Positions 1 to 29,799 of a DNA stretch of 29,799 bases are shown here, one piece after another. Below the pieces are notes generated by a model. That model worked only from the letters and a program-made list of their open reading frames with translations. It was not told where the DNA came from and did no database searches. Position numbers and translations under genes: made by a program. Where the stretch lies: the IMG/VR virus record IMGVR_UViG_3300032241_002113, positions 1 to 29,799 of that record; one strand, 5' to 3'. The DNA is from a virus. Each line of letters opens with the position of its first letter. Within the stretch, counting starts at the first letter, position 1.

Positions 1-2
1 AC

Positions 3-584
3 TCTGCGGGTTTTACTCAGGGTGACGCGCAGGACGATCCTGCCGTTAAATTTTACCTTTGCGGCGGTTATATCGTTGGTGGGGGTGGTGTTACTATTAA
101 CGGTTCATATACGGGCGTTATCTGGGGCGGTCTTCCTATTCTGGAAACCATCCCAACCGCTGCTAGCGCACCAGGCACTAACTTGCTGGGATCGGGCATT
201 GCATACGATGCTAACGGCTCGACGTTTACTGGTTTTATGGTCAACAACCAAGCGTACAACGGCATTACGACTCCACAGTCAACGGCTCCGTTGTTTAGCG
301 AGGGCATGACCGTTAACTACTATCGTTTGGGTAGCGGCGCTCGTATTCCTGTACAGGCTGATCCGGCTCTGGTTGCGGCTGATGGTTCTACCATCGCCTC
401 GGCAGTGTGCTGGGATGCCACCAATCAGTGGTTAACGGCCTACACAGGCGCTGTCGGTCAAACGCAAATGAATGTTCGCGTTCTGCGTATCAGCACCTCG
501 GGTAACCTGACGATTAATTATAATTTTGGGGCGGGTAACGCGAACTGGGTCAATACCGGCGCTATCGCGCTCATTCTCATCTAA
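3..584 (+). CDS. capsid-associated structural protein, 5'-truncated by window edge
   Basis: The reading frame is open from base 3 and ends at the TAA at 582-584, giving 193 visible residues; its start lies left of the window. The protein is rich in Gly, Thr, Asn and Val with short beta-type stretches and no charged coiled coil. It sits 17 bases before the major capsid gene, the usual place of a head decoration or cement protein in phages with this capsid type. The function is inferred from position and composition only. A TTG at 183 could mimic a start, but the frame continues upstream with the same character, so it is treated as internal. Confidence 0.7.
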   Translation, partial: SAGFTQGDAQDDPAVKFYLCGGYIVGGGGVTINGSYTGVIWGGLPILETIPTAASAPGTNLLGSGIAYDANGSTFTGFMVNNQAYNGITTPQSTAPLFSEGMTVNYYRLGSGARIPVQADPALVAADGSTIASAVCWDATNQWLTAYTGAVGQTQMNVRVLRISTSGNLTINYNFGAGNANWVNTGAIALILI

Positions 585-601
585 CTTAAGGGAATACCAA
601 C

Positions 602-1627
602 ATGAGCGGATTTGCACCGTCATTTGTTACTGTAAACCCGAATTTCATGCTGCCTGAACTTATTGTTCAGTACAGTCTGGCTTCGGGCGCTTTTTCCACG
701 CTCGCTACCGAGAATCCTATGCCCCGCCTTGGCGAGGCTGATCTCTACGTGTATGCGAAGAAGGTTCAGTTGACCACTCAGGTCACCGCGAGCCAGTCCA
801 CTAGCAACAATCTGCCTTCGGCTTCGGTTGTTCCGTCGATGATTTCGACGGCCACCTACCGCATTCAGACTCGCGCTCAGTACGATGGTTTTGATGAGGC
901 GGCTTCGTCACATTGGAACATTGCACTGCCCGAGGCAATGCGCCTGGCGGCTCGTCAGGGCATCGCACAGCAGCTCCGTAATGCGCTGTTGTACGGTTTC
1001 AATCCGGGGAACGGCGAAGGTCTTCTGAACGCTGCTGGCGCGACTGCGCTCAATTTGGGCGCTGACAGCAACGGCAATGTCGGTTACAGCACTTGGGATT
1101 CGGGCCAGTTGGCACAGTTCTTGCTGAACATGATTGGCGCGCTGAAGGTTCGTACATTGCAGATTGGTCAGCCCTTGCGCTTGGTGTTCTTAGCGCCACA
1201 GCGTTTCATTAGCCAGGTGTCGTACTCGGGCGTGGTGTCGTTAACTCAGTTCCAGCGAGTAGGCGCAGGCGTTGAGACGGCAGCAGGCTTGGTTGAAACC
1301 GTTGCTAAGTGGGCTGGTGGCGACGACGTGTCCTTCGCAGCCGACGACACCCTGATCGGTCAGGGCGCTGGCGGCACGGATGCTATCTTGTTGATTGCGC
1401 CTGAGTTGAAGATTCCAAAGGCCAACGCAAAGATCAATACCAACGTCTTTGCAACCTTAACGCCTAACATCACGGCAACTTCGCTGATGTTGTGCGATAT
1501 GGCGGCTCCAAAGGAGATTCCGACTCCTCTGCCAGATGGCGCTATTACTACGATGTACACGTTACGTGCTACTTCGGGTTGGGCCATTCGACCAGAAGCC
1601 TTGACGATTCTGTCAGCGGCATACTAA
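602..1627 (+). CDS. major capsid protein (DUF2184-like)
   Basis: The product is 341 residues and would form the icosahedral head shell. It has the features of the DUF2184 major capsid family found in many myoviruses: an N-terminal arm, a long helical region around residues 90-130 (PEAMRLAARQGIAQQLRNAL), and a C-terminal beta-rich part ending RPEALTILSAAY. The length suits an HK97-fold capsid protein without a large scaffold domain. The ATG at 602 follows an AAGGGA ribosome site at about 588-593. The gene is followed immediately by a strong terminator, consistent with an abundantly expressed product. The family name is from memory; the capsid role is further supported by position before the connector genes. 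Confidence 0.85.
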   Translation: MSGFAPSFVTVNPNFMLPELIVQYSLASGAFSTLATENPMPRLGEADLYVYAKKVQLTTQVTASQSTSNNLPSASVVPSMISTATYRIQTRAQYDGFDEAASSHWNIALPEAMRLAARQGIAQQLRNALLYGFNPGNGEGLLNAAGATALNLGADSNGNVGYSTWDSGQLAQFLLNMIGALKVRTLQIGQPLRLVFLAPQRFISQVSYSGVVSLTQFQRVGAGVETAAGLVETVAKWAGGDDVSFAADDTLIGQGAGGTDAILLIAPELKIPKANAKINTNVFATLTPNITATSLMLCDMAAPKEIPTPLPDGAITTMYTLRATSGWAIRPEALTILSAAY

Positions 1628-1648
1628 GACCTCGTTTTAACGAGTCTT
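1626..1648 (+). other. bulged hairpin directly after the capsid gene
   Basis: AAGA-C-CTCG and CGAGTCTT pair as an eight-base-pair stem with a one-base bulge and a TTTTAA loop. It begins at the last base of the capsid stop codon and lies four bases before the terminator stem, so the two could form a tandem 3'-end structure protecting the capsid transcript. Its role is inferred. Confidence 0.5.
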
Positions 1649-1651
1649 GTT

Positions 1652-1678
1652 AAAGGCCTCCGCAAGGAGGCCTTTTTT
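1652..1678 (+). terminator. rho-independent terminator after the major capsid gene
   Basis: A perfect ten-base-pair stem (AAAGGCCTCC with GGAGGCCTTT) closes a GCAA tetraloop of the GNRA type and runs into a tract of six T. This is a textbook intrinsic terminator on the plus strand. It would end or attenuate transcription after the capsid gene, setting capsid dosage apart from the connector and tail genes downstream. Confidence 0.93.
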
Positions 1679-1706
1679 ATTTTCAAGGGTGCGATACACT
1701 GCAAGC

Positions 1707-1757
1707 GAGGCCCCTGCTGACGGAGAAACAGACAGGGGCCTCTGACCGCGCGTCAGA
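1707..1757 (+). other. two further hairpins between capsid and connector genes
   Basis: GAGGCCCCTG (1707-1716) pairs perfectly with CAGGGGCCTC (1733-1742) across a 16-base loop. Immediately after, TCTGAC (1741-1746) pairs with GTCAGA (1752-1757) across CGCGC; the two structures share bases 1741-1742. Neither has a following T-tract, so they are not ordinary terminators. They lie in a 182-base gap with no convincing ORF, between the terminator and the next ribosome site, and could be a processing or leader structure. Confidence 0.65.
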
Positions 1758-1809
1758 ACCACCCTGCCGCACGGCTTCGTTGATAATACCTTACCACCGA
1801 GGATTTCTT

Positions 1810-2322
1810 ATGCCATCGCTGTATATTGCCAATTGCTCAAAAGCCGAATTCTTTTTTACCTATATGCTGCCGGAAAATATGCGTCCATTTTCGCAACATA
1901 TCCGCGCCGGGGCGCAGATTGAAATTAAAGGCGAGCAGCCAATGCTGGATGCCATTATTTCCCAGCACGAAATCTACGGTATGCAACCGGCTGAGAAGGT
2001 CACTCGCCGGTTTGGAGGCCTAGCCTATCGTCTGAATAAGCCTATTAGCGTAGAAGCCATTCAGCAGGGTCTGACGCAGTCTGAGCAAGAACAAATCGAG
2101 CGCGCGTTGGAAGCGCGAAAAATCACCACGGTAGCGCAGGATCAGATGTTTGCTAATAAAGCGCAGGAAGTGGGCTCTAAACAAACGGCTCCGCTTGAGA
2201 TAGAAATCTCAGAGGAAACGCGCGGCCCTGCCGATACGAGTCCTAAATTTAATCAAACATTGGTGGTGGAACGCGAAGGTCAGCAAGATCAAGGCAAGCG
2301 TGGGCGCGGACGAAAAAGCTAA
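1810..2322 (+). CDS. unrecognised phage protein in head-connector region
   Basis: The 170-residue product is not recognised. The N-terminal half looks folded and beta/alpha mixed (MPSLYIANCSKAEFFFTYML). The second half is hydrophilic, rich in Gln, Glu and Lys, and ends in a basic tail KRGRGRKS. The ATG at 1810 has a good GAGGA site six bases upstream, so it is preferred over a TTG at 1780. It is the first gene after the capsid terminator and precedes two connector candidates, suggesting a head or head-tail joining role, perhaps a minor head protein. The basic tail could touch DNA; that is speculation. Confidence 0.75.
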   Translation: MPSLYIANCSKAEFFFTYMLPENMRPFSQHIRAGAQIEIKGEQPMLDAIISQHEIYGMQPAEKVTRRFGGLAYRLNKPISVEAIQQGLTQSEQEQIERALEARKITTVAQDQMFANKAQEVGSKQTAPLEIEISEETRGPADTSPKFNQTLVVEREGQQDQGKRGRGRKS

Positions 2323-2367
2323 TCGCGCGACGCTTTTCTTTTCTTCCACAGGGGCTACAATCAGGGT

Positions 2368-2814
2368 ATGGAAACCACACCTACCCTGCTTGGGTTTATA
2401 ACCTTCTGTCGTCAAATTGTTGGCATCCCTCAAGTTGTTATGGGCGATGAAGATCCTGCATTTCCAACAGCCTTACAATATGCACAACTGTGGATTCCCA
2501 CAGAACTGCAATTGTTTGCGCCAGAACTTTACGTAGCCGCCGTGTACAACTGGGCGGCTTCGTATCTTATTCAATTTAAGCAAGATCCCACCGGCCAGGT
2601 TTTTTTTACCAACGCCCGATCTGCTTTTGGTATCACAAACTTCGTCCCCGGTGTCATTAACTCCGCGCATAACGAAGCAACAAGCCAAACCATGACTATT
2701 GGCAAAGGGTTACAGAATATGACCCTAACGGATTTGCAGCGCGTCAAAGATCCGTATGGGCGTTCCGCGTTAGCTATTTTGCAGGACTTGGGCACGCTCT
2801 GGGGTCTTACCTAA
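2368..2814 (+). CDS. putative head-tail adaptor protein
   Basis: The product has 148 residues. Its helical layout, with the stretches QYAQLWIPTELQLFAPELY and AAVYNWAASYLIQF, resembles the helical connector-adaptor proteins (DUF4054/gp6-like) that sit under the portal. The position, after the capsid gene and before neck, sheath and tube, fits. The stop codon overlaps the next start (TAATG at 2812-2816), so translation is coupled. Family membership is a judgement from the pattern of hydrophobic residues and gene order. Confidence 0.7.
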   Translation: METTPTLLGFITFCRQIVGIPQVVMGDEDPAFPTALQYAQLWIPTELQLFAPELYVAAVYNWAASYLIQFKQDPTGQVFFTNARSAFGITNFVPGVINSAHNEATSQTMTIGKGLQNMTLTDLQRVKDPYGRSALAILQDLGTLWGLT

Positions 2815-3242
2815 TGCAATTGCATATCGGGGTATACGACGTACCAGAGCCGGAATTTAACGGCAAGAGCGTTACCACGACTTATCAGGTGGCTCAAGAT
2901 TTAGAAGCTATCTATCATTTGTTTTCGCATTTTGTGGACGATCATATCGACCACATGACTAAATTAGTCACTAAAAGTGTTCAGCAGTCGCTTCATCAAC
3001 ACATCGACGGCGAAGAAGAAACGACGGAAGGCTTAGATACGGCGTTGTCAGGGATTACTCTGACTTTTCAAAACTACGTCGTAACAGGTCAATTAGATGA
3101 CCGGCAAAGAGGCGTGCCTACTCGGGCTGCGAGAGAAGGACGGCGACGACTTAAAGGGCCTACCTATGAAGGGCCACCCCGTCCCTCGTTTGATGATACG
3201 AGTACTTTCGTTAATTCACTGCATACGTGGGTTGAGAAGTAA
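2814..3242 (+). CDS. putative neck or head-completion protein
   Basis: The 142-residue product starts at an ATG overlapping the previous stop and itself ends in a TAATG overlap with the next gene. The first half contains a His/Asp-rich helix (HFVDDHIDHMTKLV). The C-terminus carries GVPTRAAREGRRRLKGPTYE and then RPSFDDTSTFVNSLHTWV. A 'P-S-F-x-D-T-x-x-F-x-x-S' ending is common in phage neck and tail-completion proteins. It probably bridges connector and tail tube. The exact role, neck or tail terminator, cannot be fixed from sequence. Confidence 0.65.
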   Translation: MQLHIGVYDVPEPEFNGKSVTTTYQVAQDLEAIYHLFSHFVDDHIDHMTKLVTKSVQQSLHQHIDGEEETTEGLDTALSGITLTFQNYVVTGQLDDRQRGVPTRAAREGRRRLKGPTYEGPPRPSFDDTSTFVNSLHTWVEK

Positions 3243-4309
3243 TGGCTACGCTGACCGAATCCACACAGCAAGCGGGAGCGAACGATAAAGCCGCAGGGCT
3301 TATTGCCGCTATTGGTCTGCTATCCGGCGAACAGAATTACACGTTTGAGTTGTATCAGCGTTTGGTGCTGCCCATCGATGGGTTTGTTTTTTGGGTTAAA
3401 GCTTCAGCCGTTAACCCTGCTTATTTGAATCAGCAATATTCGGCACTTTATAGCACCCCTCCGCTTAACGCCGCCGGATACGATGCTAACGAGCCAGTAT
3501 CCAATTTAACGCCTGCACAAGAAACAACATTTTCTTTTCAAACCGTGGGCAGCTTGCATACGTCGCAAGCGATATCGGAAGAAGAAAGCACTACTTATAC
3601 TTCGCAAAGAATTCTATTTACGACTAAGACGCAAGTAGATTTTTTTGCGGCTATTGCCCCAGACCAACTGTATATCACCACGATACCTAATGGATCGCGT
3701 GTGGCTTTTGGATCGCAAGCGAATCATTATCACTTAGCTGGGCTATGGCATTACACGGGTAAGGCGGTCTATTCGACTCTGTTTTCACAGATTATCGACG
3801 ACCCGCGCACGCTTGCAGTAAATACTCCAATCGTTTCAAATTCGCTGCCTTTTTGGCTTGCCATGAGTACACCCTCGGTACCCGTATACCCAAGCTATTT
3901 GTCACCGCTTAATCAGATCCCGCCATACGTAACGGCTGATATCAAAAGCACGACAGCGATGGGGCAATCTCCGCTTTATACGCAAGCGAGCGCGCAAAGT
4001 CAGCTAGTAACCGACGTAATTCGGTTTACCAGTTACGGGCTGAATAATGATGCAATATTAGACTTCCAGCGTATGATCTTGCAAAATTCCCTATTGTCAG
4101 AGGACTACGGCATTATGAATATGCCTGTGCCTGTTGATGGTAAATTACCGCAAGTCGAATTTCAGGTTATTGCACAGATGAAGACTATGCAGTTGCAAGT
4201 GAATTATTATCAAAATCGTGCTCGTAATCTGGCACGACAATTGATTGATAGTGCGCTGATTAACATGAATCCTATACCCCCATCAATGGGTACTCCCTTC
4301 TACGCTTAA
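3242..4309 (+). CDS. unknown virion protein between neck and sheath genes
   Basis: A 355-residue protein translated from an ATG coupled to the preceding stop. No enzymatic motif is visible. It is rich in Ser, Thr, Gln, Asn and aromatic residues, typical of structural proteins. The C-terminal part ends in a Gln/Asn/Arg-rich helix (VNYYQNRARNLARQLIDSAL). Similar-sized proteins of unknown function occupy this position in other myoviruses with DUF2184-type capsids, so a virion component of the neck or capsid surface is likely. A fibre or whisker at the neck is another possibility. Confidence 0.65.
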   Translation: MATLTESTQQAGANDKAAGLIAAIGLLSGEQNYTFELYQRLVLPIDGFVFWVKASAVNPAYLNQQYSALYSTPPLNAAGYDANEPVSNLTPAQETTFSFQTVGSLHTSQAISEEESTTYTSQRILFTTKTQVDFFAAIAPDQLYITTIPNGSRVAFGSQANHYHLAGLWHYTGKAVYSTLFSQIIDDPRTLAVNTPIVSNSLPFWLAMSTPSVPVYPSYLSPLNQIPPYVTADIKSTTAMGQSPLYTQASAQSQLVTDVIRFTSYGLNNDAILDFQRMILQNSLLSEDYGIMNMPVPVDGKLPQVEFQVIAQMKTMQLQVNYYQNRARNLARQLIDSALINMNPIPPSMGTPFYA

Positions 4310-4321
4310 GAGGTTTTATAC

Positions 4322-4621
4322 ATGGCTATTACAACTCAAGCTTTTATTCAGGCTCCGTTTATCACAAAAAATAGATCAAATCTTTATGGCAGCGCTTCAA
4401 TTATTGTTAAAACAGAACGTGGCTATGTAGGTAGTGTTTCTGTGTTGGTAGCGGGTTCTACTCCTGGTGCCATATATGATAGTTCCAGTATTGTGGATCC
4501 CAGTTTACTAATTTGTTCCATACCTAATACTGTGGGTATATATCCTATTAATTTTCCAGTAGAAGTTGGCATCGTAGTTGTGCCAGGAACAGATCAAGTT
4601 TTCGCTATTTCATACGCTTAA
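4322..4621 (+). CDS. small beta-rich structural protein
   Basis: The 99-residue product is almost entirely alternating hydrophobic and polar residues (ASIIVKTERGYVGSVSVLVA), as expected for a single beta-sandwich domain, and has no charged coiled coil. The start has an AAGAGG ribosome site at 4309-4314. It lies directly before the sheath gene, which has its own strong ribosome site. A decoration protein or a tail-completion protein are both possible; I do not recognise the family. Confidence 0.65.
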   Translation: MAITTQAFIQAPFITKNRSNLYGSASIIVKTERGYVGSVSVLVAGSTPGAIYDSSSIVDPSLLICSIPNTVGIYPINFPVEVGIVVVPGTDQVFAISYA

Positions 4622-4645
4622 TGAAGCAATAAGGAGGGGCGATTC

Positions 4646-5752
4646 ATGCCTCAGATTGTCACAGTAAATGTTACTCAGGTAGTCGCCCCGACACCTTCGC
4701 AGCTTCAAAAGACTGGTGCGTTGGTAACTCAGGGCGGCACTAATGGCGCGGCAAACACTGTCACGCTGCTTACTCAGTTATCGGATTTGGCCGCTATTAT
4801 CGGTACCGGCGCAGCAGCCACCGAGCTGACTGCAATGGCAACGACGTTCTTCGCTCAAGGCAGCACACAAGCCGTGTATGTGCTTGAGTTGGGGGCAGGC
4901 ACTACGGCTGCGGGTGTAAGTGCGTTAAACACGTATATCACCAATTCGCCGCCAAACCTTCGTTTCTATTCGTACTTGTTGCCTTCTGAATGGGACATTG
5001 AAACGACCGCGCATACGTTCGTAAGTACGTTTGATAGTCCAACGTCAGAAACGTATTTTTACGTAACGACTACTACGGCTACTTACGCGCCGTGGCAGGG
5101 CAATAAATCCGTATTTGCGGTCATTCAAAACCCTAGCGCACCTGTTACCGAATTTAGTGCCGCAGCTTTCTTTTACGTATCGTTAAGCTACGCGCCAAGT
5201 TCCATTAACTTGGTTGCGCCTATGCAGTTCTCGTATCTGTATGGCGTAACGCCGTACTCTACGTTAACCAGTGCTAACCAGACTACGTATTTAAATGCGG
5301 GTCTGAACTGGGTAGGAACGGGCGCGCAAGGCGGCATTAGCAATACGCTGATCGTTGGCGGTCAATTTATGGACGTGAATGTCAGCAGTCCACAGGGTGG
5401 TAATCCGTTCAACTATTGGTACGCGATTGATTGGCTATCAATTAACGTCGCTATTGCTTTAGCTAATGCGGTGATTAATGGCAGCAATACGCCAACCAAT
5501 CCGCTGTATTACGATCAGGCGGGTATCAATACGCTTCAGACGGTAGCTCAAACTACGGTTAATAATGCTATTGCTTTCGGCCTTATTATTAACCCAGCTA
5601 AAGTTAATGCTATCCCTTACGCTACGTACATTAAGCAGAATCCTGGCGATTACGCTATCGGTCGTTACGCCGGTCTGTCTTGCACGTTTACCCCACTCCG
5701 TGGCTTCAGTCAGATTGTTATCTATCTGACCGCTACGAATTTCCCGGTTTAA
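4646..5752 (+). CDS. contractile tail sheath protein
   Basis: The 368-residue product resembles the short DUF3383-like tail sheath proteins. It begins MPQIVTVNVTQVVAPTPSQL, has an early segment on 'going over a list' typical of sheath proteins (LLTQLSDLAAIIGTGAAATE), and a C-terminal helical segment around residues 260-315. An AAGGAGG ribosome site at 4631-4637 indicates high expression. It is followed by the tail tube gene, the canonical order in contractile tails. This gene is the main reason for calling the phage a myovirus. Confidence 0.88.
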   Translation: MPQIVTVNVTQVVAPTPSQLQKTGALVTQGGTNGAANTVTLLTQLSDLAAIIGTGAAATELTAMATTFFAQGSTQAVYVLELGAGTTAAGVSALNTYITNSPPNLRFYSYLLPSEWDIETTAHTFVSTFDSPTSETYFYVTTTTATYAPWQGNKSVFAVIQNPSAPVTEFSAAAFFYVSLSYAPSSINLVAPMQFSYLYGVTPYSTLTSANQTTYLNAGLNWVGTGAQGGISNTLIVGGQFMDVNVSSPQGGNPFNYWYAIDWLSINVAIALANAVINGSNTPTNPLYYDQAGINTLQTVAQTTVNNAIAFGLIINPAKVNAIPYATYIKQNPGDYAIGRYAGLSCTFTPLRGFSQIVIYLTATNFPV

Positions 5753-5764
5753 GGAGCCTAACTA

Positions 5765-6208
5765 ATGCCGAATCCGCAAATTGTTCAAGGCACACTAAAT
5801 CGACTTCGGGGTAGTGTGGTTTACACCGACTTCCCCCAGTTGAACGTGACTGCCCCTTATCTCGCCAAAGAGGCCCTTTCGATTGCGTTTGAAGGCGACA
5901 CGTCGCTTTTAATCGGCACTCTGACGGGCGCTGTGACGAGCCCTGAGCCCTATACGTTTGGCACTGTCACCATGCACTTGCTGCGTACTCAGGCTTTAGC
6001 CGATGCGTACAAAGCACAGATCGAGTTAAACACCACAATGGGTGATGTCTCGGTTTATGGTGACAGTGCGACGTTTAGTCGGTTTGTGCTTAATAACTGC
6101 GTTTTAATGTCGCTACAAGAAATTACGTTTGATGGTAATCAGGCTGGCCTGATTGTTCGTTTACGTGGTGTCTACAACGTCAACTCGTCGTTGTGGGCTG
6201 ACGCTTAA
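5765..6208 (+). CDS. tail tube protein
   Basis: A 147-residue product, the usual size for the tube subunit that stacks as hexamers inside the sheath. It is beta-rich with the pattern YTFGTVTMHLLRTQALADAY followed by DSATFSRFVLNNCVL, similar to tube proteins of DUF3277 type. It has an AAGGAG ribosome site and sits between sheath and tail-assembly chaperone, the standard place. A 13-base-pair hairpin follows the stop codon and may stabilise this abundant message. Confidence 0.85.
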   Translation: MPNPQIVQGTLNRLRGSVVYTDFPQLNVTAPYLAKEALSIAFEGDTSLLIGTLTGAVTSPEPYTFGTVTMHLLRTQALADAYKAQIELNTTMGDVSVYGDSATFSRFVLNNCVLMSLQEITFDGNQAGLIVRLRGVYNVNSSLWADA

Positions 6209-6215
6209 TAAAAGC

Positions 6216-6249
6216 GAAGCCCCGGCTGATTAGCAGCAGCCGGGGCTTC
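6216..6249 (+). terminator. long hairpin after tail tube gene, without T-tract
   Basis: GAAGCCCCGGCTG (6216-6228) pairs perfectly with CAGCCGGGGCTTC (6237-6249) across an eight-base loop. The flank after it is TCATCATG, not a T-run, so it is at best a weak terminator. It may act as a 3'-stability element or attenuator separating the abundant sheath and tube from the chaperone genes, which are needed in small amounts. Confidence 0.65.
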
Positions 6250-6277
6250 TCATCATGCAATAAGAGGGAGGTATCGC

Positions 6278-6316
6278 ATGACTAGGAAAATTTTAAGCTA
6301 CGGGGAGTCGGTATGA
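6278..6316 (+). CDS. 12-codon leader ORF upstream of tail chaperone
   Basis: A very strong ribosome site (AGAGGGAGGT at 6263-6272) precedes an ATG at 6278 that opens only twelve codons, MTRKILSYGESV, before a TGA at 6314-6316. That stop overlaps the ATG of the chaperone gene (ATGA at 6313-6316). The chaperone start has only the weaker GGGGAG upstream, so its translation may depend on termination-reinitiation from this leader. Alternatively the peptide is the natural N-terminus of the chaperone, joined by a frameshift or split by a sequence error. Confidence 0.6.
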   Translation: MTRKILSYGESV

Positions 6317-6897
6317 AACCTCGTATTAATAAGAAACTGAATCTGGTCATCACTATTGATGACGCAAGCGGCGCAAAAATTCACGTACATTCCACGCCTA
6401 TCTCGCGTGAAGTCTTCGAGACGTTCTACGAGGAACTAGGTTTAGTTTTTACCAAATCGTTTGGTGAAAGCGGTAGCGTACACATGGCGATCTCGGCTCC
6501 GCAGCTTGCGTATCCCGCGCTAAAGAAACTATGCGACGAACGTGGCACATGGGATACGGTAAAGTCGGGTCTGGTTAACGAAATTTTGCGATTAACCAAC
6601 GTCATTTATTTATCGGACGCCGGTTGGGTATCGGTTCCGCTTGAGGTGGCTATTAAAGAAGAAGTTATTGACGAGGATAGCGAACGCGAGGTGCTATCGT
6701 CGTTGATTTTTTTTACTGCAATTACTTTCGTAGCGCCAAAACAGTTGGTCAAAGGGTTTCTGGATATGGCTTCAGCCTTGCGGAATTGGGGCGTTACTTC
6801 CTCGAATTCTACGGAGTACAAACTTGGCTTGCCGATATCGACAGACACCGAGATTTCGGAGACGATAACATCGTCGCGTGTGCCTTTAGCTACTTAA
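6313..6897 (+). CDS. tail assembly chaperone, short (G-like) product
   Basis: The 194-residue product lies between tail tube and tape measure, where the tail assembly chaperone that coats the tape measure is encoded. The N-terminus (MKPRINKKLNLVITIDDASG, then VHSTPISREVF) is typical of chaperones in contractile-tailed phages with this gene order. The ATG overlaps the leader stop. From 6681 onward a second frame, -1 relative to this one, is also open and continues past this gene's stop, so this is the unshifted product of a pair. The tail beyond about residue 134 is read only by ribosomes that do not shift. Confidence 0.8.
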   Translation: MKPRINKKLNLVITIDDASGAKIHVHSTPISREVFETFYEELGLVFTKSFGESGSVHMAISAPQLAYPALKKLCDERGTWDTVKSGLVNEILRLTNVIYLSDAGWVSVPLEVAIKEEVIDEDSEREVLSSLIFFTAITFVAPKQLVKGFLDMASALRNWGVTSSNSTEYKLGLPISTDTEISETITSSRVPLAT

Positions 6898-7010
6898 GTG
6901 AAGACGGGTTCTCCAATTTTGTGGAGTCTTTTGGCGCAGAGTGGCTAGATGCCCAGGAGTTTAGGCACCGATATTTAATTAGATCGTTAAAAAACTTTTT
7001 CTCGAGTTGA
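6313..7010 (+). CDS. tail assembly chaperone, -1 frameshift (GT-like) product
   Basis: Predicted joined product: 6313-6714 in the first frame, then re-reading base 6714 and continuing to the TGA at 7008-7010, about 232 residues. The downstream frame is open from 6681 and has no credible start or ribosome site of its own. Its distal part (WLADIDRHRDFGDDNIVACA) looks like real protein. It ends just before the tape measure gene, the same layout as lambda gpG/gpGT, in which the extended form links the chaperone to tail subunits. The frameshift position is inferred from the only good slippery run. Confidence 0.72.
6708..6714 (+). promoter_or_regulatory. probable -1 ribosomal frameshift site (T TTT TTT)
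   Basis: Bases 6707-6714 are eight T. In the chaperone frame the codons are ATT TTT TTT ACT, so T-TTT-TTT fits the X-XXY-YYZ slippery heptamer exactly in phase, and both tRNAs can re-pair after slipping one base back. It lies 27 bases into the 6681-6897 region where both frames are open. I see no strong downstream pseudoknot. Confidence 0.7.
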
Positions 7011-7018
7011 GAGTTGCT

Positions 7019-9271
7019 ATGGCAGAAGAAGCTAAATCAGTCATTACCATTGATGTCGATGCCACAGCATTCGATAACTTTAAAGCGGTATTTGACCAAT
7101 TTCAGGCTTCACTGGATAAGCTTCCTGCTCAGTGGGCTGCCGTTAAGACGGCGCAAGCAGATACCCAAAATGCGGGTGTAGCCTCGGCTCAAGCAGCGGC
7201 TGATAAATTAGCTGAAATAGCTGACAAGCTATTTAAACGAGACGAGGCTCGGCAGGCGGCGACTGAGAAAGCTTCCGCTAAACGACTGGAAGATAATTTA
7301 GCCAAAGCTCAAACTAAAGAAGAAAAAGAAGCACTACTGGCTCAAGAAAAAGAACGCAAGCAAATAGCTGCGGATCAAGCGGCGGCTGAAAAAGCTGCTA
7401 AGAAAGCCGATGCCGAGCTTGAAAAACAAAAAGAAAAACAACGCAAGCAAGACGATGCTAATGCAAAATCGGAAGCTAAAAAAGCTGAAAAGCTTCTTAA
7501 TGAACAACGTCGAAAAGACGATGCTGACGCTAAAGCGGCAACTAAAGCGGCTGATAAAGCGCAAAAAGAAATAGAGAAAGATCGAGAAAAGCAACGCAAA
7601 AAAGAAGATGCGGATGCTAAGGCTGCGGCTAGCGCTTTGGAAAAAACGCAGCGAGAGATCCAAAGCAAAGAAGATAGCGAGCGCCGCGCGGAAGAAAAGA
7701 AAGAAAGCGATGCCCGTAGAAAACACGAAAAAGATTTAGCTAAAGCTAAATCTAAAGAAGAACGTGAGTTACTACGCACTCAAGAGGCCGCGCGGAAAAA
7801 AACTCTAGCTGAAGAAGCGGCAAACAAAAAAAAAGCGGAAAAGGAAGCGCGTTCTCGTCAGCAGGAAGCTAAAAAGCAAGCTGATGAAGAGAAAAAACAA
7901 TTGGACGAACGTCGTCAGCGGTTTTTAGATTTTGCAGTTAAAGGGCTGGCAGCTTTTGAAGGCTTTGAAGCTATCGCTTCGATACTGCAAAAAGCATATG
8001 AATTTGCAGAAAAGACAGCTAATTTGCGTCTTGAGTCTCGCTCGTTAGGCGTTACTCCTAATCAATTGCAAAACATTGAGAATAACTACGGCACGGTCTT
8101 AAGCAGTCCAAAAAGTCTGTTGGAAGGTATTGCTAATCTTCAAACCAGTAATGCAGGGTTAAATAAGCTTAGGATTATTAATCCGTCTATCACTACGGAA
8201 GAAGCTAAATACGGTTCAGCCGCTGATCTATTCCCTAAGATAATAGAAGGCATACGCGAACAAGCTAAAAAGAATCCTACTACGGATTACGCTAAAGCTT
8301 TAGGCATAGATCAACTGCTTTCGGAAAGTGATCGTCGAGCGCTAGTTAATGCTCGACAAGAAGAAATCGATCAGATTAAAGAAACCGTGGGTCTTCAAAA
8401 ATCATTGAATAGCACTACAGATAATAATTTAAAAATCTGGAGTGACTTATATCAAACAATGAAATATTTCAGCACTAGTCTTTATAACTTAGTGCTAGAA
8501 GATTTAGCTCCGGTAGCTAAAATCTTAGAGACTATTTTGCGAGGTTTAGCCGAACTTATGGATGTTATGCGTAAAATCTCAACTTACGAAAAACACGCCA
8601 TAGGAAAAGCAGCTAGCTACATACCCCTTGTCGGCAATTATATTAATGAAGCACTTGGTGGCGCAGAGGCTAATAATCCAGCCGATCAATCTCGGAGTCC
8701 AACAACCCGATTAGACGCGATGGAGGCGGCTCAAAAAGCGGCTGCGGCTTCAGCTGCTACCGCAGCAGCCCCTCAAGCGGCTCGAGTAGCAGCGGATGCG
8801 GCAGTTAAAGGATTATCTCGCGCTGAACGCAACCATAATCCAGGTAATTTAACATCACCCAACCGGCTATTCCGTTGGTTAAATCCTGACAAAGTGGATC
8901 CGCAAGGATTCCGTAAATTTAAAACTGATGAAGAAGGCTTTAAGGCCATGAAAGATCAGTTAATGATTTACAAGAATATTTACAAAAAAGACACTCTTAG
9001 CAGCATTATTAGTCGCTGGGCTCCACCTAGCTCCAATCCAACGGGCGCTTATATTCAACGAGTGTCTAAAGAAACGGGTTTTGACGCTAACGCTAAATTG
9101 AATTTAAATGATACGACAACCATCAGTCGATTGATGGCTGCAATGGCTCGAGTAGAAAACCCCCGCAGTCAGTATTCAGCGCATCAAGTAGAATTGATGA
9201 TCAATAACAATACAGGTGGTAGCGCGGTCATATCGGCTTCTGCCATGTCTAGCGCTATGGGGATGCGGTAA
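7019..9271 (+). CDS. tape measure protein with C-terminal hydrolase-like domain
   Basis: A 750-residue product. Residues about 45-310 are a nearly uninterrupted Ala/Lys/Glu/Gln coiled coil, followed by a hydrophobic segment (LAAFEGFEAIASILQKAYEF) and a helical tape-measure core with LRLESRSLGVTPNQLQNIEN. From about residue 600 to 715 it carries a compact domain with NPGN at 607-610 and WAPP at 667-670. The same motifs at the same spacing occur in the endolysin candidate at 19054, so local cell-wall opening during DNA injection is likely. The ATG at 7019 is preferred over the TTG at 7007. At roughly 0.15 nm per residue the tail would be near 100 nm. The stop overlaps the next start. Confidence 0.87.
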   Translation: MAEEAKSVITIDVDATAFDNFKAVFDQFQASLDKLPAQWAAVKTAQADTQNAGVASAQAAADKLAEIADKLFKRDEARQAATEKASAKRLEDNLAKAQTKEEKEALLAQEKERKQIAADQAAAEKAAKKADAELEKQKEKQRKQDDANAKSEAKKAEKLLNEQRRKDDADAKAATKAADKAQKEIEKDREKQRKKEDADAKAAASALEKTQREIQSKEDSERRAEEKKESDARRKHEKDLAKAKSKEERELLRTQEAARKKTLAEEAANKKKAEKEARSRQQEAKKQADEEKKQLDERRQRFLDFAVKGLAAFEGFEAIASILQKAYEFAEKTANLRLESRSLGVTPNQLQNIENNYGTVLSSPKSLLEGIANLQTSNAGLNKLRIINPSITTEEAKYGSAADLFPKIIEGIREQAKKNPTTDYAKALGIDQLLSESDRRALVNARQEEIDQIKETVGLQKSLNSTTDNNLKIWSDLYQTMKYFSTSLYNLVLEDLAPVAKILETILRGLAELMDVMRKISTYEKHAIGKAASYIPLVGNYINEALGGAEANNPADQSRSPTTRLDAMEAAQKAAAASAATAAAPQAARVAADAAVKGLSRAERNHNPGNLTSPNRLFRWLNPDKVDPQGFRKFKTDEEGFKAMKDQLMIYKNIYKKDTLSSIISRWAPPSSNPTGAYIQRVSKETGFDANAKLNLNDTTTISRLMAAMARVENPRSQYSAHQVELMINNNTGGSAVISASAMSSAMGMR

Positions 9272-9873
9272 TGATTAATTCAGGACGATCTAATTTTCAA
9301 CGTACATTTCAGCTATCCCCCATTTTCTTTGTTAATGGAGTAGCGGGGGCGGGTAATGCTGTGCCGGTATCTGTGTACCTACAAAACGGGTACACCCCGC
9401 CGTCTTTAGATCAATATTTTGCCAATTTTAAGCCGATGCCTGGTGGCGTTATAGAGAGCTGGGGTATTGCAGAATATCCTTTAGCGGCTCTTACGGTCGC
9501 GGCCAATGCTGTGGTGCAAAATCCTTTATCGATTAGTATGCTGATGGTCTGCCCTGTGCAGAATAATCCGCAAAACAGTTACGCCAAAAAATTGGCAACC
9601 TTGAGCGCGTTAAAAGCCACCATTGATAATCACATATTGGGTGGGGGCTGGTTTGACGTTTTAACTCCGGCTTACTATTACTCAGGCTGTTTATTAACCA
9701 GTTTAAAAGATGTTACGAACAGTGACACGAAACAAGTGCAATTGCAGTATCAATGGGATTTTACCAAGCCTCTTATTACTGAAGAACAGGCAGGGGCGGT
9801 ACAATCGACATTCTTAAACAAAGTGTCGATGGGATTGCAAACTAGCGGCCAGTCATGGGGGCCTTCAGGATGA
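9271..9873 (+). CDS. baseplate/hub-proximal tail protein
   Basis: The 200-residue product starts at an ATG overlapping the tape measure stop (TAATG). It contains GVIESWGIAEYPLAALTVAA and a long C-terminal beta segment (KQVQLQYQWDFTKPL). In minimal contractile tails the gene after the tape measure encodes a tube-end or hub-adjacent protein, and size and composition agree. Its stop (TGA 9871-9873) overlaps the next start. The role is assigned by position; I do not recognise a named domain with certainty. Confidence 0.7.
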   Translation: MINSGRSNFQRTFQLSPIFFVNGVAGAGNAVPVSVYLQNGYTPPSLDQYFANFKPMPGGVIESWGIAEYPLAALTVAANAVVQNPLSISMLMVCPVQNNPQNSYAKKLATLSALKATIDNHILGGGWFDVLTPAYYYSGCLLTSLKDVTNSDTKQVQLQYQWDFTKPLITEEQAGAVQSTFLNKVSMGLQTSGQSWGPSG

Positions 9874-10151
9874 CCGTATTAGTACACTACGTACAACAAC
9901 CCAATCAAGTTTTTCAGTTTACTACTGCACTAACTGATGTTCTAGGTAATCAACAATCGTACACGTTAACGGTTACGTGGAATCTTTACGGGCAGCGGTA
10001 TTATTTAACGTGTTATACGCAACAAAACGTCGTAGTGTTTTGCGTTCCTGTTATGAATTCCCCTGACAATTATTCCATCAATATGGCATTTGGTTACTTT
10101 GCTACGCCTATTGTATTTCGACAAAGTTCTCAAAATTTTGAGATAGGCTGA
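9870..10151 (+). CDS. baseplate plug-like protein
   Basis: A 93-residue beta-rich protein starting at the ATG that overlaps the previous stop (ATGA at 9870-9873); an in-frame ATG at 9855 lies inside the previous gene. The pattern NLYGQRYYLTCYTQQNVVVF followed by VPVMNSPDNYSINM matches my recollection of the small plug protein (DUF6983/Pam3 gp18-like) encoded between tape measure and hub in minimal myophage baseplates. It would sit in the tube lumen at the baseplate. The stop overlaps the hub gene start (TGATG). Confidence 0.7.
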   Translation: MTVLVHYVQQPNQVFQFTTALTDVLGNQQSYTLTVTWNLYGQRYYLTCYTQQNVVVFCVPVMNSPDNYSINMAFGYFATPIVFRQSSQNFEIG

Positions 10152-11131
10152 TGCGATATTACGACATTGCCATATTCAATAGCGCTAACGGGCAGCTTAT
10201 TAAACGCTACTCATCAACATCAGATGGGCAAGTCACCAGTCCTATTAACGGGGCTGCTTTAAAAGTTGAATTTGACATTCAAGTATCCGAATTAAGCACA
10301 CCTACCGGAAATAGCTGGATTCGTATTTGGGGTGTTGATTTTAACGATATATCGCAATCCGTTAACTTTTTGGATCAAACGATTGAAGTCCGTATAGGTA
10401 TGAGTCCCGGCTTGCCATTAGCAACAGCTCAGTCCAAATTTTCAGGGTTAGTGTTAACGGGTAGTGTTTTTCAAGCTTTTGGAAATTTTCAAGGCACGCT
10501 ATTGAGTTTAGATCTGATCGTCACCGGATTAGTTACAACGCCTTTCCAGCCCAAGAATATTTCATTTAGCTGGGTCAAAGGCACTACGATGGCTCAGACC
10601 ATTAAACAGACGCTAGCCACGGCGTTTCCTGGCTATTTGGTTAACGTCAATATTAGCAACAAGCTGGTGTACACCGAAACGCAACCGGGGTTTTACGCTA
10701 ATTTACAACAGTACGCAGCGTATCTGTATGACACGTCTAAAGCCATTATTCGTGATCCAAATTACACCGGAGTTCGTTTAAGTCTGTCCAATAACGTCTT
10801 TACCGTTACCGATAATAGCGTTAATCAAACTCCGTCGATTATTCTTAATTTAAACGACTTTGTAGCGCAGCCAACGTGGATTGATTTTGCGTCCATACAA
10901 TTTGATATGGTGGCGCGCAGCGATTTAGTTCCGGGTATTGTTATTGGTTTGCCTGTTTTCTTAGCCACCAATAGCGCGCAAACATGGTCGCGTTATCGAG
11001 ATAACACTATTTTTACGGGAACGGGTCGAGTCAATCGAGTTCGACATCTAGGTAACTCACGTCAGCTAGACGGGGATAGCTGGAAAACCGTGGTAGACGT
11101 ACTTTTTTCTCCAATTAATACGAGCCCTTAA
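10151..11131 (+). CDS. baseplate hub protein (gp27/gpD-like)
   Basis: A 326-residue product. It starts MRYYDIAIFNSANGQLIKRY and has alternating beta strands, a middle helical segment (TMAQTIKQTLATAFPGYLVN), and a C-terminal barrel-like part, the outline of hub proteins related to T4 gp27 and P2 gpD. It lies between the plug and spike genes, the expected place for the protein that connects tail tube and spike. The assignment rests on architecture and gene order. Confidence 0.72.
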   Translation: MRYYDIAIFNSANGQLIKRYSSTSDGQVTSPINGAALKVEFDIQVSELSTPTGNSWIRIWGVDFNDISQSVNFLDQTIEVRIGMSPGLPLATAQSKFSGLVLTGSVFQAFGNFQGTLLSLDLIVTGLVTTPFQPKNISFSWVKGTTMAQTIKQTLATAFPGYLVNVNISNKLVYTETQPGFYANLQQYAAYLYDTSKAIIRDPNYTGVRLSLSNNVFTVTDNSVNQTPSIILNLNDFVAQPTWIDFASIQFDMVARSDLVPGIVIGLPVFLATNSAQTWSRYRDNTIFTGTGRVNRVRHLGNSRQLDGDSWKTVVDVLFSPINTSP

Positions 11132-11133
11132 AA

Positions 11134-11688
11134 ATGGCAGGCGGTAACGTAACTAAAACACCTTTTGCGCTGACGATGAATAATTTCACGCAGCAAAAGG
11201 TAGAAGACAATCAACAACGAGCCGGACAGGCCTTACCCTGCACGGTAGTGTCCGTTCAGTGGCCTATGGTCACGGTTGCGTTTGAGATAGAACAAAATTC
11301 AGGCTATACCATACCCCAGGTTACTATGCCGGTTGCGATGTCGGTATACATTAAATTGCCTATTCAAACGGGCGATTCGGGGTTGGCGGTTCCGGCTGAT
11401 GCTCGACTAGGCGGTATATCTGGCCTAGGCACGGGTTTGGCTCCATTAGCTCTACCCAGCAATTTAGGTGCTTTAGTTTTCTTGCCCATCAGCAATACTA
11501 ATTGGACAACCATTAACCCAAGCGCAGTAGTAATTACAGCTCCTAACTCTCAACCTATTTATTTAGATGCACTTAATGTCAATTGCACTAATAATTTAAA
11601 TGTTGCTAACGGCGCAACGGGAACTTTTACTACGTCGTCAGGACAGACTGTTCAAGTTCAAAATGGAATAGTCACTAACATTATTTAA
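11134..11688 (+). CDS. baseplate spike protein (gpV/gp45-like)
   Basis: A 184-residue product. Residues about 32-100 form an OB-fold-like unit (QALPCTVVSVQWPMVTVAF), then the motif PIQTGDSGLAVPADARLGGI and SGLGTG, characteristic of gpV/Mu gp45-type spike proteins. The C-terminal part is a repetitive Asn/Thr/Val-rich beta region (NCTNNLNVANGATGTFTTSS) as expected for a trimeric beta-helix needle. No metal-binding His tip motif is visible, so the tip may be supplied by another protein. The spike pierces the host outer membrane. Confidence 0.82.
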   Translation: MAGGNVTKTPFALTMNNFTQQKVEDNQQRAGQALPCTVVSVQWPMVTVAFEIEQNSGYTIPQVTMPVAMSVYIKLPIQTGDSGLAVPADARLGGISGLGTGLAPLALPSNLGALVFLPISNTNWTTINPSAVVITAPNSQPIYLDALNVNCTNNLNVANGATGTFTTSSGQTVQVQNGIVTNII

Positions 11689-11697
11689 GAGAATCTA

Positions 11698-12162
11698 ATG
11701 ACTGCATCCTATAACTGTTTGCCTTTTGGCCCCATCAATTTGCGAGCATTAGAAGATGCGATTACGCAAATGGAAAGCTTATTGTTAGCTTTTCCAAAAG
11801 CCAACTCTGACACGTTTCAAGCTGTTGACGCTTGCGGGTTATTGCAACAACAAGTTAATTTGATTGTGGCTTCTTTAAATGAATACATTTGCGGTTTGAT
11901 TGCTCAACAAGCTCTGATTCAACCTGTATTGGCGTTAGTTGAAGTTATTGAAAATCCGGCTGCTGCCGTGACGTGGATTAATAATTACATCACTACGTAT
12001 CTTGTGCCGCAATTAGCTGTTTATGAACAGTATGCAGCGCAAGTAATTGCGTTAGCTGCGTCTATTGAGTCTTTGTTAGCTGCCATTGCTGCGACAGAAA
12101 GCAATATCAAAAATTGCCATATCACTATTCCACCTATTACTGTTTTACCAACCTTCGGGTGA
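11698..12162 (+). CDS. unknown helical baseplate-region protein
   Basis: The 154-residue product is mostly helical and hydrophobic, with segments such as LLQQQVNLIVASLNEYICGL and VIALAASIESLLAAIAATES, but it lacks a basic flank or signal sequence. It ends with a short proline-rich beta tail, ITIPPITVLPTFG. Cysteines occur at three places. It lies between spike and gp25-like genes, so a baseplate role such as spike tip, chaperone or hub stabiliser is likely. I do not recognise the family. The ribosome site AAGAGA precedes the ATG at 11698. Confidence 0.65.
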   Translation: MTASYNCLPFGPINLRALEDAITQMESLLLAFPKANSDTFQAVDACGLLQQQVNLIVASLNEYICGLIAQQALIQPVLALVEVIENPAAAVTWINNYITTYLVPQLAVYEQYAAQVIALAASIESLLAAIAATESNIKNCHITIPPITVLPTFG

Positions 12163-12165
12163 TTT

Positions 12166-12501
12166 ATGAGAACCTATGGCACTACGGCTCCCAATGTCTG
12201 GGTCGAAGTTAGCACTGATGCTAATGGCGAAAACGGGTACGTCTATTTGACGACGCTAATTCAGGCATTGCTTTTAAACACCAACGAAAATCCGCTATAC
12301 GCTAATTATGGATTACCGGCTGTGCAGTCCGTACAATCGCAGACAGCGCCGGATTCGGCTATCGCTAGAACGCAAGCGCAGTTTTCGCAGTATTTTCAAA
12401 ATTTGGTGGTGTCCCGATTCGCTAATACGCAGAACCCCACGTACGATATCAATGCTATTTTTCTATCGGGAACAATTTACCAAGGAACCGTCGCCACTTG
12501 A
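12166..12501 (+). CDS. baseplate wedge / sheath initiator (gp25-like)
   Basis: The 111-residue size and position immediately before the J gene match gp25/gpW-type proteins that nucleate sheath assembly on the baseplate. It contains GYVYLTTLIQALLLNTNENP and PLYANYGLPAVQSVQ, then a helix. The pattern of start near a glycine-rich turn followed by a long helix suits the family, but the conserved EPR motif of classical gp25 is not obvious, so it is a divergent member at best. Confidence 0.68.
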   Translation: MRTYGTTAPNVWVEVSTDANGENGYVYLTTLIQALLLNTNENPLYANYGLPAVQSVQSQTAPDSAIARTQAQFSQYFQNLVVSRFANTQNPTYDINAIFLSGTIYQGTVAT

Positions 12502-12544
12502 GCTAACCCGTGGCAAAATCTTTTGTATCAGAGAAGGGTAACTC

Positions 12545-13960
12545 ATGGCCGATTTGACACCTCCCTACACACCGACACCTCCGGCAGCATTAGCGGCTGA
12601 AGCGCTGGCGATTGCTTCGGGGCTAGCTCCGGGTTTAACCAGTTTACCGCCTAATCTGATTGGCGATATGAACGCCACCAGCGCGGGGTCGTTGGCTATT
12701 ACGAATACGGCTTTTGTGGATCTGGTGAATTCCATCAGCCCCTATACCGCCAATCCTACGATTCTTTACCAACTAGGCGCGGTTTACGGCGTTCAGCAAG
12801 GCGTGGGCTATAACACGCAAGTTGACGTGGTTTTTAGCGGTACGCCTGGTTTTGTTATTAACGTAGGTTTTATTGTCAGTGACGGCACGTATCAATACGC
12901 TGTACAGGACGGCACCGTTATTGGGGCTGGCGGTACTAGCAATCCTACGTATTGTCTAGCTACGCAAGCGGGGTCTTGGGCGGTACCGGCTAACTCGGTG
13001 ACGCAGTTAATTACCAGCGTCCCTTCGGGTATCACGTTAACGGTCACCAACCCTACGCAAGGCATTCCCTCGCAAGCAGCACAGACTTTAACTGACTATC
13101 AGGTACAAGTTATCCAAGCTGGCCGAGCGGTCGCCACAGGGCTTCCTACGCTGCTTAGGACGGCTTTGCAAAATGTGCCTGGTGTTGTACGCAACCAGAT
13201 TGCTATTCGAGCCGTAACCAGCGGCTGGGAAATTATTGTCGGGGGCGGCGACCCTTATGCGGTGGCTTACGCTATCTACAGTGCGTTGTTTAACATTATA
13301 GATCTCCAAGGCAGTCAGCTTTTTGTAGGTGCAGGGTACATTTCCGGTACTACGCTAACCGTAACAACGGCCACCTCCGGCGTTCTGGGTATCGATTCTC
13401 AAATCTACGGGGTGGGAGTGACCGCAGGCACTCGCATAACCGCACTGTCGCCGACTTCGCCGTTTACGGGCACTGGCGGGACGGGTACGTATGAAGTCAG
13501 CGTTTCGCAAACGGCAGGCAGTTCGGGATCCCCAATTGCTATTAATTCAGGCGGCACGACTCAAAGTATTACTATTGAGGATTACCCTGATTCGTATGTT
13601 ATAGAATTTGTTAATCCGGTAGGGCAAAGCGTTACGGTAATTGCGTATTGGTTAACTATCGCAGATTCTAATTTTGTGGCTAACGCGGTAGTGGCTGCAT
13701 TAGTAACGCAACCGTTAGCCGATTACATTAATAATATTTACGTAGGGCAACCTATCAGCCTCATTGAGTTGCAGACGGTATTTATTAATGCAACCGCCGG
13801 AACTATCGCGCCTACTAATTATCTATCGCTTGCGTTTAATGTGTTTATCAATGGCGTAGAAGTACCGCCTGAATCGGGGACGGTGTTGATTTACGGAAAT
13901 CCTGAAGGGTATTTTTCGACCACGGCTTCCGCTATTACCGTGATTAACTCCGCGCCGTGA
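12545..13960 (+). CDS. baseplate J protein (Mu gp47-like) with inserted beta domain
   Basis: A 471-residue wedge protein. The N-terminal region ([20 protein letters not shown]) and middle region ([20 protein letters not shown], then [10 protein letters not shown]) are typical of baseplate J proteins, which link hub, fibres and sheath initiator. Residues about 260-333 form an inserted Gly/Thr-rich unit ([42 protein letters not shown]), and the J sequence resumes at [19 protein letters not shown]. This insert resembles a widespread exposed beta-repeat of phage tail proteins. A GAAGGGT site precedes the ATG, and the stop overlaps the next GTG start. Confidence 0.85.
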
Positions 13961-14556
13961 TTACCACGCAACTGCCTGCTTACCCGTTTCAACAATATGC
14001 CTCGGATGAGAATATTCCGGCATTTTTTGACGCTTACAATCAATTAAGCCAACAGCAGTTAAATCAATTTAATGGTCTTAATTTGCCCAACTACCGCATT
14101 CAAGCGGGAGCTTTACTCGATTGGGTTGGATTGGGGCTTTACGGTGAACCGCATCAAAGTTTGCCGGTTTATACCGTCAGACCATTAGGCCCTCTTAATA
14201 CGTTTCAAATTAATACGCTGCCCTACAATGCGTATGAAACCATCACAAGCGGCGAGTTTTTGCCGGTTTCTGACGAAGACTACATACGCATCATTCAATG
14301 GAACAATTTTAAGGGCGATGGTTATCAATTTACGGTGCGATGGCTCAAACGTCGCGTATGGCGATTTTTAACGCCGTTTGGGTTCCTATACCCTGAACAA
14401 ACGTATGACATCAGTGTAACCTTTACTAACTCAACCACGGTTGTAATAACTGTGCCTTTAGCTAATTACCCTACGGCACCTATACTGCAAGCGGCAATTG
14501 GAGCCCGTGTAGTTTTGCTGCCATTCCAATACAATTTCAGCTTAGTGCTAACTTAG
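13957..14556 (+). CDS. baseplate protein (DUF2612-like)
   Basis: A 199-residue product starting at a GTG that overlaps the J gene stop (GTGA at 13957-13960). The sequences [20 protein letters not shown] and [15 protein letters not shown] are the hallmark N-terminal region of DUF2612 proteins, which follow J in many myoviruses and occupy the position of gpI. It would lie at the baseplate rim and connect to the fibres. The C-terminal 70 residues are beta-rich. Recognition is good; the molecular function is only inferred from position. Confidence 0.8.
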
Positions 14557-14569
14557 CGGGAGCAAACTT

Positions 14570-16840
14570 GTGACTGAATTACTTTTTGCGAATAACGCGC
14601 ATTCGACCCTCGCCTCTAGCATCGGGCCTTCAGATACCTCTTGTTTCCTCGCTGCGGGTACGGGATCTAAATTTCCGGCACCAGGCGCAGGTCAAGGTTT
14701 TTACATGACCTTTAATGATGCCGCGACAGGGTTGCTGTCCGAAATCGTTTTTGTCACGTCTATATCGGGCGACGAAATTTTAGTAATGGATCGCGCTCAA
14801 CAAGGCACGGCAGCGCAATCTTGGCCGTCGGGAACTTTAGTATCTCAATATTACACAGCGTATGACGCAGGGTCTTTTTTGCAAGGCGCTTCAGCCGGAA
14901 CGGGTATTGCGGTATCAACAGCAGGCGGTGTAGCGACTATTGCTAACACAGGTGTTACTGAACTTCTTGCAGGGTCTAATGTTGTTTTAAGTGGCGCTAC
15001 AGGCGCAGTCACTATTTCGCTAGAAGCTAACTCCGGTGTTAGCGAAATTTTAGCGGGTGCGGGTATTTCAGTTAATCAAAATACCGGCAATGTCACAGTA
15101 ACCAACACAGGCGTTCTAGAATTAACTGCTGGTACCAATACTACTATTACCGGCAACAATACTAATTTGACCATTAGTAGCGCAACCCCACCGTCAGGAC
15201 AAAATAGTTACGTTCAAATTAATGTTGACGGAGCGTTTGGTTCTTCTAACTTATTGACGTTTGCTAACGGTCAGTTGGAAGTGGGCGCTATTGGCACCAC
15301 CGCAGGGCAATTGATTTTAGCTGGCGCTCCGGTGGGGCGTGTGTTGATCACACCTTCCAATTCTGAAGGCAGCACTGAGTGGGAGTTAGTATTACCCCCA
15401 ACTGCCGGTGTTGCGGGATACGTATTGTCTACTGACGGTACCGGCGTTACTTCATGGGTAGCTGGCGGGGGCGGGGGCGGCGGCGTTTCTCAAATCCTTG
15501 CAGGAACCAATGTCACCATTAGTCCTAGCAACGGACTAGGAACAGTAACGATCAATGCAGCAGGTGGTGGAGGCACTCCGGGAGGAAGTCAAGGAACCAT
15601 CCAATATAATAATGCTGGCAGTTTTGCTGGCGATCCTAATTTTACTACTAATGGCTCAGGCGCAGTTGTCGCAAAATATTTAACAGTTTATTCGGCTGGC
15701 GATCTTTCTGTTCAAAGAACTTTTTCGGCAGCATCAGAAGGAGCGGGAATTCAGTCGGCGCAATTTTCGGCGTATGACGATTCTGCACCCAATGTTATTT
15801 TCAATAGTAATGCTGGCGGCGCGGGTCTTGCCGGAACTATTGTTCAAATCGCAGGCGGAACAATATGGGATTTACATTCCACAACGACCGGATTTGCAAT
15901 TGAAGACAATTCAAGCGGTTATAGTGTTTTAAAAATTAATACAGACGACAGCATTACATTAGGAACCGCATCGGGTGGCCCATTTGGCGCTGGCACATTG
16001 AACGCCACGGGTCTTTACATCAATGGCGTAGCGGTAGGTGGCGGCTCTCCGGGCGGCGCATCTTTAACCCTGCAATACAATAATAGCGGCAGCTTTGCTG
16101 GATCTAGCCTCGCACAAGGCGCGGATGGCGGAATTTATAATACAGCGATTGGGCAGGATCACGGCCCTTCATCTATCAGCATTGGCCGATATTATTTTGG
16201 TGGTTCAGAAGACGCTTATGGCGGCGCGATCTTCATGAGTGGCGTATCGGGTGATGTTTGGGGCGGTACAGTAGGTGGGCAAGGTAAAACCGTAGGACTT
16301 GAAAATAAATACAACGGCGGCAACGGTTATATGTTGTTTACCGTTAGTTCGTTTTCAACCCCTACGGCTAGTATTCAGGTCGATGGTTCATTGTTTGCCG
16401 GTGCTGGACTGCCTACGGCTCCTTTTGGCGTTGATGCAACCAGTACTGGCTATGTAGTAGCAGCAAATGGCGTATACGTTGGCGTTCCAGCTAACGGAAC
16501 CAATAGCGGATTGCTTAAATTAGCTAACGCAACTACGTCCTACGTTATTACTATAAATGCTGGATCTACAGCAGCCGATTATCAAATTGTTTTACCCACT
16601 GACGCAGGTTCAGCAGGTCAAGCTCTAATCAACACTGGGGCAGGTGTTACAACTTGGGGACAGCCTAGCAGCCTGTTTACCGTGTCTACGCTTCCGTCGG
16701 CAGCAAGCTCGCAGGGAGTTCGCTCAATGGTCAGCGACTCAACCGTAGCCGCCGTCGGGAGTTTTGGCGTAGCGGTAACTGGCGGGGGAGCCAATTTTGC
16801 CCCGGTCTGGTGCGATGGAACCGCTTGGTATATCGGCTAA
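14570..16840 (+). CDS. tail fibre protein 1
   Basis: A 756-residue product starting at GTG with CGGGAG upstream. Residues 1-105 form an attachment domain also found in the fibre at 17096 (shared ANNA, TL, EIVxVT, RxQQGTxAQSW, NFLQ/SFLQ). Then come four copies of a beta repeat of about 24 residues (TGVTELLAGSNVVLS, SGVSEILAGAGISVN, TGVLELTAGTNTTIT, GGVSQILAGTNVTIS) and three variants of a 'QYNNxGSFAG' repeat. The C-terminus is a tip module (MVSDSTVAAVGSFGVAV, then DGTAWYIG) repeated in the ORF at 18365. It probably makes a trimeric host-binding fibre. The tip and repeats look mosaic. Confidence 0.85.
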   Translation: MTELLFANNAHSTLASSIGPSDTSCFLAAGTGSKFPAPGAGQGFYMTFNDAATGLLSEIVFVTSISGDEILVMDRAQQGTAAQSWPSGTLVSQYYTAYDAGSFLQGASAGTGIAVSTAGGVATIANTGVTELLAGSNVVLSGATGAVTISLEANSGVSEILAGAGISVNQNTGNVTVTNTGVLELTAGTNTTITGNNTNLTISSATPPSGQNSYVQINVDGAFGSSNLLTFANGQLEVGAIGTTAGQLILAGAPVGRVLITPSNSEGSTEWELVLPPTAGVAGYVLSTDGTGVTSWVAGGGGGGGVSQILAGTNVTISPSNGLGTVTINAAGGGGTPGGSQGTIQYNNAGSFAGDPNFTTNGSGAVVAKYLTVYSAGDLSVQRTFSAASEGAGIQSAQFSAYDDSAPNVIFNSNAGGAGLAGTIVQIAGGTIWDLHSTTTGFAIEDNSSGYSVLKINTDDSITLGTASGGPFGAGTLNATGLYINGVAVGGGSPGGASLTLQYNNSGSFAGSSLAQGADGGIYNTAIGQDHGPSSISIGRYYFGGSEDAYGGAIFMSGVSGDVWGGTVGGQGKTVGLENKYNGGNGYMLFTVSSFSTPTASIQVDGSLFAGAGLPTAPFGVDATSTGYVVAANGVYVGVPANGTNSGLLKLANATTSYVITINAGSTAADYQIVLPTDAGSAGQALINTGAGVTTWGQPSSLFTVSTLPSAASSQGVRSMVSDSTVAAVGSFGVAVTGGGANFAPVWCDGTAWYIG

Positions 16841-16859
16841 CCATAAGGGGCTAAGGGGC

Positions 16860-17087
16860 ATGGATGAGCGAACGGTTAGCGCGCAGATCATGGAATTGAC
16901 TGCAAGCAACGCTCGAATGGGCGCGGAGATACGACATTTAGCCTTAGCCGTAGAAACGCTAACGAATAAAATGGAAGTGGTCACGGCTTATATGCAAAGA
17001 GACAAAGGTGTCATGGCAACCATAGCCGCTGTTTGTGCGGCGGCAGGAGCCTTAATTGGTCATTATTTGCACAAACTTTTTGAGTAA
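16860..17087 (+). CDS. XhlA-like coiled-coil/transmembrane protein
   Basis: A 75-residue product starting at ATG 16860 after an AAGGGGC site. Residues 1-48 are an amphipathic heptad helix (ELTASNARMGAEIRHLALAV), followed by one membrane segment at about 50-70 (VMATIAAVCAAAGALIGHYL) and a short charged tail. This is the layout of XhlA-type proteins (about 70-90 residues), which assist holins in lysis. It is unusual in lying between two fibre genes, about 2.4 kb from the holin and endolysin. An upstream in-frame start at 16797 is inside fibre 1 and is rejected. Confidence 0.7.
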   Translation: MDERTVSAQIMELTASNARMGAEIRHLALAVETLTNKMEVVTAYMQRDKGVMATIAAVCAAAGALIGHYLHKLFE

Positions 17088-17095
17088 GGACTAAC

Positions 17096-18355
17096 ATGAC
17101 TATCCTAACCTACGCGAATAATGCCACTACCACGTTAGCGGCAGGCATTACTTCCGGCCCCAGCCCCACCGCTATTACGGTAGCTTCCGGCACGGCTTCG
17201 TTCTTTCCTGCAATCACCACAGGGCAAGCCTTTTACTCCACCATAACTCATGCTGACGGAAGTCCTGGCAATGAAATCGTATTAGTGACGGCAGTTAGTG
17301 GTGATACTTTTACCGCCGTTCGAGGTCAGCAGGGAACTACGGCACAAAGTTGGTTAGCCGGATCCATTTTTAGTCAGTTATTGACTGCCGGTGATATGCA
17401 GAATTTTCTTCAGTCAGCCGCTATCTTTGGTAACCCTACGGCGCTGATTGGATTAACGGCGGTTAACGGCACCGCCACTACGGCTATTCGATCTGATGGT
17501 GCGCCTGCTTTAAGTCAATCTATTGTGCCAACGTGGACAGGAAATCACACGTTTAATGGCACAGTGACCATGAACAACGCTTTTAATTTCAACGCAGGAC
17601 ACAATGCCATATTTGGCGGCTCAATCCTGTACTACGGAAATTTGATAGCGCAAAGCTCGGCAGTCACCGATCTAACTACGACTAATGTTACGGGAACGGC
17701 CACCTTTAGCGGCACTACTTCGTTTAGCGGCACTACTTCGTTAGCCGCCACCAACATTAGCGGCGCTACAGCAATTAGCGGCGCGTTAACCGTATCGGCT
17801 AATGCCAATTTTACTACTACAAATAATACGACTATTAGCGGAACGCTAACGCTGTCGTCCACAGCAAGCACTACTGTCAATAACGGCGCGTACCTTAATT
17901 TTAATAATACTCCGACTTTTTCAAACGGATTTGAATTAAGCGCGGGAAATTTTACGATAGGCGGTTCGCTTAACAATTCTGTGTTGTATATGGCGGGAAA
18001 CACCGTTACTCGGTTAACGCCACCAACAACCGCAAATACGTATCTAGGTTTTAACGGAACGTCGTTAAGTTGGTTAGGATCAGGAACGGGTCAGCAATCT
18101 CTTTCCGCTAACGGATATCAGGTTCTTCCCGGCGGTTTAATATTGCAATGGGGTATTACCACTAACGCGCCGCCAGGTAATACGGTTTTTAATGTAAGTT
18201 TTCCAACAGCCTTTCCGAACGCTTGCTGGGGCGTGCAGTTAACTGCCACTCCGCAAAACGGTACGGTAAAAGTTTATAGTGTAGCTACCACGTACTTCTC
18301 TATGTCTAACGGCGATAGTGGCGATGGTACGTTCTGGTTTGCTTACGGTCACTAA
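17096..18355 (+). CDS. tail fibre protein 2
   Basis: A 419-residue product with an AAGGA ribosome site. Residues 1-105 match the attachment domain of fibre 1, for example EIVLVTAVSGDTFTAVRGQQ and GTTAQSWLAGS. The shaft is a Thr/Ser/Asn-rich beta repeat with FSGTTS units, encoded by an 18-base perfect tandem duplication. The C-terminal 90 residues (FNVSFPTAFPNACWGVQLTA, ending GDGTFWFAYGH) resemble the gp53-like receptor-binding tips of phage fibres. The phage may carry two fibre types with different tips on the same baseplate socket, or fibre 2 may be a shorter accessory fibre. Confidence 0.82.
   Translation: MTILTYANNATTTLAAGITSGPSPTAITVASGTASFFPAITTGQAFYSTITHADGSPGNEIVLVTAVSGDTFTAVRGQQGTTAQSWLAGSIFSQLLTAGDMQNFLQSAAIFGNPTALIGLTAVNGTATTAIRSDGAPALSQSIVPTWTGNHTFNGTVTMNNAFNFNAGHNAIFGGSILYYGNLIAQSSAVTDLTTTNVTGTATFSGTTSFSGTTSLAATNISGATAISGALTVSANANFTTTNNTTISGTLTLSSTASTTVNNGAYLNFNNTPTFSNGFELSAGNFTIGGSLNNSVLYMAGNTVTRLTPPTTANTYLGFNGTSLSWLGSGTGQQSLSANGYQVLPGGLILQWGITTNAPPGNTVFNVSFPTAFPNACWGVQLTATPQNGTVKVYSVATTYFSMSNGDSGDGTFWFAYGH
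17705..17740 (+). repeat. 18-base tandem duplication in fibre 2 shaft
   Basis: TTTAGCGGCACTACTTCG occurs twice head to tail (17705-17722 and 17723-17740), encoding FSGTTS twice. The copies are identical at nucleotide level, which suggests recent slippage or strong constraint. Unit gain or loss would lengthen or shorten the shaft without a frame change. Confidence 0.9.
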
Positions 18356-18364
18356 GGAACAATC

Positions 18365-18613
18365 ATGCCTATTAATCCATCTAATCCCCCTAATCAAATT
18401 ACCGAATCGCAAGCAGCGATCCCGGTTTACATTACTACAGGCCCTTTAACTACAGTGGCGGGACTGCCCCTAGCTTCGGCTAGCACGGGAGCCAGTCGCA
18501 TGGTGAGCGATTCCACCGTAGCAGGAGCCGGAAATTTTGGACAGATTGTTGTAGGCGGCGGCGCAAACGTCGTTCCGGTGTATAGTGACGGAACGCATTG
18601 GTTAATTGGATAA
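18365..18613 (+). CDS. small ORF resembling a detached fibre tip
   Basis: An 82-residue product with an AAGGA site before ATG 18365. Its C-terminal 45 residues match the tip of fibre 1: MVSDSTVAGAGNFGQIVVGG and PVYSDGTHWLIG against MVSDSTVAAVGSFGVAVTGG and PVWCDGTAWYIG. The first 35 residues (IPVYITTGPLTTVAGLPLA) have no attachment domain. It could be a separately made tip or tip-binding adhesin, a chaperone for fibre folding, or a relic of a lost fibre gene. The intact frame and good ribosome site argue that it is expressed. Confidence 0.75.
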   Translation: MPINPSNPPNQITESQAAIPVYITTGPLTTVAGLPLASASTGASRMVSDSTVAGAGNFGQIVVGGGANVVPVYSDGTHWLIG

Positions 18614-18815
18614 AAAATCGACTGCCGCTCTGCCGGTTTATATCGTATCGGGTTCGGGATCTGGTGTTACTCTAATTGTCGCAAGCACTAAAATTACGGT
18701 TAGTCCTATCGGCGGCACGAGCGTAGTAACTATTAATTCAACTGGCGGCGGCACGGTAAAATGCCCCGTTTTTGATAATGGAACCGCATGGTCGCGGATA
18801 GTTTTAACCACCTAA
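18606..18815 (+). CDS. second small fibre-tip-like ORF, TTG start
   Basis: A 69-residue frame opening at TTG 18606, which overlaps the stop of the previous ORF (TAA 18611-18613); no ribosome site of its own is visible, so translation would rely on coupling. ALPVYIVSGSGSG echoes AIPVYITTGPL of the preceding ORF. GVTLIVASTKITVSPIGGTS matches the fibre 1 shaft repeat (GVSQILAGTNVTISPSNG). CPVFDNGTAW resembles the tip ending. It is probably a degenerate copy of the same module, expressed or decaying. Confidence 0.5.
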   Translation: MDKKSTAALPVYIVSGSGSGVTLIVASTKITVSPIGGTSVVTINSTGGGTVKCPVFDNGTAWSRIVLTT

Positions 18816-18829
18816 AAGGAAAATTGACA

Positions 18830-19054
18830 ATGGCAACGATTGATTTAACCGTGCAGGAAGCACAGGCCGTTTTGGATTCGATTCTGGCAGCAGATCGCAC
18901 CAACTGGGGCTTTGTGGTGCAGGCTGTGAGCGTGTTTAACAAGCTGGCGGCGGCTTTCCCAGTCCAGCAGGCTCCGGCTCCTGTTGACGCTTCTGCTGAC
19001 GCTTCTGCTGACGCTTCTGTTGACGCTTCTGCTGACGTTCCTGCTAGCAGCTAA
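18830..19054 (+). CDS. small protein with Asp-Ala-Ser repeat tail
   Basis: A 74-residue product starting at ATG 18830, nine bases after AAAAGGA. Residues 1-45 are helical (LTVQEAQAVLDSILAADRTN). The tail after residue 50 is Pro/Ala rich and then repeats DASA/DASV (encoded by five 12-base units). It precedes the endolysin gene and overlaps its start (TAATG at 19052-19056). No membrane segment is present, so it is not a holin. The function is unknown; a flexible acidic tail on a small helical domain is what can be seen. Confidence 0.7.
   Translation: MATIDLTVQEAQAVLDSILAADRTNWGFVVQAVSVFNKLAAAFPVQQAPAPVDASADASADASVDASADVPASS
18983..19042 (+). repeat. five 12-base tandem units in coding sequence
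   Basis: The unit is G(T/C)TGACGCTTCT, read as (V/A)-D-A-S. Copies start at 18983, 18995, 19007, 19019 and 19031; the last is altered to GCTGACGTTCCT. Copies 2 and 3 are identical, as are 1 and 4, a higher-order pattern suggesting repeat expansion by slippage. Confidence 0.92.
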
Positions 19055-19452
19055 TGTCTCGCGGATTGAAAATCAATAACCCAGGGAACATTCGTCGTTC
19101 TTCTGTGGTTTGGCAGGGTCAGGCTGATGTTCAGCCTGATCCTGATTTCGTGGCGTTTATTTCGCCACTTTACGGCATTCGAGCTTTAGCTCGTAATCTG
19201 ATTACTTACGCAAGCTACGGTATTGATACGGTTTCAGAGATCATTACCAAATGGGCTCCACCGGAAGACCACAACGATACGCCTAGTTACATCGCTGACG
19301 TGTGTCATGCTTGCGGCGTTCAACCTGACGAATTACTAGACACTGTAGAGATGCTGCCTCACATCATTCCTGCGATCATTAAACGAGAACAAGGCAGTCA
19401 GCCGTTTTCGGATGAACTTATTGCTCAAGCCATTGAGTTAGCCAAATGGTAA
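19054..19452 (+). CDS. endolysin candidate (NPGN/WAPP muralytic type)
   Basis: A 132-residue product with no signal peptide. It starts MSRGLKINNPGNIRR; NPGN is at 9-12, FVAFISPLYGIRALARNL at 32-49, and ITKWAPPEDHNDTPSYIADV at 64-83. These motifs define a small phage lysozyme-like family often annotated 'structural protein P5'. It would cut peptidoglycan at lysis. It is followed, with overlapping stop and start, by the holin and spanins, which supports the lytic role. The same domain ends the tape measure protein. The exact bond cleaved cannot be told from sequence. Confidence 0.8.
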   Translation: MSRGLKINNPGNIRRSSVVWQGQADVQPDPDFVAFISPLYGIRALARNLITYASYGIDTVSEIITKWAPPEDHNDTPSYIADVCHACGVQPDELLDTVEMLPHIIPAIIKREQGSQPFSDELIAQAIELAKW

Positions 19453-19655
19453 AAAACTTTTGCATACAATGGTGGAAAAACCACAAGGTTAAGACGCTAG
19501 GATTAATCGCCATGATGCTAACGTATCTACATCAAAATTTTACTCAAGTAGCCATTTTGTTTGAGAATCACCCTAAGCTATACGCTCTTTGCGGGTACGG
19601 TTTTGGTGCGTTAGTTACCGTTTTTGGTTTTTTAGTAGCAGCAAAAGATCCATGA
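19446..19655 (+). CDS. holin candidate, two membrane segments
   Basis: A 69-residue product whose ATG overlaps the endolysin stop (ATGGTAA at 19446-19452) and whose stop overlaps the Rz start (ATGA at 19652-19655). A basic, aromatic N-terminus precedes two hydrophobic segments at about 16-38 (LGLIAMMLTYLHQNFTQVAI) and 45-66 (YALCGYGFGALVTVFGFLVA). Two segments, small size and place between endolysin and spanin genes fit a class II holin or pinholin, which would permeabilise the inner membrane to trigger lysis. Confidence 0.8.
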   Translation: MVKNFCIQWWKNHKVKTLGLIAMMLTYLHQNFTQVAILFENHPKLYALCGYGFGALVTVFGFLVAAKDP

Positions 19656-20119
19656 TCGGTTTTATCCAATACTGGTGGATTGGCGTAATCGCGTTAATGC
19701 TTGCCGTTATTGGGGTAGAACATTGGCAAGTAGAGACGTACAGAGCTAAAGTCATAAGCCTGCAAACGGCTATCGCGGATAGTAATCAAAAGGCGCTTGT
19801 TGAACATACGCAAGCGCAAAAAATCACGGACACGATTAATGAACAATATCAAAATAGCCAAACCACTGTTAATCAGCTTAGTAATGATATTCGTCAGTGG
19901 GTGCTGCGCTACGAAGCCCAACGTGCAGCCACGCCCCATCCTAGTACCCCCGCCCCCGCTCCTGCTAACCCCGCCGGAAGCCTCGCCCCTGCTACTCCAG
20001 TTAGCCCAACGGTCAACGCAACCGACGAACTGATCGCTAATACGATAGCGGCTTGCGAGCGCGATAGCGCACGGTTTAAGGCGCTACAAGATTGGGCTCG
20101 AGAACTGTCGTCACCGTAA
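19652..20119 (+). CDS. Rz: i-spanin (Rz)
   Basis: A 155-residue product with an N-terminal membrane anchor at about 4-22 (IQYWWIGVIALMLAVIGVEH) followed by a periplasmic coiled coil to about residue 90 (QTAIADSNQKALVEHTQAQK), a Pro/Ala linker (PSTPAPAPANPAGSLAP) and a C-terminal helix. This is the layout of Rz i-spanins, which with Rz1 fuse inner and outer membranes at the end of lysis. The Rz1 gene is nested within it in another frame. The last nine bases overlap the 3' end of the minus-strand gene that ends at 20111. Confidence 0.88.
   Translation: MIGFIQYWWIGVIALMLAVIGVEHWQVETYRAKVISLQTAIADSNQKALVEHTQAQKITDTINEQYQNSQTTVNQLSNDIRQWVLRYEAQRAATPHPSTPAPAPANPAGSLAPATPVSPTVNATDELIANTIAACERDSARFKALQDWARELSSP
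19839..20033 (+). CDS. Rz1: o-spanin lipoprotein (Rz1), nested in Rz
   Basis: A 64-residue product wholly inside the Rz gene in a different frame. The ATG at 19839 gives a signal peptide (IKIAKPLLISLVMIFVSGC) with lipobox FVSGC; Cys22 would be lipidated and anchored to the outer membrane. The mature 43 residues are proline-rich (PRPILVPPPPLLLTPP), as in lambda Rz1. An ATG-less extension back to 19797 exists but lacks signal character. The pair implies a host with an outer membrane. Confidence 0.88.
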   Translation: MNNIKIAKPLLISLVMIFVSGCCATKPNVQPRPILVPPPPLLLTPPEASPLLLQLAQRSTQPTN

Positions 20120-20308
20120 TAGATTGATCGCCATCTTGGCGGGATCCAATACGTTCTCGGTTTTTAACGCTTCCCGTTTAGCCTGGCGAGCCGCCACCAT
20201 CTTTTGATAATGTTCAGGCGAACGACGCTTGCGGTCGCCATTGGCTTTACCGCCTAGCGCGCCGATATAACGCATAAACTCGTTTATCTCTCGTTCCGGT
20301 TTGGTCAT
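20111..20308 (-). CDS. small basic protein, RSxxHY family copy A
   Basis: A 65-residue product, start ATG at 20308 with AGGGGAG upstream on the minus strand. The core is GGKANGDRKRRSPEHYQKMV. It resembles the product at 21320-21568, sharing 'IGxxGG', 'K-x-RS-xx-HY-xx-MV-xx-R' and basic helices, so they are paralogues. The basic charge and Gly-Gly turn suggest a nucleic-acid-binding peptide, but no known fold is recognised. It is the last gene of the minus-strand unit and its 3' end overlaps the Rz gene by nine bases. Confidence 0.72.
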   Translation of the reverse strand: MTKPEREINEFMRYIGALGGKANGDRKRRSPEHYQKMVAARQAKREALKTENVLDPAKMAINLLR

Positions 20309-20365
20309 AGCGACTCCCCTGTTGGATGTCGCACGATACCAGTAATACGTAAAACACAGCAACCG

Positions 20366-20608
20366 TTAATCGTTGCGCCCCCGTAGCGCTTTTTCCAAGC
20401 CGCAGGTACAACGCGCGTCCTTTCGTGCCGTACCCACCAATTCGCAGTCAGCCCAGTGCGTCGCAAACCCCTCAATAACCTTCACCAGTCTTTCAATTTC
20501 GTTTGCCGCCGCTACTCGCACCGGGTCACGCAACGCCCCGTCGGTGTACTCAACCAGCTCAAAGGATCGGCCCACGGGCGCACGTAAAAGATCTGCTAGA
20601 TCTTTCAC
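20366..20608 (-). CDS. small unknown protein with CTCGL motif
   Basis: An 80-residue product starting at a GTG that overlaps the previous stop (GTGA, 20605-20608). It contains an acidic/helical middle (AAANEIERLVKVIEGFATHW) and the ending DCELVGTARKDARCTCGLEK. Cys residues in the pattern H-x3-C ... C-x-C are seen in many small phage proteins and may bind zinc. The function is unknown. Confidence 0.7.
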   Translation of the reverse strand: MKDLADLLRAPVGRSFELVEYTDGALRDPVRVAAANEIERLVKVIEGFATHWADCELVGTARKDARCTCGLEKALRGRND

Positions 20609-20787
20609 AATTTATCTCGCATTTTGCTGCGCCACCGTTTTTCTTGTCGCCATCGATATCGGTTATACGAGTTGCAAAGGCTATAAAAAAGACTGACAAC
20701 TACCTCTAAAAATAACGTAATGACGCAATACGCAAATACACAACCCAAAAACGCCATGAAAAAATACAACCCTTCATCGGATATCAT
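20605..20787 (-). CDS. small single-pass membrane protein
   Basis: A 60-residue product with AAGGAGAG upstream of its ATG at 20787 and ATGA overlap with the preceding gene. Residues 8-36 are strongly hydrophobic (FFMAFLGCVFAYCVITLFLE), followed by a very basic tail (YRWRQEKRWRSKMRDKL), predicting N-out/C-in insertion by the positive-inside rule. It could act on the host membrane, for example superinfection exclusion or replication anchoring. Function not recognised. Confidence 0.72.
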   Translation of the reverse strand: MISDEGLYFFMAFLGCVFAYCVITLFLEVVVSLFYSLCNSYNRYRWRQEKRWRSKMRDKL

Positions 20788-21161
20788 GGGACTCTCCTTG
20801 CCATGTTTTTAAGTGATTTGCTTAATACGTCAACCATAAGCCGTTCGTCTTTTAATTCGTTTTGCATTTGTGCCACGGTGTTACGCAAGCGAGACAAATC
20901 ATCTTGCAGCTCGGATTCGCGTTGCATGGCCGCTTCTGCTTGAGCTTTGTACGAGTCCCGCGCTTTCATCGCGGCTCGAGCGACTTCCCAGCCATGAGAA
21001 TCTAAATCCATTTTCGGCTCGACTACCGGCTCAACCGGAGCCTTTAACGGCACGGTTAATCGTTTGCTCGTGGGCGCAGCAGCTTGAGTCTGCTTCGCTA
21101 TCTCCTGGATCTCGTCCTGCTGTCGCAAGGCCTCCGCTATCAACTGATCGATCTCCGTCAT
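20784..21161 (-). CDS. coiled-coil protein of unknown function
   Basis: A 125-residue product, ATG at 21161 after AGAGGGGG. The N-terminus is an amphipathic helix (LIAEALRQQDEIQEIAKQTQ), then a Pro/Val linker (PLKAPVEPVVEPKMDLDSHG), then a long C-terminal coiled coil (RESELQDDLSRLRNTVAQMQ). It is translationally coupled to the membrane protein that follows, suggesting the two work together. Its 5' part overlaps the preceding gene by 131 bases in another frame. Confidence 0.72.
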   Translation of the reverse strand: MTEIDQLIAEALRQQDEIQEIAKQTQAAAPTSKRLTVPLKAPVEPVVEPKMDLDSHGWEVARAAMKARDSYKAQAEAAMQRESELQDDLSRLRNTVAQMQNELKDERLMVDVLSKSLKNMARRVP

Positions 21162-21336
21162 GGTCTGCCCCCTCTTGTTCGTATTGAGCTAATCGTTTTT
21201 CTAACACCCTAACTAACTTTCTTAACAATCTAGCTTCCTGTGTCATTTCAACTAATTTGTACGACGTTCGTGCCGCTCGATTTAATACTCGCGCGTACTC
21301 TTGAACGGTGTAACTGGTTTTAACTAATTTCTTCAT
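21031..21336 (-). CDS. possible helical protein overlapping two neighbours
   Basis: A 101-residue frame from ATG 21336, which begins within the last codons of the preceding gene and runs 131 bases into the next one. Only residues about 6-58 are not shared with other genes; they form a basic helix (QEARLLRKLVRVLEKRLAQY). The overlapped tail (DHDGDRSVDSGG onward) has low structure and may be a by-product of the other frame. No ribosome site is seen upstream of the ATG. It is kept because otherwise 158 bases of this tightly packed operon would be empty. Confidence 0.5.
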   Translation of the reverse strand: MKKLVKTSYTVQEYARVLNRAARTSYKLVEMTQEARLLRKLVRVLEKRLAQYEQEGADHDGDRSVDSGGLATAGRDPGDSEADSSCCAHEQTINRAVKGSG

Positions 21337-21568
21337 TGCTAGATGCTGCCGCCGTTTCGGCTGCTAAACGCTCGGCTTCTAACTTGGCGGCTTTGCGCGC
21401 GCGATTAGCGGCAATACGTTTCTCTACCATCAACTTGTAATGATCGGCGCTACGCGCCTTGCACAAACCCGTTTTAGCGCCGCCTTTGATACCACCCCGT
21501 CGTCCTATTTTGCTTAGGTATTTGCTAATAGAAGGAGGAATAGGTGGCTTAGTTGTATCGTCTGTCAT
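21320..21568 (-). CDS. small basic protein, RSxxHY family copy B
   Basis: An 82-residue product starting at ATG 21568 with TAGGAGAT upstream. Core: GGIKGGAKTGLCKARSADHY then KLMVEKRIAANRARKAAKLE. It is a paralogue of the product at 20111-20308. Compared with copy A it has a longer Ala/Glu-rich C-terminal helix (ERLAAETAAASSNEEIS) and a proline-rich start (TKPPIPPSISKYL). It sits directly after the DNA polymerase gene, so a role near DNA is plausible but unproven. Confidence 0.72.
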   Translation of the reverse strand: MTDDTTKPPIPPSISKYLSKIGRRGGIKGGAKTGLCKARSADHYKLMVEKRIAANRARKAAKLEAERLAAETAAASSNEEIS

Positions 21569-21625
21569 AACATCTCCTAAAATGCTTGCGTTAATAATAG
21601 GCCGACCCGCTTTGCATTGCAAGGG

Positions 21626-23560
21626 TTATTTGCCGTATCGCGTACCGCTCTCGACTTTGACCTGAATCGGTAAACCTTGAGTCCAGTCGGGGGGAGTCAT
21701 TAAGATTTGCTTCAAAGCTTCGGGCGTGGTGTTCTGCGCGATGATTTCATCGTGAACGTGTCCAACGACTTCAATACCGTGATGATCGCACTCGGATAGC
21801 GCGTCACGTAACAGATCAGCCGCAACAGCTTGGGTGCAGTTCTCAATCTGCAAACCCCCGTGCAAAGCGCGTCGAGGCCACGGCTCGCCAACTTTAGGGC
21901 GGCTCCCACCCCAGACTACGGTCAGTGCTGTTTTGCGGCCCCACGGGGTTTCTAAATCCTCTAAACGGGGATGCAGATACGCTAACAATCGACCAGAAGG
22001 TAACCGACACCACAGCCAGTCTGTACCGTCATAGGCGTAGCTGATACGCCCTGCGTCGTACCAACTGCCTGGTGAGTGATACGCACTAAGAGCCGCCGTC
22101 TCCAACGCCGAGCTAAAACTCTGCATCCACGGGTTTGCGGTGCGCCACGCATCGCGTAACGTGCGTCCGTATTCCTCGGTAATCTCCAGCCCGTACGCGC
22201 CTCCCATATGCTGCAAAGCACCAACACCCCCGCCAAACTGCAAGGCCAGTTCCTGCACCTTACCCGCCTGTCGCTGCTGTTTGGTCACCTGATCCATCGG
22301 GACGTGAAACGTCTGACTGGCGTTAAAGATGTAGGGGTCTACGCCATCGCGAAAAAGCTGCACCTTCTTCCCACCCCAGATCGAGCCTTCAAGCCACGGC
22401 GCTACCCGCCCTTCAATGTTCGAGTAATCGATCCAGACCAGTCCTTGAGCATCCCAGATAGCGCTGCGAATCAATCGCGATAACGCTTTGGCCGGATTCT
22501 CAATGGGCTCTCCCGTAAAGATCTTATCGATGACCTCCTGCGGGTTCTCAAACACGTCACGACGCAGATTGTGTAACTGAATGCCGATGCTGCTGTACCG
22601 GCCTGTCTGACCGCCGCCGCTAAACAGAAAAGCTCCATGCAAGCGACCTTCTACGGCGCGCTCGGCGAAGCTTTGGTACTTTTGCAGTGTTGCCCCTCCA
22701 GCCTCGTTTACCAGTTCCGTAAACGTCCGTGCCTCGGACGTTAAATCGTCGCGCGCTAGCAGAATGTCACGGTGCGGTTGACTGAATCGCAAGACACCGT
22801 TCTCGGTAATAGCCTCCAACTGCGAAAGTGTTAGATGCTCCTGTAGCCATTGGTTGCGAGTACTGCGCTCGCGCGCGTTCGCTACGGCTCCAAACGTCAA
22901 AGCCCGTAGAGACGCATTGACCTCGGCTTTGACCGCCGTGCCGTACACCTGAGCCGCTCGCGCAAACTGCGTATCCACCGGCACTCCACGGTCATTAATG
23001 CGCTCATTAACCCAATAGTCGTGCCATTCATACTCGGTCAGATCGCGTAGCACCGTGCAGATCAAACGCTCAACCTCGACATCGCGTCTGCAATACTCAA
23101 TAAACAGCGCTAAATCCTCGGGCGGGATCTCGATTTTGTGGCCTGGCGTGCAGTAGGTTTTGATCAACCGCTGACCGGCTTCCTGCTTTTGAATGGGTAA
23201 ATCCAACAGCTTGCCGCAATCTTTTAATGCGCCAGGCATTCCGTGCGCTCGGGCGCGTGCGGCGCTGCACCGAAACTGCTCTAACGTCGGCTCCGGTAAC
23301 CCTAAATCCGGCCCCAGTACGTACCACCAGATGAGCCGTTCAAATTGTGCGTTCCACGCGCGAATCTCGCCACCTTGGCGAACGTGATCAATAACCCGTG
23401 TGGGGAACGGCTGATCCGGTGTCCAAACCTCAACGGGCTCTTCATCCAGCGCCCACCCCATCATCAGCACGCGAGTACTGGGGTCTTGGGCGTAGTGATA
23501 AACCCCTAACTTAAACAGATCAACGTGACTGGCAGTTTCAAAATCGATAGACAAAATCAT
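21626..23560 (-). CDS. family A DNA polymerase with 3'-5' exonuclease
   Basis: A 644-residue replicative polymerase. The exonuclease is complete: IDFET (Asp6, Glu8), AWNAQFE (68-74), Y156-x3-D160. The polymerase has TGRYSS (319-324), motif A with Asp378 and Glu383 (DYSNIEGR), O helix RQAGKVQELALQF with Arg430 and Lys434, and motif C HVHDE (Asp604). No 5'-3' nuclease domain. In the O helix Leu438 and Phe442 fall where Klenow has Phe762 and Tyr766. The ATG overlaps the stop of the DUF3310-like gene (ATGA). It would copy the phage genome together with the primase, helicase and nucleases nearby. Confidence 0.95.
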   Translation of the reverse strand: MILSIDFETASHVDLFKLGVYHYAQDPSTRVLMMGWALDEEPVEVWTPDQPFPTRVIDHVRQGGEIRAWNAQFERLIWWYVLGPDLGLPEPTLEQFRCSAARARAHGMPGALKDCGKLLDLPIQKQEAGQRLIKTYCTPGHKIEIPPEDLALFIEYCRRDVEVERLICTVLRDLTEYEWHDYWVNERINDRGVPVDTQFARAAQVYGTAVKAEVNASLRALTFGAVANARERSTRNQWLQEHLTLSQLEAITENGVLRFSQPHRDILLARDDLTSEARTFTELVNEAGGATLQKYQSFAERAVEGRLHGAFLFSGGGQTGRYSSIGIQLHNLRRDVFENPQEVIDKIFTGEPIENPAKALSRLIRSAIWDAQGLVWIDYSNIEGRVAPWLEGSIWGGKKVQLFRDGVDPYIFNASQTFHVPMDQVTKQQRQAGKVQELALQFGGGVGALQHMGGAYGLEITEEYGRTLRDAWRTANPWMQSFSSALETAALSAYHSPGSWYDAGRISYAYDGTDWLWCRLPSGRLLAYLHPRLEDLETPWGRKTALTVVWGGSRPKVGEPWPRRALHGGLQIENCTQAVAADLLRDALSECDHHGIEVVGHVHDEIIAQNTTPEALKQILMTPPDWTQGLPIQVKVESGTRYGK

Positions 23561-23772
23561 GGCTTGCGGCTTTTATCAATCTCTCGCGATAGATACCACA
23601 ACGCCTTTTCCAAATCTTGTAAACGATCCCCTTTCTTACCGGCGCGAGATAAATACTTCACGCAGTTACCCAAACGGTAATTCAAGCCCCACGCTTCAAT
23701 CACATCAATAGTCTCGATACCGTTGTTTCGATAATGCGGAGGGGAGTTCACTAAATCCGGTTTCTTTTTCAT
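23557..23772 (-). CDS. DUF3310-like small protein
   Basis: A 71-residue product with AGAGGA upstream of ATG 23772. The sequence from NSPPHYRNNGIETIDVIEAW to YRLGNCVKYLSRAGKKG and LQDLEKALWYLSREI is the signature of DUF3310, a very common phage protein sometimes labelled nucleotide kinase without a P-loop. It neighbours polymerase and nuclease genes in many phages. Start and stop overlap both neighbours, so it is tightly coupled with the polymerase. The biochemical role is unknown. Confidence 0.88.
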   Translation of the reverse strand: MKKKPDLVNSPPHYRNNGIETIDVIEAWGLNYRLGNCVKYLSRAGKKGDRLQDLEKALWYLSREIDKSRKP

Positions 23773-23858
23773 TCATCATCCTCTGGATGATCAGGCAACC
23801 ACATTTCTATCAGCAATAAAACAATACCGACCAAACAAATTAAACCTATCGTCCCCAT
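23769..23858 (-). CDS. 29-residue membrane peptide
   Basis: A short frame missed by length cut-offs: ATG at 23858, inside the last codons of the methylase-like gene, to TGA at 23769-23771, which overlaps the DUF3310 start (ATGA). The peptide has one hydrophobic segment (IGLICLVGIVLLLIEMWLP) and an acidic tail DHPEDDE. It exactly fills the gap between two genes with overlaps at both ends, the spacing pattern of this operon. The ribosome site is weak. It may be a membrane toxin-like or coupling peptide, or a fortuitous frame. Confidence 0.55.
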   Translation of the reverse strand: MGTIGLICLVGIVLLLIEMWLPDHPEDDE

Positions 23859-24403
23859 TGTTCTGCCATTGCTTTAGCAATGCCTTCGTAAGTTCGACTA
23901 CGTTCTCGCCACCGATTTGGCCCCGGTGACATCCAATGCACTTTAGGCTTACGACCTTCCACAACATCGGAAGGCATAAGCTTAGGTAAATTCTTTAACC
24001 ACAAACAAGTAGCCTTAGTTTCTCCGTGACCGTGCTGCCACGGTTGAATAATCTGATCCGGCTTGCGGATGCGGCTGCTAATAATCGATATCGGATTTTC
24101 CAACGCAATCTTAGGGATAGGTGCTTGCAGTAAAACCCGCACAAATTCCAGCGCCTCGGCCTGTTCGGCTTGTTTGTCTTTAAACCATCGCGAGCCGCTG
24201 ACAGCCAAGTGAGTGCAGGGCGGGTGTGCAATCATCAAATCCCATGGGTTACCGTCGTTTAATACTGTCCTAACATCGCCCTCAATATGAAAAGGGGAAT
24301 CATCCTCAGAAGGCAATAGATCACATGACCATGCAGTATGACCCAATGCCGCAAAGGCGCGGCGAACCGCGCCACTAAACTCACACGCTACTAGTACTCG
24401 CAT
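23846..24403 (-). CDS. minimal C5-cytosine-methylase-like protein
   Basis: A 185-residue product. The N-terminus (MRVLVACEFSGAVRRAFAAL, then HTAWSCDLLP) is a Rossmann SAM-binding pattern. APPC-type catalytic motif is present as HPPCTHLA with Cys63, followed by ALENPISII resembling the ENV motif of C5 DNA methylases. The later methylase motifs and target-recognition domain are absent; typical enzymes exceed 300 residues. The C-terminus RSRTYEGIAKAMAEQWG is conserved in phage relatives I have seen annotated as methylases. It may modify phage DNA or a nucleotide, or act with a partner. GGGGG precedes ATG 24403. Confidence 0.72.
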   Translation of the reverse strand: MRVLVACEFSGAVRRAFAALGHTAWSCDLLPSEDDSPFHIEGDVRTVLNDGNPWDLMIAHPPCTHLAVSGSRWFKDKQAEQAEALEFVRVLLQAPIPKIALENPISIISSRIRKPDQIIQPWQHGHGETKATCLWLKNLPKLMPSDVVEGRKPKVHWMSPGPNRWRERSRTYEGIAKAMAEQWGR

Positions 24404-24406
24404 TGC

Positions 24407-24640
24407 TTACCCCCGCGCACGGATGGCGTCGCCATACGTTCCACCACCCGCTTTGTAGATGTGTTCCACCAACTGCGCACACGCCTCACGCTCATGGGCA
24501 GCGACAAGGGCGGCGAAGCGTTCAAGTTCCGCTGTGACAATGCAGTCGGGATCGTCGGTAATCAAAACAGGGTCTTCTGGATCGCTAACGTAAAGAAATC
24601 CCGCCTCACGCGCCAGTCGAATGATGTCATCGCGGTTCAT
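24407..24640 (-). CDS. small conserved phage protein of unknown function
   Basis: A 77-residue product, ATG 24640 after CGGAG. The pattern MNRDDIIRLAREAGF ... ELERFAALVAAHEREACAQL ... AIRARG is shared by many small phage proteins from Gram-negative hosts. It is helical and acidic, without catalytic motifs. It is the first gene after the terminator at 24653-24680 and lies three bases before the methylase-like gene. Confidence 0.8.
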   Translation of the reverse strand: MNRDDIIRLAREAGFLYVSDPEDPVLITDDPDCIVTAELERFAALVAAHEREACAQLVEHIYKAGGGTYGDAIRARG

Positions 24641-24652
24641 TCTTTAACTCCG

Positions 24653-24680
24653 AAATAAAAAGGGCGGCTTTCACCGCCCT
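24653..24680 (-). terminator. rho-independent terminator, minus strand
   Basis: On the minus strand AGGGCGG pairs with CCGCCCT around TGAAAG and is followed by TTTTATTT. The stem is seven base pairs, GC-rich. It lies six bases after the stop of the gene at 24687 and 12 bases before the next start, inside what otherwise looks like one operon, so it may attenuate polymerase-gene expression relative to the nuclease genes. Confidence 0.85.
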
Positions 24681-24686
24681 ACTCCT

Positions 24687-25349
24687 TTAAGCCACTACAC
24701 GGCGGCGACGAGGCCCTGCGGCAGGGAATTGAGCAGCAGGCGGCGTCGGCAACTCCGGCGCTTCTGCATTGACCTGCTTAGACTCGGCTACTCCGTTCTC
24801 GTCAGCCCAATCCACAATCTTGAAAACCGGATTGTGAATGGTGCTGCCGTGCTTCTGATTCTTGTAACTATCAGAATTTAGCTGCACCACGGGAAACAAG
24901 AACGTACCACCCGACATGACCTTCGACTTCACCGCCTCGATCAGATCGTTCACGGCCTTTCGACCACCGTAGCTGTTGGTTTCAAAAATCAACTGTTCGC
25001 CTGGCTTACCGTTGTCCCAGAAAGCACCCGCGAAGGCGCGTGCCGCCGAAGCGTGCTTGTCGCCTACCGGAGGTGGGCAAGGTGGCTCGGCTTCGGTGAT
25101 CGCTACCAGCACGCTGGTGAAATTGCCGTTGGCGTACAATTTCCAACCGTGCGCGAACGTACGAATGTTGATCGCAACGTAGTCCTCAGTAACGTCATCG
25201 CCGTCACGGCCAAACGACCACGACCCAACTTTGAAGTCAAACTTCAAAAAACCGGCCAAAGTGCCTTCCGACGCGCCTTGCGTATTCACCTGTGCGACTT
25301 TGAACGACGAAGCCAAATCGGCTACAGAACCTTTAATGACTGGAAGCAT
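24687..25349 (-). CDS. unknown protein of the phage replication module
   Basis: A 220-residue product. Conserved-looking stretches are GFLKFDFKVGSWSFGRDGDD, INIRTFAHGWKLY, and HGSTIHNPVFKIVDWADENG; similar proteins accompany RecB-like nucleases and family A polymerases in other phages. In that module this slot is often held by a single-strand DNA-binding protein (DUF2815), but the sequence is not of that family. The C-terminus is Pro/Ala rich and ends in GPRRRRVVA. Start: two ATGs (25355, 25349) follow AAGGA; the second has better spacing. A DNA-binding role is inferred from position only. Confidence 0.75.
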   Translation of the reverse strand: MLPVIKGSVADLASSFKVAQVNTQGASEGTLAGFLKFDFKVGSWSFGRDGDDVTEDYVAINIRTFAHGWKLYANGNFTSVLVAITEAEPPCPPPVGDKHASAARAFAGAFWDNGKPGEQLIFETNSYGGRKAVNDLIEAVKSKVMSGGTFLFPVVQLNSDSYKNQKHGSTIHNPVFKIVDWADENGVAESKQVNAEAPELPTPPAAQFPAAGPRRRRVVA

Positions 25350-26439
25350 TTGCATTTTCCTTATTAACAATGTATTTCGCTCGGGGGTCTGACTCAGGAG
25401 CGATGGTCACTCCCGGTTCTGATGTGTCGAGCAAATGGGCCACATCAAATTCAATTGGTGATTTCTTTAAAAATTTATCTAATTGTGCAGGGCTTTTAAG
25501 TTCGCCTGGCGTCAAAAGATCGGTTTCGCTGTAGCCTGCCTCTTTCAACGCTACCAACGCAGCGCTCTCCGAAGCCCACTTTCGTAACTTCTTCTTCGCA
25601 ACCAGCTTCCAGCCGGGGATTTCGTGCTGCTGGCTCATGGCGTTGAGCGCCTCCGACTCTACCGAGGCGATAAAAACCTTTAACGGTTCGAGCATCGATA
25701 ACGCTTTACTCAGATCTTTCATCGGGTCAAAAGCGCCTTCGATCACCGCAGCCGCCTCGTTCAGTTTCGCGGAACAATAGGGCACAGCCGGACACCATTC
25801 GCAGTGGTCACCTGCCGAAGGGCGCGTCTCACCGCCTCGCGCCATTTCTATTGCCAGCATCATGCCGGTTTCAAAATAGTCCACCTCCAGCGGCGGGTAC
25901 TCGTACAGTTGCGGTTCGTAATTAATCGCAGGTTGCACGATCACCCCGATAAATCGTTTGCCGTACGTCATGTCACGGTACTGCGGGTCTTTGCCTGCCA
26001 GCATATGATAGAAAGCCAATTGCTTATTGCTGGTCGCGTCTACTGCTGTGCGTCCAAACTTGTAATCAATAACCAAACACACGTCAGCGCCGGTTGCGAT
26101 CAGATCGGTGCTACCACCCACCTGATCGCTCAATTCAAACGTAGGCTCAACGGCATAGTCGTAAATCTGATACTGCTGGAACAGTTTTTGTACGGCCCTT
26201 TCAGCCGCCAGCATCTGCTCAACGTCGTATTCGGAAAAGGTATGGGGCGCGCGACCCAACACCTCGGCAACCGTCACAAACTGATCAAAAGCTTGTTCGA
26301 GGATACCGTGCATCGCGGTGCCTCGATCAGCCGCCGCGCTGCTGCGATCTAGCTTCGGGCCTTTGGCTGCAATGTTAACCCAAGCAGGACATTCTAACGT
26401 ACGCGCAGCGGTGCTGCCGCCGAAGGTATAATGTTTCAC
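25333..26439 (-). CDS. RecB/Cas4-like nuclease (DUF2800-like)
   Basis: A 368-residue PD-(D/E)XK exonuclease. Visible motifs: RGTAMHGILE with His44, GSTDLI with Asp112, LVIDYKFGR with Asp125 and Lys127, and QLAFY (Gln140, Tyr144). Cys17 together with Cys213, Cys216 and Cys222 (C-x2-C-x5-C) match the iron-sulphur cluster of AddB/Cas4 nucleases. Starts at GTG 26439 after GAGGAAG, overlapping the regulator stop. It likely makes single-stranded ends for recombination-dependent replication, together with the VRR-NUC and SNF2 proteins encoded divergently. Confidence 0.88.
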   Translation of the reverse strand: MKHYTFGGSTAARTLECPAWVNIAAKGPKLDRSSAAADRGTAMHGILEQAFDQFVTVAEVLGRAPHTFSEYDVEQMLAAERAVQKLFQQYQIYDYAVEPTFELSDQVGGSTDLIATGADVCLVIDYKFGRTAVDATSNKQLAFYHMLAGKDPQYRDMTYGKRFIGVIVQPAINYEPQLYEYPPLEVDYFETGMMLAIEMARGGETRPSAGDHCEWCPAVPYCSAKLNEAAAVIEGAFDPMKDLSKALSMLEPLKVFIASVESEALNAMSQQHEIPGWKLVAKKKLRKWASESAALVALKEAGYSETDLLTPGELKSPAQLDKFLKKSPIEFDVAHLLDTSEPGVTIAPESDPRAKYIVNKENANASSH

Positions 26440-26627
26440 GGAGCTTCCTCGAACAAAGACATTTGATTAGGCGCAGATCCTTGATCGGCGCATGATTGAA
26501 CGTAATCGGCGTAAGCTGCGCGAACCGCCGCGCGGATAATCTCCGAGCGGTTCGCATTGTAAACGCCCTGAAGCGTCGTCAGCATGGACAACTCGACGGG
26601 GGATAACGTAATCCCCGCCGATTTCAT
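26436..26627 (-). CDS. ribbon-helix-helix-like regulator candidate
   Basis: A 63-residue product, ATG 26627 after CGAGG. ITLSPVELSMLTTLQGVYNA followed by NRSEIIRAAVRAAYADYV reads as a beta strand, helix, turn (N-R-S) and second helix, the ribbon-helix-helix outline. The C-terminal tail is NQMSLFEEAP. It is the first gene of the minus-strand replication unit and borders the divergent control region, so it may repress its own and the opposite transcription unit. The upstream in-frame GTG at 26660 would remove the control region and is rejected. Confidence 0.68.
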   Translation of the reverse strand: MKSAGITLSPVELSMLTTLQGVYNANRSEIIRAAVRAAYADYVQSCADQGSAPNQMSLFEEAP

Positions 26628-26670
26628 GCTGCCTCGAGTGCGGTTTATAAGCAGTGACACGGTGACCCTC
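26628..26670. promoter_or_regulatory. divergent control region between two replication units
   Basis: Only about 43 bases separate the two outermost starts. On the minus strand TATAAA (26649-26644) with TG three bases before it is a possible extended -10 element about 17 bases from the ATG. On the plus strand the same AT-rich core offers TATAAG (26646-26651). GTGAC occurs twice as a direct repeat (26654-26658, 26662-26666), a possible operator. No good -35 element is seen on either side, so a phage factor may be needed. All of this is inference from short matches. Confidence 0.4.
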
Positions 26671-27006
26671 TTGACAGAAGCGGAATTACAAAAACGTGTG
26701 ATTAAATATGCCAGAACTCATGGCATATTCACACGCAAGCTGATTGCTGTCAACTATTCCGGGTTTCCTGATCTCATGTTAGCAAAAAACGCTAAAGTCT
26801 TATTCCTTGAACTTAAAAACCCCAAAGGCACAGGGCGTCTGTCGTCACTCCAGGTTTTATCGTTAAACGAAATGCGTGCCGCAGGCTTGCAAGTCGCCGT
26901 GTGTGACACATATGATGACGCTATTCATGTCATAGAGTCATCACTACATGCTAACACCTCAACACCTGACCCACGAACAACAAGCGGCGATTACGCATCT
27001 CGTTGA
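26671..27006 (+). CDS. VRR-NUC nuclease
   Basis: A 111-residue product if read from TTG 26671; GTG 26662 or ATG 26584 are alternatives. The N-terminus TEAELQKRVIKYARTHGIF is where members of this family normally begin, so the shorter start is favoured although no ribosome site is evident. Catalytic motifs: GFPDL with Asp34, FLELK with Glu47 and Lys49, and Gln61 (SSLQ). VRR-NUC proteins cleave branched DNA (Holliday junctions and flaps). Its last 59 bases overlap the helicase gene in another frame. Confidence 0.88.
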   Translation: MTEAELQKRVIKYARTHGIFTRKLIAVNYSGFPDLMLAKNAKVLFLELKNPKGTGRLSSLQVLSLNEMRAAGLQVAVCDTYDDAIHVIESSLHANTSTPDPRTTSGDYASR

Positions 27007-28303
27007 ACACGATCAAACCCTGCTGATTGCAGGGCTAGGCTTTGGTAAAGCCATTGTCGGTCTTACCGCTCTGACAGAGCTTATTCAGCTCAACGTAATT
27101 AAGCGCGCGTTGGTGATCGCGCCTCTGCGGGTTGCTACCTGTACGTGGGCTGACGAGATTTATAAATGGTCGCACCTCAACTCTTACGATGTCGCCATTG
27201 CCTGCGGTTTACCTAAGCAACGTGAAAAAGCGGTGCAGTCGAGCGCATCCATTGTGGTTATCAATTTTGAGAATGCTAAGACGCTCATTGCTCAATACGG
27301 TGATGAGTTTGACGGTTTACTGATCGATGAAATGACTAAGCTCAAGACCTCAGGCGGGACGTTATTTAAACTGTTACGAAACTGGGTGCCCAAACTGCGT
27401 TGGCGCTGTGGAATGAGCGCCACGCCGGTTGCGGAAGACTTGATCGATATCTACGGTCAAGCGCTGTTATTGGACGACGGCGCTGCGCTGGGAACGCGCA
27501 AGACTCGTTTCATGGAAACCTATTTCTACCCCACGGATTATATGCGCTATAACTGGATCGCTAAACCCGACTCTGTAGCGCAGATCACGCAGAAGTTGGA
27601 GAACTTGGTGTTCCGTGCCGATGATCAGAATTACATCGATTCGCTGCCGTTGCTGACCACAGAAACCTATGCCGTGCCGTTATCGCCTGAGGGCGAGGAC
27701 GTGTATCGATCGATGGAAAAGAACGACGTATGGGGTACAGTCATCGCGCCTAACGCTGCCGTTCGTGCGTCGAAGCTCGCGCAGATTGCCGCTGGCGGTC
27801 TGTACTTCACGGTGGACGAGGATAACCCCGATCACGAAAATCTGGATCGGCTTGTCTGGTCTAGCACCAACAAGATTGACGCTATCGTGAACTACGTCAG
27901 CGAATTGGATGAGCCGGTCATTATCACGTACAACTACGAATTCGAGCGTGTATCGCTCATGGCCGCTTTCCCTAACGCTCCGGTTCTGGGCGGCGCAGGA
28001 ACGGCCACGGCGCAGGACATTACCGACTTCAATGCGGGTTTGATTTCGGTATTGATCGGTCACCCTAAGTCCATGTCGATGGGTTTGAACCTGCAAGGAT
28101 CGTGCCGCCTGATGATCCATATGAGCCCTATGTGGTCAGCGGATCTGTACGTTCAGTCTATTGGGCGCATCCATCGCCGGGGCCAGACGCAGCCCTGCCA
28201 GCGCGTTTTGTTCTACACACCAGGCACGGTGGATGAGCGCGTAGCGCAAGCGATCAAAAATAAAGCCTTGAACGAAGCCGCCTTCATGGCGGCAATGCGC
28301 TAA
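26948..28303 (+). CDS. SNF2-family DNA helicase/translocase
   Basis: A 451-residue product. Motifs in order: Walker A GLGFGKA (31-35 is G-F-G-K-A), IAPL motif Ia near 58, Walker B LLIDEMTKLK (Asp127, Glu128), motif III SATP (157-160), motif V GLNLQGS, motif VI QSIGRIHRRGQ (403-413). The size and motif set match phage SNF2 proteins encoded beside VRR-NUC and family A polymerase, which probably remodel branched intermediates or the fork. Walker A lacks the usual Thr/Ser after Lys (Ala35). The ATG lies inside the VRR-NUC gene. Confidence 0.9.
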   Translation: MLTPQHLTHEQQAAITHLVEHDQTLLIAGLGFGKAIVGLTALTELIQLNVIKRALVIAPLRVATCTWADEIYKWSHLNSYDVAIACGLPKQREKAVQSSASIVVINFENAKTLIAQYGDEFDGLLIDEMTKLKTSGGTLFKLLRNWVPKLRWRCGMSATPVAEDLIDIYGQALLLDDGAALGTRKTRFMETYFYPTDYMRYNWIAKPDSVAQITQKLENLVFRADDQNYIDSLPLLTTETYAVPLSPEGEDVYRSMEKNDVWGTVIAPNAAVRASKLAQIAAGGLYFTVDEDNPDHENLDRLVWSSTNKIDAIVNYVSELDEPVIITYNYEFERVSLMAAFPNAPVLGGAGTATAQDITDFNAGLISVLIGHPKSMSMGLNLQGSCRLMIHMSPMWSADLYVQSIGRIHRRGQTQPCQRVLFYTPGTVDERVAQAIKNKALNEAAFMAAMR

Positions 28304-28314
28304 AGTCATTGCCC

Positions 28315-28337
28315 CCTCGTCAGCCCACCTGACGAGG
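28315..28337 (+). other. hairpin between helicase and primase genes
   Basis: CCTCGTCAG (28315-28323) and CTGACGAGG (28329-28337) form a perfect nine-base-pair stem around a five-base loop. No T-run follows, so it is not a standard terminator. It lies 12 bases before the GGAG ribosome site of the primase gene and may stabilise or process the transcript at this junction. Confidence 0.7.
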
Positions 28338-28359
28338 AGGCTCGCGAACGGAGACTCTT

Positions 28360-29799
28360 TTGGACATAGGAATCGCTGATTTTTTAGCGGCGGCTTTTGA
28401 CCCCGCGACGCTGCCTGTGACGGAGCGCATTTGTTTAGCCCTCGGCGAAGGCGGTACGCGAAACGTCGCCGGAACCGACAATCATATCAAAAAGCTGGTG
28501 TCGGGTGAGCAGGAGATCTATGTCTGCCTGTCTACCGTGGCTGTGCCTGAGCAGCGCAACGCCAAGCTTCGTCGTCGAGCCGAGGACATCCGGCAGGCGT
28601 ACCTGCTGGTGTTTGATGACATCGGTACGAAGTGCGTGGATCCACCCATCCAGCCGTCGTACAAATTGCAGACCTCGATCAAGGACGGCCAGCCCAACTT
28701 TCAGTGGGGTTACTTCCTCGCGGCGTATGACGTGAGTAACCCGGAAGGGCGCGCTTATTTTGATAGCTGTCTGCTAGCCGCCGCGCAGGCGGGGTGGAAC
28801 GATCCCGGCCTGCGCTCGGCCTCGCGCATTGTGCGTGTCCCCGGCGCACTGCATCGCAGCACCGGCTTCGTGGCAACGATCACGGACTGGCACCCGGATC
28901 GAATCTGGGACTTAGAAGACCTTATGGCCGAGCTAGGGCTAGACCCCGAGGCGCTGATCGCTGCCAGCCAGCCACCCGTTCGCATCAACGCGCTGAAAAC
29001 TTTGAGCGACTTGGCTGATCCTATCTACGATTGGTTGCTCGCTAAGGGGCTGGTGATCGGCCCGACGACCAGCGATTTTGTGGACGTAGTCTGTCCGTGG
29101 GCTGACACGCACAGCGATGGCCGAGTCGTTGCCGGTTACTCGCCGTTGGACTACGGGGCTCAAGGGCGACAGTTTAAGTGCCTGCACGGCCACTGCGCCG
29201 CGCGAGACACCGCACAGTTTTTGGATTGGATTGAGGATCAGGGTGGCCCGTCGCCGGACGCGCTGCCGCTGTCTCAGGACGAACAGGAAACCCTGCGCGA
29301 GGTCTTTAAGGCGCTCGCGCCCACTTGGTCGAAACCGTCTACCCTTACCACGGCTGAACCGCCGCCCAGCCTGACCAGCCCTGTGACCGAGGCGCTGGAG
29401 CGGTTCGTCTATTCGACAATCCAGCAGACCTGGATTCATACCGAGTCGGGGCACTACGCCAACGCCTCGACCTTGCGCGCCCACATCGGACGCGAGATGC
29501 CTCTGAGCCGCCGAGGCAAACGCCTGGCGCCTGAAGAGTTGTGGTTTGAGAATCCGAACCGGGTGCTGGTGGCTGACAAGGTTTGGTATCCGAACGCTTC
29601 GCGGGGGTTGGTCGAGTATCTGCAAGCGACCTACTGGAATACGTACGAGGCTTACCAGCCAGCCAGCCATCACGATCCTAAAATCTGCGCGCTGTTTCAC
29701 CGCCATATCGTAGACACGTTCGGGTCGGAGGGCTGGCATCTCGAGCAGTGGCTGGGGTGGGCTGCGCAGCATCCTGAAGAGAAAATTCTCTGGGCTCCC
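28360..29799 (+). CDS. primase-polymerase/helicase, 3'-truncated by window edge
   Basis: An uninterrupted frame of 480 codons from TTG 28360 (GGAG six bases upstream) to the window end. Residues about 20-170 resemble an archaeo-eukaryotic primase (AEP) domain: LLVFDDIGTK with Asp86/Asp87, SYKLQTSIKDGQPNFQWGYF at 100-119, and SRIVRVPGALHR (Arg156, Arg159, His165). Next is a zinc-ribbon-like set CPWADTH (Cys245, His251) and FKCLHGHC (Cys274, Cys279). After residue 370 a helicase-associated region begins; the P-loop must lie beyond the window. It would prime DNA synthesis and open the fork. Confidence 0.85.
   Translation, partial: MDIGIADFLAAAFDPATLPVTERICLALGEGGTRNVAGTDNHIKKLVSGEQEIYVCLSTVAVPEQRNAKLRRRAEDIRQAYLLVFDDIGTKCVDPPIQPSYKLQTSIKDGQPNFQWGYFLAAYDVSNPEGRAYFDSCLLAAAQAGWNDPGLRSASRIVRVPGALHRSTGFVATITDWHPDRIWDLEDLMAELGLDPEALIAASQPPVRINALKTLSDLADPIYDWLLAKGLVIGPTTSDFVDVVCPWADTHSDGRVVAGYSPLDYGAQGRQFKCLHGHCAARDTAQFLDWIEDQGGPSPDALPLSQDEQETLREVFKALAPTWSKPSTLTTAEPPPSLTSPVTEALERFVYSTIQQTWIHTESGHYANASTLRAHIGREMPLSRRGKRLAPEELWFENPNRVLVADKVWYPNASRGLVEYLQATYWNTYEAYQPASHHDPKICALFHRHIVDTFGSEGWHLEQWLGWAAQHPEEKILWAP

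Follow-up and report, generated by a model that had tools for sequence, protein, structure and literature searches.

A small gene downstream of the tail fibre genes in an uncultured contractile-tailed phage joins a family-restricted peptide tag to a fibre-tip module and probably encodes an accessory virion protein

The window analysed here is the whole 29.8-kb viral record IMGVR_UViG_3300032241_002113 (29,799 nucleotides) of an uncultured contractile-tailed phage, with a tail sheath gene (phrog_205, 4646-5752) and a Baseplate_J-like gene (12545-13960) that falls just under the Pfam cut-off. Downstream of the J gene, two fibre genes are followed by a set of small genes, a putative lysis region and the replication genes. 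The major capsid protein (602-1627) shares up to 88% identity with the capsids of dozens of IMG/VR contigs and about 50% with its counterparts in isolated phages, among them Chronis, PdC23, Rac-SA53 and Yersinia vB_YenM_29.18. Searches with the J gene returned nine distant relatives and searches with the genes at 9271-9873 and 19054-19452 returned none; a near-identical relative was not found. Among the small genes, a 75-aa gene (18830-19054) has a tandem DASADAS repeat near its end and resembles, by eye, 64-69-aa genes near the fibres of relatives. Farther downstream, an Rz-like gene with an embedded second frame bearing a lipobox (Rz1-like) was read by eye at 19649-20119, where no Rz family was matched in Pfam.

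The two fibre genes and the two small reading frames behind them, with all features described within them, lie on the forward strand. Fibre 1 (756 aa, 14570-16840) has an N-terminus that matches the tail fibre family phrog_8469 and the solved tail fibre 8jov, a shaft repeat at 15470-15571 and a tip module at 16673-16837. Fibre 2 (419 aa, 17096-18355) ends in the Pfam domain Gp53-like_C, a tip different from that of fibre 1. The N-terminal adaptor (phrog_8469/6427) and shaft present in both fibres are absent from the two small frames, which are thus not tail fibres proper.

The first small frame encodes 82 residues (18365-18613) from an ATG at 18365, with the ribosome-binding site AAGGAA (18354-18359) at a spacing of 5 nt. 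Its product consists of an N-terminal tag, MPINPSNPPNQITESQAAIPVYI (18365-18433), which is common to differently headed proteins in relatives, and a 55-residue C-terminal fibre-tip module (18446-18610) that closes with VPVYSD-GTHWLIG-stop, the canonical tip end. The motif NPP-x8-AIPVY, by which the tag-bearing set is defined in this analysis, is found near its N-terminus, and in alignment the invariant columns of the tip profile (G, N, P, V, D, W and G) are filled in both the 82-mer and fibre 1. Scored against the phage structural genes, codon usage reaches 0.287 in the annotated frame, compared with 0.071 in the best of the other five.

The second frame encodes 69 residues (18606-18815) and overlaps the first by 8 nt; it begins at a TTG (18606) with no Shine-Dalgarno sequence upstream. 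It comprises a half tag, STAALPVYI (18618-18644), a shaft repeat like residues 301-334 of fibre 1 in alignment (18651-18752) and a tip-like ending, GGGTVKCPVFDNGTAW (18744-18791), which lacks the canonical W-x-I-G end and does not close seven residues after VPVYxD. Aligned locally with residues 301-334 of fibre 1, it scores 98, where shuffled sequences reach 65 at most; its alignment to the 82-mer gives z = 6.4, and its codon usage is 0.247 in the annotated frame compared with -0.009 in the best of the other five. The first-pass annotation gave this frame a shared start, a repeat of the fibre 1 shaft and an ending like the tip, and was borne out in this. The start that it described as the same ALPVYI is indeed shared, but the 82-mer spells it AAIPVYI and the 69-mer AALPVYI, and the preceding PSNPPN half belongs to the 82-mer only, so that the 69-mer carries just the second half of NPP-x8-AIPVY. 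The 69-mer is a probable second member of uncertain expression: it may be weakly expressed, as its codon usage suggests, or a decaying gene, as its start site suggests. In the former case it would be a second, more divergent protein of the 82-mer kind, in which half a tag and a single shaft repeat precede a worn tip, and any translation would occur via coupling to the 82-mer. A programmed frameshift fusing the two frames was considered and is not favoured, since the 82-mer stop lies exactly at the canonical tip end.

The repetition of the fibre 1 tip in the 82-residue frame, also part of the original description, was confirmed at 33 identical residues out of 55 (z = 16.8 against shuffles), and on all of these scores the likeness of both frames to fibre 1 is not attributable to chance. 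Identity between the two tips by codon position is 0.69/0.67/0.29, and 22 of the 33 identical residues are spelled with different codons; because of this pattern and these synonymous spellings, the likeness has been kept at the protein level. The comparison points to an old relationship maintained by selection on the protein and, alongside the good ribosome site and codon usage, to purifying selection on the 82-mer. The 69-mer, with its TTG start, missing ribosome site, half tag and worn tip, might suggest that the locus holds functionless, decaying remains of a former fibre gene; however, the full tag, exact canonical tip end, good ribosome site and selected codon pattern of the 82-mer make this quite improbable. 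A homologous tip within one genome also led to the earlier idea of a reservoir from which fibre 1 tips are switched by recombination. That idea is contradicted by the DNA, in which the tips are 56% identical and nowhere agree for more than 8 bp in a row (10 bp when the whole fibre gene is compared). Moreover, the 82-mer tip is no closer to that of fibre 1 than to foreign tips, being 68% identical to the tip of an unrelated 641-aa protein, and we give the reservoir almost no credence.

The same module is widespread in other phages. Tip searches yielded 55 proteins on viral contigs, every one of which ends seven residues after VPVYxD; 16 are long or cut-off, and the other 39 come from complete genes of 86-108 aa, of which 34 form a single 108-aa family with many near-identical members. 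At the one locus tested with PHROGs, a head-tail adaptor gene and a head-closure gene flank the 108-aa gene, with the same order seen by eye at two more, and the 86-aa gene examined directly follows a head-closure gene. The stand-alone 108-aa tip genes near 5800-6156 in L212, L197 and L216, from uncultured podovirus-like phages, have this placing between an adaptor gene and a head-closure gene. Such genes resemble the 82-mer in being small and separate, with the same end module and virion genes beside them, but differ in having unrelated N-termini, in belonging to other phage types and in gene position. Foldseek on viral models matched a 108-aa protein (E = 9.5e-4) and, mostly with weak E-values, tail fibres and EPS depolymerases of named phages. 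These fibres and spikes (tail fibres of Burkholderia phage AH2 and Microcystis LMM01; EPS depolymerases of Erwinia S2 and Rexella) have the same terminal module as the 82-mer, sharing the pattern LP..G.R..V.D...GGG.N.VPVYSDGT.W.IG at the very C-terminus, although the matches are structural, several with weak E-values, and the 82-mer is short, tagged and without shaft or fibre adaptor. Neither a profile search nor Foldseek on the PDB found a relative of the tip with a solved structure. By tblastn neither tip nor tag was found in annotated phages, perhaps owing to low-complexity filtering, since the structural comparison did reach named phages; in bacterial genomes neither was confirmed.

These comparisons show the tip on many unrelated phage proteins, always as their terminal module, and the separate small tip genes of other phages have at least four different N-termini, those examined adjoining virion genes. 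The 82-mer is, by the same comparisons, one more separate small tip gene and not a fragment broken off fibre 1. Thus, of the first-pass description of detached fibre-tip modules as small separate genes, the small separate genes stand, whereas the detachment does not: the protein has its own N-terminal module, common to unrelated proteins. The accompanying suggestion of trimerisation caps is consistent with a terminal-cap role, given the invariant end position in all 55 tips. Together, the findings indicate that small genes with fibre tips are recurrent and constrained rather than debris.

In relatives, the initial 23-26 residues of the 82-mer reappear in other genes, where they are joined to at least eight unrelated C-terminal heads. 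The most frequent is a 114-aa beta-type domain (G003, G006, G017, G073, G081, G084 and G085, with the start only in fragment G083); the others are of 138 aa (G009, C-terminus phrog_3030), 612 aa (G007, sub-threshold polysaccharide-deacetylase match), 198 aa (G007), 116 aa (G044, beside a GDSL-like 411-aa protein), 124 aa (G082), 109 aa (G080) and, with a divergent tag, 130 aa (G047, G048 and G069). Among ten tagged proteins including that of the window, tag pairs have a median z of 8.5 versus 0.5 for head pairs; as the set was gathered by tag similarity, the high tag scores are partly built in, but the unrelated heads are not, and only the two 114-aa alleles have related heads. Within the tag, identity by codon position is 0.72/0.81/0.40 and the codons differ at 164 of 293 identical residues, so it is the peptide that is constrained and not a DNA recombination site. 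An AlphaFold2 monomer model predicted no helix in the tag, at low confidence (pLDDT about 50), and the model of a 114-aa tagged relative, with a pLDDT of 48, was too poor to use. No description of the tag was found in family models or the literature, where searches for the motif and the phage group gave nothing specific. The tag also appears in other arrangements: a 54-aa gene consists of two tag copies and nothing else (L121 in G009, 9261-9425), and a 281-aa protein has two copies at its C-terminus (L122 in G007, 12843-13688), so the tag is not always N-terminal.

To survey its distribution, a DNA pattern for NPP-x8-AIPVY, blind to phage family, was scanned over all 2.9 million IMG/VR contigs. 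Twelve matched. Eleven have homologues of the capsid, J or fibre-adaptor genes of the window phage, and the twelfth, of 4.9 kb, shares its gene neighbours with G006 and is a fragment of that locus; capsid identity to the window drops to 51% across the set. The scan catches only close spellings, and looser tags elsewhere would be missed, but at this sensitivity the tag appears confined to the family of the window phage. Within that family most relatives have no detectable tag, which was seen in 8 of 50 records and hence is dispensable; it is absent from isolated relatives (three whole records and part of a fourth).

Like that of the window, most tagged genes follow the fibre genes, and at this place several relatives have intact tagged genes with other heads; the best explanation would be that the region behind the fibres is an exchange site, occupied in relatives by other tagged proteins. 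Two further features of this region were observed in relatives. In L126 (14359-15933) and L247 (8349-9923), the fibre region is separated from the tagged 114-aa gene by a gene for a 524-aa protein whose start looks, on reading, like that of a SAM-dependent methyltransferase. Also, a 137-aa gene (L163 in G017, 3591-4004; also L164 and L165) is the fibre N-terminal adaptor almost directly fused to a mini-tip, and this miniature fibre gene sits just upstream of the tagged gene. Other positions occur as well: the tagged gene of G082 is inserted in the head/connector module, between homologues of window genes 2368-2814 and 2814-3242, and those of G044 and G080 lie shortly upstream of terminase- and portal-looking genes. 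In Gordonia phage Charming, a small gene next to an esterase gene is related to the 114-aa head; a weaker match to this head (E = 0.01) is a gene of Halorubrum tailed virus 29 that immediately follows the capsid gene. In Pantoea phage PdC23, a tagless relative, an annotated decoration-protein gene directly follows the capsid gene.

We propose, with a probability of roughly 60%, that the product of the 82-aa gene is a small accessory structural protein of the virion, built of two modules, a tag that would dock and a head that would be displayed. The extended, proline-rich tag would dock the protein onto a conserved virion component, inserting into or running along a repeated site. The displayed head, here a tip of the fibre 1-cap kind, would face outward, probably contacting the host surface, and would cap or trimerise as on fibres. 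A short peptide conserved in one virion family with varying cargo is the expected look of a docking signal, from which we infer docking itself. The gene positions in G082, G044 and G080, Charming, Halorubrum tailed virus 29 and PdC23 make capsid or neck somewhat likelier docking sites than tail or baseplate, while the majority of tagged genes, behind the fibres, would also fit a tail position.

Small genes directly behind fibres, with a tip common to the 82-mer and fibre 1, are also what would be expected of a folding helper, as the first-pass annotation had offered, or of a trimerisation chaperone; like the products of Tfa or gp38 genes behind fibres, it would contribute tip or tag strands in trans while the fibres assemble, without having to remain in the virion. 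No chaperone family of the Tfa/gp38 type was matched by either frame in Pfam, PHROGs or NCBIfam, the fibre 2 tip is different, and in relatives the same tag is found on a 612-aa deacetylase-like protein, in the connector module and before the terminase, all of which renders this role unlikely. A second alternative is that tags bind tags, with the tagged proteins of one phage co-assembling into mixed trimers or hexamers rather than onto a core virion protein. Several tags per genome (four in G007 and three in G009), including the tags-only gene, would suit such mutual oligomerisation; but G003, G006 and G017 each have a single tagged gene, and the limitation of the tag to one virion family suggests an outside partner, so that we regard it, too, as doubtful. 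The head is a fibre-tip module and the genes lie between the fibres and the putative lysis region, where a soluble adhesin or decoy set free at lysis, coating hosts or debris, might be encoded. The diffusible adhesin proposed earlier found no support, however: no secretion signal was seen, the 82-mer has its own N-terminal module, in relatives carried by unrelated proteins, and a family-restricted tag on other virion-like heads would be left unexplained. This fate for the protein is highly unlikely.

Some accessory virion proteins are known to combine a fixed anchor with a displayed domain, and a docked, two-module 82-mer would work in a similar way. In the T5 decoration protein pb10, about 75 residues fold into a helical N-terminal anchor domain, followed by a proline-rich link and a displayed C-terminal domain (PMC5292684). 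The likeness to the tagged proteins, anchor plus proline-rich link plus displayed domain, is one of working and an analogy only; the pb10 anchor is helical and folded, whereas the tag has 23 residues and is not predicted to fold, which sets it apart from the pb10 type. The turret base and turret head of HFTV1, gp30/gp31, display a small beta protein and a glycan deacetylase on the virion (PMC12494034), a working similar to that suggested by the tagged deacetylase-like protein of G007 and the tagged protein beside the GDSL-like one in G044. Homology of the 114-aa tagged relative to HFTV1 gp30 was considered and rejected, with a phmmer E of 0.88 from one sequence and no match with a profile.

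The 82-mer is thus, as far as sequence can tell, one case of an architecture of tag plus exchangeable head. A wider reading, which we put forward tentatively and at odds short of even, is that the tag serves this phage family alone as a portable virion-docking signal of 23 residues, which displays any head fused to it (fibre tip, beta domain or deacetylase) and whose genes move between fibre, connector and terminase neighbourhoods: a natural display system. If this were true, the phage would have a second set of fibre-tip modules placed elsewhere than on the fibre. A conserved 23-residue tag with non-conserved heads in one virion family would be a minimal natural docking signal, of use for phage display and as a handle to annotate small "hypothetical" virion genes.
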